Positions 1 through 64,000 of a stretch of 64,000 nucleotides of DNA are shown piece by piece; the first letter of the stretch is position 1; every line of letters begins with the position of its first letter. The notes under the pieces were generated by a model. It ran no database searches. It had not been told where the DNA came from and saw nothing but the letters and a program-made list of their open reading frames with translations. A program made the translations under genes and the position numbers. The DNA comes from Brockia lithotrophica. Lineage in GTDB: Bacteria > Bacillota > Bacilli > Thermicanales > DSM-22653. The stretch lies in the NCBI RefSeq assembly GCF_003633725.1, contig NZ_RBIJ01000001.1, positions 255,934 through 319,933 of the forward strand, in the 5' to 3' direction.

Positions 1-981
1 CCCGAGGGGGCGGACGCCGTCGTCGCCGTGGAGCACGTGGAAGTCATGGGGACTCTCCTCAACGTCTACCGCGCCGTCTCACCGGGACAGAACGTGATCT
101 TCCGCGGGGAGGACGCCCTTGCCGGGGAGGAGGTCCTCGGCCCGGGAATGCGGCTTCGCCCTTACGAAATTGCCTACCTCGCTGGCCTCGGGGTGCGCGA
201 GGTGCCCGTGTACGCGCCTCCTATCGCGACCGTTCTTTCCACGGGAGACGAACTCGTCCCACACGAGACGCGCGACCTCCGGTTGGGGCAGGTGCGCGAC
301 ACGAACGCCCCGGCGATCTGCCTCCTTGCCGAGGAGTTCGGCGCACGTGTCCGCTGCGGTGGCATCGTGCGTGACGACGAAGACGCCTTTGCCCGGGCGA
401 TCGGTGCCGCCCTCGAAGACTCCGACCTCGTGATCCTTTCCGGCGGAAGCTCCGTCGGGGTGCGCGACCTCACGCTGCGGGTGCTTGAGGAGCGCTTCCG
501 CGCGGAAGTCTTCTTCCACGGGATTTCTCTCCATCCGGGGAAGCCCACCTTGCTCGCGCGCGTGGGGGAACGCTTCGTCCTCGGCCTCCCCGGGAATCCT
601 ACCTCCGCCACGGTCGTCTTTTTCCTCTTCGGGCGCCACCTCCTCGCGCGCCTGGCCGGGGAGGCGGTTTTCGCCCCGATCGCCCTCGAGGCGAAGCTCC
701 GGCGTCCCCTCGCCTCCGTTGCCGGCCGTACGGACTACTACCGCGTGCGCCTCGTGCGCGAGGCGGACGGTTGGTGGGCGGAGCCGGTGCTCGGAAAGTC
801 GGGTCTCCTCTTTACGCTCCTGGGGAGCGACGGGCTCGCGGAGGTGCCCGAAGAAAAGGAAGGGTACCTCGCCGGGGAGTCGGTCCGCGTGTACCTGTTG
901 GACACGCGGCAAGTAGCCGTTCCGCCCCCCCGCAAGCCGCGAGAAGGTCTCGCAGCCCGTTGGACGGAAAAGGAGGAGTGA
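1..981 (+). CDS. moeA: Molybdopterin molybdotransferase MoeA, 5' end outside window
   Basis: MoeA inserts molybdate into adenylated molybdopterin, the last common step of molybdenum cofactor synthesis in the cytoplasm. The frame is already open at base 1, so the amino end lies outside the window; the first visible residues (GADAVVAVE) belong to the middle of the large domain. Further on are STGDEL (about base 239), GGSSVG (about 438), HPGKP (about 532) and LPGNP (about 586), the usual family signatures, followed by the C-terminal barrel domain. A second moeA begins 2 bases after the stop, so the two are an operon. Tandem moeA copies are common in Bacillota; whether one of them prefers tungsten cannot be judged from sequence. 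Confidence 0.93.
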   Translation, partial: PEGADAVVAVEHVEVMGTLLNVYRAVSPGQNVIFRGEDALAGEEVLGPGMRLRPYEIAYLAGLGVREVPVYAPPIATVLSTGDELVPHETRDLRLGQVRDTNAPAICLLAEEFGARVRCGGIVRDDEDAFARAIGAALEDSDLVILSGGSSVGVRDLTLRVLEERFRAEVFFHGISLHPGKPTLLARVGERFVLGLPGNPTSATVVFFLFGRHLLARLAGEAVFAPIALEAKLRRPLASVAGRTDYYRVRLVREADGWWAEPVLGKSGLLFTLLGSDGLAEVPEEKEGYLAGESVRVYLLDTRQVAVPPPRKPREGLAARWTEKEE

Positions 982-983
982 CC

Positions 984-2903
984 GTGGGGCGCAAGGTGTT
1001 TCTCGACGAAGAGCCCCTCGACGACGTTCGCCGGCGTTGGCTCTCCCGCGCGAACATCCCCCGTCGCACGGAACGAATTCCTACGGCGGAGGCCCTGAAT
1101 CGCGTCGCCGCCGTAGACCTCTACGCCCGCGTCTCCATGCCCAACTACAACGCGGCGGCAATGGACGGGTTTGCCGTACGCGCAGAACGGACGTTTTTCG
1201 CCTCGGAGACCAACCCCGTGCGCCTGCGCGTCGGGGAGGAGGCGATCGTCGTCGACACCGGCGATCCCCTTCCCGAAGGGACGGACGCCGTAATCGCCGT
1301 CGAGCGCGTCCACATCCTCGACGACGGACGGACCATCGAGGTCCTCGCCCCCGTGGCCCCGTGGCAGGACGTACGGCCGATCGGCGAAGACGTGGTGGTG
1401 GGGGAGATGATCCTCCCGGCCTTCCGCCGCCTTCGCCCGTACGACCTGGGGGCACTCCTCGCCGGCGGCGTCCTCGAGGTGGAGGTGCTCGCGCGTCCGC
1501 GCGTGGCCGTGCTTCCCACGGGCGACGAGCTCGTCCCTCCCAAGGAAGACATCGGCCTCGGGGAAATCCCTGAGTTCAACGGCGCCATGCTCCGCGGCCT
1601 CGCGGAGTCCTGGGGGGCGGTCGCCGACGTGTTCCCGATCACACCCGACGATCCAGGGTTCCTTCGGGAGCGCGTGGCCGCCGCCCTCGAACGCTACGAC
1701 GTCGTGGTCTTGAACGCCGGCTCGAGTGCCGGGCGCGACGACTACACCGCCGACATCCTCGGGTCCTTCGGCGAGATCGTCGCCCACGGCGTCGCCACCC
1801 GGCCGGGGAAGCCCGTCGTCCTCGCGGTGACTCCGGAAGGTCGTCCCCTTCTCGGCATCCCGGGCTTTCCCGTCTCCGCCTTTCTCGCCATGGAGTGGTT
1901 CTTGAAACCCCTCCTCGACCGCTATTTTGGGGAGGGGGCGCCCCCGCGGCCGCGCGTGCGCGCGCTCCTCGGGCGACGCCTCGTGTCCGCCGTCGGCCGC
2001 GACGAATTCGTACGCGTGACCGTAGGCAAGGTGGAAGGGCGCTACGTCGTCCAGCCCCTCTCGCGCGGGGCCGGCGTGACGATGTCCCTCGTGCGTGCCG
2101 ATGGGCTTCTCGTCGTCCCGCGGGAGGCGGAAGGCTTCGAGCAGGGGACGGAGGTCGAGGTCGAGCTCTTCCGCGACCCGGCACAGATCGACCGCACCGT
2201 CGTCCTCACGGGAAGCCACGACTTCGCCCTCGACCTCTTGCGCTCACACCTTAGGCGGAAGGACCCCACATGCGACCTTTCGTCCTCGCACGTGGGGAGC
2301 ACGGCGGGGCTTCAGGCGATCGCCCGCCGCGAGGCACACGGCGCCGGCATCCACCTCCTCGATCCGGAGGACGGGACGTACAACGTCTCCTACGTCCGGC
2401 GCCACATCCGCGGCGTCCCCGTGGTACTCGTCCACCTCGCCAAGCGCGTTCAGGGCTTCCTCGTAGCCAAGGGAAATCCCCTGGGAATCCGAAGCCTCGA
2501 AGACATCGCCCGCCCGGGCGTGCGCTACGTGAACCGCCAGCGCGGCGCGGGGACGCGGATCCTCTTCGACCACCTTTTGCGCAAGGCGGGGATCTCCCGG
2601 GAGTCCGTGTACGGGTACGACCGCGAAGTGCCTACTCACCTCGCCGTGGCGGTCGCCATCCGCGAGGGAAGCGCCGACGTGGGATTGGGGATCTACGCGG
2701 CGGCCAAGGCCTTCGACCTCGATTTCATCCCCGTCGGCGAAGAGCAGTACGACCTGCTCCTCTTGCGTTCCTTTGTGGAAAGCCCGTTGGGCGCCTGCTT
2801 CCTCGAGATCCTGCAAAGCGAAGCCTTTCGCGAGGAGCTTCGGCGTTTCGGCGGCTACGACCTCTCCCGCAGCGGAGAGGTGGTGTACGCGCAGGAGGGC
2901 TGA
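984..2903 (+). CDS. moeA: MoeA fused to a C-terminal periplasmic-binding-protein-like domain
   Basis: The first ~400 of 639 residues are a complete molybdopterin molybdotransferase: AAAMDGFAV near residue 56, PTGDEL near 178, NAGSSAG near 245 and RPGKP near 272. The last ~235 residues (GSHDFALDLL near 409, SSHVGSTAGL, GAGTRILFD) form a PBP-like domain of the kind found attached to some MoeA proteins and to molybdate-responsive regulators; by analogy it may sense molybdate, tungstate or a cofactor intermediate. GTG 984 is chosen because AAGGAGG at 970-976 lies 7 bases upstream; the in-frame GTG at 978 is too close to it. It is cotranscribed with the moeA just upstream, and a terminator follows at 2975. 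Confidence 0.9.
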   Translation: MGRKVFLDEEPLDDVRRRWLSRANIPRRTERIPTAEALNRVAAVDLYARVSMPNYNAAAMDGFAVRAERTFFASETNPVRLRVGEEAIVVDTGDPLPEGTDAVIAVERVHILDDGRTIEVLAPVAPWQDVRPIGEDVVVGEMILPAFRRLRPYDLGALLAGGVLEVEVLARPRVAVLPTGDELVPPKEDIGLGEIPEFNGAMLRGLAESWGAVADVFPITPDDPGFLRERVAAALERYDVVVLNAGSSAGRDDYTADILGSFGEIVAHGVATRPGKPVVLAVTPEGRPLLGIPGFPVSAFLAMEWFLKPLLDRYFGEGAPPRPRVRALLGRRLVSAVGRDEFVRVTVGKVEGRYVVQPLSRGAGVTMSLVRADGLLVVPREAEGFEQGTEVEVELFRDPAQIDRTVVLTGSHDFALDLLRSHLRRKDPTCDLSSSHVGSTAGLQAIARREAHGAGIHLLDPEDGTYNVSYVRRHIRGVPVVLVHLAKRVQGFLVAKGNPLGIRSLEDIARPGVRYVNRQRGAGTRILFDHLLRKAGISRESVYGYDREVPTHLAVAVAIREGSADVGLGIYAAAKAFDLDFIPVGEEQYDLLLLRSFVESPLGACFLEILQSEAFREELRRFGGYDLSRSGEVVYAQEG

Positions 2904-2974
2904 CTTTCGGGAAGGGGCCGCCGTCTGCGGAGCGCCTCCGGGATCGTGGGACGGACGGGTGGAGGAAGGTGCGA

Positions 2975-3013
2975 GCGGCCGCCTCGGCGCTGAGGCGGCC
3001 GCGATTTTGTTTT
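2975..3013 (+). terminator. Intrinsic terminator after the moeA pair
   Basis: A perfect 11-bp GC stem (2975-2985 with 2992-3002) and a 6-base loop are followed by the T-rich run ATTTTGTTTT. It closes the moeA operon and separates it from sleB. Confidence 0.85.
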
Positions 3014-3128
3014 GCCGGCAAGTTTTTGCGGAAAACGCGCACCCTACGGGTGAGACGCAAGGCGCTTTGCCCTCCTCGGGGCGCAGAAGCCCCGACTCTG
3101 GAAGACGACGGCGGAGGTGGCATGAAGC

Positions 3129-3923
3129 GTGCGTTCCCGGTGGGTGCGCGTCATCGCGCTAGGGCTTGCCTTCCTCCTCGCGGGCCTTGTGCCCCTAGAG
3201 CTTTGGGGGCGGGCGCCCTTGGCCCCGAAGGGCGCGGAAAAGGCCGGTGAACCTCCCCGTGCCGAAGCCTTCGGCCGGGAAATTCTTCGCGTGGGTTCGC
3301 GCGGGGGGGACGTATACGAGCTGCAAGGAAGGCTTCAGTACCTCGGGTACTACCACGGGCCGATCGACGGAATCTTCGGCTGGCGTACGTACTGGGCGGT
3401 GCGCAACTTCCAGTACCAGTTCGGCATTCGCGTAGACGGGATCGTCGGGCCGCAGACGAAGTACAAGCTCTGGCTGGCGACCAAAAACTGGCGTCCTACG
3501 GGCACCGCCTCGACACCTGCCCCTTCCGCACCGAAGCCCACGTACGTCACGTACACCTCGCAGCCGATTACGAGTCGCGACATCGACCTCATGGCACGTA
3601 CGGTGTACGGCGAGGCCCGGGGAGAACCGTACATCGGCCAGGTGGCCGTGGCGGCGGTCATCCTAAACCGCCTGCGGCACCCCGCGTTTCCCAACACGAT
3701 TCCCGGGATCATCTTTCAGCCTGGGGCCTTCACGTGCGTTTCGGACGGTCAAATCTGGCTCACGCCGGATGCGACGGCGCGCCGCGCGGTGTACGACGCG
3801 CTCAACGGGTGGGACCCGAGCGGCGGAGCCCTCTACTACTTCAATCCCAAGACCGCGACTTCCGCGTGGATCTGGTCGCGGCCGCAGATCAAGCGCATCG
3901 GCAACCACATTTTTACCCGGTAG
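3129..3923 (+). CDS. sleB: Spore cortex-lytic enzyme SleB
   Basis: SleB is a lytic transglycosylase stored in the dormant spore that breaks down cortex peptidoglycan at germination. The 264-residue protein has a signal peptide or membrane anchor (hydrophobic residues ~6-24), a PG_binding_1 repeat (~55-115, with DVYELQGRLQYLGYY and GIVGPQT), a proline-rich linker, and the Hydrolase_2 catalytic domain (~150-264) with ARTVYGEARGEP containing the catalytic glutamate. The GTG at 3129 follows GGAGGTGG at 3113-3120 by 8 bases; the nearby ATG at 3122 is in another frame. The usual partner ypeB is not next to it. A terminator follows. Confidence 0.92.
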   Translation: MRSRWVRVIALGLAFLLAGLVPLELWGRAPLAPKGAEKAGEPPRAEAFGREILRVGSRGGDVYELQGRLQYLGYYHGPIDGIFGWRTYWAVRNFQYQFGIRVDGIVGPQTKYKLWLATKNWRPTGTASTPAPSAPKPTYVTYTSQPITSRDIDLMARTVYGEARGEPYIGQVAVAAVILNRLRHPAFPNTIPGIIFQPGAFTCVSDGQIWLTPDATARRAVYDALNGWDPSGGALYYFNPKTATSAWIWSRPQIKRIGNHIFTR

Positions 3924-4036
3924 GCTCGGCGGCTGTATACCCGCACCGGCATGGTGCAAGTCGCCGGGCAGGCGAGGCGCACGTGCATTTCGCGTTCGAC
4001 TGCCGGGATGGATGCCGGAGCAAGCGGGAGATCGAC

Positions 4037-4068
4037 GCGCGGAGGCGAAAGGGCTTCCGCGCCCTTTT
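4037..4068 (+). terminator. Intrinsic terminator after sleB
   Basis: A 10-bp stem with one G-T pair (4037-4046 with 4053-4062) and a 6-base loop are followed by CCTTTTC. It ends at the stop codon of the convergent small gene, so it serves the sleB transcript. Confidence 0.7.
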
Positions 4069-4322
4069 CATTCGTCGTCCCATTTGGGGAGGAAAAGGCT
4101 CGCCTTCACGTTGGGGAGCGCTTCCAGTTCGGCGACGAGCGTGCCCAGTTCGTTGTCCGTGCCGCGGACGATGAGGGAGACGGCGACGTCTCCGCCAGCG
4201 TCCGTGAGTTCCACGCGTCCGAGGATCAGGTGCGCCTTGCGCGCGAGAATCTCGTTTACGGCGGCGAGGGATACGCGGTCGTCGTGCACGTGCACGGAGG
4301 CGGTTCCGAAGTGCGTCTTCAC
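4068..4322 (-). CDS. TM1266-like small ACT/NikR-C-fold protein (putative hydrogenase-system regulator family)
   Basis: An 84-residue protein with the layout of the TM1266 / iron-only hydrogenase system regulator family: an N-terminal strand (SVHVHDDR), a helix (AAVNEILARKAHLILGRVEL), a second strand with SLIVRGTDNELGTL, then a helix and final strand (NVKASLFLP). This is the beta-alpha-beta fold shared with ACT domains and the NikR C-terminal domain; members likely bind a small ligand. The start is GTG at 4322 with AAAGGA about 10 bases upstream. No [FeFe]-hydrogenase or HydEFG gene lies in the window, so the role here is open. It runs convergent to sleB. Family assignment is by pattern; function is not shown. 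Confidence 0.6.
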   Translation of the reverse strand: MKTHFGTASVHVHDDRVSLAAVNEILARKAHLILGRVELTDAGGDVAVSLIVRGTDNELGTLVAELEALPNVKASLFLPKWDDE

Positions 4323-4507
4323 GGAAAGCCCGTCCTTTCGTCCGTCGTGGATCTCTCTTTTCCGTTTGGATCGATTTGCGGCGTTCGCGAAATACGCTCC
4401 CGCCGCGCCTCTCGCCCTTTGCGGCCGGAGGGCAAAAGGCCGGGGCGGGGACCGACGTCTTCAGTGTAGCATACGCGCCGCGGGCCGCGCCTACCCCCCT
4501 CGCTCTC

Positions 4508-4537
4508 TTGAGTTCTTTCGCTGCCCCGTGCTATCCT
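4508..4537 (+). promoter_or_regulatory. Promoter of the Y-family polymerase gene
   Basis: TTGAGT (4508-4513), an 18-base spacer and TATCCT (4532-4537) form a vegetative-type promoter about 65 bases upstream of the polymerase start, directly followed by a LexA box. Confidence 0.55.
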
Positions 4538-4542
4538 AAAAA

Positions 4543-4556
4543 CGAACTAAAGTTCA
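4543..4556 (+). promoter_or_regulatory. LexA (DinR) box
   Basis: CGAACTAAAGTTCA matches the Bacillus LexA consensus CGAAC-N4-GTTCG at all but the last base, with both GAAC and GTTC half-sites intact. It lies at about the transcription start of the polymerase gene, where bound LexA would block transcription until DNA damage. Confidence 0.8.
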
Positions 4557-4603
4557 ACGAATCTTTGTTTGCCGATTGTCCGGCTCGGTGCGGAGGGATT
4601 CGG

Positions 4604-5905
4604 ATGGATGGAGGGGCGGACTACGCCCGCGCGGGAGACGAGGAGAAACCCGCGCGGGGCGCATCCGCAGGGAAAGAACGCGTCGTGCTCTTGGTGGACA
4701 TGGAGTCGTTTTTTGCCTCCGTAGAGGTGGCGGCACGCCCCGACCTCCGGGGGCGTCCGGTGGTCGTCGCGGGGGATCCCGAGCGGCGACACGGGGTCGT
4801 CCTCGCGGCCACGCGGGAGGCCAAGGCGTGCGGCGTTTCTACGGCGATGACGTTGGGCGAGGCGCTCCTCCTCTGTCCCGAGGCGGTCGTCGTACGCCCG
4901 CACATGGCCCGCTACCTCGCCACCTCCCTTCGGATCACCGCCCTTCTCGAGGCGTTTTCCGACCTCGTGGAACCGTACTCTATCGACGAGCAGTTCGTGG
5001 AGCTCACGCCGACCTTGCACCTCTTCGGAACGGCGGAATCCGCCGCGCAGGAGATCCGCCGACGCATCCGCGAGGCCACGGGCGTCAACGCCCGCGTGGG
5101 CATCGGCCCGAACAAGCTCACGGCAAAAATGGCCTGCGACGTGTACGCCAAAAAGATCCCTGAAGGCATATTCCGCGTCGCTCCGGGGAAGTTCGCCGAA
5201 GCCTTTTGGCATCGGTCGGTAGAAGATCTCTTCGGCGTCGCCCGCCGCCTCGGCGCCCACTTGCGAGGCATGGGGATCCGCACGATCGGCCAGCTCGCCC
5301 AAACGCCCGAAGAGCTCCTCCGCCGCCGGTTCGGCAAGCTCGGGGTGCGCCTTCACCGGTACGCCAACGGCATCGATCCTTCTCCCGTAGACCCTTCCCT
5401 GGTGTGGCGGCAAAAGGGGGTAGGGCGGGGGATCACCCTCCCGCGCGATTACCGGGAAGGGCGGGACGTGGGAATCGTGATCCTCGAGCTCGCCGACGAG
5501 GTGGCGCACCGCGCCCGCGCCTTGGGTGTCCTCGGGAACGTCGTCGGCGTAGGGATAGGGGGCGCCTACGGCCTAGAGGTGCGGCACGGGTTTTTCCGCC
5601 AGATGCACCTGTCCGTGCCTACGCGTTCCCCGACGGAAATCGCCGCGGCGGCCCGCGCCCTCTTTCGTCGCCATTGGTCGGGGTTCCCCGTGCGCCACGT
5701 GTCCGTGTTCCTCGGCGGGCTTTCCACCGACGACGTCTTCCCCCTCGAGCTCTTTCGGGATCGGGTGCGGGAGGAAAGGGTGTACCAGACGCTGGACTTC
5801 ATCTGGGAGCGGTTTGGCCGGGCAAGCCTCGTGCGCGCTTCTTCCCTCACCCCGGCGGGACAGGCGCGGGAGCGCGCGCATAAGATCGGCGGACACGAGG
5901 CGTGA
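4604..5905 (+). CDS. Y-family (translesion) DNA polymerase, UvrX/DinB type
   Basis: An error-prone polymerase that copies past damaged template bases. The 433-residue protein begins with a ~25-residue charged tail, then palm motif VDMESFFASVE (first metal ligands), the second metal motif YSIDEQFVELT, GIGPNKLTAKMA in the thumb region, and a little-finger domain in the C-terminal third. YSIDE rather than the DinB-type SLDE, together with the YolD-like gene just downstream, favours the Bacillus UvrX/YqjW branch over classical Pol IV. ATG 4604 is chosen because GGAGGG lies 6 bases upstream. The LexA box at 4543 indicates SOS control. Confidence 0.88.
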   Translation: MDGGADYARAGDEEKPARGASAGKERVVLLVDMESFFASVEVAARPDLRGRPVVVAGDPERRHGVVLAATREAKACGVSTAMTLGEALLLCPEAVVVRPHMARYLATSLRITALLEAFSDLVEPYSIDEQFVELTPTLHLFGTAESAAQEIRRRIREATGVNARVGIGPNKLTAKMACDVYAKKIPEGIFRVAPGKFAEAFWHRSVEDLFGVARRLGAHLRGMGIRTIGQLAQTPEELLRRRFGKLGVRLHRYANGIDPSPVDPSLVWRQKGVGRGITLPRDYREGRDVGIVILELADEVAHRARALGVLGNVVGVGIGGAYGLEVRHGFFRQMHLSVPTRSPTEIAAAARALFRRHWSGFPVRHVSVFLGGLSTDDVFPLELFRDRVREERVYQTLDFIWERFGRASLVRASSLTPAGQARERAHKIGGHEA

Positions 5906-5996
5906 TTTTCCGCTTCGGGGAGACCTCGTACGCCTGTACGGCAAACGGGATTCAAGTCTCCTTTGCGAGTTCGTCTGGAGAGGGGAGGGAAGACCC

Positions 5997-6374
5997 GTGT
6001 TCGGAAGTTCCCGCGGGGGAAACGAGCCAGCATCCATCTGGGAAGGAAGCCGCATGCTCCTCCCGGAACACCGGGAGGCGCTCGTCGATTACTTCCTGCG
6101 CCGGGGAGCCCAAGCCCCGCCGAAGCCGGACCGAGACAAGCTGGCCGAGGTGGAGGAGCGCCTGCGCCGCGCGCTGGCCACGGGCCGAGAGGTCATCCTC
6201 ACCGCCTACACCCCGCAAGGGGACGTACGACTTGCCGTGCGCCCACTCGGATGGAAAGAGTGCTCCCGCACATCCGGCGGCCGCAGCGGGCCCTGCGTGC
6301 TCGTGCGCAAGGAAGACGGGGAAGAACTCGAGCTGCCCCTCGTCTACGTGCGCTGGGTGGAAGAGGCGGACTGA
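5997..6374 (+). CDS. YolD-like protein (partner of the SOS polymerase)
   Basis: A 125-residue protein of the YolD-like family, which in Bacillus is encoded directly after UvrX-type polymerases and carried on plasmids and phages. The family signature is a short N-terminal RGN...W segment followed by MLLPEH; here it reads RGGNEPASIWEGSRMLLPEH near residues 7-26, followed by a helix and a small beta domain (REVILTAYTPQGDVRLAV). GTG 5997 is favoured over ATG 6054 because it keeps the N-terminal segment and has AGGGGAGGGA 6 bases upstream. It starts 91 bases after the polymerase stop and probably shares its SOS promoter. Biochemical role unknown. Confidence 0.75.
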   Translation: MFGSSRGGNEPASIWEGSRMLLPEHREALVDYFLRRGAQAPPKPDRDKLAEVEERLRRALATGREVILTAYTPQGDVRLAVRPLGWKECSRTSGGRSGPCVLVRKEDGEELELPLVYVRWVEEAD

Positions 6375-6444
6375 GCGGCGTTCGGAAGGCCGCACGCCTC
6401 GGGGGACGCGGAGTATGCGGGCCCCGTCGCGGGAAAGTCCCTCC

Positions 6445-7764
6445 TCACCGGCGAAGGGCGACCGCCAGCACGCCCAAGGAGGCGATTTCCAAGATCGTCA
6501 CCCCGAGCACGACGTACGTCCCCCCCAAGCCGTAGTAAAGGAGGCCGAAGAGGATGCCGCTCGCAAAAAGGGCGAGGCCGTACACCGTGTTGAACACCCC
6601 GTATCCCAACCCCCGCCGCTCCGGAGGCGTGAGGTCGGCGACCGCGGCGCGGAGGACGCTTTCGTGTAGCCCCATGGCGCCCCCCCAGAGGACCATTCCC
6701 AACACGGAGAAGCCGAGCCCCGCCTCGGAAGGCAGAAAGAGAGAGGCGGCCGCGCCTACGGTGAGGAAGGGGACGAGTCCGAGGACGAGGATTCCCATTC
6801 GGTCGTAGAGAAGCCCAGCGACGAGGGCGAATACGGCGTCCACCCCCATGGCGAGCGCATAGAGGAGGGGGGCGATTTCCGGAGCGAGCCCGCCGCGCGC
6901 AAAGTGAAATCCGATGAGCTGGAAGTGGAGAAAGCCCGTCGCGGCCAGGGCGGCAAAAAAGAGGAACGCCCAGAATTTTCGAGAAAAGGCGCGGGAGGGA
7001 AGCGCGTCGCTCCGGACGGACGCGTGCGGAGGGGGGCTTTGGGGACGAAGGTCCTCCCGCCCGGAGGAGGGCTCCTCCGTCCCGGACTCGAGGAGTTCGG
7101 GGCGGGGGAAGAGGCGCCAGACGAGGACGAGGGCGAGGAGGGCGAGGATTGCCGGAAGGGCGTAGGCGAAGAGCGTCGTCCGGTACCCGAGTCCGAGGCC
7201 GAGGAGGAGGGCGGCGAAGAGGGGGCCGGTGAGCGCCCCGATCTGGTCCATGGCTTCGTGCACCCCGAAGCCCTTGCCGCGGCCCACCCGTTTCGTGGCG
7301 TAGGAGAGGAGAGCATCGCGCGGCGGCGTGCGCAGGCCCTTCCCCGCCCGCTCCGCGAGGATGAGGGCCGCCGCCGGCGGCCACGAGTGCACGAGGCCGA
7401 GGGCAGGTACGGAAAAGAGGTTGATCGCGTAACCTACAGCGGTGAGGAGCCAGTGGTGGCGCGTACGGTCGGCGAGGTACCCGCCGGCGAGGCGGAGGAG
7501 GTACCCGAGGAGTTCTCCCAACCCGGCGAGCGTTCCGACGACGGCGGCGCTCGCCCCGAGGAGGGCGAGGTATTGCCCTACGACGCTTCGCAGGCCTTCG
7601 TACGTGACGTCGGCAAAGAGGCTTACGACGCCGAAGAGGAGGATGATCCGCCAGGCGGTGCTGCGAAGGCGGTCGCCCTCCGCCTCCGGGGACGAAGGCG
7701 GTTCGGCCGTGTGGGGGCCCTCGTTTGCCGGAGGATTCGGTTTTTCCGAAGGAGACGGCGGCAT
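6445..7764 (-). CDS. Major facilitator superfamily transporter
   Basis: A 439-residue integral membrane protein with about 12 hydrophobic segments after a hydrophilic ~35-residue N-terminal tail. The loop after the second segment has the MFS signature GGYLADRTRHH, and the block GKGLRTPPRDALLSY is typical of a subgroup of uncharacterised MFS exporters in Bacteria and Archaea. The central loop (~215-265) is long, polar and rich in proline and serine. Substrate cannot be predicted. It is transcribed away from lepA from its own promoter at 7830-7858, and its 3' end faces the yolD gene with no clear terminator between. Confidence 0.85.
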   Translation of the reverse strand: MPPSPSEKPNPPANEGPHTAEPPSSPEAEGDRLRSTAWRIILLFGVVSLFADVTYEGLRSVVGQYLALLGASAAVVGTLAGLGELLGYLLRLAGGYLADRTRHHWLLTAVGYAINLFSVPALGLVHSWPPAAALILAERAGKGLRTPPRDALLSYATKRVGRGKGFGVHEAMDQIGALTGPLFAALLLGLGLGYRTTLFAYALPAILALLALVLVWRLFPRPELLESGTEEPSSGREDLRPQSPPPHASVRSDALPSRAFSRKFWAFLFFAALAATGFLHFQLIGFHFARGGLAPEIAPLLYALAMGVDAVFALVAGLLYDRMGILVLGLVPFLTVGAAASLFLPSEAGLGFSVLGMVLWGGAMGLHESVLRAAVADLTPPERRGLGYGVFNTVYGLALFASGILFGLLYYGLGGTYVVLGVTILEIASLGVLAVALRR

Positions 7765-7829
7765 TTCGGCTTCCCTCCTGCGGGCATCGGGGTTTCGGCG
7801 TCTGCAAGAATTTCCGAGAAATCGAAGCT

Positions 7830-7858
7830 ATTGTACTCCAGCCCGCCGGGCGTGTCGA
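7830..7858 (-). promoter_or_regulatory. Promoter of the MFS transporter gene
   Basis: On the minus strand TCGACA (7858-7853), a 17-base spacer and TACAAT (7835-7830) form a vegetative promoter about 65 bases upstream of the ATG at 7764. Confidence 0.55.
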
Positions 7859-7973
7859 TTCGCTTGCGGCGGAACTCCCTTACGACCCCGGCTTGTGGTA
7901 GGATTGGACGCAGAACTTTTGCACGGCGTCTACCGAACTTCGCGCCTTCGCATTGCGCGGGAGGGGGTCTTCT

Positions 7974-9821
7974 TTGGCACGGGAATTGGAACGCGGCGAA
8001 GACGGGGCTCTCCCCCGAGAGAGAATCCGGAACTTCTCCATCATCGCCCACATCGACCACGGCAAGTCCACCCTCGCCGACCGGCTCATCGAGCGCACGG
8101 GGGCGCTTTCCGCGCGGGAGATGCGCGAACAGGTCCTCGACGTCCTCGAGCTCGAGCGCGAGCGGGGGATTACGATCAAGCTGAACACCGTGCGGCTTCT
8201 CTACACCGCGCGAAACGGCGAGACGTACGTCCTCAACCTCATCGATACGCCAGGGCACGTGGATTTCACGTACGAGGTGTCGCGTTCCCTCGCCGCCTGC
8301 GAGGGGGCGTTGCTCGTGGTTGACGCCACTCAGGGGGTTGAGGCGCAGACGTTGGCCAACGTCTACCTCGCCCTGGAGCACAACCTGGAGATCGTCCCGG
8401 TGCTCAACAAAATCGACCTGCCGAGCGCCGAGCCGGAGCGGGTGATGCGGGAGATCGAGGAGCGTATCGGCCTTCCCGCCGACGACGCCCTCCTCGTTTC
8501 GGCCAAGGAGGGGATCGGGATCGACGAACTGCTCGAGGCGATCGTCGAGCGCATCCCGCCTCCCCAAGGCGATCCTCGGGCTCCCCTTCGGGCGCTCATC
8601 TTCGACTCCTACTACGACAGCTACCGGGGGGCGGTGGCCTTTGTGCGCGTGTTCGACGGCGTCCTCCGGCCGGGCGACGAGATCCTCATGATGGCCACGG
8701 GGAAGCGCTACGAGGTGCAGGAGGTCGGCGTCCGCACGCCGCACCCGTTGGCGCAGGAAGCCCTCGGCCCGGGGGAGGTGGGGTACCTCGTGGCCAACAT
8801 CAAGGAAATCCGCGACATCCGCATCGGGGACACGATCACGCACGCCGCACGGCCAGCCGACCAGCCACTTCCTGGCTACCGCCCCGTGAAGCCCATGGTG
8901 TTTGCGGGGATCTTCCCCGTCGACCCGGACCGCTACGAAGACCTCAAGGATGCCTTGGAAAAACTCGCCCTCAACGACGCCGCCCTCGTCTTCGAACCGG
9001 AGACGAGCGCCGCACTGGGGTTCGGATTCCGCGCGGGCTTTCTGGGGCTCCTCCACATGGAGGTCGTGCAGGAGCGCCTCGAGCGCGAGTACGGCCTGGA
9101 GCTCATCATGACGGCGCCGAGCGTCGTCTACCACGTCTACCTGCGAAATGGGGAGCGGCTCGAGATCGACAACCCGGCGAAGTTTCCCGACGCCTCGAAG
9201 ATCGAGCACATCGAGGAACCGTACGTCAAGGCGCGGATCCTCGTCCCCGCGGAATACGTCGGCGCGGTCATGGATCTCGCGCAAAAGAAGCGCGGCGAGT
9301 TCGTCACCATGGAGTACCTCGACGAACGGCGCGTGGAGCTCACGTACGAGCTCCCGTTGGCGGAGATCATGTTTGACTTCTTCGACCTGCTCAAGTCGCG
9401 CACGCGCGGGTACGCCTCGTTGGACTACGAGTTTTCCGGATACCGCCGCTCGGAACTCGTCAAGCTCGACGTCCTCATCGCGGGGGAGCCGGTGGACGCC
9501 CTTTCCACGATCGTCCACCGCGACTTCGCCTACGAGCGCGGGCGAAAGCTCTGCGAGCGCCTGCGGGACATCATCCCCCGTCAGCTCTTCGAGGTACCCA
9601 TCCAGGCCGCCATCGGAACGCGGGTGATCGCCCGCGAGACGATCAAGCCGCTGCGCAAAAACGTGCTCGCCAAGTGTTATGGCGGCGACGTCTCCCGAAA
9701 GAAAAAGCTCCTGGAAAAGCAAAAGGAAGGAAAGAAGCGGCTCAAGGCCATCGGGCGGGTGGAAGTCCCGCAGGAAGCCTTCCTCGCCGTGCTCCGCGTG
9801 GGCGAGGACGAGGGAGAATGA
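7974..9821 (+). CDS. lepA: Elongation factor 4 (LepA)
   Basis: LepA is a ribosome-associated GTPase that acts in back-translocation and ribosome assembly under stress. The 615-residue protein has the G1 motif AHIDHGKST (~23-31), the DTPGH motif (~96), NKID (~150) and SAKEG (~180), followed by EF-G-like domains and the LepA-specific C-terminal domain with [18 protein letters not shown] 7974 is chosen because GGAGGGGG lies 6 bases upstream; an earlier in-frame TTG (7953) lacks a site. The stop overlaps the start of hemW, so the two genes are translationally coupled, as in other Bacillales. Confidence 0.97.
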
Positions 9822-11038
9822 CAAGGGCGAACGGATCGTCTGGGGAAGGAGGGGTGCCCTTCGTCCACCCGGAGCCCGCCCGCGCCCTCTACATCCACCT
9901 TCCCTTTTGCCGCGCGCGTTGCGCGTTTTGCGACTTCCCCGTCGTAGCCGGGAAGACGGAGCACCTGCACGGGCCTTACGTGGACGCCCTCCTGCGGGAA
10001 CTCGAACTCCTCTTTTCCTACTTTCCTCCGGATCCATCGCACCCGCTCCGCACCCTGTACGTCGGCGGAGGGACGCCGTCTTTCCTCGCACGGGCGGAAT
10101 GGGAGCGCCTGGCGGCGGGGATCGAACGCGTTCTCCCGGGGGGGATTGCGTCCCTCGAAGAGTGGACGGTGGAGCTCAACCCGGAAGACGCCGATCCCGA
10201 GCTCCTCCGCATGCTTCGCGCATTTGGCGTAACCCGCGTGAGCATAGGGGTGCAGTCCTTCGACGATGCCCTCCTCGCCGCGCTCGGACGCGTCCACGAT
10301 GCCGCCCGTGCGGTACACGCCGTAGAACTCGCCGCCGATTTGGGGTTTCCCCACGTATCCGTCGACCTCATGTACGGCCTTCCGTCCCAGACGGTCTCCG
10401 CCTGGCTGCGCGATGTCGAGCGGGCCCTCGAGCTTCCCGTCGACCACGTTTCCGCCTACGCCCTGGGCGTAGAGCCGGGGACGCGCCTCTTTGGCGAACT
10501 GCGCCGGGGACGCATCGCCTTGCCGGAGGACGACGCGGTGGCGGAAATGTACGAGCGCTTTGTGGAGCGCGCGGCGGCTCGGGGGTTTCGCCGCTACGAG
10601 GTGAGCAACTTCGCCCGCCCCGGCGGCGAGTCGCGGCACAACCTCGCGTACTGGCGCTACGAGCCGTACTACGCCGTGGGCTTGGGGGCCCACGGCTTTC
10701 TCCGGGGCATTCGAACGGCGAATACGCGGCACCTCCAGACCTACCTCCGCCGTTTGGTTCCTGGTCCCCGTGCGGACCTTCCGTGGGCCGAAGTGCGGGC
10801 ACTTTCTCGGGCTGAAGCGATGGGAGAATTTGCCTTTCTCGGCTTCCGCCTCGCGGAGGGCGTGGATCTGGCGCGGTTTCGGCGCCTCTTCGGCGTTTCG
10901 TTTTTCGACGTGTTTGCACTGACGTTCGACCGCCTCTTCGCGGCGGGAATCCTAACCGTAGACGGCGGTCGCGCGTACGTACGGGAAAGGTGGGTGTACG
11001 TGCAAAACAGCTTCCTCTCGGAGTTCCTCCTCGCGTAG
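9818..11038 (+). CDS. hemW: HemW, radical SAM heme chaperone (coproporphyrinogen oxidase-like)
   Basis: A 406-residue radical SAM protein. The iron-sulfur motif CRARCAFC gives cysteines 31, 35 and 38; YVGGGTPS (~83) and [10 protein letters not shown] (~144) are standard for the HemN/HemW group. The HemN-specific N-terminal extension and extra cysteine are absent, so it is more likely the heme-binding chaperone HemW than a true anaerobic coproporphyrinogen dehydrogenase. The ATG at 9818 overlaps the lepA stop by 4 bases and is preceded by GAGGGAGA. The lepA-hemW-hrcA order is conserved in Bacillota. Confidence 0.92.
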
Positions 11039-11053
11039 CCCCCTGCGCCTTCG

Positions 11054-11083
11054 TTGACAGGAGCTCGTCGTGGCTGGTATTCT
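11054..11083 (+). promoter_or_regulatory. Promoter of the hrcA-grpE-dnaK-dnaJ operon
   Basis: TTGACA (11054-11059), an 18-base spacer and TATTCT (11078-11083). The CIRCE operator begins 11 bases after the -10 box, the usual arrangement for class I heat-shock operons. Confidence 0.8.
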
Positions 11084-11094
11084 AACCTTTGGGA

Positions 11095-11121
11095 TTAGCA
11101 CTCTTTCCCTTTGAGTGCTAA
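11095..11121 (+). promoter_or_regulatory. CIRCE operator (HrcA binding site)
   Basis: TTAGCACTC, a 9-base spacer (TTTCCCTTT), then GAGTGCTAA: a perfect match to the CIRCE inverted repeat. HrcA bound here represses the operon until heat or unfolded protein ties up GroEL. Confidence 0.98.
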
Positions 11122-11224
11122 TATGGACGCGAGAGGGAGTCGGCCGTACGGCCGCAGGAGGATTTCGCGACACGAAACGGCCGCCCGGGCGTACGCCGGG
11201 ATTGCACGGGAGGGGGTGGTTCCC

Positions 11225-12352
11225 GTGGAGCTGCTCAACGAGCGTCAGGAGGCCATCCTTCGGGCCGTGGTGGAGCTTCACGTGCGCTTTGCGGAGCCGG
11301 TCGGTTCGCGGACGATCGCCAAGCTCGCGGGAATCCCCCTGAGCCCGGCGACGATCCGCAACGAAATGGCCGACCTGGAAGAGATGGGCTACCTCGAACA
11401 GCCGCACACGTCCGCAGGGAGGATCCCGTCGGAAAAGGGCTACCGGTACTACGTCGACCACATCCTCCCGGCGGTGGAGGAGGCCTTTTCCGTAGACGAG
11501 GGAGTTCTCGAGCGCCTGCTCCGCCTCCCGTACGAAGAAGCGGAACGCGCTTTGCGCGAGGCGGCGGAGGTGCTCGCGGCGCTCACGGACTACGCGGTCG
11601 TGGCCCTCGGCCCGGACGTAGACGAGGCGAAACTCTACCACCTGGAATTCATTCCCTTGGAGGGGAACCGCATCGTCGCGATCCTCGTGACGGAGGACGG
11701 CCGCGTCTTCCACCGCACGTCCCTCCTCCCCGAGGGCGTGCCGCGGGACGTCGTAGAGGACTTCGTGCGCACGGCGGCGCGCCACCTGCGGGGGAAGGAC
11801 CTGCGCCACGTACCGCCGGCAATCTACGCGGAGCTGGCAGAAGCTCTCGCCCGCAACGCCGAGGCTCGGGAACGTGCGGCGGAGTTTCTCCGGAGGATTT
11901 TCGACCTTCCTTCGGCGTCTCCGGTCCACCTCGAAGGGACGACCCGCCTCCTCGCCCACCCGGAATTTCGGAGTGTAGAGGCCGTTCGCGAGTTCCTCGG
12001 GCTCATCGAACGGGAGGAGCTCCTCCGGAGCCTCCTCGAACCTCCGGCTCCGGGGATCGTCGTGCGCATCGGCGGAGAAAACGAGTTCCGCGAGGCGCGG
12101 CGCTACGCGATCGTCTCGGCGGCCCTCGTCGAAGGGGGGACGCGGCTGGGGACGATCGGCGTGATCGGCCCCGTACGCATGGAGTACGGACGCGTCCTCG
12201 CGCTCCTCAACACCCTCCTCGGTTTCTTCTTCGAGCGGGGCCGCGAGGGGGAGGCCGGACTCGAAACGCGGGCAAAGGCCGAGGGAGACGTGCGGCACCT
12301 CGCCGCACGGGAGAGCTCGGAGGGCGAATCGGAAGCACAAAGGGCGAGGTGA
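11225..12352 (+). CDS. hrcA: Heat-inducible transcription repressor HrcA
   Basis: HrcA binds CIRCE and represses class I chaperone genes; GroE keeps it active. The 375-residue protein starts with the winged-helix domain (NERQEAILRAVVELHVRF, then PVGSRTIAKLAGIPLSPATIRNEM, recognition helix ~35-50), followed by TSAGRIPSEKGYRYYVD and a GAF-like dimerisation core. The C-terminal ~30 residues are a charged extension beyond the usual ~345. GTG 11225 follows GGAGGGGG by 8 bases and gives the conventional HrcA amino end; longer frames would run back into CIRCE. It is the first gene of the operon and so is autoregulated. Confidence 0.95.
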   Translation: MELLNERQEAILRAVVELHVRFAEPVGSRTIAKLAGIPLSPATIRNEMADLEEMGYLEQPHTSAGRIPSEKGYRYYVDHILPAVEEAFSVDEGVLERLLRLPYEEAERALREAAEVLAALTDYAVVALGPDVDEAKLYHLEFIPLEGNRIVAILVTEDGRVFHRTSLLPEGVPRDVVEDFVRTAARHLRGKDLRHVPPAIYAELAEALARNAEARERAAEFLRRIFDLPSASPVHLEGTTRLLAHPEFRSVEAVREFLGLIEREELLRSLLEPPAPGIVVRIGGENEFREARRYAIVSAALVEGGTRLGTIGVIGPVRMEYGRVLALLNTLLGFFFERGREGEAGLETRAKAEGDVRHLAARESSEGESEAQRAR

Positions 12353-12358
12353 GAGGAC

Positions 12359-13081
12359 GTGCGCGGTGAGGATGCGGAACGCGAAACCTTAGGCGAAGGC
12401 CCGGAGACGGGCGGGCAAGACGGCGCTCCGGAGGCGCCGTCTTTTCCGGGTAAAGAGCCGGGCGACGGCTTTGCGCCTGCGGAGGAAGCTGCCCCGTGCG
12501 AGGAGAAGCTCAAAGACCTCACGGCGCAGCTCGAGGCGTGCGAGGCGTCCCTTTCTTCGCTCGAAGGGCGGTTGAGGGAGCTCCAAGACGCCTACCTCCG
12601 CACCCGCGCCGATTTCGACAACTACCGCAAGCGCGTCCGGCGCGAACGGGAAGAGCTCGTAGCCTACCGTGCGTGGGACCTCGCGGAGCGGCTTCTCCCC
12701 ATCCTCGACGACTTCGAGCGGGCACTTGCGGCGGAACGGGAGTTCGCCCCTCCGGGAGGCGCGGCCGCCGACGAGGCGATCGCCCGCTTCAGGAGCTTCG
12801 TCGAAGGGGTGGAGATGATCTACCGCCGCCTCCTTGGGGCCTTGGCCGAAGAGGGGATTTCCCCCTTCGGAGCCGTAGGTGACCCCTTCGATCCCCACCT
12901 GCACGAGGCGATGCTTCGGGTAGAAACCGCAGACGTTCCGCCGGGGAGTTTGGTGCAGGTTTATGCGAAGGGGTATACCTACAAGGAAAAGCTCCTACGC
13001 CCGGCACGCGTAGCAGTGTCCGCACCTCCGGAGGCGGAGGCCCCGGAGGGCGGGAAAGACGACGCCGACGTGCAGACGTAG
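12359..13081 (+). CDS. grpE: Nucleotide exchange factor GrpE
   Basis: GrpE releases ADP from DnaK in the chaperone cycle. In this 240-residue protein the first ~55 residues are acidic and disordered, followed by a long coiled coil ([19 protein letters not shown] through [15 protein letters not shown]) and the C-terminal beta domain with FDPHLHEAM (~177) and [19 protein letters not shown]. It starts at GTG 12359, 6 bases after the hrcA stop. The acidic tails at both ends are longer than usual, a trend seen in several proteins of this genome. Confidence 0.95.
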
Positions 13082-13140
13082 GGCGGGTGCACCGAAATCC
13101 GCAGGTGACGCAGAGACTTCGTCCGGAAGGGGGAATCCGC

Positions 13141-14973
13141 ATGGGCAAGGTCGTAGGCATCGATTTGGGTACGACGAACTCCGTAATCGCCTACTTGGAA
13201 AACGGAGAACCCGTGATCATTCCCAACAGCGAGGGATCGCGTACGACGCCTTCCGTCGTGGCCTTTAAACCCGACGGCGAGCGCCTCGTGGGCGAGGCGG
13301 CCAAGCGGCAGGCCGTCCTCAATCCCGAGCGTACGGTGATCTCCATTAAGCGGCACATGGGGACGAACTACCGGGTCAAGATCGACGACAAGGAATACAC
13401 GCCCCAGGAGATCTCGGCGATGATCCTCATGAAGCTCAAGGCGGATGCCGAGGCGTACCTGGGCGAGCCGGTGACGCAGGCGGTGATCACCGTCCCCGCC
13501 TACTTTTCCGACGCCCAACGTCAGGCGACGAAGGATGCCGGACGCATCGCCGGCCTTGAGGTGCTCCGGATCATCAACGAACCTACTGCGGCCGCCTTGG
13601 CTTACGGCCTGGACAAAGAAGAAGAACAGACGATCCTCGTGTACGACTTGGGCGGAGGGACGTTCGACGTCTCGATTCTCGAGATCGGCGACGGGGTGAT
13701 CGAGGTCAAGGCCACGGCAGGGAACAACCGCCTAGGCGGAGACGACTTCGACCAGGCGATCGTCGACTACCTCATCGCCGAATTCCGTCGCGATACGGGG
13801 ATCGACCTCTCGCAAGACCGTATGGCGCTTCAGCGCCTGCGCGAGGCGGCAGAAAAGGCCAAGAAGGAGCTCTCCACCTCTCTCTCCACGACGATCAGCC
13901 TGCCGTTCATCGCCGCGGACGCCACCGGTCCCAAGCACCTGGAGATGACGCTCACGCGGGCGAAGTTCGAAGAGCTCACCCGCCACCTCGTGGAGAAGAC
14001 CCTCGGACCCGTACGCCAGGCGCTCGAGGACGCCAAGCTTCGCCCGGAGGACATCGACAAGGTGATCCTCGTCGGCGGTTCGACGCGCATGCCGCAGGTG
14101 CAGGAGGCCGTCCGCAACTTCCTCGGCAAGGAACCCTTCCGGGGGATCAACCCGGATGAGGTCGTGGCCATGGGTGCGGCGATCCAGGCGGGAGTCCTCG
14201 CCGGTGAGGTCAAGGACGTCGTCCTCTTGGACGTGACGCCCCTGTCTTTGGGCATCGAAACGCTTGGGGGCGTGTTCACCAAGATCATCGAGCGCAACAC
14301 GACGATCCCCACGCGGAAGTCGCAGATCTTCACCACGGCGGCGGACAACCAGACGCAGGTGGAAATCCACGTCCTTCAGGGCGAACGCCCCATGGCCAAG
14401 GACAACATCTCCCTCGGCCGCTTCATCCTGGACGGGATCCCTCCGGCGCCGCGCGGAGTTCCCAAGATTGAGGTCACCTTCGACATCGACGCGAACGGCA
14501 TCGTGAACGTCTCGGCGAAGGACCTCGCGACGGGGAAGGAGCAGCGGATCATCGTTCAGCCGTCGAGCGGCCTTTCGGAGGCGGACATCGAGCGCATGAT
14601 CCGCGAGGCGGAGAAGTACCGCGAAGAAGACGAGAAACTCCGCAAGAAGATCGAGGCACGCAACGAGGCGGACGCCGCCGTCTACACGGCGGAAAAGACG
14701 CTCCGCGACTTGGGCGACAAGGTCACCGCGGACGAGAAGCGGCGCGTGGAAGAGGCGATCGAGCGCGTGCGCAAGGCGCTGGAAAAGGACGACGTCGAAG
14801 AAATCCGCACCGCCAAAGACGACCTCTTGCGCGCGGTAGGGGAAATTTCCGTGCGCCTGTACGGTCAGGCGACGGGCGACGGCTCCGCGGGGGCTTCCTT
14901 CGGCGGGGCGGGCGACGCGGGGAAGCGCGTCGTCGACGCGGACTACGAAGAGCCCAAGGGGAAGGAAGCGTAA
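13141..14973 (+). CDS. dnaK: Chaperone DnaK (Hsp70)
   Basis: ATP-dependent Hsp70 chaperone, 610 residues. The phosphate-binding motif IDLGTTNS (~7-14), the linker region [17 protein letters not shown] (~360-376), the substrate-binding beta domain and the alpha lid are all present. The C-terminus ends [13 protein letters not shown] after a glycine-rich stretch, close to the typical DxDYEEV ending. ATG 13141 has GGAAGGGGG ~8 bases upstream; the in-frame codons before it do not fit the family. It lies 59 bases after grpE in the HrcA-controlled operon. Confidence 0.98.
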
Positions 14974-15053
14974 AAGCGGCAGGCTCCCGGCGTCGTACGG
15001 CCTGCCGCCGGTTCCGCCCGACCGCGTAGGCCGCGGAGGGAGGTGGTCGGCCG

Positions 15054-16370
15054 GTGAAACGCGACTACTACGAAGTGCTCGGAGTTTCGCGGGACGCGTC
15101 TTTCGAAGAGATCAAAAAGGCGTACCGCCGCCTCGCCCGGCAGTACCACCCGGACGTGAATAAGTCTCCCGACGCGGCGGAGAAGTTCAAGGAAATTCAG
15201 GAAGCCTACGAGGTCTTGAGCGACGCGGAAAAGCGCGCGCTCTACGACCGGTACGGCCACGCCGCCTTCGACCCTGCGGCCCAGGCCCAAGCGTCCGGAT
15301 CGGGCGGCTTCGAAGGGTTCGGCCGACGCGCGGAAGACCCGTTTTTCGGCTTCGGCGGGTTCGAGGACCTCTTCGACCTGTTTTTCGGCGGGCGTCCCCG
15401 GGAGGGGGCGATCCCCGAGCGGGGCGAGGACATCCACGTCACGGTGACCATAGACCTCGAAGACGCGTACTTCGGGCGTACGGTGGAGGTTCCCGTCACG
15501 CGCCTCGGCGTCTGCAAGGCGTGCGGCGGTACGGGGGCGAGGCCCGGTTCGTCGGCGGAGGTTTGTCCGACGTGCCGCGGTACGGGATTCGTCGAACACA
15601 CACAACGCACGGTGTTCGGCAGGATCACGCGCCGGGAGGTATGCCCGACGTGCGGCGGTACGGGCCGCATCGTCCGCGATCCATGCCCCGTATGCCGGGG
15701 GACGGGCGTGGTTCGGGAGACGGTGCGCCTGAACGTCCGCGTGCCCCGGGGGATCGACGAGGATACTCCCGTGCGTCTGCGGGAACAGGGGCACGCGGGC
15801 CCCTTCGGCCGGCCTCCGGGCGACCTGTACGTGACGTTTCGCTTTCGCCCGCACCCGCGCTTTCGGCGCGAGGGTGCCGATCTGTACACGCGCCTCGAAC
15901 TCAACTTCGCCCAGGCGGCGTTGGGAGGGACCGTGGAGGTCCCCACGTTCGAAGGGCCCGTGCGCCTCAAAATCCCCCCGGGAACGCAGACGGGAACGGT
16001 CTTCCGCCTTCGCGGCAAGGGATTCCCGCGGTTGGGTGGAGACGGCCAGGGGGACCTGCACGTAGAGACGGTCGTCGTGACGCCGACGCGGCTTACGGAG
16101 CGGCAAAAGGAACTCCTAAGAGAGGCCTTCGGGTATTCGGAAGAGGAGCGGCCGCAGGAAGCCGAGGAAGGCGAAAGGCGGGGAACGCGCGCGCGGGGAG
16201 AGGCGCGGTCCCGGCGCGAAGCCGAAGACGGAGGAGCTCCTTCGGAAGCCGACGAAGGCGGGCGGCCGTCGGGGGAGTCCCCGGACGGTAGGTCGGGCGC
16301 GGGGCGCCGGCGGGAAAAGAAAGACTGGTTCCGCCGCATGCGCGACGCCTTTTGGGGGGAAGAAGGGTGA
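15054..16370 (+). CDS. dnaJ: Chaperone DnaJ (Hsp40) with expanded C-terminal linker
   Basis: DnaJ delivers substrate to DnaK and stimulates its ATPase. The 438-residue protein has a J domain with HPD at 32-34, a G/F-rich region, four zinc motifs ([32 protein letters not shown]) and two beta-barrel domains. It is about 60 residues longer than usual because of a charged, low-complexity linker (~365-420) before the conserved final helix ([13 protein letters not shown], equivalent to the KVKDAF end of other Gram-positive DnaJ). GTG 15054 follows GGAGGGAGGTGG. A 9-bp hairpin without a T tract (14976-15008) lies between dnaK and dnaJ and could affect relative expression. Confidence 0.96.
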
Positions 16371-17338
16371 GCGAAGGCCGCGCGTCGTTTTGGTGGGAGG
16401 TGTGCGTCCTCACGCGTGAGGCGGCATGGGAAGCGGTGTCTGAGGCGCTTCGTTCCGCCGGAGCGGACGGGGTGCGGGCAGAGGCGGTTCCGGAAGGCGG
16501 GGACGCGCTGCGCGTCTGCGCGTACGTCCTCCCCCACGGACGGGAAGGGGAGGGGGGTGGCGCCTTTTCGGCGTTTCTCGCCGACGTCCGGGCGGGGCTC
16601 GAACGAATCGCGCGCGTCTTTGCCGAACTCGGCCTCGACGCCGGGCCCTTGGACGTGTCCTCGCGCGAGGTGCGTGAGGAGGACTGGGCCGAGGCGTGGA
16701 AGGCCTTTTTCGTGCCGCTCTTTCTCGGGGAGACCTTCGTCGTCGTCCCGCCCTGGCGCGAAGTTCCTCCGGAGGCGGAGGGACGCCGCGTGCTCCGCAT
16801 CGATCCCGGAATGGCGTTCGGGACTGGCCACCACCCGAGCACGGCCCTCGCCGTGGAACTCCTCGAGGCGGCGCGCGTCTCCGGCGCCCGCGTCCTCGAC
16901 GTAGGGACAGGTTCGGGAATCCTCGCCCTCGCCGCCTGTGCCCTCGGCGCGCGGGAGGTTCTCGCGGTGGACGTCGATCCCCTCGCCGTACGCGTCGCCT
17001 GGGAAAACGTCGCGGCGGCGGGCGTTTCCGACTGCGTGCGCGTCGTGGAGGGCGACCTCCTGCACCCGGCCCGGGAGGCGGTGAAGGCGGGCGCCCCTCC
17101 GTTCGACCTCCTCCTCGCCAACCTCCTTCTCGAGCCGATCCTCCGGCTCCTTCCCGAGGCTCCCGAAGTTCTCTCACCGGAGGGGTCCCTCGTCCTCTCC
17201 GGCGTCTTGCGATCCGAACGCGATCCGCTGGAAGCCGCGCTCGCCGCGTCCGGTTTTGCCGTCCGCGCCGTGCGCGAGCGGGAAGGGTGGGTGGGGATCC
17301 TTGCCGCGCGCGCGTCAGCGCTACGTCCTCTCCCCTGA
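16367..17338 (+). CDS. prmA: Ribosomal protein L11 methyltransferase PrmA
   Basis: PrmA trimethylates amino groups of ribosomal protein L11. The 323-residue protein has an N-terminal substrate-recognition domain with [11 protein letters not shown] (~104), the approach motif [12 protein letters not shown] (~145), the SAM-binding [13 protein letters not shown] (~178) and the catalytic NLLLEPI region (~244, where the family has N-[IL]-[LV]). GTG 16367 overlaps the dnaJ stop by 4 bases, so translation is coupled. The order dnaJ-prmA-rsmE is a Bacillota hallmark. The first ~10 residues may be trimmed if a later start is used. Confidence 0.94.
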
Positions 17339-18131
17339 ACGCCTCGAGGGCGTAGATCGGGGGTCGACGATCCGACTTCCGGAGGAGGCCGCACACCACG
17401 TCGCCCGCGTCGTCCGCCTGCGGGAAGGCGAACTCATCGCGGTGACAGATGGCGGTGGACGTTCCTTCCTCGTCCGCCTGCGGCGCGTGGACGCCCGTGC
17501 GGTGGAGGGGGAGGTTCTCGGTCCCGAATACCCGGAAGGGGACGGGCGGGATCCCGAAGCGTCCGTCGCCGTAGACCTCGCCTTTGCCCTCCTCAAGGGC
17601 GACCGATCCGAAACCGTCCTCGCCCTGGCCACAGAGATCGGCGTGCGGCGCTACCGCCCCTTTCTTTCGACGCGCACCGTGGTCCGTCCGGAGGGAGAGG
17701 CCCGCCGCAGGCGGGAAGAGCGCTTCCGCGCCGTCGTGCGTGAGGCGGTTGAGCTCTCCGGACGCACGCACCTCCCGCCGGTGGAGCCGATCGCGTCCTT
17801 TGCGGATGTGCTCGCCTCTTTCCCCTCGTACGCCGCAGTCTTCGTACCCTACGAGCTTGCGGCGGCGGCCCACGGGGGTGTGTACCCCCACCTCCTCGAG
17901 GTCTACCGCGCACTTCCCCCGAGGGCGTTTCGCGGTCCCCTCCTGCTCGTAGTCGGTCCGGAAGGGGGCTTTGCGCCGGAGGAGGCGGAGGCGGCGCAAC
18001 ACGCCGGCGCACACCTCGTCTCCCTCGGCCCCAGGATCCTTCGGGCCGAAACGGCTGCCGTGTACGCCGTCTCCCTCCTTCTGGGCGAGGAAGCCTTTCT
18101 TTCCGCGAGACCTTCGGGGGGAGTTTCGTGA
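17301..18131 (+). CDS. rsmE: 16S rRNA m3U1498 methyltransferase RsmE
   Basis: RsmE methylates N3 of uridine 1498 in 16S rRNA. The 276-residue protein has an N-terminal PUA-like domain ([22 protein letters not shown]) and a C-terminal SPOUT knot with VGPEGGFAPEEAE (~212) and LGPRILRAETAAVYA (~235), which form the SAM pocket. No ATG or GTG fits the family start; TTG 17301 gives [12 protein letters not shown], has GGTGGGG ~5 bases upstream and overlaps prmA by 38 bases. It is the last gene of the heat-shock transcript; no clear terminator follows. Confidence 0.93.
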   Translation: MPRARQRYVLSPERLEGVDRGSTIRLPEEAAHHVARVVRLREGELIAVTDGGGRSFLVRLRRVDARAVEGEVLGPEYPEGDGRDPEASVAVDLAFALLKGDRSETVLALATEIGVRRYRPFLSTRTVVRPEGEARRRREERFRAVVREAVELSGRTHLPPVEPIASFADVLASFPSYAAVFVPYELAAAAHGGVYPHLLEVYRALPPRAFRGPLLLVVGPEGGFAPEEAEAAQHAGAHLVSLGPRILRAETAAVYAVSLLLGEEAFLSARPSGGVS

Positions 18132-18221
18132 GTTTTCTTTTCTCCCGGGATTTGGTACTTTGGTACAAGAGGAAAAAGACCGCGGGCAAGGGCGTTACCG
18201 GCCCCGTGGGGAGGGAAGTAG

Positions 18222-18776
18222 ATGCTCACCGCACTCCTCGTGCTCCTCGCGATCGTGCTTTTCGTCGGCCTGTACGCCGCGGGCGTTTACAACGGGCTCG
18301 TCCGCTACCGCAACTGGATCCAGGAATCCTGGGCGCAGATCGACGTTCAGCTCAAGCGCCGACACGATTTGATCCCGAACCTCGTCGAGACGGTCAAGGG
18401 GTACATGAAGTACGAGCAGGAGACGTTGGAAAAGGTCATCGCCATGCGCAACCGCCTCGTCGCAGGATCGCCGGAGGAGCGGATGGAGGCGGACAACCAA
18501 CTCACGGGGGCGCTGCGGCAGCTCTTCGCCCTCGCGGAAAACTATCCGGACCTCAAGGCAAACGAGAACTTCCTCCGCCTGCAGGAGGAGCTCACGACGA
18601 CGGAAAACAAGATCGCCTACGCCCGGCAGCTGTACAACAAGACGGTGGCCGAGTACAACATTCGCCGCGAGACGTTTCCCGCCAACCTCTTTGCGGGCAT
18701 GTTTGGGTTTGCGCGTGTGGAGCCCCTGAGCATTCCGGAGGGGGAACGGGAGGCGCCGCAGGTTCGGTTCGACTGA
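18222..18776 (+). CDS. lemA: LemA family membrane protein
   Basis: A 184-residue protein with one N-terminal membrane segment (~4-22), the LemA signature YNGLVRYRNWIQESWAQIDV and RRHDLIPNLVETVKGY (~44-59), then a long helical domain predicted to lie outside the membrane. LemA proteins are widespread but their biochemical role is unknown; they are often next to HtpX or other M48 proteases, as here. ATG 18222 follows GGGGAGGG. An exact 8-bp tandem repeat (TTTGGTAC twice, 18151-18166) lies in the upstream gap. Confidence 0.93.
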   Translation: MLTALLVLLAIVLFVGLYAAGVYNGLVRYRNWIQESWAQIDVQLKRRHDLIPNLVETVKGYMKYEQETLEKVIAMRNRLVAGSPEERMEADNQLTGALRQLFALAENYPDLKANENFLRLQEELTTTENKIAYARQLYNKTVAEYNIRRETFPANLFAGMFGFARVEPLSIPEGEREAPQVRFD

Positions 18777-18891
18777 CGGCTCCCGCCGGCCTTCCGCACG
18801 AGGCACTCCGGTCGGCGAGGGGCTCTTTGGAAGCTGCGGACGGCAGGACGCAGCGGGCGTTTGTCCGCGACCCGGGTGGGAGAGGATTTCC

Positions 18892-19803
18892 GTGCTCTAC
18901 GAGGCCTTAGAGTGGAACCGGAGGCGCACCAGGCTCATCCTCGCCCTCTTCGTCTTTCTCGTGGCCGGTGCGGGAGCGGCGGTCGGGTACCTTGCGGGGG
19001 ACACGTGGGCGGGGTTGGGCCTCGCGCTCGTCTTTGCGGCGGTATACCTTCCCCTCACGTACGCCACCGCCTCGCGGCAGGTTCTCGCCCTCGCCGGCGC
19101 GGTGGAAGCTTCGCCGGAGGAGTACCCCGAACTCCACCACGTCGTGGAAGAGCTCGCACTGGCGGCGCGGATTCCCAAGCCGCGGGTGTACGTCGTCCCC
19201 GACGAAGCCCCCAACGCCTTTGCCGTGGGGATTCGCCCCGAAGAGGGGGCGGTGGCGTTTACCACGGGGCTCCTCAAGCTCCTCAACCGCGAGGAACTCG
19301 AGGGCGTGGCGGCGCACGAGATCTCGCACCTCAAAAACGGAGACGCACGGCTCATGACGCTGGCCATCGCCCTCGTGGGCGTGATCGTCCTCCTCGCCGA
19401 CATAGGCCGTCAACTTCTCTGGTGGGGCGGTTTGGAGGACGAACGAGGCCGCGTAAGGCGGCGCGAAGGCGATGGCCGCGGAGGCGCCGAGGCGCTCTTT
19501 CTCCTCCTCGCCGTCCTCTTCCTCGTCCTCGCCCCCCTGGCGGCCCAGCTCACCCAGCTCGCCCTTTCCCGCAACCGGGAGTTTTACGCCGACGCATCTG
19601 CCGTGGACCTCACGCGAAACCCCCAAGGGCTCATCCGAGCCCTTGCCAAGCTCAAGGAGCACGCGGCCACCGTGCGCCGGGCGAACGCGGCGACGGCAGG
19701 GATGTACTTCGTACGGCCGTTTGCCGACGGGGGCGGACTAGAAACCCTCTTTTCCACCCACCCGCCCATCGAAGAACGCATCCGGCGCCTTGAGGCGATG
19801 TGA
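18892..19803 (+). CDS. htpX: HtpX-like M48 zinc metalloprotease
   Basis: A membrane protease for quality control of membrane proteins. The 303-residue protein has two N-terminal membrane segments (~13-50), the zinc motif HEISH at 142-146, two further membrane segments flanking a charged loop (~165-240), the third zinc ligand in SRNREFYADASAVDL, and a C-terminal THPPIEERIRRLEAM typical of HtpX. The start is GTG 18892, 115 bases downstream of lemA; the lemA-htpX pair probably forms a functional unit. Whether it belongs to the heat-shock regulon is not visible: no CIRCE lies upstream. Confidence 0.93.
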   Translation: MLYEALEWNRRRTRLILALFVFLVAGAGAAVGYLAGDTWAGLGLALVFAAVYLPLTYATASRQVLALAGAVEASPEEYPELHHVVEELALAARIPKPRVYVVPDEAPNAFAVGIRPEEGAVAFTTGLLKLLNREELEGVAAHEISHLKNGDARLMTLAIALVGVIVLLADIGRQLLWWGGLEDERGRVRRREGDGRGGAEALFLLLAVLFLVLAPLAAQLTQLALSRNREFYADASAVDLTRNPQGLIRALAKLKEHAATVRRANAATAGMYFVRPFADGGGLETLFSTHPPIEERIRRLEAM

Positions 19804-19909
19804 GGTTTCTCAAACGCGACCGTTGCAGGGGGTCGTCTCCCTTTCCCGTCTGCCGGCGGGACTGGCGGTTTCGGAAGTGAAACGATTCCTCGGTGAGAAG
19901 GAATGTTTC

Positions 19910-19938
19910 TTGTTGTCCGCTTCTTAAGTTGCTATAAT
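19910..19938 (+). promoter_or_regulatory. Promoter of the ferredoxin gene
   Basis: TTGTTG (19910-19915), a 17-base spacer and a perfect TATAAT (19933-19938), 65 bases before the ferredoxin ATG. It is one of the strongest vegetative promoters in the window, fitting an abundant electron carrier. Confidence 0.75.
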
Positions 19939-20002
19939 GGTCCAAGCACGGGCGATCGTCCCGCGCACACCCTACACCAAGGTCCCCAAGGGAGGTCTCG
20001 CG

Positions 20003-20263
20003 ATGGCATACGTGATCACTTCGGCTTGCATTGGGGCGAAGCACGCGGAATGCGTGGACGTCTGCCCGGTGGACGCTATCCACCCGCACCCGGGAACGCC
20101 GGAGTTTGAGCAGGAAGAGATGCTCTACATCAACCCCGACGTGTGCATCGAGTGCGGTGCGTGTGAGGCGGTTTGCCCGGTGAACGCGATCTACCACGAG
20201 GATTTCGTCCCCGAGGAAGAGAAGGAATTCATCGAGCGGAACCGCGCCTACTTCGCGAAGTAA
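20003..20263 (+). CDS. Ferredoxin, seven-iron (3Fe-4S/4Fe-4S) type
   Basis: A small 86-residue electron-transfer protein. The first cluster motif, CIGAKHAECVDVCP, has the longer spacing between its first two cysteines seen in Thermus and Alicyclobacillus ferredoxins with one 3Fe-4S and one 4Fe-4S cluster; the second, CIECGACEAVCP, is a canonical 4Fe-4S motif. An acidic C-terminal helix follows. ATG 20003 has AAGGGAGG 8 bases upstream. The partner enzyme cannot be told from the neighbours. It appears monocistronic. Confidence 0.93.
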   Translation: MAYVITSACIGAKHAECVDVCPVDAIHPHPGTPEFEQEEMLYINPDVCIECGACEAVCPVNAIYHEDFVPEEEKEFIERNRAYFAK

Positions 20264-20566
20264 GAGATCGCGCATTTCGTCCGCGTGAGTACGCCCGCTC
20301 CGCAAGTCGTCTGCAGGGACCGGCGCCGGGAGACGTACGGGTCCCCGCGCCATCGCCATACACGGGAGGCGTGCGGCCTCCTTGGGAGAGAAGCGGACGG
20401 GAGCTCAAGCGTTCGGCGCCCTTCGAGGGGGCGGTATCCCGCAAGGGAACGGCACCCCGCGCACGGCCGACGGGCGCACGATCCGCCGGACCGCTGTTGC
20501 GTGGGACTGTGACGCCCACCCCCGCCGGGGGTGGGCGTTCTTCTTTGAGGTAGGAGGGAGGACGCG
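20264..20566 (+). other. Gap between ferredoxin and panB
   Basis: 303 bases with no convincing coding frame on either strand. Several GC-rich inverted repeats are visible, and a strong terminator hairpin sits 20-54 bases before panB. No promoter of its own is obvious, so the stretch could be the ferredoxin 3' region, or a long panB leader with an attenuator. No known riboswitch class was recognised. Confidence 0.5.
20513..20546 (+). terminator. Intrinsic terminator or attenuator just before panB
   Basis: A perfect 11-bp stem (CGCCCACCCCC, loop GCC, then its complement, ending 20537) followed by TTCTTCTTT. It ends only 20 bases before the panB ATG, placing it where a leader attenuator would be. 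Confidence 0.8.
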
Positions 20567-21370
20567 ATGCGAAGCGTTCCCGAACTCGTCGCGATGAAAG
20601 CCCGCGGAGAGAAGATCGCCATGCTCACGGCCTACGACGCCCCTTCCGCGCGGATCGCGCAGGCGGCGGGCGTCGACCTGCTCCTCGTGGGCGACTCTCT
20701 CGGGATGGTCGTCCTCGGATATCCGACGACGCTTTCGGTCACCCTGGAAGAGATGTTGCACCACACGCGGGCCGTGCGCCGCGGTGCACCCGACGTCTTT
20801 ACGGTGATGGACCTCCCTTTCGGCTGGGCACACCGCCCGTGGTCGGAGGTACTGGCCGCCTCTGTGCGCGCGATCCAAGAGGGTGGCGCCCACGCCGTGA
20901 AGCTCGAGGGCGGTGAGGAGATCGCCGAGACGGTGGCGCGCCTCACCGCGGCGGGGATCCCCGTGATGGGGCACCTCGGGCTTAGGCCGCAGCAGGTCTA
21001 CCGCCTGGGCGGCTACCGCATGCAAGGGCGCGAAGAGCGGGAGGCCGAGGAACTCCTCCGCGCCGCCCGCGCGCTCGAAGATGCGGGGGCATTTGCCCTC
21101 GTGCTCGAACTCGTTCCCGAGGCGCTCGCACGCCGCATCTCTCAAGCGCTCCGGATTCCGACGATCGGCATCGGCGCGGGCCGAGCTGTAGACGGTCAGG
21201 TCCTCGTCTGGCACGACCTTTTGGGAATCGGCGAACGGCGTCCCCGCTTTGCTCGAGCCTACCTCGACCTGGAACGAGAGATCCGCGCGGCCGTCGCCGC
21301 CTACGTCGCCGACGTGCGGAGCGGGGCGTTTCCCGACCGCGAGCACGTTCCCCTGCCGGAAGACGGGTGA
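20567..21370 (+). CDS. panB: 3-methyl-2-oxobutanoate hydroxymethyltransferase PanB
   Basis: PanB adds a hydroxymethyl group from 5,10-methylenetetrahydrofolate to 2-oxoisovalerate, the first committed step of pantothenate (vitamin B5, hence coenzyme A) synthesis. The 267-residue protein is full length, with MLTAYDAPSARIAQAAGVD, LVGDSLGMVVLGY (~42-54, metal-binding aspartate), KLEGG (~113) and IGIGAG (~196). ATG 20567 follows GTAGGAGGGAGG. It is the first of a panB-panC-panD cluster, which together make pantothenate from 2-oxoisovalerate and aspartate, lacking only the ketopantoate reductase PanE. Confidence 0.97.
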   Translation: MRSVPELVAMKARGEKIAMLTAYDAPSARIAQAAGVDLLLVGDSLGMVVLGYPTTLSVTLEEMLHHTRAVRRGAPDVFTVMDLPFGWAHRPWSEVLAASVRAIQEGGAHAVKLEGGEEIAETVARLTAAGIPVMGHLGLRPQQVYRLGGYRMQGREEREAEELLRAARALEDAGAFALVLELVPEALARRISQALRIPTIGIGAGRAVDGQVLVWHDLLGIGERRPRFARAYLDLEREIRAAVAAYVADVRSGAFPDREHVPLPEDG

Positions 21371-21436
21371 GGTTTTCTGCGCAGGGACTTCTTTCGGCCG
21401 CCGCTTGGAAAACCGGAAGAACGGGAGGGAGACGCG

Positions 21437-22330
21437 GTGCGCATCGTCGAGACAAAGGCCGAACTCCGGAACCTCCTCGCCCCTTCCCGCCGCGCGGGGG
21501 AGAGCGTGGGGTTCGTGCCAACCATGGGCTACCTCCACGAAGGGCATGCCGCCCTCGTACGCCGCGCCCGCGCGGAAAATGCGATCGTCGTCGTGAGCAT
21601 CTTCGTCAACCCCATGCAGTTCGGCCCCGGCGAAGACTACGCCCGCTACCCCCGCGATCCCGAACGCGACGCCGCCCTCCTCGAACGTCTGGGCGTCGAC
21701 GTGCTCTTTCTCCCCGGCGTGGAAGAAATGTACGGAAGCGAGGGGGCGGCGCAGGTGCGCGTCGACCCCGGGCCCTTGGGGACAAAACTCTGCGGCGCGT
21801 TTCGGCCGGGGCACTTTGTCGGTGTGGCGACCGTGGTGAGCAAGCTCTTCCACCTCGTCGAGCCCACGCGCGCGTACTTCGGCCTCAAAGACGCCCAGCA
21901 GGTGGCGATCGTCCGGCGGATGGTGGAAGACCTCGACTTTCCCGTAGAGATCGTCGGCGTACCTACGGTTCGGGAGGCCGACGGTCTTGCCTTAAGTTCG
22001 CGCAACGTCTACCTTACCCCCGAGGAGCGCCGTCGCGCCACAGCCCTGTACCGGTCCTTGGAAGCGGCGTGGGCCGAACTTTTGCGCGGCGAGCGGCGCG
22101 CGGAAAAGCTAACGGCCGTTGCCCGTAGGGTGCTCGCCGAAGCGGACATTTCTCCCGAGTACGTCTCCCTCGTCACGTACCCCGCACTGGAGGATGTAGA
22201 GGAGCTTCCCGAAGGCCCACCCTTTGGGGAGGAGTACCTCCTCGCCCTCGCCGCCCGCGTCGGCGCGGCGCGCCTCATCGACAACCTGATCTTCGCCCGA
22301 ACCGCCGAAGGATTCGTACGGGTGAACTAA
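21437..22330 (+). CDS. panC: Pantothenate synthetase PanC
   Basis: PanC joins pantoate and beta-alanine using ATP, via pantoyl-adenylate. The 297-residue protein has the nucleotide-binding [10 protein letters not shown] (HIGH-like, ~29-38), FVNPMQF (~56), FGLKDAQQ (~150) and the KMSKS-like region SSRNVYL (~185). The start is GTG 21437, with GGGAGG ~8 bases before it. The 66-base gap after panB holds no terminator, so the genes are probably cotranscribed. Confidence 0.97.
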
Positions 22331-22431
22331 GACAGAGGCTTCGCATTTCGAAGGGCGCGAACTTCGCCGCCGAAATTCGCGCCGGTTTGGTCGTAAAACC
22401 GCGTTCTCGGAGACTGCAGGGGGGAATCGGG

Positions 22432-22803
22432 ATGTGGCTCAAGATGCTCAAGGGGAAGATCCACCGCGCCCGGGTCACGGGTACCCACCTCGACTACGTG
22501 GGGAGCATCACGATCGACGCAGATCTCTTGGAGGCGGCGGGGATTCTCCCCGGCGAGGCCGTCCAGGTGCTCAACGTGATGAATGGGGCCCGCATCGAAA
22601 CCTACACGATCGAGGGGGAACGCGGATCCGGCATCGTGGCGCTCAACGGCCCGGCGGCCCGGTGGGCGGAAGTTGGCGATGTCGTGATCGTGATCGCCTA
22701 CGCCTACCTCACGCCCGACGAAGCGCAAACGCACGAGCCTCGCGTGGTCTTCGTCGACGAAAAGAACCGCATCGTCGCCCTCACGGGGCAAGAGCGCATG
22801 TGA
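22432..22803 (+). CDS. panD: Aspartate 1-decarboxylase PanD (pyruvoyl enzyme)
   Basis: PanD makes beta-alanine from aspartate. The 123-residue pro-enzyme cleaves itself between Gly24 and Ser25 (Y-V-G-S-I-T), and Ser25 becomes the pyruvoyl group; numbering from ATG 22432 places the cleavage exactly where it is in E. coli. Catalytic neighbours such as Tyr58 in ETYTIEG and NGPAAR (~72) are present. Leader GGGGGAATCGGG serves as a weak ribosome site. It is the last gene of panBCD, followed by a 358-base gap. Confidence 0.96.
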
Positions 22804-22869
22804 ACTTTACTTCGAAATTCCGAAAATGTGGGGCGCTTTTTTCGAACCCGACGATGAGGATCGTTCTCG

Positions 22870-22888
22870 TTGTGGGTTTTGCTACAAT
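22870..22888 (+). promoter_or_regulatory. Probable Rex operator overlapping the rex -10 box
   Basis: TTGTG, 8 bases, then TACAA (22870-22887) is an 18-bp near palindrome close to the Rex consensus TTGTGAA-N4-TTCACAA. Its right half overlaps the -10 hexamer TACAAT (22883-22888), where a bound repressor would block RNA polymerase. A -35 box is poorly conserved. The rest of the 22804-23161 gap holds only a ~270-base leader with no recognised element. Confidence 0.6.
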
Positions 22889-23161
22889 AAGACAGTAGAC
22901 TCGTCGGGCGTTCTCGTCGGCATACCGGGGCGCTTGGGAATCGCGTGAGGGGAGGCGGGTTCCTCGGGGTACTCGGCCTTTTTCCCGTTCGTCGTGGTTA
23001 AAAGCGGGCATTTCCGATTCGGATGCCGGGTAGCCGGATGAACTTTCCCCCTTAAACCGCTGCTTGCGGGGGTCTCGGCTTCGGGTTTCCTTTGGAGAGG
23101 GACGCCGACGGGAGGAACGAGGGCGCGTAGGCCCGAGACTTCTCGAAATGGAGGGAACTTC

Positions 23162-23941
23162 GTGGCGCACGGAGAGGTTTCCGATGCCGTCGTCCGGCGT
23201 CTGCCGCTGTACCTTCGCTACCTGCGCATGCTCGAGCGCCAGGGGATTCGCACGGTATCGTCGTTTCAGATGGGCGAGGATCTCCTCCTCAATCCCGCGC
23301 AAATCCGCAAGGACTTGGCCTTTTTCGGCGAGTTCGGCCGCAAGGGGATCGGCTACGACGTCCCGTACCTCATCGAAAAGATCCGCCACATCCTCCACCT
23401 CGACCGCTGCGTCCCCATCGCCCTCGTCGGCGCGGGAAACCTCGGCACGGCCCTCGCCCGTTACAACGCCTTCCAGGAAACCCACATGCGGATCACGGCC
23501 GTCTTCGACCGCGATCCCCAGAAGGTGGGGCAGAGGCTTACGGAAGACCTCGTCGTGCACGGGATAGACGAATTGGACCGCGTCGTCCGCGAGCAGGGGA
23601 TTCGCATCGGGATCATCGCCGTACCCCGGGAGTCGGCGCAGGAGGTCCTCGACCGCATGGTCCGGGCGGGGATCCGAGCCGTTCTCAACTTCGCGCCGCA
23701 AATCCTCAAGGCGCCGCCCGGCGTACGCGTCCACTACGCGGACATCACGGCCGAGCTCGCCGCCCTCGCGTACTACCTGCACTGTAGCCCCAGTTTGCCC
23801 GCGCGTTCGCCGCAGGCGGAGACACATTCGGCCTTCGGCGCTTCTTCTTCGGACGAAGGGAGCGGTTCCGTCCCTGCCGAAGAGACGCGGTCGGCCTCTC
23901 CAGGGGACCTACCCCACATCCCTCCGTCGGAGGAGGGGTGA
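23162..23941 (+). CDS. rex: Redox-sensing transcriptional repressor Rex
   Basis: Rex represses fermentative and anaerobic genes when NAD+/NADH is high and leaves DNA when NADH binds. The 259-residue protein has an N-terminal winged helix (RRLPLYLRYLRMLERQGI, SSFQMGEDLLLNPAQIRKDLA FFGEFG) and an NADH-binding Rossmann domain with GAGNLG at 90-95. The family is usually ~210 residues; here a ~48-residue serine/proline-rich acidic tail is added. GTG 23162 has GGAGGG 6 bases upstream. A Rex-like site lies at its own promoter. Its stop overlaps mtaD. Confidence 0.96.
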   Translation: MAHGEVSDAVVRRLPLYLRYLRMLERQGIRTVSSFQMGEDLLLNPAQIRKDLAFFGEFGRKGIGYDVPYLIEKIRHILHLDRCVPIALVGAGNLGTALARYNAFQETHMRITAVFDRDPQKVGQRLTEDLVVHGIDELDRVVREQGIRIGIIAVPRESAQEVLDRMVRAGIRAVLNFAPQILKAPPGVRVHYADITAELAALAYYLHCSPSLPARSPQAETHSAFGASSSDEGSGSVPAEETRSASPGDLPHIPPSEEG

Positions 23942-25320
23942 GCGCCGTGCGGATCTTGCTCACCGGGGCGTACGTGTACGTCGGGGGTGACCCGTCCGAA
24001 CCCGAAGGAGAAGGGAGGGGCGATGCGCGGCGTCTTGCGCCGCGGGGAGACGCCGGGGCGCCTGCGGGAAACGACGGCTGGATCTACGGTTACCTCTACG
24101 TTCGAGACACGCGCATCGCGGCTGTCGGTCCTGGAGATCCGCCCCCGGAACTCCGCGCCGAGGCCGAACGCGTGCTCTTCCTCGGCGGCCGACTCGTGCT
24201 CCCCGGGCTCGTGAATACGCACACCCACACGCCTATGTCCCTCCTCCGGGGAATCGGGGAAGGGCGTCCGCTTACGGCGTGGCTCGAAGAGGAGATGTGG
24301 CCGCGCGAGGCGCGCTTCACGGACGCGAGCGTGTATTGGGGGACGCGGCTAGCCCAACTCGAAATGATCCAAAGCGGTGTGACGACGTTCAACGACATGT
24401 ACGACCGCATGCACCTCGTCCTGGAGGCCGTAGGCGAAAGCGGACTGCGTGCGGTGCTCGGCCGCGGCGTCATCGGCCTTGCGCCGAAGGACGTGCAGGA
24501 CGCCAAACTCCGCGAGGCCGTAGAGTTTGCCCGCGCGGCGCACGGCGCCTACGGCGGGAGGGTGACGGCGATGATCGCCCCGCACGCGCCGTACACGGTT
24601 CCCGAGCCCCTCCTCGTACGCATGGTGGAGGCCGCCGAGGAACTCGACCTCCCCGTGCACATCCACGTCTCCGAAACGAAGGAAGAAGTGGAGCGGTGCC
24701 GGGAACGTACGGGCATGCGGCCCGTGGAGTACCTCGACGCGCTGGGGGTCTTCCGCCGGCCCACCCTCGCCGTGCACGCCGTGCACTTGAGCGAGGCGGA
24801 AAAGGACCTCCTCGCCGCCCGCGGCGTCCGCGTCTCCCACAACCCCGTGTCCAACCTCAAGCTCGGCTCCGGCGTCGCCGACGTCCCGGGGCTCCTCGCC
24901 CGCGGCGTGATCGTAGGCCTCGGGACGGACGGCGCGGCGAGCAACAACCGCCAGGACGTCTTCCACGAGCTCACCACCGCGGCCCTCCTTCACAAGGGGA
25001 TCCGGCACGAAGCGGAGGTCCTCCCGCCGCCGGAAGCCTTTGCCCTCGCCACGCGCATGGGGGCGCGGGCGCTCTTCCTCGAGGACGTCGGCGCGCTCCG
25101 CCCGGGATGGAAGGCCGACCTCATCGTCCTCGACGCGGCAAACGCGCGCTACGTTCCGCGGACGGACCTTTTGGCCCACGTCGTGTACAACGCCCTACCC
25201 GCGGACGTCACCCACGTGATGGTCGACGGGCGCTTTCTCATGGAAGAGCGCGAGGTCCTCACCCTCGACGCCGAACGCATCCTCTACGAAGCGGAGCGCG
25301 AGGCACAGCGTCTTCGCTGA
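23938..25320 (+). CDS. mtaD: 5-methylthioadenosine/S-adenosylhomocysteine deaminase (amidohydrolase)
   Basis: A zinc amidohydrolase that deaminates by-products of SAM use. The 460-residue protein shows NTHTHTPMSLLRG (metal histidines, ~90), WLEEEMWPREA (~118), HIHVSETKEEV (~240), AVHAVHLSE (~280) and GTDGAASNN (~323), a set typical of MtaD. The N-terminal barrel has an unusual ~30-residue insertion rich in Gly, Ala, Pro and Arg (~16-46). GTG 23938 overlaps the rex stop by 4 bases, coupling it to the redox regulator. Related guanine or cytosine deaminases are less likely given the WLEEEMWPxE motif. Confidence 0.9.
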   Translation: MSAVRILLTGAYVYVGGDPSEPEGEGRGDARRLAPRGDAGAPAGNDGWIYGYLYVRDTRIAAVGPGDPPPELRAEAERVLFLGGRLVLPGLVNTHTHTPMSLLRGIGEGRPLTAWLEEEMWPREARFTDASVYWGTRLAQLEMIQSGVTTFNDMYDRMHLVLEAVGESGLRAVLGRGVIGLAPKDVQDAKLREAVEFARAAHGAYGGRVTAMIAPHAPYTVPEPLLVRMVEAAEELDLPVHIHVSETKEEVERCRERTGMRPVEYLDALGVFRRPTLAVHAVHLSEAEKDLLAARGVRVSHNPVSNLKLGSGVADVPGLLARGVIVGLGTDGAASNNRQDVFHELTTAALLHKGIRHEAEVLPPPEAFALATRMGARALFLEDVGALRPGWKADLIVLDAANARYVPRTDLLAHVVYNALPADVTHVMVDGRFLMEEREVLTLDAERILYEAEREAQRLR

Positions 25321-25364
25321 GCCGTGGCCCTTTTCTCGACTTTTGTTCCGAAGGCGGGATTGCC

Positions 25365-25892
25365 GTGAAGCGTCTCATGTGGACGGCGCTTCTCGTCGCG
25401 GTAGGGCTTGTGCTTTGGGGAGGTACGTACGTCGGCGTCGTACTTTCCCAGGCGGCGCGCGAAAACCGCGAGGCCGCGCTCGCCGCCGCACGGGCCATCG
25501 CCGCCGGCGACGTGGACGCCGTCGAGCGCGTCTGGACGTTCGGCGGCGGCGAAGCCGCCTTTGTCGTCTCCGGCAAGCACCGTGGATCGCCCGTCATGGT
25601 CTGGTATGATGGAGAAGGGAAGCGCCTCGCGGCACGTCCTTGGGACGCCGCCGTCCAGGAACGCGAACTCCGGGAACGCCTCCTGTCGGGCGCGGTGCAC
25701 CTGCCGTGGGACGACGGTCCCTCCCTGCAAGGAGGGGAACTCGTCCGCCTCGTCCCTGCCTACGCGCGCGGTACGGCCTTTTGGGAGGCCGTCGTCCGGA
25801 CGCCGGACGGGTTCGTGTACGTAGACGTCGACCCCGAAGGGCTCCGCTTCCTTCGCGCCTTCGCGCTTCCCGCGCGTGGTTTGGGAGGTTGA
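25365..25892 (+). CDS. YpmB-like membrane-anchored protein (DUF5590)
   Basis: A 175-residue protein with one N-terminal membrane segment (~5-25) and an extracytoplasmic PepSY-like fold: a helix (REAALAAARAIAAGDVDAVERV), strands (AFVVSGKHRGSPVMVWYDGEG), a second half with FWEAVVRTPDGFVYVDVDPEG. Length, topology and position directly upstream of aspB match B. subtilis YpmB, whose function is unknown. GTG 25365 is chosen because it opens the hydrophobic segment. It lies 44 bases after mtaD and 42 before aspB, probably cotranscribed with both. Confidence 0.75.
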   Translation: MKRLMWTALLVAVGLVLWGGTYVGVVLSQAARENREAALAAARAIAAGDVDAVERVWTFGGGEAAFVVSGKHRGSPVMVWYDGEGKRLAARPWDAAVQERELRERLLSGAVHLPWDDGPSLQGGELVRLVPAYARGTAFWEAVVRTPDGFVYVDVDPEGLRFLRAFALPARGLGG

Positions 25893-25934
25893 CTTCGCAG
25901 ACCAGCTTTCGAACGCGATAGGAGGACCCGACGC

Positions 25935-27131
25935 ATGCCCACTCCACCTCTCGCCGGCCGCGTCCGCGCTCTCGCCCCTTCCGCCACCCTCGCCCTTACC
26001 GCCTTGGCCCGCGAGCTCAAGGAGCGAGGGGAGCCCGTGGTGAGCTTCGGGGCGGGCGAACCGGACGTGAACACCCCAGAGCCCGTGATTGAAGCCGCCT
26101 GCCGAGCGCTGCGCGAAGGGAAGACGAAGTACACCCCCTCAGGCGGAATCCGCCCTTTGCGCGAGGCGGTGGCGGAATACCTGCACACCCGCTTCGGGCT
26201 CGCGTACGCACCCGAAGACGTCCACATTTCCGTAGGGGCAAAGCACGCGCTCTTCAACGCCTTCCTCGCGGTGCTCGAACCCGAGGAGGAGGTCGTGCTC
26301 TTCTCGCCGTACTGGGTGAGCTACCCCGAGATGGTGCGCCTCGCTGGGGGCAAACCGGTCGTCGTTCCCACGTCACCGGAGCGCGGATTCCTTCCGGAAC
26401 GGGAGGCGTTCACCGCCGCCCTCACCCCGCGAACGCGCGCCGTCCTTCTCAATACGCCCAACAACCCCACGGGAGCCGTGTACCCCGAAACCGTCCTTCG
26501 GCAGCTCGGGGAAGTCCTCGCGGGACGCGACGTTTGGGTAATCGCCGACGAAATCTACGCGGAGCTCGTCTACGAGGGCGCCCACGTTCCCTTTCCGCGG
26601 GCGGTTCCCGAACTTGCCGACCGGACGCTTCTCATCGGAGGGTTTTCCAAGAGCTTTGCCATGACGGGGTGGCGGCTCGGCTTTGCCGCAGGTCCGCGGG
26701 AGCTCGTCCGAGCGCTGGACAACCTCGCGAGCCAAAGCGTTTCCTGTCCCACGTCTTTCGTACAGTACGCGGGCGTGGCCGCCCTGCGGGAAGCTTTGGG
26801 AGAGGTGGAGCGCCTTCGCCAACTCTTCGCCTCTCGGCGCGCGAAGATGCTCGCCGCTCTCGCCGAGGTCCCTGGGGTCCGCTTCGCTCCCCCGGGAGGC
26901 GCGTTTTACGTCTTCCTCGACGTGTCCCCGCTCCTCGAGGCGGGCGGGTTTTCCGATGCCGACGCCTTGGCCCGCGCCCTCTTGGAAGAAGAAAAGGTCG
27001 TCGTCGTTCCGGGGACGAGTTTTGGTGCCCCCGAATTCGTTCGGCTTTCCTACGCCATGGGCGAGGAAGAGATGCTCGAGGGGATCGCGCGCCTCGCGGC
27101 CTTTGCCCGCCGCAGGGTGATGTCGGCGTAA
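25935..27131 (+). CDS. aspB: Class I aspartate aminotransferase
   Basis: A PLP enzyme interconverting aspartate and oxaloacetate. The 398-residue protein has FGAGEPDVNTPE (~37), KYTPSGGIRPLREAVAEY (~65), NTPNNPTGAVYP (~175), ADEIYAELVYEG (~200), the PLP-lysine motif GGFSKSFAMTGWRLGF (Lys ~240) and the C-terminal arginine in FVRLSYA. It fits the AspB subgroup of Bacillota and Thermus. ATG 25935 has ATAGGAGG upstream. In B. subtilis the next gene is asnS; here dnaD follows directly and asnS is missing from this position. Confidence 0.94.
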   Translation: MPTPPLAGRVRALAPSATLALTALARELKERGEPVVSFGAGEPDVNTPEPVIEAACRALREGKTKYTPSGGIRPLREAVAEYLHTRFGLAYAPEDVHISVGAKHALFNAFLAVLEPEEEVVLFSPYWVSYPEMVRLAGGKPVVVPTSPERGFLPEREAFTAALTPRTRAVLLNTPNNPTGAVYPETVLRQLGEVLAGRDVWVIADEIYAELVYEGAHVPFPRAVPELADRTLLIGGFSKSFAMTGWRLGFAAGPRELVRALDNLASQSVSCPTSFVQYAGVAALREALGEVERLRQLFASRRAKMLAALAEVPGVRFAPPGGAFYVFLDVSPLLEAGGFSDADALARALLEEEKVVVVPGTSFGAPEFVRLSYAMGEEEMLEGIARLAAFARRRVMSA

Positions 27132-27172
27132 TCGTTGCTTCGACTTCGACTTTCCGAGGGGAGGGTGGGACC

Positions 27173-27835
27173 GTGGACGAAGAGGTACTTTCCCTCCTCG
27201 CACGCGTCCTCGAGGAAGGCGCCGTGAGCGTTCCCGTCGCCCTCTTCCGTCACTACGCGAAACTCGGCCTAGACGAAGAAGACGTAGTGCTCCTTCTCCA
27301 CCTCCTCGTTTTCCGCCACGAGGGGGACCCCCTCCCCTCGCCGCGGGTGTTGGCCTCTGTGACGACCATGGCCGAGCGGACCATCGCCGAACGTCTCCGC
27401 TCCCTCGTAGACCGAGGCTTCCTCGCCATCGAACGCCACGAGGAGGAGGGTGCGCTCTTCGAAGGCTACTCCCTCCACCCCCTCTACCTTCGCCTCGCGA
27501 CCTCCTTGGCGGGCGAGGTTCGCCCGGCCTCCCTCGTCGACCGCCTCGAAACCCTACTCGGACGTCCCCTCTCCGTCACGGAAATCGACCTCCTCGCCAC
27601 CTGGCGGGAGGAAGGCCGTGAAGACGCCGAGATCCTCCGCGCTACGGAGGAGGCGGTGGCGGGTGGCGTCCGCTCGCTTCGCGAAGTCGATCGGTTTTTG
27701 TCGCGGCCGCCCGCTTCCGCGCGTGCGCGCGGCATACCGGCTTCCGACGCGAGGAGACCCGAAGTGCGCGAAGTCCCGCGGCTCGTCCAGTACAACTGGC
27801 TGGAGGCGGATGACGACGACGAGGAGGAATTCTAA
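27173..27835 (+). CDS. dnaD: DNA replication initiation/restart protein DnaD
   Basis: DnaD helps open DNA and load the helicase at the origin and during PriA-dependent restart in low-GC Gram-positive bacteria. The 220-residue protein has the N-terminal winged-helix oligomerisation domain (SVPVALFRHYAKLGLDEEDVVLLLHLL; TMAERTIAERLRSLVDRGFL) and the C-terminal DnaB_2 domain with LLGRPLSVTEIDLLATWREEG, then a disordered tail ending YNWLEADDDDEEEF. GTG 27173 follows GAGGGGAGGGTGG. It is close to the usual ~230 residues. The expected nth gene does not follow; a terminator does. Confidence 0.92.
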   Translation: MDEEVLSLLARVLEEGAVSVPVALFRHYAKLGLDEEDVVLLLHLLVFRHEGDPLPSPRVLASVTTMAERTIAERLRSLVDRGFLAIERHEEEGALFEGYSLHPLYLRLATSLAGEVRPASLVDRLETLLGRPLSVTEIDLLATWREEGREDAEILRATEEAVAGGVRSLREVDRFLSRPPASARARGIPASDARRPEVREVPRLVQYNWLEADDDDEEEF

Positions 27836-27911
27836 AGGACTTCGGGCATCTGGGGAAAGGCAGATCCCGCGGCTTCGCCGTTTCCGAGGCTGTCGGAGGA
27901 GGAGAGCCTTG

Positions 27912-27936
27912 CGGCGGCGAAAGCCGCCGTTTTTTG
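27912..27936 (+). terminator. Intrinsic terminator after dnaD
   Basis: CGGCGGC, tetraloop GAAA, GCCGCCG, then TTTTTTG: a 7-bp perfect stem with a GNRA loop and six T residues. It closes the mtaD-dnaD group. Confidence 0.92.
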
Positions 27937-28057
27937 TTTGCGCAGAACTCGTTTCTGCAAGTCAATGTTAGCTTTGACCTCTCCTCACGTTGTGTAGGCT
28001 TTCATTCTTAGCTCGCTCGTACCAAGTCATAAGTTCAATAATTCACAGAATGTTCAT

Positions 28058-28085
28058 TTGACAGCTCGTCCGCGGGCCGTATAAC
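28058..28085 (+). promoter_or_regulatory. Promoter upstream of the pilus locus
   Basis: A consensus TTGACA (28058-28063), a 16-base spacer and TATAAC (28080-28085). It is the only clear promoter before the pilin genes and is followed 18 bases later by a Fur-like palindrome. Confidence 0.7.
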
Positions 28086-28102
28086 GGGAATCGGGACGGT
28101 AA

Positions 28103-28117
28103 AGAGAATCATTCTCG
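28103..28117 (+). promoter_or_regulatory. Fur-family box candidate
   Basis: GAGAAT-C-ATTCTC (28104-28116) is a perfect 6-1-6 palindrome. Extended by one base on each side it agrees with the 7-1-7 Fur consensus TGATAATnATTATCA at 10 of 14 positions, and it lies in the early transcribed region, a place where a repressor would act. It could also be a site of a Fur relative (PerR, Zur). Confidence 0.45.
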
Positions 28118-28232
28118 GAGAGAACGGCCGAATCCGCCCGTCCCCATCGCAGGGTACGGGTACCATTCGGGTATCCGCCCGCCGGCGTTCGTGGAGCGTC
28201 GGAAAGGGGGTCGCCGTCACAAGGGGAGAACG

Positions 28233-28484
28233 ATGGCGCACACGCACGAAGCGGTCCTCGCCAAGATTCGCGAGCTGTACGAAGAGCTCTTCTTCCACGA
28301 CGGCTACGGGGAGATGCGCATCGAAATCCGCATCCTCAAGCGCGGCCAGAAAGAGGTGATCCTCCACTGCGGCAAGCAGTACCGCTTCGTGGTGGATTAC
28401 CCCTATGCGGGAAAGGCCAAGCTTGCGGGCACAGCGGACGCCTCCTCCGGCGCCTCCTCTCTGGAAGGACCAGAAAGGGGGTGA
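28233..28484 (+). CDS. Small protein of unknown function upstream of the pilin
   Basis: An 83-residue soluble protein, not recognised. The N-terminal two thirds look folded: a helix (THEAVLAKIRELYEELFFHDG), then two or three strands (GEMRIEIRILKRGQKEVILHCGKQYRFVVDYP); the last ~25 residues are Ala/Ser/Gly-rich. ATG 28233 has AAGGGGAG 5 bases upstream, and codon use is like its neighbours. It is the first gene after the promoter and Fur-like box, 142 bases before the pilin, so it may be cotranscribed with the pilin and could have a regulatory or assembly role. That is inference from position only. Confidence 0.65.
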   Translation: MAHTHEAVLAKIRELYEELFFHDGYGEMRIEIRILKRGQKEVILHCGKQYRFVVDYPYAGKAKLAGTADASSGASSLEGPERG

Positions 28485-28626
28485 TGGCCAAGAAAGCGTG
28501 CGACGTGGCCGCGGGCGCGGGGTCCGGGCCGAATTCCGTGGTGGCGGTAAGGTAAGAGGAGGTGGCTCTGCGGGGGAGCCCTTCTCACGCGTCGGGAAAA
28601 TTCGACCTACGAGGAGGGCCGCGCAC

Positions 28627-29112
28627 ATGCGGGAAAAGGTGCAGAAGCTCTATCGGCGCCTTCGAAAGGACTCGGGCGGGTTCACGTTGATCGAACTCCT
28701 GATCGTCATCGCGATCATGGGCTTCTTGGCTGCCATGATCGTGCCGCGCCTCGCGGGGATTGCGGGCGGGGCGTCGGACACGGTCTGCGACAACAACCAG
28801 ATGCGCCTCCGGGACGTCCTGGCGGCGTACACGGAAAGCCGGGAGGCGCTGCCGGACAACCTTACGAGCCTCGTCGTCCACGAGGCAAACGGCAACCCCG
28901 TCGATCCTACGACGCAGTATGACTTCGGAAAGGAAATCGGCACGGGCTGGTACATCGACGACAACAACAAGGGAACGGGGCAGGAGGTCCTCTCCAAGGA
29001 CTTTTACGCCATGACCAAGATGGGGCTCGTCAAGCTCTCTGCGGAGGAGGCGAGCGAGCTCAACCAGCTCGGCATCAACAACGTCTTCTACCTCTCTTCT
29101 ACCTCAATGTGA
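28627..29112 (+). CDS. Type IV major pilin-like protein, 5' part (frame broken by an 11-bp duplication)
   Basis: A prepilin with a class III signal: an 18-residue basic leader ending in Gly-Gly, then FTLIELLIVIAIMGFLAAMI with Glu5 of the mature protein; a prepilin peptidase would cut before Phe. After ~160 codons the frame ends at TGA (29110-29112) immediately after an exact tandem duplication of TCTTCTACCTC (29084-29094 and 29095-29105). Removing one copy joins ...NVFYL to NVNKDVKDMDF in the downstream frame, giving one 347-residue pilin. As it stands the product is a truncated pilin of 161 residues. GAGGAGGG lies 11 bases before the ATG. The gene could be phase-variable, recently mutated, or affected by a sequence error. 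Confidence 0.85.
   Translation: MREKVQKLYRRLRKDSGGFTLIELLIVIAIMGFLAAMIVPRLAGIAGGASDTVCDNNQMRLRDVLAAYTESREALPDNLTSLVVHEANGNPVDPTTQYDFGKEIGTGWYIDDNNKGTGQEVLSKDFYAMTKMGLVKLSAEEASELNQLGINNVFYLSSTSM
29084..29105 (+). repeat. Exact 11-bp tandem duplication in the pilin gene
   Basis: Two adjacent identical copies of TCTTCTACCTC. Eleven is not a multiple of three, so gaining or losing one copy switches the pilin between a full-length and a truncated frame. Confidence 0.97.
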
Positions 29113-29681
29113 ACAAAGACGTCAAGGACATGGACTTCGTGGGGAACGACGTGAAGAAGCTGAACGACGGCATACCCACCCACGCAGCCGGTGTAAACGA
29201 CTTCATGACCCCCGTTAAGGTTGCGGACGGGACGTACGTCCTTGCCGTGGGCTATGCACATGACGGGACCACGGGCAAGCTCACGATCGCCCAAAATCAA
29301 AAAATCGGCCACCCCGACCTCATCGGGCGCATCGTCCTCGGCGTCGGCCCGAACAGCGACCTCGTGAAGGAGGGCCTCATCCAGAAGTCCGGGATGTGCC
29401 CGAACGGGATGAAGCGCGCCGACCACTTCCTCTACAACAACTACAACGTCGTCGTCCCGCGCCTTGCGGCGACGAGCACCGCCCTCGTGCAGGCGCTCGG
29501 CGGGACGGAAAAGGTGACCCTTACGTTCACGAACGAGCGCACGAAGGAGACGAAGACCGTCGAGATTCGCGCGGACGAAGCCGAGCCCCTCTGGTCTGTG
29601 ACGACCTTCTGCCCCGAAGGGGACGTCCCGGGAGGCACGGGCGAACCTGTCTGGGTACTGACGAACGTCACAGCCCAGTAA
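29109..29681 (+). CDS. Type IV major pilin-like protein, 3' part (out of frame with the 5' part)
   Basis: A 190-codon frame starting at a GTG that overlaps the upstream stop (GTGA). It has no signal peptide, no N-terminal helix and no ribosome site of its own, but it looks like the globular C-terminal domain of a pilin: it begins NKDVKDMDFVGNDVKKLNDG, contains two cysteines that may form a disulfide (SGMCPNG and TTFCPEG, as in the D-region of type IV pilins), and ends in a terminator. Deleting one 11-bp repeat unit fuses it in frame to the 5' part. Translation by re-initiation at the overlapping GTG is possible, but the product would not enter the pilus on its own. Confidence 0.75.
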   Translation: MNKDVKDMDFVGNDVKKLNDGIPTHAAGVNDFMTPVKVADGTYVLAVGYAHDGTTGKLTIAQNQKIGHPDLIGRIVLGVGPNSDLVKEGLIQKSGMCPNGMKRADHFLYNNYNVVVPRLAATSTALVQALGGTEKVTLTFTNERTKETKTVEIRADEAEPLWSVTTFCPEGDVPGGTGEPVWVLTNVTAQ

Positions 29682-29698
29682 GCACGCGCAAGGCTCGT

Positions 29699-29726
29699 GG
29701 GGCGGGGAAACCCCCGCCCCTTTTTT
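29699..29726 (+). terminator. Intrinsic terminator after the pilin gene
   Basis: GGGGCGGGG, a 4-base loop, CCCCGCCCC, then TTTTTT. It lies between the abundant pilin and the assembly genes and would let only part of the transcripts continue, a usual way to set pilin above machinery. Confidence 0.92.
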
Positions 29727-29749
29727 GAGGAACGACAGGAGGGATGTGC

Positions 29750-31006
29750 GTGCGGAGGCTCCTCGAACGCCTGCGGGCCGGGGATCCCGCAGAAGGGCTC
29801 CTCGTCACCTTTGCCTTCGTGTTTCCGCTCTTCGTCCTTCCCCACCCGATCGCCTTTTCCGGGGGCCGGTTGGACTACTTCTACGCCCCCCGCTTCGTCC
29901 TTTTGGCCCTGTTTTCCTTTGCGGCGGCCTTCCTCCTTTTTCGCCGCGGCGTGCGCGTGTATCCGGGGAAGTCCCCCGCCCTTTGGCTTCTTCTCGTTTT
30001 TTTTACCTTCGGCGTTGTGGCGACGTCGATGGCACCCTATCCCTCACTCGCCTTTTGGGGAGCTAACTTTCGCTACACGGGGTTGGCCACGTACCTCCTC
30101 AGCTTCCCCCTCTTTCTCTTGGCTGCCCTCGTAGGCCGAAATGCGTCGGCCGTAAAGGCCCTCGTCCTCGCGGGCGCCACGGCTTCGGTCCTCGCCCTTG
30201 CCCAGCTTCTCGGCCTTTCTCCCGTGCCGCACGAGCCGTACCGGAGCGGGATGACCGCATACGCCACGCTGGGGTCGGCGGAAAACCTGGGGGCCTTTCT
30301 GGGCTTCGCCTTTCCCGCTTCCCTTTGGGTTGCCCTAACCTCAGAAAGGCGGCGTGGGCTTTGGGTCGGGGCCGCGCTCTTCGTCTGGGTCGGGCTGCTC
30401 GTGACCTTGGATTGGCCCGCCTGGACAGGTGCGCTCTTCGGCACCGCCGTCGTCCTCCGGGATCCCGAGGTGCGGCGGCTTCCGCGGAAGTCCCTCGTCG
30501 CGTACGCCTCGGCCTTCGCCTCGGCCACCCTCGCCTTTCTCGCCGGCCTGTGGTTTACCCCACTTGCCCAAGTCGTCGGCTGGCTCCCGCCGTCGGAGTT
30601 TTGGTCGGTATGGGGGAAGGTCCTCCGCCTGTGCCGCGCATGCTGGGCTTGGGGGTTGGGACCCGACCACCTCACGGTCGTTGTTCGGCAGATGCCGTGG
30701 CTCGGGTTTTGGGACAAGACGCCAAGTATGTACCTGGAAACGCTTGTGACGATGGGGGCCTTTGCCGCGGTGACCTACTTCGCCTGGATCGTCGCCGCCC
30801 TCCGGCACGCAAAGGGGGAGCTCGTGGCTTTGGGGGTTTCGTACCTCGTGACGGGGCTGTACCATTCCGAGATCTTGCCCCTGCTCCCCTTGTTTTGGGT
30901 CGTTCTCGGGTTTGCCTCCGCGTCCAAGGGAATCGTCAGCGTCCGCTCGACCGTCGTCGAGAGCGAAGGCGGCGATCCTCCCGTTCGGATCGAGGTCGTC
31001 TCCTGA
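29750..31006 (+). CDS. O-antigen-ligase-like integral membrane protein (possible pilin glycosyl transferase)
   Basis: A 418-residue protein with about 10-11 membrane segments. The overall plan (short N-terminal segments, a mid region with SAENLGAFLGFAFPASLW, a periplasmic loop with WGLGPDHL and DKTPSMYLETLVTMGAFAAVTYF, a short cytoplasmic tail) fits the Wzy/WaaL/PglL superfamily; the SAENLGAF and TPSMYLE blocks sit where family members have GTFxNPN and HNxxLE. Set inside a pilus locus, it is a candidate for the O-oligosaccharyl transferase that glycosylates the pilin, as PilO/TfpO or PglL do in Gram-negatives. GTG 29750 is preferred to ATG 29744, which touches AGGAGGG. Function is inferred. 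Confidence 0.65.
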   Translation: MRRLLERLRAGDPAEGLLVTFAFVFPLFVLPHPIAFSGGRLDYFYAPRFVLLALFSFAAAFLLFRRGVRVYPGKSPALWLLLVFFTFGVVATSMAPYPSLAFWGANFRYTGLATYLLSFPLFLLAALVGRNASAVKALVLAGATASVLALAQLLGLSPVPHEPYRSGMTAYATLGSAENLGAFLGFAFPASLWVALTSERRRGLWVGAALFVWVGLLVTLDWPAWTGALFGTAVVLRDPEVRRLPRKSLVAYASAFASATLAFLAGLWFTPLAQVVGWLPPSEFWSVWGKVLRLCRACWAWGLGPDHLTVVVRQMPWLGFWDKTPSMYLETLVTMGAFAAVTYFAWIVAALRHAKGELVALGVSYLVTGLYHSEILPLLPLFWVVLGFASASKGIVSVRSTVVESEGGDPPVRIEVVS

Positions 31007-31049
31007 ATTTCTCCGCCCGCAACGCGGATCTCCGGGGAGGGGAAGGCTT

Positions 31050-32723
31050 GTGCCGCGCGCGTTTCGATCCGACACGGGGATGAGCCTCCTCGAGGTCGTC
31101 ATCTTTCTCGTCATCCTCGGGTTTCTCACGACGATGATCGTCCCCTTTGCCGGAGCGATCGGGGATGCGGAAAAGGAAAAGGCGACGTGGAAGGCGATGC
31201 AGGACGTAAAGAGGGCCATCCTCGGCCCCGAAGGCGCCTACGACGAAAGAGGGCGCCGAATCCTTCGCGGCTACGTGGGCGATGTAGGGGCGATCCCGGA
31301 GCTCTACACCTTCGCCTTCGTCCGCGACGCCCGAGGCGGCGGCCTTTGGAAACCGACTTGGAATCCGGGGAACGGCGCCGAGCACCTCCTCGAGGACGGG
31401 GCAAAGATCGCGCAGCCGCGCGCTCTGTGGGAAAAGCCGGACCCGAGCCTTGGGGACGTCGCACCTCTTTGGAAGGGTCCGTACGTAGACCTTTCCAAGT
31501 CTCCCGTGACCCCCCCGACGGGTGCCCCTCCCATCCGCTACGGGGACGGCGTTCTGCACGACGCCTGGGGGCGTCCCCTCCTCTTCTTCAAGGTGAAGGA
31601 TGCGAAGGGCGGCGTGTGGCTGTTCCTCGTAAGCGCCGGCCCCAAGGGGGTGGTACACGATCCCCCGTTTACTTCCGACGGTTCGCCCGTGGAGTGGGGG
31701 GATCCCGCCACTCCCGGGACGTGGGAGTACTTCAAGGCGCAAAACGCCAAACACCGGCTTCTCATTCTCGGGATCTCTCCTGAAGAGTGGGAGCACGTAA
31801 ACCTCCCGCAGGAAACCGCGGACACAGAAGGGTTGCTCCGGCAGCTGAAAGCGGCGTTCTTCGGAGCAGAAGCCTATGACCCGGCCGGAAATCGCTTCCT
31901 CCGCGGATTTCTCGGCGACGTTGGAAAATGGCCTCCTCTGTACGCCTGGGATCCCGACGTGCGGACATGGGTTTCGCCTACGGGGGCACCCGGAGAAGTC
32001 GTCCAGATGCCCGGACTTTGGGATCACGAGTATGCGGGTCTTCCTCAGACCTTCGCTCCTGGCTTCGCCTGGAGGGGGCCCTACCTCTCGCCTCCCAAAG
32101 ACGTCCTCCGTGACGCTTGGGGTACACCGCTTCGGTTTGTTCTCGTAGACGAGGGCACGTCAAACGAACGTTTGGTCGTCACCTCCGCAGGGCCCGACCG
32201 CGAGTTCGACACGGAGGACGACCTCCGCTTGGAGATCGCGAAGGCGGATTGGAACGTCGAAGGGTTTACCTTGGAGTTCCGCCTTTTGGACGGAAGGCCG
32301 GCTCTGCGGACGCCGCGCCCGAATCCCAACGATCCCGAATTTGCCGACCAGTCCAGGTACCGGTGGAGGTGGGTGTACGAACAGGGCACGGATGCCGCCG
32401 GAAATCCCGTGGACGTCTACCGCGTAGAACCCCAGGAAATCTCCGTGAACATCACGGTGAAGATATACGCCGCCGATGACGCCTCGGTCGCCCCGCGGGA
32501 GATCCTCGTTTCTGCCGTTCTCCCCGGCGGGGACCAAACGGAGGTCCCCCTCGTCGTGAGTCTTCCCGCGGGCTCCCCTCTGCCCGCGGGAAAGCGCAAG
32601 GTCGCCTTTGCGCTTTCGGCCGGATCGGGAACGCTCCTGCCCGAGGAAACCTGGGTGTACGTCGGTCCCGGGGGGACGCAGGCTCCGCTTCCCGAAAAGC
32701 TCGCGGTGACGTACAGACCGTAA
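31050..32723 (+). CDS. Large prepilin-like protein with two GspG-like domains in tandem
   Basis: A 557-residue protein with a class III prepilin signal: short basic leader, Gly, then MSLLEVVIFLVILGFLTTMI with Glu5. Two similar blocks follow. Block 1 (~45-205) contains GAYDERGRRILRGYVGDVG, LWKGPYVDLSK, LHDAWGRPLLFFKV and FLVSAGPKG; block 2 (~270-400) contains EAYDPAGNRFLRGFLGDVG, AWRGPYLSPPK, LRDAWGTPLRFVLV and VVTSAGPDREFDTEDD. The D-x-W-G-x-P-L...S-x-G-P-D series is the C-terminal signature of GspG pseudopilins. A ~130-residue beta-rich C-terminal domain completes the protein. GTG 31050 follows GGGGAGGGG. It may be a minor pilin or a tip adhesin. Confidence 0.8.
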   Translation: MPRAFRSDTGMSLLEVVIFLVILGFLTTMIVPFAGAIGDAEKEKATWKAMQDVKRAILGPEGAYDERGRRILRGYVGDVGAIPELYTFAFVRDARGGGLWKPTWNPGNGAEHLLEDGAKIAQPRALWEKPDPSLGDVAPLWKGPYVDLSKSPVTPPTGAPPIRYGDGVLHDAWGRPLLFFKVKDAKGGVWLFLVSAGPKGVVHDPPFTSDGSPVEWGDPATPGTWEYFKAQNAKHRLLILGISPEEWEHVNLPQETADTEGLLRQLKAAFFGAEAYDPAGNRFLRGFLGDVGKWPPLYAWDPDVRTWVSPTGAPGEVVQMPGLWDHEYAGLPQTFAPGFAWRGPYLSPPKDVLRDAWGTPLRFVLVDEGTSNERLVVTSAGPDREFDTEDDLRLEIAKADWNVEGFTLEFRLLDGRPALRTPRPNPNDPEFADQSRYRWRWVYEQGTDAAGNPVDVYRVEPQEISVNITVKIYAADDASVAPREILVSAVLPGGDQTEVPLVVSLPAGSPLPAGKRKVAFALSAGSGTLLPEETWVYVGPGGTQAPLPEKLAVTYRP

Positions 32724-32741
32724 GAAGGGGAGGTGGAGCAC

Positions 32742-34538
32742 GTGCTCTCCGTCCTCGCATTGGAAGTCGCAGAGCGCAAAGTGCGCGCGGCCGTAGTGCG
32801 GTGGAGTCCGACCGGGATGCGCGTCGACGTGTGTACTTCCCTCGATCGCGAAGGGGCGGCGGGACCTTTTCCCGAAGGCGAGGAGCTCTCGTCCGTCCTT
32901 CGCCGCTTGCCCTTCCGTCCCCGCAAGGTCGTCCTGGTTTCCCCGGCGGTGACCACGGTGGAGGTGTCCGTAGACCGCGTTCGCCTCCGGCGCCTTCGTG
33001 GCGCTCAGCTGCGGGAGGTCCTCCGCTGGGAGGCGGAACCCTTTCTTCCCGCGCCGCCCACGGACTACTTCCTCGGCTACGCGAGGGGACCCGAGAGCGA
33101 AGACGGACGGGTGGTCTTTTGGGTTTCCGCCCTCTTGCGCGACGAGTACGCGGCACTCCGTACCGCGTTTGCCGAGCGCGGACTCAAACTTGGCAAGGTC
33201 TTCGCCCCAGAGTTTTGCTTCCCAGTGGGAGGCGCCCTGGGATTCCGCGGCCGGAAGTTCCGCGACCTCCTCGTGGCGGAGGTGGGGGAAGACGCTGTCC
33301 GCTTTGCCCGCTTCAGGAAGGGGCAGGTATACGCCCTGTACGTCCCCCCGCCAGAGATCGCCGCCCCGCTCCTCACCTTCCTCGCCGCTTCCGCAGGATC
33401 TTCTGAAGTCTCCCTGGAAGTAGGGGGGACAGGTTCGTCCTTCCCCCTTCCGTCCGATGTCGCCGCACCCCTCCGGGAGGCCCTCGCGATTCGGGGGATG
33501 CTCGGCCTTCCCGTGGCGTTGGTCGGTTCCTCCGACCTCCGAAGAGAAGGGGGTTCGCGCACGGCCGCCCTGCTCGCCCAACTCCTAGGGGCCGAGGGCG
33601 TGTACGTTCCCGCCTGGGTGCGGGAGGGATGTGGGGCAGAATTCGCCGCGGCGGTAGGCGGGGGGGTGCGGCAGCTCAGCCTCCGCGGCGCGGACCGTGC
33701 GATCGGCGTAGACGACCTGGAAGAGCGCGTGGCGCGCATGCGCGAGAGGATCCAGCTGTACCCGCTCTTGGCCACGTTGGCCGTAGGGCTCATCTTCGGC
33801 GCGCACTACCTGGTCGTACGGGAGCAGCTCGCCCGTGTACAGGCGGAAATCCAAAGCCTCGAGGAGAAGAAGCAGGAAATCGACGCGGCCCAGGCGCGTC
33901 TGCAGGAACTCAAGAAAGAGGCGGAAACCCTGCGCAAGAAGGTTCAAGCGGTCGAGGCACAAACGGCCTTTCTCCAGGAGACCTACCGAACGGAGGAAGA
34001 GCGGATCCACCGCCTCCTCAAGGTGGTGGCGGAAGACCCCGAAATCTTCGTCGACAAGGTGAGCAAAGTCCCCCCTCCGCCCGTAACCCAGAAGGACAAA
34101 AAGCCCGCCTCCTCCCCTACGGTCGATAAAGACAAGAACACTGCTCCTTCCCCATCGACCGACAAAGACAAAAATACCGCTTCCCCTCCGGCTACCGAGA
34201 AGGACAAAAAGGAATCCTCTCCGCCTACGACCGAGAAGGACAAAACCGTCCCTGCGCAAAAGAAGCAGCAGGTTCCCCAAGATCCGTACCCGCCCGTCGA
34301 TCCTTCGGAAGCGGAGAAAGCGTACCGCGTCGGGGGGTGGAGCCTCACCCTCGAAGGGATCCACCGCCTCCTCCTGCGCTACCAAATGCAGCCGTGGTGC
34401 CAGTACGTCCGCTTGGATCTCATGAAGTCGGATAAGGTCCGAGTGCCCCGGGAAGGGCCGACGGAGGAGGGGAGAGCCCCCGTCTTTGAGGAGCGCCCGG
34501 CCTACACCTTTGTACTCACGGTAGTCTTCAAGGAATAG
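32742..34538 (+). CDS. Fused PilM-PilN (GspL-like) pilus assembly protein
   Basis: A 598-residue inner-membrane platform protein. Residues 1-~310 look like the actin-like PilM domain (LSVLALEVAERKVRAAVVR; LREVLRWEAEPFLP; VSALLRDEYAAL), one membrane segment lies at ~338-358, then a coiled coil (~360-430), a low-complexity stretch with four 12-residue repeats ending in KDK (454-501) and a PilN/GspL-like C-terminal domain. PilM and PilN are usually separate genes; the fusion resembles type II secretion GspL. GTG 32742 has GGGAGGTGG 6 bases upstream; GTG 32733 lies inside that site. pilO follows 12 bases later. Confidence 0.78.
   Translation: MLSVLALEVAERKVRAAVVRWSPTGMRVDVCTSLDREGAAGPFPEGEELSSVLRRLPFRPRKVVLVSPAVTTVEVSVDRVRLRRLRGAQLREVLRWEAEPFLPAPPTDYFLGYARGPESEDGRVVFWVSALLRDEYAALRTAFAERGLKLGKVFAPEFCFPVGGALGFRGRKFRDLLVAEVGEDAVRFARFRKGQVYALYVPPPEIAAPLLTFLAASAGSSEVSLEVGGTGSSFPLPSDVAAPLREALAIRGMLGLPVALVGSSDLRREGGSRTAALLAQLLGAEGVYVPAWVREGCGAEFAAAVGGGVRQLSLRGADRAIGVDDLEERVARMRERIQLYPLLATLAVGLIFGAHYLVVREQLARVQAEIQSLEEKKQEIDAAQARLQELKKEAETLRKKVQAVEAQTAFLQETYRTEEERIHRLLKVVAEDPEIFVDKVSKVPPPPVTQKDKKPASSPTVDKDKNTAPSPSTDKDKNTASPPATEKDKKESSPPTTEKDKTVPAQKKQQVPQDPYPPVDPSEAEKAYRVGGWSLTLEGIHRLLLRYQMQPWCQYVRLDLMKSDKVRVPREGPTEEGRAPVFEERPAYTFVLTVVFKE
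34101..34244 (+). repeat. Four degenerate 36-bp repeats inside the PilM-PilN fusion gene
   Basis: Four consecutive 36-base units (from 34101, 34137, 34173 and 34209) encode 12-residue repeats of the form xxxSPxTxKDKx ending DKDK or EKDK. The unit is a multiple of three, so copy number can vary without breaking the frame; it gives a flexible charged linker outside the membrane. Confidence 0.9.
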
Positions 34539-34550
34539 GGAGGAATCGGG

Positions 34551-35129
34551 GTGCTGAAGCGGCCGCTTTCGAGGACGGAAAAGCTCCTTCTGGCCGTGCT
34601 CGTCTTGGGCGTGGGGATTTTCGCCTACCTCCGGTACGTGTACGACCCCATCCTCCGGACGTACGAGGAAAGCCGGAATCGCCTGCAGGAACTTCGGCAG
34701 GCGGTGTCAGGCGCCCAAATTCCTTCGACTGCCGCCGTGCAAAAGGAGATCGACGCCCTCAAAGAGGAGCTCAAGCGCAAGGAAGAGGAGCGCGAGAAAT
34801 CCCTCGGAGGAAAACTCCGCGAAGGCGGCGATGTCGCGTTGGCCGTCGCGGAGGTGTACGAGTTGGCCCGACGCTACCATGTGGAACTCCGGGAGGTGAT
34901 CCTCAAGCAAATCGAACCGGGCAAGGAAGACGCCCCCCCGAACAAGCCGCAGGAAGCCTTCACCTGGCGGGTGTACGAGTTCGCCGTCTCCGGGAGGACG
35001 CAAGACGTGGCGGAGTTCGTCCGATCCTTGTCCGAAAGGAGGTACGTGGTGTACCTCGAGAATTTCGAAGCAAAGCCCGAGAAGAAGGACGATGCGCGGT
35101 TTCAGGCTCGTCTCAAACTCCTTTTTTGA
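34551..35129 (+). CDS. pilO: PilO-like pilus alignment protein
   Basis: A 192-residue bitopic membrane protein: one N-terminal membrane segment (~11-30), a coiled coil (~35-90, EIDALKEELKRKEEEREKS) and a ferredoxin-like C-terminal domain (VYEFAVSGRTQDVAEFVRSLSERRYVVYLENFEA). The plan and position after PilM-PilN match PilO/GspM, which pairs with PilN to link the inner-membrane platform to the pilus. Sequence conservation in PilO is weak, so the call rests on topology and context. The start is GTG 34551 behind GGGAGGAATCGGG. Confidence 0.75.
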   Translation: MLKRPLSRTEKLLLAVLVLGVGIFAYLRYVYDPILRTYEESRNRLQELRQAVSGAQIPSTAAVQKEIDALKEELKRKEEEREKSLGGKLREGGDVALAVAEVYELARRYHVELREVILKQIEPGKEDAPPNKPQEAFTWRVYEFAVSGRTQDVAEFVRSLSERRYVVYLENFEAKPEKKDDARFQARLKLLF

Positions 35130-35147
35130 CGGAGAGGGGGAGGCAGG

Positions 35148-36248
35148 GTGGAAGGGGGTTTCGCCCGTCCGTCCGAAAAGCGAATACCCGCGCACATTGA
35201 GGAGCTCCTTCGGGAGACCCAAGAGCGCGAGGCTACGGACCTTCACCTCACGGCGTTTTCTCCTCCAATCCTGCGCATCGGCGGATACCTCACGCCCCTG
35301 GAGGAATACGCCGCATTGGGCCCGGAAGACATCCGGAACCTCGTCTATCCGCTTCTCAGTTCGCGCCAACGAGAGGTTCTGGAAGAACGCCTTTCTGTCG
35401 ACCTCGCCGTGGGCTTGGCAGGAATCGGACGCTTCCGACTGAACGTGTACTACCAGAGGGGGAGCTTGGCCTGCGCCTTTCGGCGCCTCGCGGACGAAAT
35501 CCCCAAGTTGGAGGAGCTCGGCCTGCCCGAGTCCGTGTACCGCTTCCCCGACCTCACTTCCGGCCTCATCCTCGTCACGGGGGCCACGGGTTCCGGGAAA
35601 TCCACCACGCTTGCCGCGATCATCGACCGGATCAACGAAAAGTACCGCCGACACATCATCACCGTAGAAGACCCGATCGAGTACGTGCACTACAACAAGC
35701 TGAGCGTGATCAACCAACGGGAGCTCTATACGGACGTCCCTTCGTTTGCGGACGCCTTGCGGGCGGCCCTTCGGCAGGACCCGGACGTGATCCTCGTGGG
35801 GGAGATGCGCGACCTCGAAACCATCCGCACGGCGATCATGGCGGCGGAAACCGGCCACCTCGTCCTCTCCACGCTTCACGCCCGGGACACGATTTCCACC
35901 TTCGCACGGGTGATCGGCGTTTTCCCTACGGAAGAGCAGGCCCAGGTCCGTCAACAACTCGCGGCTTCCGTTCGGGCGGTAATCGCCCAGCAGCTCCTTC
36001 CGCGTCGGGACGGGAAAGGGAGGGTCCTTGCGGCGGAAGTCCTCGTCGTAACGCCGGCGGTCGCCAACCTCGTGCGCCTGGGAAAGGACGAGCACATTCG
36101 CCTCATCCTCGAGACGGGTGGAAGGCTGGGGATGCAGACGATGGAACAGAGCCTGGTGGAGCTCGTCCAAAAGCGGCTGATCGACGTGGAAACGGCCCTG
36201 GCCGCCGCGCGGAACCCCGCCCTGGTCAAGGAGAAATTGGCCCTGTAA
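35148..36248 (+). CDS. pilT: Pilus retraction ATPase PilT
   Basis: PilT is a hexameric ATPase that pulls pili back and powers twitching motility and DNA uptake. The 366-residue protein has a PAS-like N-terminal domain (ATDLHLTAFSPPILRIGGYL), Walker A GATGSGKST (~145), the Asp box HIITVEDPIEYVH (~170), a Walker B region RQDPDVILVGEMRD (~208), the His box TGHLVLSTLHARD (~233) and the PilT-type AIRNLIREG region replaced here by ARNPALVKEKL. GTG 35148 is preceded by GGGGGAGGCAGG. Its presence implies retractable pili rather than a static secretion pseudopilus. Confidence 0.94.
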   Translation: MEGGFARPSEKRIPAHIEELLRETQEREATDLHLTAFSPPILRIGGYLTPLEEYAALGPEDIRNLVYPLLSSRQREVLEERLSVDLAVGLAGIGRFRLNVYYQRGSLACAFRRLADEIPKLEELGLPESVYRFPDLTSGLILVTGATGSGKSTTLAAIIDRINEKYRRHIITVEDPIEYVHYNKLSVINQRELYTDVPSFADALRAALRQDPDVILVGEMRDLETIRTAIMAAETGHLVLSTLHARDTISTFARVIGVFPTEEQAQVRQQLAASVRAVIAQQLLPRRDGKGRVLAAEVLVVTPAVANLVRLGKDEHIRLILETGGRLGMQTMEQSLVELVQKRLIDVETALAAARNPALVKEKLAL

Positions 36249-36272
36249 GCGGCCCTCGAGGGGGGACGGACG

Positions 36273-37898
36273 TTGGCCGTCGCACGCTCGCGCTTCGGCG
36301 AATTCCTCGTCGCCTCCGGAGCCCTCAAACCCGAAGAACTCGCCGCGGCTTTGCGCCACCAGCGGACCAGCCAAAAACGTCTCGAGGAGGTCCTCTACGA
36401 ACTCGGAATCCTGCCCGAAGAGCGCCTCGTGGAACTCGTGAGTCGCTTCACGGGGTTCCCCGTGTTTTCCTTCGACGAGGTGGAACTCACACCCGAACTC
36501 CAACAGCTCGTGCCGGTCGCCCTCATCCGTCGGTACGACGTCTATCCGGTCCGCGCGGACGAGGGCGAGCTGTACCTCGCGTGCCGGGGGGAAGTTCCTT
36601 CGGGCGTCGTAGAAAACCTCCGGCGCATGACGGGGAAAAACGTGCGCCTCGTGCTCATGCGCCCTAGCGAGCTCGAGGAGCTAAGGAAATTCTTCCTCCA
36701 AGGGGAAGGGGAAGGCCCCGTTTCGGAAGGTGGGGAGGGGGGGTCGGCGGCCGACGTCCTCGACGCCATCCTCGCCAAGGCGGTGCACTTGGGCGCCTCG
36801 GACGTCCACCTCGATCCGGAGCCCGACCGCATCCAGGTCCGCTTCCGCATCGACGGATTTCTCCGCCCCGTCGACCAGTTCCCCCTGAGCCTCCATTCTG
36901 CCCTCGTGTCCCGCATCAAGGTCCTCGGACGGATGAACATCGCGGAAAAGCGGTCTCCGCAGGACGGCGGGTTCACCTTTCGTCCCGAAGGGGGACGCAC
37001 GACCAACGTCCGCGTTTCCGTCCTACCCTCGGTGCGCGGCGAGAAGGTCGTCATGCGCCTTTTGCCCTCTCAGGAGAGGATTCTCGAGCTTAAGGATCTG
37101 GGCATGGAGGGCGAACTCTTAGAGAAGTTCACCCGCCTCCTCGCCCTTCCCCACGGCCTCATCCTCGTTACGGGCCCCACGGGCTCCGGTAAGACGTTCA
37201 CCCTCTACGCGGCGCTCAAGCACCTCCGCCGTCCCGAAGTGAACATCATCACCGTCGAGGACCCTGTCGAGCTGCAGATGGAGGGGATCACCCAAGTTCA
37301 GGTGGACGTCACCTCGCGCAAGCTCACCTTTTCCGACGCCCTTCGCTCCATCCTCCGCCAGGATCCGGACGTCATCATGGTCGGGGAGATTCGCGACCGG
37401 GAGACGGCGCAGCTCAGCCTGCAGGCGGCGCTCACGGGACACCTCGTCCTCTCCACGCTCCACACGAACGATGCGGTGAGCGCGGTGGAGCGGCTCACGG
37501 ACATGGGCGTAGAGCGCTACCTAATCGCCGCCGCCTTGCGCGGAGTTTTGGCCCAGCGCCTGGTGCGGACGATTTGCCCGCGCTGCCGGGTTCCCGTTCG
37601 TCCTCCCCTCGGCGAGTTTCTCGCGCTGGGGCTTAGCCCGGAAGACGAAGGGGAGTTCTTTGCGGGGAAGGGGTGTGTCTACTGCCACCAGTCCGGATAC
37701 CGCGGCAGGACGGGGATTTTTGAGCTTTTGGTCGTGGACGAGGAACTCCAAAAGCTCATCGCCGGCGGGGCGGACGCGATCTCGCTCAAGGAGGCCGTCG
37801 CCGGGAAGATGAAGACGATGCGCGAAGACGGGATCGAAAAGGCAAGGCGCGGGATCACCACCTTGGAGGAGGTGATCCGTGTGACGGTGAGCATGTAG
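36273..37898 (+). CDS. pilB: Pilus extension ATPase PilB (GspE family)
   Basis: PilB powers pilin assembly. The 541-residue protein has the GspE N-terminal MshEN domain (FGEFLVASGALKPEELAAAL), HLGASDVHLDPEPD (~172), Walker A GPTGSGKT (~301), Asp box NIITVEDPVE, Walker B RQDPDVIMVGEIRD (~366), His box GHLVLSTLHTNDA, and a zinc-binding insert with CPRC...CVYC (~431-471) that distinguishes PilB/GspE from PilT. The start is TTG 36273 behind GAGGGGGGACGGA. It lies 24 bases after pilT in the same transcript. Confidence 0.95.
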   Translation: MAVARSRFGEFLVASGALKPEELAAALRHQRTSQKRLEEVLYELGILPEERLVELVSRFTGFPVFSFDEVELTPELQQLVPVALIRRYDVYPVRADEGELYLACRGEVPSGVVENLRRMTGKNVRLVLMRPSELEELRKFFLQGEGEGPVSEGGEGGSAADVLDAILAKAVHLGASDVHLDPEPDRIQVRFRIDGFLRPVDQFPLSLHSALVSRIKVLGRMNIAEKRSPQDGGFTFRPEGGRTTNVRVSVLPSVRGEKVVMRLLPSQERILELKDLGMEGELLEKFTRLLALPHGLILVTGPTGSGKTFTLYAALKHLRRPEVNIITVEDPVELQMEGITQVQVDVTSRKLTFSDALRSILRQDPDVIMVGEIRDRETAQLSLQAALTGHLVLSTLHTNDAVSAVERLTDMGVERYLIAAALRGVLAQRLVRTICPRCRVPVRPPLGEFLALGLSPEDEGEFFAGKGCVYCHQSGYRGRTGIFELLVVDEELQKLIAGGADAISLKEAVAGKMKTMREDGIEKARRGITTLEEVIRVTVSM

Positions 37899-37931
37899 GG
37901 GAAATAGGGAAACGGAAGGGGGTGCATCGGG

Positions 37932-39164
37932 GTGCCGCAGTTTCGCTACCGGGCGCTCGACGCCGGCGGTCGGGCAATCCGCGGGGAGGTTACGGCCGCC
38001 GATCCCTCGCAAGCCGCATCTCTGCTTCGGCGGCAGGGCCTCCTCGTAACCGAACTTCGAGAGGAAACCGACGCGCGGCCGCGCCCGCAGGAGGAGGGGG
38101 GCCTTTCGGGTTGGGTTCCCGTGCGCCAAGGGGACGTGCTCCTCACGCTCAAGCAGCTCGCCTCCCTCCTCCGCGCCGGGGTGTCGTTGTCTGTATCCCT
38201 TTCGGTGTTGGAACGGCAGACGCGGAACGCCCGGCTCCGCCGGATTTTGCGGGAAGTCCGCGAGGCGGTGGAAGGGGGGACCCCCTTGAGCGAAGCGCTG
38301 GCGCGCCACCGCGTCTTTCCCAAGTTGGTTTCAAGCCTCGTACAGACGGGCGAAACAAGCGGGTTGCTCGACGTATCCCTCGAGCGGGCGACGCGGTATT
38401 GGGAAGAGCGAATGGCGCTCCGGCGGCGAATTCTCTCGGGGGTTCTTTACCCGGCGATCGTCTTCGTCGCGGCCATTGGGGAGGCGGTCTTCCTCATCGC
38501 CTACGTGATCCCCAAGATCCTCCCCCTCCTCCAAGAACTCGGGGGCGAGCTGCCCTGGAATACCTTGCTTCTCATCCGCATCGGGGAAGTGGTTCCGCCC
38601 AACTTGCCCAAGATCGGCCTGGCGGCGCTCGCCCTTGTGGGGTTTGGAGTTTTGTCCTTCCGGGTACCTTCGCTGCGCTACTACGCGGAGCGCGTCCTCT
38701 TTTCCCTCCCCGTTCTCGGGGAAATCTTGCGGTACTCGCTCATCGTCCAATTTGCGACGACGATGGCCCTCCTCCTCCAAAGCGGCGTTTCCATGCTCGA
38801 GTCGCTTCGCGCCACGCGGGAAACCATCGGGAATACCGTCCTTCGGGGTCTCCTTTCGGAGATGGAAGCGGCCGTCTTGGAGGGAAAGGGTCTTTCCGAA
38901 ACCCTTCAGTGGCCCCAGGCGGGTGCCCTCTTCCCCCCCATGGTCGGAAGTATGGTACAGGTAGGGGAGGAAACCGGAGGGATCGATGGAGCCCTGGAAA
39001 TGCTCGCCGGAGTGTACGGGGAGCTTCTCGAGACCAAGATCGCCCGAGCGCTGTCTTTGCTCGAACCGATGCTCCTCGTGGTCATGGGAGGAATGGTGGC
39101 GTTCGTGGCCTCCGCGCTCATCGGGGCCGTCCTCGCGAGCTACGGTGCCATCTCCCACCATTGA
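37932..39164 (+). CDS. pilC: Pilus inner-membrane platform protein PilC (GspF family)
   Basis: PilC is the polytopic membrane protein that couples the ATPases to pilin assembly. The 410-residue protein starts FRYRALDAGGRAIRGEV, typical of GspF, and has two T2SSF domains (~65-190 and ~270-395) with LKQLASLLRAGVSLSVSLSV and the repeated FATTMALLLQSGVSMLESL, each followed by a membrane segment, three in all. Conserved QTGETSGLLD and QVGEETGGID occur in the two halves. GTG 37932 follows AAGGGGGTG. It is the last recognised machinery gene of the operon; no prepilin peptidase follows. Confidence 0.95.
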   Translation: MPQFRYRALDAGGRAIRGEVTAADPSQAASLLRRQGLLVTELREETDARPRPQEEGGLSGWVPVRQGDVLLTLKQLASLLRAGVSLSVSLSVLERQTRNARLRRILREVREAVEGGTPLSEALARHRVFPKLVSSLVQTGETSGLLDVSLERATRYWEERMALRRRILSGVLYPAIVFVAAIGEAVFLIAYVIPKILPLLQELGGELPWNTLLLIRIGEVVPPNLPKIGLAALALVGFGVLSFRVPSLRYYAERVLFSLPVLGEILRYSLIVQFATTMALLLQSGVSMLESLRATRETIGNTVLRGLLSEMEAAVLEGKGLSETLQWPQAGALFPPMVGSMVQVGEETGGIDGALEMLAGVYGELLETKIARALSLLEPMLLVVMGGMVAFVASALIGAVLASYGAISHH

Positions 39165-39166
39165 GG

Positions 39167-39186
39167 CGAGAAGAGGTCTCGTTTTC
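39167..39186 (+). terminator. Weak terminator candidate after pilC
   Basis: CGAGA, a 5-base loop, TCTCG, then TTTTCC right after the pilC stop. The stem is short, so termination would be partial at best. Confidence 0.35.
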
Positions 39187-39189
39187 CTC

Positions 39190-39219
39190 TTGGCAAGGTT
39201 GCTCCCCATCCGGTATACT
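39190..39219 (+). promoter_or_regulatory. Promoter of the unknown gene after pilC
   Basis: TTGGCA (39190-39195), an 18-base spacer and TATACT (39214-39219), 48 bases before the ATG at 39267. Confidence 0.6.
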
Positions 39220-39266
39220 TACGGTAGGGTAACTCTCCCCAATTTCCGAGATGGCGAGGAGAGAGG

Positions 39267-39983
39267 ATGGGCAGTCGCCGCATCGCCTCCGAGTTCCGCG
39301 CATTGGACGTCTGGGTTCCGCGGGAGGACGGCGAGAAACTTCTCTACCACCTACGCGGTAGGTTGCGCGCGCGGGCGCGCGTCCTGGACAACGGGGATGT
39401 GGAAATTCACTGCGACGATCGTGTCAACCGAATTGTCCTGCACATAGAAACGTTTCCAACAAAGTTCCGCCTCCGGGGAGAAGGGTATCTCACCGACCGC
39501 AGCGCGGCGGAAGCCTTGCGCTCCGCCGTCCTCCGGCATCGCGGTTCGTGCCTCATGATCCGGTATTTCCAAGGATTTGCCGTGGTCTACCGCTACGACG
39601 CGGGTCGCGTGGAGTACATCGAAAAGGTACCCATGTACACCAACCTTCGTTCGGCGCCGACGGAAGTCGCGGAAGGGGCAGAGGTCATCTTTCGTGCGAG
39701 AGGGAGGAGCGAAGGGGGTTCCCTGCACGGGCCGGCGGCCGCCTTGCCCGAGGGTGGGGTCTCCCGCATGACGATGCGTGAGCGGAATTCGGCCCTGCGA
39801 GGCGCGTCGAGCGAGATCGTCGTCGTCGACCCCGAGGACTTTCGGCGCATTGCACAATTCCGCGAGGCGATCGACCGCCTCTTGGACGCCCGCCTCCGGT
39901 ATGCGGGGGACGAGAAGCGCGTTCGGGCGATCGACGCCCGGCTCAGGCGGCTCGTGCAGACGCTCCTCCAGTTGGAGGGGTGA
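39267..39983 (+). CDS. Protein of unknown function next to the pilus locus
   Basis: A 238-residue cytoplasmic protein, not recognised. Residues 1-~125 look like an alpha/beta or beta-rich domain (LLYHLRGRLRARARVLDNGDVEIHCDD; CLMIRYFQGFAVVYRYDAGRVEYIEKVP). A Gly/Ser/Ala-rich linker (~150-185) leads to a C-terminal helical segment (DPEDFRRIAQFREAIDRLLDARLRY...RLRRLVQTLLQLEG) that could form a coiled coil or bind a partner. It has no signal peptide or membrane segment. It has its own promoter and a terminator after it, so it is a single-gene unit. ATG 39267 follows GAGGAGAGAGG. Function unknown. Confidence 0.7.
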   Translation: MGSRRIASEFRALDVWVPREDGEKLLYHLRGRLRARARVLDNGDVEIHCDDRVNRIVLHIETFPTKFRLRGEGYLTDRSAAEALRSAVLRHRGSCLMIRYFQGFAVVYRYDAGRVEYIEKVPMYTNLRSAPTEVAEGAEVIFRARGRSEGGSLHGPAAALPEGGVSRMTMRERNSALRGASSEIVVVDPEDFRRIAQFREAIDRLLDARLRYAGDEKRVRAIDARLRRLVQTLLQLEG

Positions 39984-40043
39984 AGGGGCGCGACCCGCGC
40001 CGTCGTCTCGTTCCGTGCGGGCTTTTCGTGAAGGAGAAAGACC

Positions 40044-40073
40044 AAGGGGGCACCTCGTGTGGGTGCCCCCTTT
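40044..40073 (+). terminator. Terminator between the unknown gene and thiC
   Basis: AAGGGGGCACC, a 7-base loop, GGTGCCCCCTT with an 11-bp perfect stem. The T tract is short (TTT) on both sides, but the stem is strong and lies between convergent genes, so it may act in both directions. Confidence 0.65.
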
Positions 40074-40114
40074 GGCGTATCGGGATACGGTCTGCGGCGG
40101 GAAGGCCCTCTCCC

Positions 40115-42234
<2,120 letters not shown>

Positions 42235-42275
42235 CGAGGAAGACGGGACCAAAGATCCAAATGGGGTTGTGGTTC

Positions 42276-42304
42276 ATTCTACCCGGAATGGTCGGAGAAC
42301 TCAA
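42276..42304 (-). promoter_or_regulatory. Promoter of the thiC leader
   Basis: On the minus strand TTGAGT (42304-42299), a 17-base spacer and TAGAAT (42281-42276). Transcription would start near 42269, just upstream of the riboswitch. Confidence 0.7.
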
Positions 42305-42428
42305 GTTCTTTTTGCCGCGAAGTTCCGGACCTCTTTTTTTCCTATGGGGCCTTCGGGTATTATGGGGCCGGAATTCTGAGAACGCGTACGGGGAGGAAAT
42401 TCGGGCTTCTGCAAAGGGGGAACCGGAG

Positions 42429-42644
42429 GTGGGACGAGGGCCGGTCACCGTCTACGTAAACGGTTCGCCGGTGATCGTGAGCTTCGATGCGCAGGTGCGC
42501 CACGCGATCCTTGCGTACGATCCGCGCCTCTACCGCCTCGTACGCGATGGGAAGGCGGAAATTGTCGATCAGGAAGGTCATCCCGTAGATCTGTATGGGG
42601 CGGTGGGAGAAGGGTGGGTATTTCACGTACGCCTCAAGAACTAG
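42429..42644 (+). CDS. Small protein of unknown function upstream of nagA
   Basis: A 71-residue protein, mostly beta strands by appearance (VTVYVNGSPVIVSFDAQVRHAI; GKAEIVDQEGHPVDLYG; EGWVFHVRL). Its layout, N-terminal VNG turn and C-terminal D-x-x-G turn with a closing hydrophobic strand, resembles small conserved Bacillota proteins of unknown function. GTG 42429 follows AAAGGGGGA by 8 bases. Its 3' end overlaps nagA by 31 bases, so the two are probably cotranscribed. A -10-like TATTAT lies at 42358-42363. Confidence 0.6.
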   Translation: MGRGPVTVYVNGSPVIVSFDAQVRHAILAYDPRLYRLVRDGKAEIVDQEGHPVDLYGAVGEGWVFHVRLKN

Positions 42645-43855
42645 CTGATTTCTGCATCGACGGCGTACAGGTGCTCGCTCCGGATCCGTTGCCGGGCAAG
42701 GCTTCCGTATGCGTGCGCGATGGGAAGATCGTAAAGGTATCCGGCGGCACGTTTCGCGGGAGCGACGGGAGAGAAGGTAGGGGCACACCGGGTTCTCCTG
42801 GAAAGGGTATGGTACCCGTCCGGTATGCCCTACGCGGTGGCGCGTATCTCGTGCCGGGATTCGTCGACCTTCACGTGCATGGGGGAGGGGGCGGCGACTT
42901 TTCCTCCCCCGACCCCGAAGGGCATCGCGAGAGCCTCCGCTTTCACGCCCGCCACGGGACGACGTCCCTTTTGGCCACCACCGTGAGCCTCGCACCTCGA
43001 GAACTCGAAGCCGCCCTCCACACCTTGCGGGAAAGCATGTCCGCTCCGCCCGACGATGGCGCTCGGATCTTGGGGATTCACCTCGAAGGCCCCTTCCTCG
43101 CCCCCGCCTACGCGGGAGCGCAAAATCCCAAAGCGCTCCGCCTCCCCGACTTCGCCCTTTGGGAGCGCTGGAACGAAATTTCCGGCGGGGCGATCCGCAT
43201 CGTCACGTTGGCCCCCGAGCTTCCCGGAGCTTTGCCGTTTCTCGCCACCCTTCGGGCGAGGGGAGTCCTCCCTGCGGCGGGCCACACCGCCGCACCGTAC
43301 CGCGTGCTCCGCCGGGCGGTGCGGGCCGGTCTTGCGCACGTCGCCCACCTCTTCAACGGTATGCCTCCCATGCACCACCGCCGCCCCGGGCCCGTGGGGG
43401 CTGCCCTGCTCTGTCCCCGCCTTACGGCGGAGGTCATCGCCGACGGCGCACACCTGCACGTCGCGGCCGTCCGCATTGCCCATCGCCTCAAAGGGGCCCG
43501 CCGGTTGGCGCTCGTGACCGACGCGATTTCCGCCGCCGGCCTTTCCGATGGGCGCTACCGCCTCGGGGAAACGGAGGTCGAGGTGCGGCGCGGCAGGGCG
43601 TACGTGGCCGGAACGCACAAGCTCGCGGGGAGCACGGGGACGATGGAGGCGGGTTTGCGTCGCCTCGTCTTCGGAGCCAAAATCCCCCTTCCGGACGCCG
43701 TGCGCATGGCCAGCACGACGCCTGCGGAAATCCTCGGACTTACGACGAAGGGGCGTATCGCGCCGGGGTACGACGCGGACCTCGTCCTCCTCGACCGCTC
43801 CTTGCGCGTCGTCGCCGTGTGGCGGGAGGGCCGGCTCCTCTATTCCCGCGGGTAG
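42614..43855 (+). CDS. nagA: N-acetylglucosamine-6-phosphate deacetylase NagA
   Basis: NagA removes the acetyl group from GlcNAc-6-P, feeding amino-sugar catabolism and cell-wall recycling. The 413-residue metal-dependent amidohydrolase has DLHVHGGGGG (~85), HLEGPFLAPAYAGAQNP (metal glutamate, ~160), AAGHTAAPY (~220), HLFNGMPPMHHR (~245) and LVTDAISAAG with the catalytic aspartate (~300). The N-terminal barrel is lengthened by a Gly-rich stretch (~48-66). GTG 42614 lies within the end of the preceding small gene. No nagB or PTS gene is adjacent. Its 3' end faces cwlC. Confidence 0.93.
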   Translation: MGISRTPQELADFCIDGVQVLAPDPLPGKASVCVRDGKIVKVSGGTFRGSDGREGRGTPGSPGKGMVPVRYALRGGAYLVPGFVDLHVHGGGGGDFSSPDPEGHRESLRFHARHGTTSLLATTVSLAPRELEAALHTLRESMSAPPDDGARILGIHLEGPFLAPAYAGAQNPKALRLPDFALWERWNEISGGAIRIVTLAPELPGALPFLATLRARGVLPAAGHTAAPYRVLRRAVRAGLAHVAHLFNGMPPMHHRRPGPVGAALLCPRLTAEVIADGAHLHVAAVRIAHRLKGARRLALVTDAISAAGLSDGRYRLGETEVEVRRGRAYVAGTHKLAGSTGTMEAGLRRLVFGAKIPLPDAVRMASTTPAEILGLTTKGRIAPGYDADLVLLDRSLRVVAVWREGRLLYSRG

Positions 43856-43887
43856 CCGGAGGGCAGGCACCCCTTGCGTGCGCGGCC

Positions 43888-44622
43888 TTACGCGCCTCCT
43901 ACGTCGACCTCTTTGACGATCGCCTCAAATCCGCAGGCGCGGGCGCGCGCGGCAAGCCGTTCGGCGTTCGCGCGCTCGCGGAAGGCGCCGATCTGGACGA
44001 TGTACAGCTTGTTGGGCCGCGTATGCGCTTCGGGCGGATCGGGAAAGGGCGAAGGAGCCTTAGTTCGCGCGGTCAGTCCGAAGGCCTCTGCGACTCCCCG
44101 CGCGTGGGCATCGGCCACCGCGCGGAGGAAGCGGTCGTCTTTGAGCAGTCGGGCATCTTCGGGATTCGAGAGAAACCCATTTTCCGTAAGCACGGCCGGC
44201 ATGCGCGTTTCCCGCAGGACGGTGAAGTCCGCCTTTTTCGGGCCCCGATCGGGAGAGCCGAAACGCAGGAATGTCTCTGCCGTCCTTTGGTGAATCGCGG
44301 CGCGGATTTGCGCCGTTCGCCCCGTGTCCGCAAGACTCGAGTGGATGTAGCTTTCGAACCCGCGGGGACGAGGGTCCGAAAAGGCGTTCACGTGGAGCGA
44401 GAGAAAGACGTCCGCCGCAACCTCGTTTGCCATTCGCACGCGTTCGGCCAAGGAAACGGTGACGTCGTCTTCGCGCGTAAGGAGGATTTCTACGCTTTCG
44501 TACCGCTGAAGGGCCTCCCGAACGAGGCGTGCGAGGACGAGCGTGACCTCCTTTTCGACGAGGCCGTTGCCTACGGCTCCAGGGTCCATTCCGCCGTGTC
44601 CGGGATCGAGGACGATGCGCAC
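43888..44622 (-). CDS. cwlC: CwlC-type N-acetylmuramoyl-L-alanine amidase with SPOR domain (leaderless)
   Basis: A zinc amidase that cuts the bond between muramic acid and the stem peptide. The 244-residue protein starts directly at the catalytic domain: DPGHGG places zinc His9, Glu23 follows, then SLHVNA (~77) and LTENGF (~141). After a short linker comes one SPOR-type murein-binding repeat (YIVQIGAFRERANAERLAARA). It lacks a signal peptide. This matches B. subtilis CwlC, a leaderless mother-cell enzyme that lyses the mother cell to free the spore; CwlD, the cortex enzyme, has a signal peptide and no SPOR repeat. It lies 12 bases after a leaderless GH25 lysozyme gene. Confidence 0.85.
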   Translation of the reverse strand: MRIVLDPGHGGMDPGAVGNGLVEKEVTLVLARLVREALQRYESVEILLTREDDVTVSLAERVRMANEVAADVFLSLHVNAFSDPRPRGFESYIHSSLADTGRTAQIRAAIHQRTAETFLRFGSPDRGPKKADFTVLRETRMPAVLTENGFLSNPEDARLLKDDRFLRAVADAHARGVAEAFGLTARTKAPSPFPDPPEAHTRPNKLYIVQIGAFRERANAERLAARARACGFEAIVKEVDVGGA

Positions 44623-44634
44623 GGCGCTCCCTCC

Positions 44635-45555
44635 TTACTCTTTTCGCGCGTCCGCATCCCCGTGCGAGTTCGGCGTTCTTCGGAGGATGGGAGAGAAAAT
44701 TCGAGTGAAAAGAAAGAGCAAGATCTTCCGAACCGCCGCAAGGAGTCGGAAGGCGAAGGTGTCGTTTCCCTCCGAATGCGGGAGGGAAGAGGTTTCGTCC
44801 GGCGGAAGGGTTTCTTCGTGCGGCGCCGCCCCGGGTTCGTTCCTCCCTTCGACTTCCGATTCCGGGGTGAGGGGAGGGCTTTCGGGCGGTGAGGCTGGGC
44901 TTGCCTCGGAGATGAGGGGCGCATCCGTTGGTGGCGGGGCGGGCGTTTCTTCGGAGGCGAGGTCGAGGGGGCCACGGTGTACGTCTAGGCATACGCGCCC
45001 GGTGATCCCGTCGATTATGCCGGAGCACGTGTACTGCCAAAACGTCCAGTTCTTCCACGCCCCGAGCGGCTCCGAGGGAGCGCGATCCCAAGAAGCGATC
45101 CAGAGGGGGTACCTTTCAAACTGCGGATCGCCGAGGTACTGCACGACAAACGCGGGGAAGGAGTACACCACCGGACGAAGGGTGCGGTTGGATACGTACT
45201 CGAGCCACGCCAAGACCGCCTCTCGAAAGGCCACGGGATCTCCGGTGGGCGGAATTTCGACGTCGAGGGCCGGAGGAAGGGTGAGGCGAAAGTCGGCGGT
45301 TTGCCCGAGGAAAAACTCGGCTTCCGCCCGCGCTTCTCCGACGGACTTTGCGCGGAAGAAGTGGTAGGCGCCCACGGCGAGCCCGGCTTCCGCGGCCCTC
45401 GAGGCGTTTTCCGCGAAGTAAGGGTCGCGAAACGTCGTCCCTTCCGTAGCCTTTACGTAGGCGAAGCTCAGTCCTTGGGCGGCGACGCGCCGCCAGTCGA
45501 TCGCTCCCTGCCAATTGGACACGTCGAGCCCGCGAGGACGTTCGTTTTCCCCCAT
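44635..45555 (-). CDS. GH25 lysozyme (muramidase) without signal peptide, with hydrophobic C-terminal segment
   Basis: A glycoside hydrolase family 25 muramidase. The 306-residue protein starts at the barrel: GLDVSNWQG (first catalytic-site aspartate, ~11), YVKATEG (~33), GAYHFFR (~63), ALDVEIP (~98, catalytic Asp/Glu pair), WTFWQYT (~165). A ~65-residue Pro/Ser/Glu linker leads to a C-terminal hydrophobic, basic helix (LLAAVRKILLFLFTRIFSPILRR, split here as LLAAVRKILLFLF and TRIFSPILRR). No signal peptide is present. ATG 45555 has GGAGGGAA 8 bases upstream. It pairs with cwlC as a two-enzyme lysis cassette. Confidence 0.88.
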   Translation of the reverse strand: MGENERPRGLDVSNWQGAIDWRRVAAQGLSFAYVKATEGTTFRDPYFAENASRAAEAGLAVGAYHFFRAKSVGEARAEAEFFLGQTADFRLTLPPALDVEIPPTGDPVAFREAVLAWLEYVSNRTLRPVVYSFPAFVVQYLGDPQFERYPLWIASWDRAPSEPLGAWKNWTFWQYTCSGIIDGITGRVCLDVHRGPLDLASEETPAPPPTDAPLISEASPASPPESPPLTPESEVEGRNEPGAAPHEETLPPDETSSLPHSEGNDTFAFRLLAAVRKILLFLFTRIFSPILRRTPNSHGDADARKE

Positions 45556-45596
45556 GCCCGCTCTTCCCTCCGGGACGGCACGTCGCATTCTCCCTG

Positions 45597-45605
45597 TAAG
45601 GTATG
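45597..45605 (-). promoter_or_regulatory. Sporulation sigma-K/E-like -10 element of the lysin pair
   Basis: Minus-strand CATACCTTA fits the sigma-K -10 consensus CATAnnnTA exactly and lies ~40 bases before the GH25 start. A matching -35 (AC, 16-17 bases upstream) is not seen, so this is only a candidate; it agrees with mother-cell expression. Confidence 0.35.
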
Positions 45606-45658
45606 CCGTAGGGGATGCGCCGAAACTCCGTCCGGCGCCCCGCCTTTTCCCGAATGCG

Positions 45659-45702
45659 CGAAAAAAGGCGCGCCTCCGCCCCGACGAGGACGGGCGCGCC
45701 TT
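45659..45702 (-). terminator. Intrinsic terminator after the SDR gene
   Basis: Minus-strand AAGGCGCGCC, an 18-base loop, GGCGCGCCTT, then TTTTCGCG (six T in all). It separates the SDR gene from the lysin pair. Confidence 0.8.
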
Positions 45703-45752
45703 CCTTCGGGAAGCGAGGGTGGACTCTTCTTCCCAAAGGCCGGGGACTTCGC

Positions 45753-46496
45753 CTAAAACCGAAGGGATTGTCCGCCGTCGACGACGACGGTGGTCGCCGC
45801 AACCCAGGACGCGCGCGGGGAGGCGAGAAACACGGCTACGGCGGCGACTTCTTCGGCCGTACCCAAACGCCCCGCCGGGAGGTTGGCGTGTACGAAGGCG
45901 GCGAACCCCTGGGGGTCGTTTTCTTCCATACGCTTCCAGCTGCTCGTCGGGTGCAGGATGGACCCTGGGGCGATTCCCACGACGCGAACTCCCAGCGGGA
46001 GGAGTTCCCGTCCGGCCATCTTCGTGAGGCTCGCGAGTGCCGCCTTAGCCGCGTTGTATGCTGGTTTGCCGCCGGCCTCGAGCCCCCAAATGGACCCGAC
46101 GTACAGCACTACCCCCTTTCTCCGCTCGAGGCTCGGGAGAAAGAGCTTCGTGAGGTGCAGGGGGGCGAAAAAGTTGAGCTCCATGACGCGGCGAAAATCC
46201 TCGAGCTTCGCGGTGCGGAATTCTCCCGTGCCCAGGCTTCCGCCCAGGGTGACCACGAGAACGTCTACGTCCCCCAGCTCTTCCGAAACGGCGCGGGCGA
46301 AGCCTTCCCTTGCCTCTTCCGTTGTGAGATCTGCGCGAAAGGAGCTCGCCCAAGGCATCGCTCCGTCCGGCGGGGAACTCCTCCCCGCAACCGCCACGCG
46401 CGCCCCTTCCTCCGCAAGTCCGCGGGCGATCGCCAGTCCGATCCCCTTGGTTCCTCCTACGACGAGGGCCGTTTTTCCTGCGAGACCGAGATCCAC
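45753..46496 (-). CDS. Short-chain dehydrogenase/reductase (classical SDR)
   Basis: A 247-residue NAD(P)-dependent oxidoreductase. It has the Gly-rich VVGGTKGIGLA (~10-20), a DLTTEEAREG segment, TLGGSLGTGEF in place of the usual NNAG, the catalytic serine in VGSIWG (~135), YNAAK (Tyr ~149, Lys ~153) and a C-terminal VVVDGGQSLRF. This resembles the FabG-like group, but the substrate is unknown. GTG 46496 is chosen with GGAGGGA 6 bases upstream; GTG 46502 touches that site. It is transcribed divergently from the ABC importer, and a terminator follows. Confidence 0.88.
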   Translation of the reverse strand: MDLGLAGKTALVVGGTKGIGLAIARGLAEEGARVAVAGRSSPPDGAMPWASSFRADLTTEEAREGFARAVSEELGDVDVLVVTLGGSLGTGEFRTAKLEDFRRVMELNFFAPLHLTKLFLPSLERRKGVVLYVGSIWGLEAGGKPAYNAAKAALASLTKMAGRELLPLGVRVVGIAPGSILHPTSSWKRMEENDPQGFAAFVHANLPAGRLGTAEEVAAVAVFLASPRASWVAATTVVVDGGQSLRF

Positions 46497-46712
46497 GTAC
46501 ACTCCCTCCTCGCCTTTTCCTCTTCCGTACTTCACGTTGTACCACATGCGGGAATTTTCGTCTCGTCGGACGGGTGCACCCCACGAGGTGCGCTTTTCTC
46601 CGCATCCTTTCGAGGAGCCTCGTTTGCCGGAGGAGAGGGTTCGCGAGACCCCCGCTTTTGTGAAACCGTTCACCGTACGCAAAACGTTCAAGAAAGCGTT
46701 TCCAGAAAAGCG

Positions 46713-46741
46713 TTGACAGGCTTCGGACGTATTGCTATGAT
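46713..46741 (+). promoter_or_regulatory. Promoter of the ABC importer operon
   Basis: TTGACA (46713-46718), a 17-base spacer and TATGAT (46736-46741). Upstream lie repeated CGTTCA, CGTTCA and CGTTTC motifs (46667, 46685, 46697) that could bind an activator. Confidence 0.82.
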
Positions 46742-46784
46742 GGGGACGAACGGTGTCTAGAACGACATACAAGGGGGAGTTTTC

Positions 46785-47990
46785 ATGGCAAAAAGGCTTC
46801 GCCACATCCGCCTTTTTGTCGCACTGGTACTATCGCTTGCCCTCGTAGGGACGCTTGCCGCATGCGGCGGAAAGACGCAGACCTCCGCTCCGTCGGAGAC
46901 TCCGGGGACGCAGGCTCCGTCGGCGGGTAAGGCCGAAGGCCAAATTCAGATCACGGATGCCGCCGGCCGCACGGTCACCTTGTCGGCACCAGCAAAGCGG
47001 GTCGTGGCCATCGGGCCGGGCGCCCTACGCCTCGTCACATACGTTGACGGCATGGAGAGCGTGGTCGGCGTCGAGCAGATCGAAAAGGGATCGAACCCGG
47101 GAAAGACCTACGGCTATCCGTTTAAGGACAGGATTGAGGCCCTCCCCGTGATCGGGCAGGGCGGGCCGGACACGCCTCCCAACGTGGAAAAGATTGTCGA
47201 GGTCAAACCAGACGTGATCTTTGCCGTTCAGCCGTCGGATGCCAAGGGAGCCGACGACCTCCAGGCCAAGACGGGCGTTCCCGTGATCGTCCTGTCGTAC
47301 GGTCCCCTGGGGACGCTGGACAAGCCGCTCTTTACGTCGATCCAAAACATCGGGAAGGCGCTTGGCAAGGAAAAGCGGGCGCAGGAGGTCGTCGATTTCA
47401 TCGAAAAGACCATGGCAGACCTCAAGCAGCGGACGAAGGACATTCCCGACGCGCAAAAGCCTACCGTGTACGTAGGCGGCCTCGGGTTCAAGGGCGGCCA
47501 CGGGATCACGAGCACGCAGAAGAACTTCCCGCCCTTCGTCCTCACGCACGCGAAAAACGTTGCCGCGGCGCTAGACAAAGACGTGGTCCCCGACCTCGAC
47601 CGGGAAAAGCTCGTCGAGTGGAACCCCGACATCATCTTCTTGGACCTCGGCAACCTCAAGCTCGTGACGGACGACTATCAGAAGGAGAGGCAGTTCTACG
47701 AGAGCCTTAAGGCCGTAAAGGACAAAAAGGTGTTCGGGATCTACCCCTTCAACTACTACAACACAAACGTCGAAACCGCTCTGTGGGACGCGTACATCGT
47801 CGGCAAGGTACTCTACCCCGACAAGTTCCAAGACGTCGACCTGACGAAGAAGGGCGAGGAAATCTACGCGGCGTTCTTCGGCGAGGCCGGCAAAAAGATT
47901 CCCGCGGAGCTTGAAAAGGCCTACGGCAAGGCGGGTGCGCCCATCGACCTTTCGAAGCCCGCAGGGCAGCAGATCGAACTCGGGAAGTGA
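46785..47990 (+). CDS. Iron-siderophore/cobalamin-type ABC transporter substrate-binding lipoprotein
   Basis: The ligand-capturing lipoprotein of a FecBCD/BtuFCD-type importer, 401 residues. A lipoprotein signal ends LVGTLAAC with lipidated Cys27, followed by a Ser/Thr/Pro linker and a class III (TroA-like) binding fold: ITDAAGRTVTLSAPAKRVVAIGPG (~62), VEKIVEVKPDVIFAVQPSD (~140), VEWNPDIIFLDLG (~280). Such proteins bind chelated iron, heme, cobalamin or metallophores; the ligand is not evident. It starts the operon with a consensus promoter and no cobalamin riboswitch or clear Fur box. The next genes encode the matching permease and ATPase. Confidence 0.92.
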   Translation: MAKRLRHIRLFVALVLSLALVGTLAACGGKTQTSAPSETPGTQAPSAGKAEGQIQITDAAGRTVTLSAPAKRVVAIGPGALRLVTYVDGMESVVGVEQIEKGSNPGKTYGYPFKDRIEALPVIGQGGPDTPPNVEKIVEVKPDVIFAVQPSDAKGADDLQAKTGVPVIVLSYGPLGTLDKPLFTSIQNIGKALGKEKRAQEVVDFIEKTMADLKQRTKDIPDAQKPTVYVGGLGFKGGHGITSTQKNFPPFVLTHAKNVAAALDKDVVPDLDREKLVEWNPDIIFLDLGNLKLVTDDYQKERQFYESLKAVKDKKVFGIYPFNYYNTNVETALWDAYIVGKVLYPDKFQDVDLTKKGEEIYAAFFGEAGKKIPAELEKAYGKAGAPIDLSKPAGQQIELGK

Positions 47991-48115
47991 CTTCTGTCCT
48001 CGGAAGTCGTAGATTCACCCGGCAGTCGGCAGAGGGGGGCCTGAGGTAAGGCTCCCCTTTCCTTCGCTCGAAGTGCGGGGGAGGAGGGCAAACTCCGGAG
48101 AGGGGGAACCGGGGG

Positions 48116-49177
48116 ATGGTCACGCAACCTTTGAGCGTCGGCCGCAGGTACCAGGGGTACATCCGGGCGAAGTGGGCTGTGATCTTCGCGACGCTTCTTG
48201 GCACGGTGATCCTCATGCTCTACGCGATCGTCGCGGGGTCGGCCAACCTGAGCGTCGCTGAGGTCGTGCGCACGCTCCTGGGCGAGGGAGACGCGCGGAT
48301 GAACGTGATCATTTGGAACATCCGCCTTCCGCGCGTCCTCGCGGCGGTGGTGGCGGGGATGGGGCTTTCCGTCGCCGGCGCCGTCGCCCAGAGCGTCCTT
48401 CGCAACCCCCTCGCCTCGCCGTTTACCCTGGGGATCACCCAAGGTGCCGCCTTTGGCGCGGCGGTGGCGATCTTCTTCCTCGGCGCCGGCGGCGCCCGGA
48501 ACATGGAGCACGTCTTCATCAACAACCCCTACGTCGTCGTGATCTTCGCCTTTGTCGGCTCCTTAGCTACGACGCTCGTCGTGATCTTCCTCGCCAAGAT
48601 GTTTCGCGCCACGCCGGAGGCCCTCGTCCTTTCGGGAGTCGCGCTGAGCAGCCTCTTTCAGGCGGGTACGATGCTCATCCAGTACTTCGCCGACGACGTG
48701 ACCGTAGCCTCTATCGTCTTTTGGACCTTCGGCGACATCGGGCGCGCCACGTGGCGGGATCTCGCGATCATGACGGTCGTCGTCCTCGCCGCCACGCTGT
48801 ACTTCTTTTACAACCGTTGGAACTACAACGCCCTGGACAGCGGCGAAGAGGCGGCGAAGGGACTCGGCGTCGACGTGGAACGCGTCCGGCTTTCGGGCAT
48901 GTTCGTGACCGCCCTCGTCGCTGCAGTGATCGTGGCCTTCCTGGGAATCATCGGCTTCATTGGCCTCATCGGCCCACACATCATGCGTCGACTCATCGGC
49001 GGCGACCACCGCTACCTCATTCCCGCCTCCACCGTCTTCGGCGGCTTCATCCTCCTCGCGTCGGACACCGTCGGTCGCGTGATTATCTCTCCCGTGATCC
49101 TCCCCGTGGGGATCGTCACCTCTGCCCTCGGAGCGCCCGTATTCCTCTACGTCCTTGCGAGGGGGTATCGGCGATGA
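48116..49177 (+). CDS. FecCD/BtuC-family ABC transporter permease
   Basis: A 353-residue permease with about 10 membrane segments. Signature stretches are WNIRLPRVLAAVVAGMGLSVAGAVAQSVLRNPLASPFTLGITQGAAFGA (split: RLPRVLAAVVAG, QSVLRNPLASP, LGITQGAAFGA) and the coupling loop with GFIGLIGPHIMRRLIGGDHR before GRVIISPVILPVGIVTSALGAP. It forms a homodimeric channel. ATG 48116 is preceded by GGAGAGGGGG; the gene lies 125 bases after the binding protein and overlaps the ATPase gene by 4 bases. Confidence 0.94.
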   Translation: MVTQPLSVGRRYQGYIRAKWAVIFATLLGTVILMLYAIVAGSANLSVAEVVRTLLGEGDARMNVIIWNIRLPRVLAAVVAGMGLSVAGAVAQSVLRNPLASPFTLGITQGAAFGAAVAIFFLGAGGARNMEHVFINNPYVVVIFAFVGSLATTLVVIFLAKMFRATPEALVLSGVALSSLFQAGTMLIQYFADDVTVASIVFWTFGDIGRATWRDLAIMTVVVLAATLYFFYNRWNYNALDSGEEAAKGLGVDVERVRLSGMFVTALVAAVIVAFLGIIGFIGLIGPHIMRRLIGGDHRYLIPASTVFGGFILLASDTVGRVIISPVILPVGIVTSALGAPVFLYVLARGYRR

Positions 49178-50061
49178 TTCTCCGCGTCGACGACGTAGCC
49201 TTTCGCTACCGGAGCGTTCCGGTCCTCGATGGCGTTTCCTTTTCCTTGAATCGCGGGGAAGTTCTCGCCGTGCTCGGGAACAACGGGGCGGGCAAATCCA
49301 CCCTCATCAAGGTCATCAACAAGATCCTTCGTCCACAGCGGGGTACGGCGTACGTAGATGGAAAGGACGTGCGTTCGCTCACGCTTTTGGAAATCGCCCA
49401 GAAGGTCGCGTACGTCTCCCAGCGTAACGAGAGCCCGCGCTTTACCGTGTTCGACGCGGTGCTCTTGGGCCGGAAGCCCTACATCAAGTGGGACGTCACC
49501 GAGCGCGACATCCAAATCGTAGAGGACGTCCTTCGGCGCATGCGCCTCGAGGACTACGCCTTGCGCTACCTCACGGAGTTGTCCGGCGGAGAGCTCCAAA
49601 AGGTCGTCATCGCCCGCGCCCTCGCCCAGGAACCCGAAGTGCTCCTCTTCGACGAGCCGACGAACAACCTCGACCTCCGCAACCAGCTCGAAGTGCTCTC
49701 GATCATGCGCGACCTCGTCAAGGAGCGGAAGATCGCGGGAGTCGTCGTCCTCCACGACCTCAACCTGGCCCTGCGCTTTGCCGACAAATTCCTCTTCCTC
49801 AAAGACCGCAAGGTCTACGCCGCGGGCGGTCCGGAGGTCATGGCGCCGGAGGTGATCCGCGCCGTCTACGGCGTTTCCGTCGTCGTCACGCACGTCTCCG
49901 GCATTCCGGTCATCGTCCCGCTGGAGGCCGAACAGCCTTCTCTGCCGGAGCGAGAAGGGGCTTCTATCCGGGGAGATGGAGCCGAGGACGAAGCGAAACT
50001 CCAGGCCGCTGCCGCCGAAACTGCGATGTCGGCGCTCGACGGTAGGAGAAGGCGCGCATGA
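49174..50061 (+). CDS. ABC transporter ATPase for the FecBCD-type importer
   Basis: The 295-residue ATP-binding subunit. It has Walker A GNNGAGKST (~36), Q-loop YVSQRNES, signature LSGGELQ (~137), Walker B VLLFDEPTNNLD (~155) and switch His in VVVLHDLNLAL. The last ~45 residues are an acidic, Ala-rich tail beyond the usual domain. ATG 49174 overlaps the permease stop (ATGA). It closes the three-gene operon, and a strong terminator lies 3 bases past the stop. Confidence 0.95.
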   Translation: MILRVDDVAFRYRSVPVLDGVSFSLNRGEVLAVLGNNGAGKSTLIKVINKILRPQRGTAYVDGKDVRSLTLLEIAQKVAYVSQRNESPRFTVFDAVLLGRKPYIKWDVTERDIQIVEDVLRRMRLEDYALRYLTELSGGELQKVVIARALAQEPEVLLFDEPTNNLDLRNQLEVLSIMRDLVKERKIAGVVVLHDLNLALRFADKFLFLKDRKVYAAGGPEVMAPEVIRAVYGVSVVVTHVSGIPVIVPLEAEQPSLPEREGASIRGDGAEDEAKLQAAAAETAMSALDGRRRRA

Positions 50062-50064
50062 ACA

Positions 50065-50102
50065 CGCCCGGGTTCGGGCGGATCCCGACCCGGGCGTTTT
50101 TT
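50065..50102 (+). terminator. Intrinsic terminator after the ABC importer operon
   Basis: CGCCCGGGT pairs with ACCCGGGCG (9 bp), the stem continues across a one-base bulge (CGGG/CCCG), and TTTTTT follows. Confidence 0.93.
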
Positions 50103-50129
50103 GCATACGTCTCTCCGTGCCGCATCGGC

Positions 50130-51146
50130 TTAGAGGGGATCCGCCAGGTTGAGCGCGGCGAGCACGTCGGTTCCGGGTTGGACGAGGTCCTCGGGACGCG
50201 TGCCTTCGGGGAGGGAGATTTCCCGAAGGGTGTGCACGAAGGTCTCCGGTCGGTCCAAATACTCCGCAAAGAGGAGGTCGAGGGCGAGGAGGTTTTCCAG
50301 CCGGAAGGCTTCGGCTTCCCGCGGGATTCCCAAAAGCCGGTACGCCTCTTCCCAGCGGAAGCCGAGGATCAGGCCTTCGGCGGGGCTTCCCTCGCGAGGT
50401 ACGCGGAAGTACACCCCCGCAAGCGTGCGCGCTTCCGGGCGCAGCCGCCCTTTGGAGCGTTCGTTCAGGGGGATTACGTACAAGCCGGATTTCCCCGGCG
50501 TGGTGTTCAGGAGGATCTGAAGGGCGTCGTCTTTGCACCAGGGGGGCAGGGAGAGGATGACGTAGCGTTCGTCCGGAGACCGAAGGGGCAGGTGCCGTTT
50601 GAGGTACGTGGCGATGAGGTAGCCGCTCGTCACGCCGGGGCAGAGGTGGTCGTGAAACTGGGCGGCGCGCAAGAGTTCGGGGGGTGCTCCGTGGAGCGCG
50701 AGGTAGGCGATGGAGACGACGGAAAAGAACGCCCCGCCGAACCTTCCGAAGGTCGCACCACTTCCGCGAAGCGCCTCCGCGGTGAGTTCGACCGTCTCGG
50801 TTTCCTCCGAGAGGATCTCTTCAGGGCGAAGTTCTCCGTCTGCATCCCGCTCCCAAGCCGCGTCTCGGACGCGCAAAAAGGCCCCTCGGCGTCCGTCGGT
50901 TCCCACGAAGAAAAACCAGAGGGGCTTGTCCGCCGCGGTGTGGACGTCCAAGAGGGTTTCCGTACCCAGGGAAAGTTCGGGGAGGCGGAGGAGTTCGTCC
51001 AGGGCGCCGCGCGTGTTCGCCCCGTTGGGGAAGGCGTATCCGGCGTTCGTCAACACGAGACGAAACGGACGGCCGACAATGGTTTCCGCCTGCTCGGCCG
51101 CAACCCGGGCGAACCGCGCCGCACGCTTTGCAAACGCTTCCAACAT
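50130..51146 (-). CDS. FmdE-family metal-binding protein
   Basis: A 338-residue protein carrying the FmdE signature FHDHLCPGVTSGYLIATYL (~164-182), where His and Cys residues are expected to bind a metal, likely zinc or iron. FmdE was named for the formylmethanofuran dehydrogenase operon but occurs in many bacteria without methanogenesis genes, often beside metal-chelate importers. The N-terminal ~150 residues (LVLTNAGYAFPNGANTRGALDELL; ADKPLWFFFVG) may be a second, weaker domain, and YVILSLPPWCKDDALQILLN follows the signature. ATG 51146 has GGAAGGGGG upstream. It runs tail-to-tail with the FecBCD-type operon. Role unknown. Confidence 0.78.
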   Translation of the reverse strand: MLEAFAKRAARFARVAAEQAETIVGRPFRLVLTNAGYAFPNGANTRGALDELLRLPELSLGTETLLDVHTAADKPLWFFFVGTDGRRGAFLRVRDAAWERDADGELRPEEILSEETETVELTAEALRGSGATFGRFGGAFFSVVSIAYLALHGAPPELLRAAQFHDHLCPGVTSGYLIATYLKRHLPLRSPDERYVILSLPPWCKDDALQILLNTTPGKSGLYVIPLNERSKGRLRPEARTLAGVYFRVPREGSPAEGLILGFRWEEAYRLLGIPREAEAFRLENLLALDLLFAEYLDRPETFVHTLREISLPEGTRPEDLVQPGTDVLAALNLADPL

Positions 51147-51303
51147 GAGGGTTCCCCCTTCCCCTTGCACCCGCATCGCACGTGACGTGGACGTGCGAGA
51201 ATGGGTGCTTGCGTTCCCGGATTCCTGCACTTCCACACCCGAAAGTGCAGCGTGCCAAAGGAAGATGAAGTCCTCAACGTAAATCGCATACCCCGTCTGG
51301 TAC

Positions 51304-51332
51304 ATCGTAGCACAAGATCCACAAACAGGCAA
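51304..51332 (-). promoter_or_regulatory. Promoter candidate of the FmdE-like gene
   Basis: Minus-strand TTGCCT (51332-51327), a 17-base spacer and TACGAT (51309-51304), about 155 bases before the ATG. Confidence 0.45.
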
Positions 51333-51445
51333 TCGTCGGGTGCAGAAGAAGGTGGCGGCGACGGTACGTTGTGCTAAAGTATTTACGAAGCGGGTTCCGG
51401 TACGTAGGCATAGAAAGAAATGGAAAAGAAGGAAGAGAGGTCGAG

Positions 51446-51955
51446 ATGAAACTCGCGATAAAGGCCTTGGAAGTTTTGCTCCTCGTCGCGCTTTTCGTAG
51501 GGCTCGCGTACCTCGTGTATTCCGCGCTTTTTTCCCCGGGGAGGTCGGTCGCGCAGCACGTCGGAGCGCGCACGGAGTCGCAAGCTGCCTCTCCGCCCTC
51601 CGACGGGGGAGGGATTCCGGAGAAGGGCGGCGTCGTAGAAGTACGTCCGTACCAGCACGACGTGGTTCGTCCGGGGACGATGGTCGAGATCCTCTACCGC
51701 CTGCCACCGGAGCGGGTGGGCGGAGATACGGTCGACCTCACCAGATTTACGTTCGTCCTCGACGACAAACAGGTTCTCCCCTTCACCGACGTCTACCTCA
51801 CGTCCGCCCAACCGCCGCTTGCCACGTTTCGCGTGAAGCTCCCCGACCGCCTCGCACCCGGCCTTCACACCGCGTGCTTCTGTTCGAACGCATCGCCGGA
51901 AAAGGCACCCTACCCGGACGACAACTTCTGTTGGGTGATCCAGATCCAGCGGTGA
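51446..51955 (+). CDS. Membrane-anchored extracytoplasmic protein of unknown function
   Basis: A 169-residue protein with one N-terminal membrane segment (~7-29), a ~35-residue Ser/Gly linker and a beta-rich outer domain (VVEVRPYQHDVVRPGTMVEILYRLPPE; FTFVLDDKQVLPFTDVYL; LATFRVKLPDRLAPGLHTACFC). The last strands and the pattern of approaching then turning to a final strand resemble an immunoglobulin-like fold. Two cysteines in HTACFC and one near the end could form a disulfide. ATG 51446 follows GGAAGAGAGG. It is divergent from the FmdE-like gene. Not recognised. Confidence 0.65.
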   Translation: MKLAIKALEVLLLVALFVGLAYLVYSALFSPGRSVAQHVGARTESQAASPPSDGGGIPEKGGVVEVRPYQHDVVRPGTMVEILYRLPPERVGGDTVDLTRFTFVLDDKQVLPFTDVYLTSAQPPLATFRVKLPDRLAPGLHTACFCSNASPEKAPYPDDNFCWVIQIQR

Positions 51956-52089
51956 CGCCCGCGCCGAGGCGCGTTTCGTAAACCGGTTTCCTATGCTTCC
52001 GGCCGCGTCCCGCGTGCCCCGATGTTCCTCAGCCGTACGTACGGAAGGCGGGACGGAGTTCGGACTTTGCCCGTCCGCCTTCGGAAGGG

Positions 52090-52635
52090 CTACACGCCGC
52101 GCAAGGTGCGGAGGATGAGCCAGATCTTCGTCCGGACGTAAGGGTCGCCCAAGAGCCTGAAGATCTCCCAAATGGAGGGAGGGTGCGGCCGCGCCTCGAG
52201 GTCCTCTCGCGCGAGGGCGTAGGCGTCCCTGAGGCGGGCCAGCGCATCGGAGGCCCCGTACTGCGCGAGGTCGTCGAGCGTTCGGAGGAAGAACGTAAGC
52301 GCGTGGGCGTAGGCGGTGAGGCGCTCCGCCGTGAGGAGCTCGCGCAAGGCGACGAGGAGCCCCGTCGCTTCGGCGAGTACTTCCCACGCCCCAGATGCCT
52401 CCCACGCAGCAAAGCGGCTTAGCGTTTTGCGCAGCGCGAGCGCGTCCTCCGTCCAAAGCACGGCCTCTCCGCGGGATTCGGCCTCTTGGGAGATGCGGTC
52501 GAGGGTGCGGAGGAGTTCCACGAGGTTCGACGTCACGCGGCTTGCCGCGTCGGGGGTTACGAGCGCGGCGGCGGCTTCCGCAAAGGCGAGCGCGTCTTCT
52601 CGGAGGTTCGCCGGTGCGCAATCCGCATTGGACAC
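52090..52635 (-). CDS. DUF1641 family protein
   Basis: A 181-residue, helix-rich acidic protein. The C-terminal part (IWEIFRLLGDPYVRTKIWLILRTLRG) has the DUF1641 pattern of a hydrophobic helix with L-x-D-P-x-V. In Bacillota such proteins are often encoded next to a sulfide:quinone-oxidoreductase-like flavoprotein or a formate dehydrogenase; here the flavoprotein gene lies just upstream on the same strand, 94 bases away. GTG 52635 has AGGAGGA 7 bases upstream. It may be an accessory subunit of the flavoprotein. Confidence 0.72.
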   Translation of the reverse strand: MSNADCAPANLREDALAFAEAAAALVTPDAASRVTSNLVELLRTLDRISQEAESRGEAVLWTEDALALRKTLSRFAAWEASGAWEVLAEATGLLVALRELLTAERLTAYAHALTFFLRTLDDLAQYGASDALARLRDAYALAREDLEARPHPPSIWEIFRLLGDPYVRTKIWLILRTLRGV

Positions 52636-52729
52636 GGGGCATCCTCCTCGCACGCAAGGCGGTTTTCGGCCGCGGGATCCGGGGCGATGCGGGCGCACGT
52701 GCCTCGTCTCCACCCGCGGGTATCGGTGG

Positions 52730-53866
52730 TCATATGAGCCCGAGGACTCCCAACCAGTATGCTTCGTCGTAGGCAAACTTGGCCGCCGCAAAGAGCGGGG
52801 AGGGAGGGGAAATGCGCACCCCCTGCCCGCCCGCAAAGGTTACGAAGCTCGCCCGGTCGAAGCTTTCGAAGAGGAAGAAAGCCGTCTTTCCGTCGAAACG
52901 GGCGATTTCCTCCCGGCCTTCCAGGCGGTGGACGAGGTTTTCCACGAGCGTCTCGGCCATGAAGTGTGCCGTAGATCCGGCCTTGCACCACGGGGTGAGG
53001 GCGGCGTCGCCTATGACGTAGACGTTGTCGCGTTCGGGGAGTCTTCCCGTGGCGGGATCGACGGGGACGAATCCGTTCGAGTGGGGGAGGTTTGCGGCTT
53101 CCACGACGCGCGCGCCGCGGTGCGGCGGAATGGCGACGAGGAGGTCGAAGGGGATCCGCGTGCCCAAGTGCGTCTCGATGTAGCGCTCTTCGGGGTGGAC
53201 GGCGACTGGCCTTACGTTTCGTTCTACGTGGACGCCAAGGCGTGCAAAGGTCTCTTCCATCCAGCGGGCGAGTTCCTCGCGCGGGTGCAGGGTGCTTTCC
53301 GGCGTTGCGTACACGAGCTCCGTACGCTCTCGCACGCCGCGGCGCGTGAGGAAGTCGGCCAAAAGGGGGAGGTACTCTGCGGGAGCCGCGGGGCCCTTGA
53401 AGGGGGGTGCGACGAAGAACACGATTCGCCCTCCCGAAAACGACCGCAGGGCCTCGTAGAGCCGCGGGGCGCCTTCGCGGGTATAAAAGTTGTGGCTCGC
53501 CTCGGCAAAGCCGGGGACGAAGGCGAAGTCGGGCTCAGCTCCCGTGGCGAGGACGAGGATGTCGAAGCGGTGCGTCTCCGCCCCGTGGATCCTTCCCTTG
53601 TCTACGTCGATCGCGGACACTTCGTCGACGACGAGGCGCACCCGCCGGTGGACGAAGTCCGCCAGTTTTCGGGTATAATGCGCGAGGGGGCGAAGCCCCA
53701 GGGATACGCACAGAAGGCCGCACGCATACGTGTGCTCGCGGTCCTTTGCGTACAGGGAGATACGCACGCGGTTTTCATCGATTTCGCGGCCGAGGCGACG
53801 GGCGAGGAGATTTGCCACGCGAAGGCCGGCAAGTCCTCCGCCCACGATTCCGATGTCCGTAGCCAG
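52730..53866 (-). CDS. SQR-like FAD-dependent oxidoreductase with probable CTG start
   Basis: A 378-residue flavoprotein related to sulfide:quinone oxidoreductase and type II NADH dehydrogenase. It has the FAD-binding DIGIVGGGLAGLRVANLLARR at the very start (residues 4-24, given here in part as GIVGGGLAGLR), ILVLATGAEPDF (~107), and the second FAD motif NVYVIGDAAL (~290). Cysteines occur in YACGLLC (~46-50) and PWCKAGST (~305); an SQR-type trio is possible but not sure. No ATG, GTG or TTG lies close enough upstream of the Rossmann strand; CTG 53866, 7 bases after GGGGAGGGAGA, fits best. It is likely cotranscribed with the DUF1641 gene. Confidence 0.78.
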   Translation of the reverse strand: MATDIGIVGGGLAGLRVANLLARRLGREIDENRVRISLYAKDREHTYACGLLCVSLGLRPLAHYTRKLADFVHRRVRLVVDEVSAIDVDKGRIHGAETHRFDILVLATGAEPDFAFVPGFAEASHNFYTREGAPRLYEALRSFSGGRIVFFVAPPFKGPAAPAEYLPLLADFLTRRGVRERTELVYATPESTLHPREELARWMEETFARLGVHVERNVRPVAVHPEERYIETHLGTRIPFDLLVAIPPHRGARVVEAANLPHSNGFVPVDPATGRLPERDNVYVIGDAALTPWCKAGSTAHFMAETLVENLVHRLEGREEIARFDGKTAFFLFESFDRASFVTFAGGQGVRISPPSPLFAAAKFAYDEAYWLGVLGLI

Positions 53867-53983
53867 GGGATCTCCCTCCCCGAAGGCGAGCTGTACACCG
53901 CTTGCCCGTTCCGATTTCGCATGTTCTAGCCTTTCCGGGTTTTTCCCTGTACATGCATCGGGACGGCAGAGGAGGCGACGAAG

Positions 53984-55120
53984 GTGGAACGCGAGCAAAA
54001 CGTCCACATACACCTCTCTTCCCCGGCGGAAAGCGCCCCGGCGGAAGAGCACTCCTTTTCCCGCAAGGGAAGGCGCTGTAAGATCTGCAAGCGCCCGGCG
54101 TACATCGACCTGCCCCAGCACAACATCTCCCTCTGCGAGGAGCACTTCGACGAGTTTTTTGTCCGGCAGGTGGAGCGCACGATTCGCCGGTACCGCATGC
54201 TTCCTCCGCGGGCAAAGGTGGTCGTCGCCCTGTCGGGGGGCAAGGACTCGCTCGTCACGGCGCTCGTCCTCAAGCGCCTCGGGTACGAGGTCCTCGGGTT
54301 TCACGTCGACCTGGGGATAGACCTCAACGACTACTCGCCGAAGTCGCGCGAGGCGGTGCTCACCTTTTCCCGCCGGTTCGACATCCCTGTGGAGATCGTC
54401 TCCCTCAAGGAGGAGTACGGCAAGACCATCCCCGATGTCTACAAGAAGGAAAAGAAGATCTGCCCGATTTGTGGCATGACCCGCCGCCACCTCATGAACG
54501 TCTACGCCCTGAAAGCCGCAGAGACCCACGGCGCCTACGCCTTGGCTACGGGCCACCACCTCGACGACCTCGCCGCCCAGCTCTTCGCCAACGTCCTCCG
54601 CTGGGATTTCCACTACCTTGCCAAAGGACTTCCCGTCCTTCCGCCGGAAGACGGGTTTGCCCGCAAGATTAAGCCCCTCGCGCTCACGAGCGAATTCGAG
54701 ATCGTCGCCTTTGCCCAGCTTCACAATGTGGAGTTTGTCCGCTGCTCTTGTCCTCTGGGGAAGGACGCGAAGTTCCGCAAGTACCAATCCATGCTCCGCG
54801 CCGTCGAGGCCCTTTCTCCGGGGACGAAGCGGTACTTCTACCAACGGTATACGGAAATCGCCCACATTTTCGCCGAACACGCTCCTGAGGCCCGCCCCGC
54901 CTTGCGCAAATGCCTCGTATGCGGCATGCCTTCCTCTTCTCCCGTGTGTTCGTTTTGCCGCATTTGGCGTCCCGAGGAGGCGGAAGCCGCCCTGCGGCAG
55001 TACCGCGAACTCACGCTCGCACCCACTACGGGAGGAGGACCGGACGCGGACGAAGCGGGTACCTCCGCCGCATCGTCCGGGGCCTTCGGCGCTTCGGAAG
55101 AAGCTCCTCGAGAGGGGTAA
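53984..55120 (+). CDS. ttuA: TtuA-type tRNA 2-thiolation protein (tRNA U54 sulfurtransferase)
   Basis: A PP-loop ATPase that puts sulfur into 5-methyluridine 54 of tRNA, stabilising tRNA in thermophiles. The 378-residue protein has an N-terminal zinc finger (CKICKRPA...SLCEEHF, ~32-55), the PP-loop ALSGGKDSL (~83), catalytic CPIC (~161), TGHHLDDLAAQLFANVL (~187) and a C-terminal zinc finger (CLVCGMPSSSPVCSFC, ~311), the layout of Thermus TtuA. The first 30 residues and the acidic last 40 are extra. GTG 53984 has GAGGAGG upstream. TtcA (C32 thiolation) is excluded by the zinc fingers. The sulfur carrier TtuB is not nearby. Confidence 0.88.
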   Translation: MEREQNVHIHLSSPAESAPAEEHSFSRKGRRCKICKRPAYIDLPQHNISLCEEHFDEFFVRQVERTIRRYRMLPPRAKVVVALSGGKDSLVTALVLKRLGYEVLGFHVDLGIDLNDYSPKSREAVLTFSRRFDIPVEIVSLKEEYGKTIPDVYKKEKKICPICGMTRRHLMNVYALKAAETHGAYALATGHHLDDLAAQLFANVLRWDFHYLAKGLPVLPPEDGFARKIKPLALTSEFEIVAFAQLHNVEFVRCSCPLGKDAKFRKYQSMLRAVEALSPGTKRYFYQRYTEIAHIFAEHAPEARPALRKCLVCGMPSSSPVCSFCRIWRPEEAEAALRQYRELTLAPTTGGGPDADEAGTSAASSGAFGASEEAPREG

Positions 55121-55162
55121 TGCCGGCCGCCGTCTTTCGGGTGCGAATCGGTCCTTCTCACG

Positions 55163-55199
55163 AAAACGGACCGGACGCCAAAGCGTCCGGTCCGTTTTT
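55163..55199 (+). terminator. Bidirectional terminator between ttuA and an SDR gene
   Basis: A 13-bp perfect GC-rich stem (55166-55178 with 55183-55195) is flanked by AAAA on the left and TTTTT on the right, giving T tracts on both strands between convergent genes. Confidence 0.93.
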
Positions 55200-55201
55200 G
55201 G

Positions 55202-56044
55202 TTAGCGTCCCGTTTCGGGAGCGGAGGGGTGTTCGCGCCTCGTTTCGCGTTCCCAGTACGGTCGGGTGACGAGGCGGGCGATGAGGGCGTCGGCGAGGGA
55301 GGGCGACAGAGCCTCTCCCCAGATGAGGAAGCGGATCCACCAGGGGACGAAGACGTGGGCGCGCGGTCGTTCGAGGGAGGCGACGAGTTTGTCGGCGACG
55401 AGGGCGGGGTCGAGGAAGAGCCAGCGGCGGCTCGAAAAGAAGGGGAGGAAGACGCTTTCGCCGTTGTGGGCGGCGAATTCGGTGGCCGCCGGGGCGGGGT
55501 AGATTGCGGTGACGTGGATTCCGAGGGGCCCCACCTCGCGCCGGAGGGCGTCGGCAAATCCCCGCAGGGCGAACTTCGTGGGGGCGTAGAGGACGTACGG
55601 CGGCATGGCGATGAAGGAGGCGAGGGAGGCGAGGAAGACGACGTGTCCCTGCCCGCGCCGGAGCATTTCCGGGAGCACGAGGTGCGTGAGGTGGACGGCG
55701 GCGCGGAAGTTCACGTCGATCATGCGGTCAATTTCTTCGGGGGTGAGGTTTTTTAGCCAGTCGAGGCGGCCAAACCCGGCGTTGTTCACGAGGACGTCGA
55801 TGCGACCGAAGGTCTTCCGCGCCAGGTCCACGGCGCGTTCCCGGTCTTCCGGGAGGGTAACGTCTCCGGGCACGACGAGCGTAGGGGTAGGGAGCCTTTG
55901 CGCCAGAGCTTCCAGCCGTTCCTTGCGCCGCGCCATGAGGACGAGGCGCGCTCCGCGCGCGGCGAGGCGTTCCGCGGCGAGCGCGCCGAATCCCGAAGAG
56001 GCCCCCGTGAGGAGCACGACCCGATCGTTGAGGGAATTTGCCAT
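55202..56044 (-). CDS. Short-chain dehydrogenase/reductase (extended membrane-associated type)
   Basis: A 280-residue NAD(P)-dependent oxidoreductase. It has LLTGASSGFGALAAERLAARG (cofactor site, ~10-26, shown here in part as TGASSGFG), LVNNAGFG (~85), the catalytic Ser in ASLAS (~138) and YAPTKFAL (Tyr ~151, Lys ~155). The C-terminal ~70 residues (VFVPWWIRFLIWGEALSPSLADALIARL) are hydrophobic, as in DltE/YdfG-related SDRs. The substrate is unknown. ATG 56044 lies 4 bases after the preceding gene's stop, so the two form an operon. Confidence 0.88.
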   Translation of the reverse strand: MANSLNDRVVLLTGASSGFGALAAERLAARGARLVLMARRKERLEALAQRLPTPTLVVPGDVTLPEDRERAVDLARKTFGRIDVLVNNAGFGRLDWLKNLTPEEIDRMIDVNFRAAVHLTHLVLPEMLRRGQGHVVFLASLASFIAMPPYVLYAPTKFALRGFADALRREVGPLGIHVTAIYPAPAATEFAAHNGESVFLPFFSSRRWLFLDPALVADKLVASLERPRAHVFVPWWIRFLIWGEALSPSLADALIARLVTRPYWERETRREHPSAPETGR

Positions 56045-56048
56045 AGGT

Positions 56049-57593
56049 TCATCTCTCCTGCGCCCTGCTCGGGGGCCACGGGCCGAGAGGGATCTCTTCC
56101 GTCTCGTCCCAGTACATGCGCCCGTCCAGTCCTTGGGTGTAGCGAAACGGTCCCTGCGGGACGCGGGGGGTGATCTCGAGAGCGCCGGCGTCCATCGCCT
56201 CCCAGATCACCTGGAAGGGAACTTTGCCGCGCACCCACTTTTCCGCGATGAGCACCCCGTGGCCGGGGATGATCGTAAAGGCGATCGTACGGGGATCGTC
56301 GGGGTTTTGAAGGGCCTGCGAGCGAGAAAACGCCCGGCGGATGCCCATCGCTTGGGCTTCCGTAGAGCAGGACACGGGGTAGTGGAAGTATGCTTCGTCC
56401 ATGGGGACGTACTCTACGACGCGCGGGTCGTACGCGCGAATTCCCCGGTGGCCGTGGAGCTTGGAACGCGCTACGGGAACGGTGTATGTGCGTCCGCCTT
56501 CCTCCCACGTCACGCGCGGCAACGGTTCGTCCATGTCGAAGAGCTCTACAGCCTCCGAAGAGGGGGGGTCGTTTCGCTTCCCCAACACGTGGCGCACGAC
56601 GGCACCTTGTTTGTCCGGCCGAACGCCGACGATGAGGGCGAGTTCGTCGTCTGTAAGTTGCGTCTTGTCAAAGGGGCGGGCGCTTCCCGTGATCGTCGCC
56701 ACGAGGGCGCCGATTTCCGGTTCCCACGTCGCGTAGCAGCCTTCGCTGTACTGGTCGGCGATGGCGTCGCTCACGGCGGGGACGTGGACGAGGCTGTCGA
56801 TGGAGATCGTTTCCGTGAAGAAGTCGCGTCGGCCGAACTCGCGTCCCGCACGCTTCATCGCCTTGGGCGCTTCGAGGCGCTGCCAGACTTCCCATGGGAG
56901 GGGGTCGGCCACCGTCTCGTGCGCGGTGATCTCCCGCGTACTTACGACGGTGGCGAGGCGGCGTACGACGTTGGCCGCCACGAGGGATTCCTTTTCATCC
57001 GGGGACGCTTCCGCGGGCGGGCGGAGGCGGGGGTAGGCGCCGACGAGGTCGAAGAGGTAGGCCTCCTCTAGGGACTCGTCGCCCACGAGGAGGAGGACGC
57101 GGATGCTCTTAGATTGCGCCTGAAGCACGCGTTCGAGGAGAAGAACGGGCCCTCCGCGCCGACCTTGGTTAAGGAGGGCTTCCCACGCCGATTCCGCCAT
57201 CCCCGCGTAGGGGAAGTTTTCGCCGCGGAAGCTCTCGGGATCGGCGAGAAAGGCGCGGGCTTCGTCCAAGGCCCTTTCCCACGCCGCGGTCGGGGCGTGG
57301 ATCACGCTTACGATCGTGGGCGTCTTCGATAAGCCGAAACGGCGCCGGGCGGTGAAAAGAAGGGCGTCGCGCCAGCGCAAGGGTGTGAAGAAGGGCGCCG
57401 GGGTGAGGAGGAGCTCGACGCCGTCCTCGGGATGCTCGAGGAGGTGATGTCCTTCGCGAAGCAAGGCGGCGCGCAGCGCCTCGCGGAAGCTCTGGATGAG
57501 CGGCGTGGCGTACGGTGCGTCGACCCAAGCCGCGCGCATCGGGCGAACCCACGGATGGATCGGGGGGAAGGCAGACGTCGAGGCGAAAACCAT
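56049..57593 (-). CDS. Large conserved-looking protein of unknown function
   Basis: A 514-residue soluble protein, not recognised. There is no signal peptide or membrane segment. The first ~220 residues look alpha/beta (TPLIQSFREALRAALLREGHHL; IRVLLLVGDESLEEAYLFDL). The C-terminal half has several distinctive blocks: DQYSEGCYATWEPEIGAL and TITGSARPFDKTQL (~275-300), GVRPDKQGAVVRHVLGKRND (~315), RSKLHGHRGIRAYDP (~378), HYPVSCSTEAQAMGIRRAF (~400), IIPGHGVLIAEKW (~440). The Gly/His-rich turns suggest an enzyme, perhaps with a metal. ATG 57593 has GGAGGTG 5 bases upstream and TATAAT (57636-57631) as a -10. It is in an operon with the SDR gene. Confidence 0.75.
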   Translation of the reverse strand: MVFASTSAFPPIHPWVRPMRAAWVDAPYATPLIQSFREALRAALLREGHHLLEHPEDGVELLLTPAPFFTPLRWRDALLFTARRRFGLSKTPTIVSVIHAPTAAWERALDEARAFLADPESFRGENFPYAGMAESAWEALLNQGRRGGPVLLLERVLQAQSKSIRVLLLVGDESLEEAYLFDLVGAYPRLRPPAEASPDEKESLVAANVVRRLATVVSTREITAHETVADPLPWEVWQRLEAPKAMKRAGREFGRRDFFTETISIDSLVHVPAVSDAIADQYSEGCYATWEPEIGALVATITGSARPFDKTQLTDDELALIVGVRPDKQGAVVRHVLGKRNDPPSSEAVELFDMDEPLPRVTWEEGGRTYTVPVARSKLHGHRGIRAYDPRVVEYVPMDEAYFHYPVSCSTEAQAMGIRRAFSRSQALQNPDDPRTIAFTIIPGHGVLIAEKWVRGKVPFQVIWEAMDAGALEITPRVPQGPFRYTQGLDGRMYWDETEEIPLGPWPPSRAQER

Positions 57594-57792
57594 CGCCGCA
57601 CCTCCACATCCAAGTACCTCGTCAAAGGGTATTATACCGTCTTCTCAGAACATGCGGGCAGGAGTTTCCAGTTCGCACACCTCCACGCCCTTACGCTACC
57701 ATGGAGTGGAGTAGAGACGTCGCGGATGCGCTCGCCCTCGATCGGCGGGCTCCGTTTGCCGATTCTCCCGGTGTAGACAAGGAGGCGATCCC

Positions 57793-60252
57793 GTGGTCAC
57801 CGTCGTTCGTGGAGAAGACGCACGCCGGAAGATCGATCCCAAGGACCTCCCCTACGAAGATACGTCCGACGTTGCTCCCCTCGAAGGCATTATCGGCCAG
57901 GAACGGGCGGCAGAAGCCCTCGCCCTCGGCCTCGAGATTCGCGCCGAGGGGTTCCACGTGTTCGTCGCGGGTTTCCCAGGAACGGGAAGAACGACCGCCG
58001 TGCGCAACTTCGTCGAGCGCCTCGCGCGTTCGCGTCCGGTTCCGCGCGATTGGTGCTACGTGTACAACTTTCGCGACCCCCAACGCCCCAAGGCCCTTTC
58101 CCTTCCTCCGGGGGAGGGGAGGCGTCTCGCCCATCGCCTCGAAGACGTGGTGGCCTTCCTGCGGCGGGAGCTCCCCCGCGCCTTTGAAGGCGAGGAGTTT
58201 CAAAACCGGCAAAAGGAAATCGTTTCCCGCTTTGAGGATGAGCGCCGCCGTCTCTTGGAAGGGCTCAACCGCCGGGCCCTCATGCAGGGGTTTCTCGTAC
58301 AGATCGGCCCCGACGGCCTCTACATCGTCCCCCACCGGGGCGGGGAGCCCCTCCCGGAAGCGGAACTCAACGCGATGGGGGAGGAGGAACGGAACGAGCT
58401 CTTCGCGCGCCGCCGCAAGGTGGAGGAAGACCTGGCCCAGACCTTTCGGGAAATCCAGCAGCGGGAACGGGAAATGCGGGAAGCCCTTAGAAGCCTGGAA
58501 CGCACCGTGGGAGAGCACATCGTCCAAAGCGCGTTTGCCGAACTCTTCGAAGTGTATGCCGAGGAAAAGGAAGTGCTGCGCTATCTCGAGGAAGTCCGGG
58601 AGGACGTCCTCGAACACCTCCCGCTCTTCCTTAAGGGCCCCGAGCGGCCGCTTCCCTTTCTCCCCGCGGAAGATCCCCTCCGGCGCTACGCCGTAAACGT
58701 ATTCGTGGACCATTCGGAGACAGACGGGGCACCCGTCGTCGTGGAGCGAAATCCGACCTTCCCCAACCTCATCGGTCGGATCGAGCGCGAGGCGGTGCTC
58801 GGGATCTTGCGCACCGACTTCACGCTTCTCAGGGCGGGGTCGCTCCACCGGGCGAACGGTGGGTACCTCATCTTGCCGGCGGCCGACCTGTTGCGCGCTC
58901 CGTTTGCCTGGGACGGACTCAAGCGCGCCCTGCGCGAACGCTCCGTGGTCGTAGAAGACGTCGGCGAAACTTACGGAATCGTCACCTCCCGAAGCCTCGC
59001 CCCCGAGCCCATCCCCCTCGACCTCAAGGTGATCCTCGTCGGCGACCCGTTTTTGTACTTCCTGCTTTACCACTACGATCCCGACTTTCGCGAGCTTTTC
59101 AAGGTAAAGGCGGAATTCGGGACTACGATGCCCTACACGGAGGCCAACGTCCGAAACTTCGTCGCCTTCCTCCGCACCCTCGTGGACAAGGAAAACCTCC
59201 TGCACCTCGAAGCCTCTGCCGTGGCCGCAGTTCTCGAGTACGCCATGCGCTTGGCGGAAGATCGGGAAAAGCTCTCTACGCGCTTTGCCGACCTTGCGGA
59301 CGTCGTCCGCGAGGCGCACGCCTACGCCGCGCGCGAAGGCGCCGAGCGGATCTTTCGCGAACACGTCGTTCGCGCCCTGGAGGCGCGCGTCTACCGAAGC
59401 GCCCTCGTGCGCGACCTCATCTACGAACTCATCGCCACGGGAACGCTCCGCGTCGCGGTGTCTGGGGCGGAGGTCGGCGTGGTCAACGGGATCGCCGTGA
59501 GCACCGTGGGCGACCTCACCTTCGGCCGACCGCAGCGAATCAGCGTTTCCGTGAGCGCCGGGCGCGAAGGAATCCTCGACATCGAGCGCGAGGCCCGGCT
59601 CGGTGGGCGAATTCACACGAAGGGCGTCCTCATCTTGGGAGGGTACCTACGGGCGACGTACGAGCGGGAGGCACCGCTCTCCCTCGCGGCGCAAATCGTC
59701 TTCGAGCAGAGCTACGACCCAATCGACGGCGACAGCGCTTCTCTCGCGGAACTCGTGGCCCTCCTCTCCGCCCTGTCCGGAATCCCCGTCCGGCAAGACC
59801 TCGCCGTCACGGGGTCCGTGGACCAAAAGGGAAACGTGCAGGCGGTGGGTGGGGTGAACGAAAAAATCGAAGGCTTCTACGACATCACCCGCGCCTTGGG
59901 CTGGACGAAAACCCAGGGGGTGGTCATCCCGCGCGCGAACCTCCGCAACCTCATGCTCCGCGAGGACGTCGTGCGGGCGATCGAGGCAGGGGAATTTTCC
60001 GTCTACGCCGTCGGACACGTAGACGAGGCATTGGAACTCCTCTTGGGCGTTTCCGCCGGTGCGCGCGACGAGGAAGGGGAATTTCCGCCCGACAGCGTAC
60101 ACGGGCGGGTGAGCGCGACGCTCAAGCGCTTCCAGGCGATGCTTCGGGGCACGCCTCCCGTCGCCACCGTGCGTCCACCGGAAGCCCCTCAGGAATCGGA
60201 AGCCAAGCTCCCCCCGGAACCTTTTCCTAGGGGGGAAGGGTCTGGGTCGTAG
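57793..60252 (+). CDS. LonB-type ATP-dependent protease (AAA+ Lon family)
   Basis: An 819-residue protease of the LonB/LonC group, which has no Lon N-terminal domain. It begins with a short N-terminal segment and Walker A-like GFPGTGRT (~58), where the usual Lys is replaced by Arg; a long insertion (~115-290) is rich in coiled coil; HRANGGYLILPAADLL (~354) and FKVKAEFG follow. The C-terminal Lon domain has the catalytic Ser in GDSASLAEL (Ser648) and Lys in GGVNEKIEGF (Lys691). It ends with an acidic tail. GTG 57793 follows AAGGAGG. The changed Walker A lysine is also seen in LonC proteins, some of which lack ATPase activity. Confidence 0.88.
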   Translation: MVTVVRGEDARRKIDPKDLPYEDTSDVAPLEGIIGQERAAEALALGLEIRAEGFHVFVAGFPGTGRTTAVRNFVERLARSRPVPRDWCYVYNFRDPQRPKALSLPPGEGRRLAHRLEDVVAFLRRELPRAFEGEEFQNRQKEIVSRFEDERRRLLEGLNRRALMQGFLVQIGPDGLYIVPHRGGEPLPEAELNAMGEEERNELFARRRKVEEDLAQTFREIQQREREMREALRSLERTVGEHIVQSAFAELFEVYAEEKEVLRYLEEVREDVLEHLPLFLKGPERPLPFLPAEDPLRRYAVNVFVDHSETDGAPVVVERNPTFPNLIGRIEREAVLGILRTDFTLLRAGSLHRANGGYLILPAADLLRAPFAWDGLKRALRERSVVVEDVGETYGIVTSRSLAPEPIPLDLKVILVGDPFLYFLLYHYDPDFRELFKVKAEFGTTMPYTEANVRNFVAFLRTLVDKENLLHLEASAVAAVLEYAMRLAEDREKLSTRFADLADVVREAHAYAAREGAERIFREHVVRALEARVYRSALVRDLIYELIATGTLRVAVSGAEVGVVNGIAVSTVGDLTFGRPQRISVSVSAGREGILDIEREARLGGRIHTKGVLILGGYLRATYEREAPLSLAAQIVFEQSYDPIDGDSASLAELVALLSALSGIPVRQDLAVTGSVDQKGNVQAVGGVNEKIEGFYDITRALGWTKTQGVVIPRANLRNLMLREDVVRAIEAGEFSVYAVGHVDEALELLLGVSAGARDEEGEFPPDSVHGRVSATLKRFQAMLRGTPPVATVRPPEAPQESEAKLPPEPFPRGEGSGS

Positions 60253-60299
60253 GGGAACGCACGGCTTCGATTCGCGGCACATCGAGGGGGAGGTCGACC

Positions 60300-61457
60300 G
60301 TGGGGAAGACCTTGCGCCGACTTGTCGTAGTCGCTCTCGCCGTTCTGGCTTGGGTTCGGCTCCAAAGCCACCCCCTTTACCTGAATCCCGAGGAACTTTG
60401 GGCGAAGGCGCGCGAGGCGCTTTTCTCCTTGACCGAGCGCGCTTCTCCGGTTCCCGAATCCGCCGGAGGGACCGGGGAGACCCCTTCTCTCGGGGCCCAT
60501 GCCGATTCCCAAGTGCCCGCGGCCGATTCGGGATCTCCTTCGGGCGAATCCGAGGTGCGCACGTCTGGGACTGCTGCGCTCCACCTGGGGCTTTCGGCAG
60601 ACGAGGCTTCCGCCCTTCTCGGTTCCCCGACCTGGCGCGGGCTATCGCCACAAGGAGAAGATTGGTGGGTATACGAAAAGGGAGGACGGCTGTACGCCGT
60701 CCTCGCCTTCCGCGACGGTGTGTTGGTAGACGTCTTCAGCACCTCGCCGAATTGGGCGCTGGGAAAGTACCGGGTAGGCCAGAAGTTTCCGGACGATACC
60801 GTCCCGCAGACGATCGAGGTGCGTCTGGATGCGGGGATCCAGGCGCAGTTTTCCCAAGAACGACTCAAGGAGGGGGTCATCCTCCTCCCCGGGAGCGGTC
60901 GCGGGGAACTCATCCGCGTCTACGTCGACCGCTTTCGCGAGAACCTCGTCGTCGCCGTACGCCTGAGTGACGTTCGCCATGTTTTGCAAGCCCGTTCGTT
61001 TCCCGTGCAGTTGAGTTACATGGGAAGCCTTCCCGCGTGGCTGAACGAAGAAGAGCCTCCAAAAGTACCCGAGCAATCGGCGCGCACCGGTGAGCGCCTC
61101 ATGCACCGCCTGATGAACGACTTTCGCGTCGATATGGGGCTTAGGCCGCTTACGTGGGACGACGCCGCCGCCCGCGTCGCCCTGGGCCACAGCCAAGACA
61201 TGGCGACGCACCACTTCTTTGCCCACGTCTCCCCCACGACGGGGCTTGACGTGGCCGGGCGGATGCAGCAGGCGGGGATCCCTTACCGCATCGTCGGGGA
61301 AAATCTCGCCACGGGCTTTGCCGACGTCCTCGAGGCGCACGTAGGGCTTCTGAACTCCGAGGGGCATCGGAAGAACTTGCTCGGCAATGACTTTACGCGA
61401 GACGGCGTGGGGATCGTGGACCGCTACGTTACGGTCGTGTTTTACCGTCCTCTATGA
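60300..61457 (+). CDS. CAP-domain extracytoplasmic protein (YlbC-like)
   Basis: A 385-residue protein with an N-terminal membrane anchor (~8-20), a Ser/Gly/Glu linker (~45-95), a CAP-associated N-terminal domain (~98-250, GLSADEASALLGSPTWRG; WWVYEKGGRLYAVLAFRDG) and a C-terminal CAP/SCP domain with MNDFRVDMGLRPLTWDDAAARVALGHSQDMATHHFFAHVSP (split: FRVDMGLRPLTWD, GHSQDMATHHFFAHV), GENLATGF and EGHRKNLLGNDF. The arrangement matches B. subtilis YlbC, of unknown role in the envelope. GTG 60300 follows GAGGGGGAGG. Its 3' end overlaps the convergent ligase gene by 16 bases. Confidence 0.88.
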   Translation: MGKTLRRLVVVALAVLAWVRLQSHPLYLNPEELWAKAREALFSLTERASPVPESAGGTGETPSLGAHADSQVPAADSGSPSGESEVRTSGTAALHLGLSADEASALLGSPTWRGLSPQGEDWWVYEKGGRLYAVLAFRDGVLVDVFSTSPNWALGKYRVGQKFPDDTVPQTIEVRLDAGIQAQFSQERLKEGVILLPGSGRGELIRVYVDRFRENLVVAVRLSDVRHVLQARSFPVQLSYMGSLPAWLNEEEPPKVPEQSARTGERLMHRLMNDFRVDMGLRPLTWDDAAARVALGHSQDMATHHFFAHVSPTTGLDVAGRMQQAGIPYRIVGENLATGFADVLEAHVGLLNSEGHRKNLLGNDFTRDGVGIVDRYVTVVFYRPL

Positions 61458-62791
61458 GAGACGGTTCCGCCGTAGGGTAGGGCGGGCACTGTCCACGTGG
61501 TCCAGAGGTTTCGCCGCACGGGATAGGCTTCGGCGATGAGGAAGCTTTGCACGGCAATCACGAGGAGGGCCACCTGTGGCGAAAAGAAGGGGAAGTCCAC
61601 GAGGCCGTGGACGAAAAGGGCGAGGAAGAAGGCCGCAGCCGGCCTTCCCCACGGGTGGTTTCGGCGGAGGAGTTCTCCGAGGACGCGCACGATGAGGTAA
61701 AACGCGGGCACGAGGAGGAAGAAACCCAGGACGCCGCTGTCTACGAGGAGGCTGAGGATGAGGTTGTGGGCGTGCGGCAGTGGGACGGATTCCCCTAAGA
61801 CCTCGGGGGGGACTTTGGTAAAGGCGGCAAGCCCGTGTCCGGTCCACGGCGCCTCACGAAAGAGCTCGAGGCCTTTCCGCCAGACCTCACCGCGTTCCGC
61901 CAACGAATCCCTCCAGAGGGAAAACCGAGGAATCGCGGAGGTAAGGAGCCAAGGTGCGGAAAAGAGCGTAACCCCCACGTGCGTGAGGGGAGTGGTGTGG
62001 AGCTTTTTCACGAGATTTGCCTCACGCCGTCGTTCCGCCGCCGCGTCGCCCGCGGCGAAGAGAACGGCGTAGAGGACGAGCCCTGCCGCTAGTCCGACCA
62101 TCCCACCCCGCGATCCGGTGAGGAGGAGGGCGATTGCGTAGAGGGAAAGTTCTCCGGCGTAGACGAGGCGGAGACGGGTGGAGGTACTCCGTTCGATCAG
62201 CCCGGCGCCGAGGAAGAGGAAAAAGACAAAGAACACCGCCGCAAAGTTGGGATTTTCAAACGTTCCGCTGGCGCGGAAACCCGTCCCGCCCCGCCACGGA
62301 TACCATCCGAGGAGGACGAGGACGTCGCCCCAACGGTTGAGGAAAAAGGATTGGGCCAACGCCAAAACGGCGGTCGGCACGCCGAGGTGGTAGACGGCAG
62401 AAAGCATACGTTCCGTCTCTTCTGCGTGCACCTCCGGCGGGCGGAGGTCGATGCGCACGAACACCCAAAGGGAAAACGCGGCGTACAGGATCGGAAAAAG
62501 GCTGTACAGAAGGCTTTGCAGATCCTTTTGCTCCGCGGCCACCGCGAGGTTCCAAAGGCCGAAGGCGGCCAGGCTACCGCTCCACCAGAGAATCGGATGC
62601 CCTTCCCCTCGCGCGGAAAAGAGCATTGCGGAGAGGGCGTGTCCGTCGCTTTTCCGCAGAGTCCGGACGAGATCCTGCACCGCATAGGTGAGAAACACCA
62701 CGATGAAGTAGGGCACGTAGAGGGCGAGAAGGGCCACCTCTCGAGTGCCCATCGCGTTCCGCAGGCGCTTTCGTTCTTTCTGTCTGTACAT
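61442..62791 (-). CDS. O-antigen ligase/Wzy-family membrane protein
   Basis: A 449-residue integral membrane protein with about 11-12 hydrophobic segments. It has the Wzy_C family blocks: GTFENPNFAAVFF (~180), LLTGSRGGMVGL (~222), a large outer loop with GHGLAAFTKVP and PLPHAHNLILSLLVDSGVLGF (~350), equivalent to the PHNxxLQ motif of ligases. Such proteins transfer or polymerise lipid-linked glycans outside the membrane. It stands alone, tail-to-tail with the CAP gene. It is the better match to the ligase family of the two such genes in this window; the other lies within the pilus locus. The N-terminal ATG 62791 has AAGGGGG about 12 bases upstream; ATG 62752 is an alternative. Confidence 0.85.
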   Translation of the reverse strand: MYRQKERKRLRNAMGTREVALLALYVPYFIVVFLTYAVQDLVRTLRKSDGHALSAMLFSARGEGHPILWWSGSLAAFGLWNLAVAAEQKDLQSLLYSLFPILYAAFSLWVFVRIDLRPPEVHAEETERMLSAVYHLGVPTAVLALAQSFFLNRWGDVLVLLGWYPWRGGTGFRASGTFENPNFAAVFFVFFLFLGAGLIERSTSTRLRLVYAGELSLYAIALLLTGSRGGMVGLAAGLVLYAVLFAAGDAAAERRREANLVKKLHTTPLTHVGVTLFSAPWLLTSAIPRFSLWRDSLAERGEVWRKGLELFREAPWTGHGLAAFTKVPPEVLGESVPLPHAHNLILSLLVDSGVLGFFLLVPAFYLIVRVLGELLRRNHPWGRPAAAFFLALFVHGLVDFPFFSPQVALLVIAVQSFLIAEAYPVRRNLWTTWTVPALPYGGTVSHRGR

Positions 62792-63036
62792 CCTCGGGAT
62801 GACCCCCTTGATCTCCGTCCACGAGGAGTGTTTCCCGTTTCTCGATCCCTACCCGTCTGCAACATAGCCGAACGGGGCAATCGGGGCATGACACTTCGGT
62901 AAGGTTGTCCGGACGCGAGGGCTCGGTCGCGACATGTTCCCCCGCGCACACACGTAGGTATATATTCGCCTCCTTTCCGGGGAGCTCCTCCTAGCCCTTT
63001 CGGTGCGCGGGAAAAATTTACTCCCTTCGCGCGCAC

Positions 63037-63122
63037 AAAAAAACGCCGGCACCGGATCTCGCACCTTAGGGCTGCTTCGTTTCCGACCTGACCCGGTTCG
63101 GTACTCCATCCGTGCCGACGCA
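63037..63122 (-). ncRNA. ffs: Small signal recognition particle RNA (4.5S type)
   Basis: Read on the minus strand, the RNA has GGGTCAGGTC, a GAAA tetraloop closed by C-G pairs, and GAAGCAGCCCTAAGG, which is SRP helix 8 with the symmetric and asymmetric loops that bind Ffh. The ends (GCGTCGGCAC and GTGCCGGCG) pair to close a single long hairpin. A run of seven T follows as terminator. It is the short form without an Alu domain, unlike the long scRNA of B. subtilis. Confidence 0.95.
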
Positions 63123-63128
63123 AAAGCT

Positions 63129-63158
63129 AGTATACATCATCCGCAAAGGCATTGGCAA
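63129..63158 (-). promoter_or_regulatory. Promoter of the SRP RNA gene
   Basis: Minus-strand TTGCCA (63158-63153), an 18-base spacer and TATACT (63134-63129), ending 7 bases before the RNA. Confidence 0.75.
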
Positions 63159-63243
63159 CCCCTATGGTTTCCTCGGGCGACGTCCGCAGGCAAGCCGTGT
63201 GTCGAAGAGCCTTGAGGCCGATCGGCGGGGGAGGTGGGGGTAG

Positions 63244-63831
63244 GTGACGGATTCGCGGCTCGTTCGCTTGCTCGTCGCGCTCGGAATTTCGGGATTCGGG
63301 ATTGGCGTAGTTTGGGGGTTCCACCTCGACCCGCCGACGCTCGCCGCCGTGGCACACGCTTTGGGGGAACGCGACGCCCCGACCTTCGTGTTCTCCGCTT
63401 CTTCCTTCGGGCGAACGGCGATGCTTCTTTTGGGAGAGACCCTTCTTTTGGCCTGGGTGGGGGCTTCCGTCCTCTTGGCCCCTTTGCTCGGGCTGTACTT
63501 CGTCGGATATGCCGCCCGCCTCGGCTTTACCTTGGCCTTCCTCTACCGAACGGGGCTTCTGCACACGGGCGACGTCGTCTTTCTCTTCGGCCTGCACGGC
63601 CTTTCCCTCCTCGCCCTCGCGTTTGGCCTCGCCTTTACCGCGCGGTTTGCCTCCTTCGTCGTACACAACCGCCTCCTTCGCTACCGCGATCCCCTGCGTC
63701 CCGAGCTTTTCCGGTACGCCCTCGCGTGGGCAGGTGTCTTTTTCTTCCGCCTCTTCCTCTGGTGGGCGATTCCCCAGCTTCTCCTATCCGCACCTACGTC
63801 TTTGGCAGTCCCCTTCGGTTTTGCGGTATGA
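63244..63831 (+). CDS. SpoIIM-like integral membrane protein
   Basis: A 195-residue protein with about five membrane segments. The plan (short N-terminal segment, an outer loop, then SSFGRTAMLLLGETLLLAWVGASVLLAPLLGLYFVGY and two more segments) resembles the SpoIIM/DUF95 family, which drives septal peptidoglycan removal during spore engulfment; the GASVLLAPLLGLYFVGYAAR stretch stands for the family's L-G-x-x-P-L-x-x-x-x-G core. Similarity is in pattern only. The start is GTG 63244 behind GGGGAGGTGGGGG. It is divergent from the SRP RNA. Confidence 0.5.
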   Translation: MTDSRLVRLLVALGISGFGIGVVWGFHLDPPTLAAVAHALGERDAPTFVFSASSFGRTAMLLLGETLLLAWVGASVLLAPLLGLYFVGYAARLGFTLAFLYRTGLLHTGDVVFLFGLHGLSLLALAFGLAFTARFASFVVHNRLLRYRDPLRPELFRYALAWAGVFFFRLFLWWAIPQLLLSAPTSLAVPFGFAV

Positions 63832-63951
63832 TGAACACAAACGCGGGGAAATTGACCCTCTCGGGCCGAGCGGGTGAATCCCCGGTCGGGCGTTCGAAGG
63901 GACGCCCCCGAAGATCGACCGCAGGGAGCACATTGCGGTATACCTGGGTTT

Positions 63952-63987
63952 TTGGCATTTGCCAAGAAGACACGCCCTTGATAGAAT
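63952..63987 (+). promoter_or_regulatory. Promoter with palindrome at the window end
   Basis: TTGCCA (63959-63964), a 17-base spacer and TAGAAT (63982-63987). The -35 lies within the perfect palindrome TTGGCATTTGCCAA (63952-63965), a possible operator. The gene it serves is beyond the window. Confidence 0.6.
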
Positions 63988-64000
63988 GGGCCTGAGAAAC

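Follow-up and report, generated by a model that had tools for sequence, protein, structure and literature searches.

The window analyzed here, a stretch of 64,000 nucleotides of the Brockia lithotrophica genome, carries on its forward strand a type IV pilus operon in which the pilin gene lies as a 5′ part and a 3′ part in different reading frames. The features of the operon are as follows, in window coordinates.

The pilin gene and its operon

28236-28484, + strand: small conserved ORF (82 aa) upstream of the pilin
28611-28618, + strand: Shine-Dalgarno-like GAGGAGGG, 8 nt before the pilin ATG (sequence)
28627-29112, + strand: 5′ portion of the pilin gene, encoding the prepilin N-terminus (GFTLIEL) and half of the globular region (the first), with a premature TGA after 161 codons
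29106-29681, + strand: 3′ portion of the pilin gene, read in the −1 frame and recognized by codon usage and by similarity to the corresponding half of the G709 pilin
29699-29720, + strand: terminator-like strong hairpin with a T-run, directly 3′ of the pilin gene
29744-31006, + strand: membrane protein (420 aa) between the pilin and the large pilin-like gene, kept in three of the four syntenic relatives
31047-32723, + strand: large pilin-like protein (about 558 aa) with a prepilin N-terminus, presumably a minor pilin
32733-34538, + strand: PilM-like protein, a weak assignment (NF045709, E 2e-4, below cut-off)
34551-35129, + strand: 192-aa protein, placed at the PilN/PilO position by its location
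35148-36248, + strand: PilT-family retraction ATPase, intact (TIGR01420, 446 bits, above cut-off)
36273-37898, + strand: PilB/GspE-type assembly ATPase, intact (T2SSE Pfam match)
37932-39164, + strand: PilC/GspF-type platform protein, intact (T2SSF Pfam match); its 3′ tail survives in the sister species

The broken gene was identified as a type IV pilin by its prepilin cleavage/methylation motif, by its location with genes for PilB, PilC and PilT homologues and by synteny of the operon in four relatives. The 5′ part matched PF07963 N_methyl (E 8.8e-9) and scored above the cut-off of TIGR02532. A hairpin similar to that at 29699-29720 was also identified 3′ of the pilin gene of G709, the closest of the relatives compared (L023, about 11705-11675). 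The hairpin at 29699-29720 probably raises the level of pilin mRNA over that of the rest of the operon, as an attenuator that would set the ratio of pilin to machinery mRNA. The early position of the gene together with the downstream hairpin suggests extra pilin mRNA and thereby that the gene encodes the major pilin.

Three further genes of the operon drew attention. The first 56 aa of the small ORF at 28236-28484 were 73-88% identical in three relatives, a conservation above that of the pilin itself; searches of Pfam and NCBIfam gave no match, and the ORF may represent an unrecognized part or regulator of the pilus. Pfam and NCBIfam also gave no match for the membrane protein at 29744-31006, and a part in modifying pilin can only be guessed at. 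The 558-aa pilin-like protein is unusually large and contains an apparent internally repeated segment (ILGPEGAYDERGRRILRGYVGDVG / FFGAEAYDPAGNRFLRGFLGDVG).

An exact duplication in a pilin gene that is intact in relatives

The pilin reading frame breaks at an 11-bp sequence, TCTTCTACCTC, that is present twice, exact and head to tail.

29084-29094, + strand: copy 1 of the 11-bp unit TCTTCTACCTC (sequence, tandem-repeat count)
29095-29105, + strand: copy 2 of the 11-bp unit TCTTCTACCTC, absent from the homologues (DNA alignment)

The original prediction had read two adjacent identical copies at the point where the pilin frame ends, and both are there in the window sequence. The ORF from the ATG at 28627 reads across both copies and ends at the TGA at 29110-29112, which gives the predicted truncated form of 161 aa. 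Downstream of the break the −1 frame is open to 29681; this frame is open from 28923 and encodes 190 aa from the GTG at 29109. The gene coordinates of 28627-29681 given originally are correct. A codon-usage model trained on the same contig assigned coding to the 5′ frame until about position 29090 and to the −1 frame from there, with the best single frame-switch point at 29091-29096, within the duplication. The reading frame of the pilin is thus set by the number of repeat units. An insertion of 11 bp is not divisible by three, so ribosomes would pass out of the pilin frame where the duplication lies and terminate at 29110-29112, and the 161-residue product would lack the conserved C-terminal half. 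Structure prediction from an alignment of four rows only gave a mean pLDDT of 34, too low to support a fold for the fragment.

Orthologous operons were located only by searching the phylum with the 558-aa pilin-like neighbor as a marker. This analysis identified four genomes, and the pilin was one uninterrupted ORF in all four. Ten relatives were compared in total, found by synteny or by similarity, and all belong to other families or phyla. The pilin ORF was uninterrupted in nine of them (G709, G614, G595, G626, G804, G832, G836, G801 and Geobacter UBA2189, a MAG); the tenth homologue, on L027, encodes a protein identical to that on L112 of G870, reads through the junction and ends at the contig edge. 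Searches with the 3′ half identified no orthologue in the same genus, the same family or 399 genomes of the class, and none that was confirmed in a wider contig collection; the search of the 399 class genomes returned one weak match (E 0.001). Matches to P0001 within the genus and family were pilin N-termini of other loci, those in G001, G002 and G004 lying near other pilus ATPases.

G709 encodes an uninterrupted pilin of 346 aa, to which the 5′ and 3′ halves in the window are 66% and 60% identical, respectively. The matches of the two halves abut on the G709 gene (L023, 12305/12304). At the DNA level the window and G709 sequences aligned collinearly, and the single length difference near the junction was an 11-bp gap at the repeat. 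The gap was also present in alignments with G804, G832 and G836, together with further gaps in their more divergent flanks, and no tandem repeat was detected at the junction site in the pilin genes of the relatives examined. The gap in the relatives and the lack of a repeat at their site indicate that the duplication is a derived insertion into an intact gene, and these alignments support the one-copy pilin as the ancestral form. The single ORF in relatives, the switch in codon usage and the 11-bp gap against G709 point to one broken gene and not two. The comparison with relatives proposed alongside the original prediction therefore bears out its view that the two parts belong to a single interrupted pilin gene.

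The fate of the operon was different in the sister species (G001), where DNA matching 27816-39070 of the window was missing and the genes that flank the operon were close neighbors. Directly after the upstream gene, roughly 100 bp from the pilC 3′ end were retained as a deletion scar (L178, about 5333-5450). This remnant was identical to the window at 85 of 101 positions and its translation is GGMVAFVASALIGAVLASYGAI. The pilC tail indicates that the ancestor of the genus had the operon and that the sister species lost it by deletion.

Tandem duplications on the contig

We examined how unusual such duplications are on C1, the 859-kb contig of the genome that carries the locus, using Markov and codon-block shuffles as null models. 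Four exact 11-bp tandem repeats were observed, compared with means of 0.38 (Markov) and 0.25 (codon-block). For tandem repeats with a unit of at least 11 bp, the count was nine compared with 0.5-0.75 in the shuffles. Among the exact C1 repeats of at least 10 bp, the pilin repeat alone splits a clearly coding gene, as judged by a codon signal on both flanks. At the others, the coding signal was weak or absent on at least one side, the repeat adjoined a gene end, or, at 44715, the repeat lay inside a gene with a strong frame that remained open across it. A chance origin of the pilin repeat was ruled out by the shuffles and by this coding context.

Overall, C1 displayed an excess of about tenfold over the shuffles in exact tandem duplications of at least 11 bp, most of them in regions of weak coding signal and including units of 35 bp present three times and 42 bp present twice. 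Tandem duplications of this kind on C1 of this genome (G000) include:

666803-666909
73367-73451
186191-186212
398231-398252
526394-526415

Since short tandem duplications are more numerous than expected by chance, duplication and loss may be frequent in the Brockia genome, and this may count against reading the pilin allele as a simple loss.

Loss of the pilus or a reversible switch

We consider it probable that a recent exact 11-bp tandem duplication, which slippage could in principle revert, has broken one type IV pilin gene, probably that of the major subunit in a PilT/PilB/PilC operon, and that this state is better explained by loss of a dispensable pilus than by a maintained switch. The caveat entered in the original prediction, a recent mutation in a single isolate, thus explains the locus better than the switch it proposed. 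Most likely, no pilus would be made from the operon in the sequenced genome; the population may also include ON cells, as a minority or a majority. The break appears young, as the other operon genes and the 3′ half of the pilin gene are intact. Given the operon deletion in the sister species, the pilus appears to be dispensable and in the course of being lost in the genus, and the broken pilin is in line with that. Loss of one unit by slippage would restore the frame, so reversion is possible in principle, and precise slippage between the two copies could undo the break at low frequency.

The original prediction was of a possible ON/OFF switch. In true phase variation, slipped-strand replication would turn the two-copy allele (OFF) into the one-copy allele (ON) and back often enough for selection to maintain them. 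The mechanical part of the prediction holds: a unit of this length breaks the frame, its two exact copies lie side by side, and the remaining operon genes are intact; a switching locus would likewise show a 3′ half without further damage. In-gene tandem duplications are also known to give reversible phase variation of the pneumococcal capsule (PMC4243769, PMC2995930). Its claim of reversible switching is doubtful. There are only two units, and no relative carries a repeat at the site, unlike a maintained contingency locus; two units, with no tandem repeat in the homologous loci examined, do not amount to a hypermutable multi-unit tract shared by relatives. Deletion of the operon in the sister species is at least as compatible with gene loss as with a switch. 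In pneumococcus, an insertion of nine bp is expected to revert at a rate of about 1e-5 or less (PMC4022640), and remaking the same 11-bp duplication from a single copy should be much rarer. As the one-copy allele offers no repeat to slip on, regain would be the rarer event and the switch would run mostly one way. According to a recent review, a locus is called phase-variable if there is variation at that single locus, reversibility and a minimal switching rate, with both states in one population (PMC11868660); for the pilin repeat, single-locus variation is plausible. We therefore regard true phase variation as unlikely, and equally doubtful is its wider form, a type IV pilus of an environmental bacterium, outside the host-associated bacteria, that is switched by one 11-bp unit in a minimal two-unit repeat with both states maintained in nature.

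An error of sequencing or assembly, with one copy in the real genome, would agree with the single copy in the relatives but is less likely still. Any ordinary read covers an exact repeat of 22 bp, and base-calling errors do not typically add a tandem copy of 11 bp. The duplication lies on an 859-kb contig, in an assembly that is 99% complete in 12 contigs. We also compared 212 orthologues with the sister species G001, in which six split alignments were flagged and all six were inspected. Most were at gene starts, where upstream non-coding DNA was included in the sister ORF call; another reflected two small indels in a variable loop, and a further one had no alignment at the inspected place. 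Genuine frame breaks are therefore rare in this comparison and the assembly looks sound. A naturally split pilin, with two proteins coupled through the GTGA overlap at 29109-29112 in the manner of Geobacter PilA-N/PilA-C (GSU1496/GSU1497), is very improbable. As in Geobacter, two neighboring ORFs encode the N- and C-terminal parts of a pilin; geopilins have the closest solved N-terminal regions, and the start/stop overlap is the sole hint of coupling. In Geobacter, however, the cut follows the helix and PilA-C is a separate protein with its own signal peptide (PMC5174107), whereas the Brockia cut is at about residue 157, far past the N-terminal helix, and the 3′ ORF lacks a ribosome site, a signal peptide and any stretch of strong hydrophobicity. 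The top 15-residue hydropathy in the first 60 residues of this ORF was 0.97, compared with 3.04 in the 5′ half. Two separate genes were rejected on these grounds and because the relatives, a Geobacter one included, all carry a fused gene; the break, moreover, coincides with an exact duplication. The least probable account is programmed −1 frameshifting that joins the two frames in translation. The second frame is indeed −1 relative to the first, with an overlap of 187 nt, but the overlap contained no X XXY YYZ heptamer, its RNA structure was not unusual (z −0.02) and the protein is encoded in one frame in the relatives. This candidate was ruled out, as no slippery heptamer with downstream structure kept in relatives was found.

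The consequences of a recent loss of function and of switching differ. If only the broken allele exists, the operon probably yields no working pilus, and one pilin would be annotated as two genes. If one- and two-copy cells coexist, the locus would be a simple and testable case in which an environmental bacterium phase-varies a surface fiber. In both events it would illustrate cleanly, in nature, how a short exact duplication silences a costly surface structure, beside a sister species from which the operon was deleted.

Spontaneous sequence duplications within capsule genes lead to reversible capsule loss in pneumococcus (PMC4243769, PMC2995930), and silencing of cap3A, cap8E and tts by in-gene tandem duplications is attributed to Waite et al. 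(2001, 2003) where these are cited in PMC4022640 and PMC4243769. The Brockia pilin carries a duplication of the cap3A/tts type: in-gene, exact, head to tail and frame-breaking, with one copy in relatives. As in the capsule genes, a gene for a costly surface structure is thrown out of frame by an exact duplication inside it, and precise loss of a copy would restore the frame. The Brockia case differs in that it concerns a type IV pilin of a non-model Bacillota bacterium and is known from one two-copy sequence. Slippage at an in-gene repeat would toggle expression here as at the Neisseria pilus contingency loci, which contain simple-sequence repeats; however, the Neisseria tracts consist of many short units and are hypermutable (PMC11868660), whereas the Brockia repeat has two 11-bp units and no counterpart in relatives. 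A frameshift in one type IV pilus gene of a strain that otherwise works also has a parallel in propagated strains, as in Synechococcus elongatus PCC 6301, where pilN was lost by a SNP described as causing a frameshift (PMC9239245); in the Brockia pilin, in contrast, the lesion is an exact 11-bp duplication.
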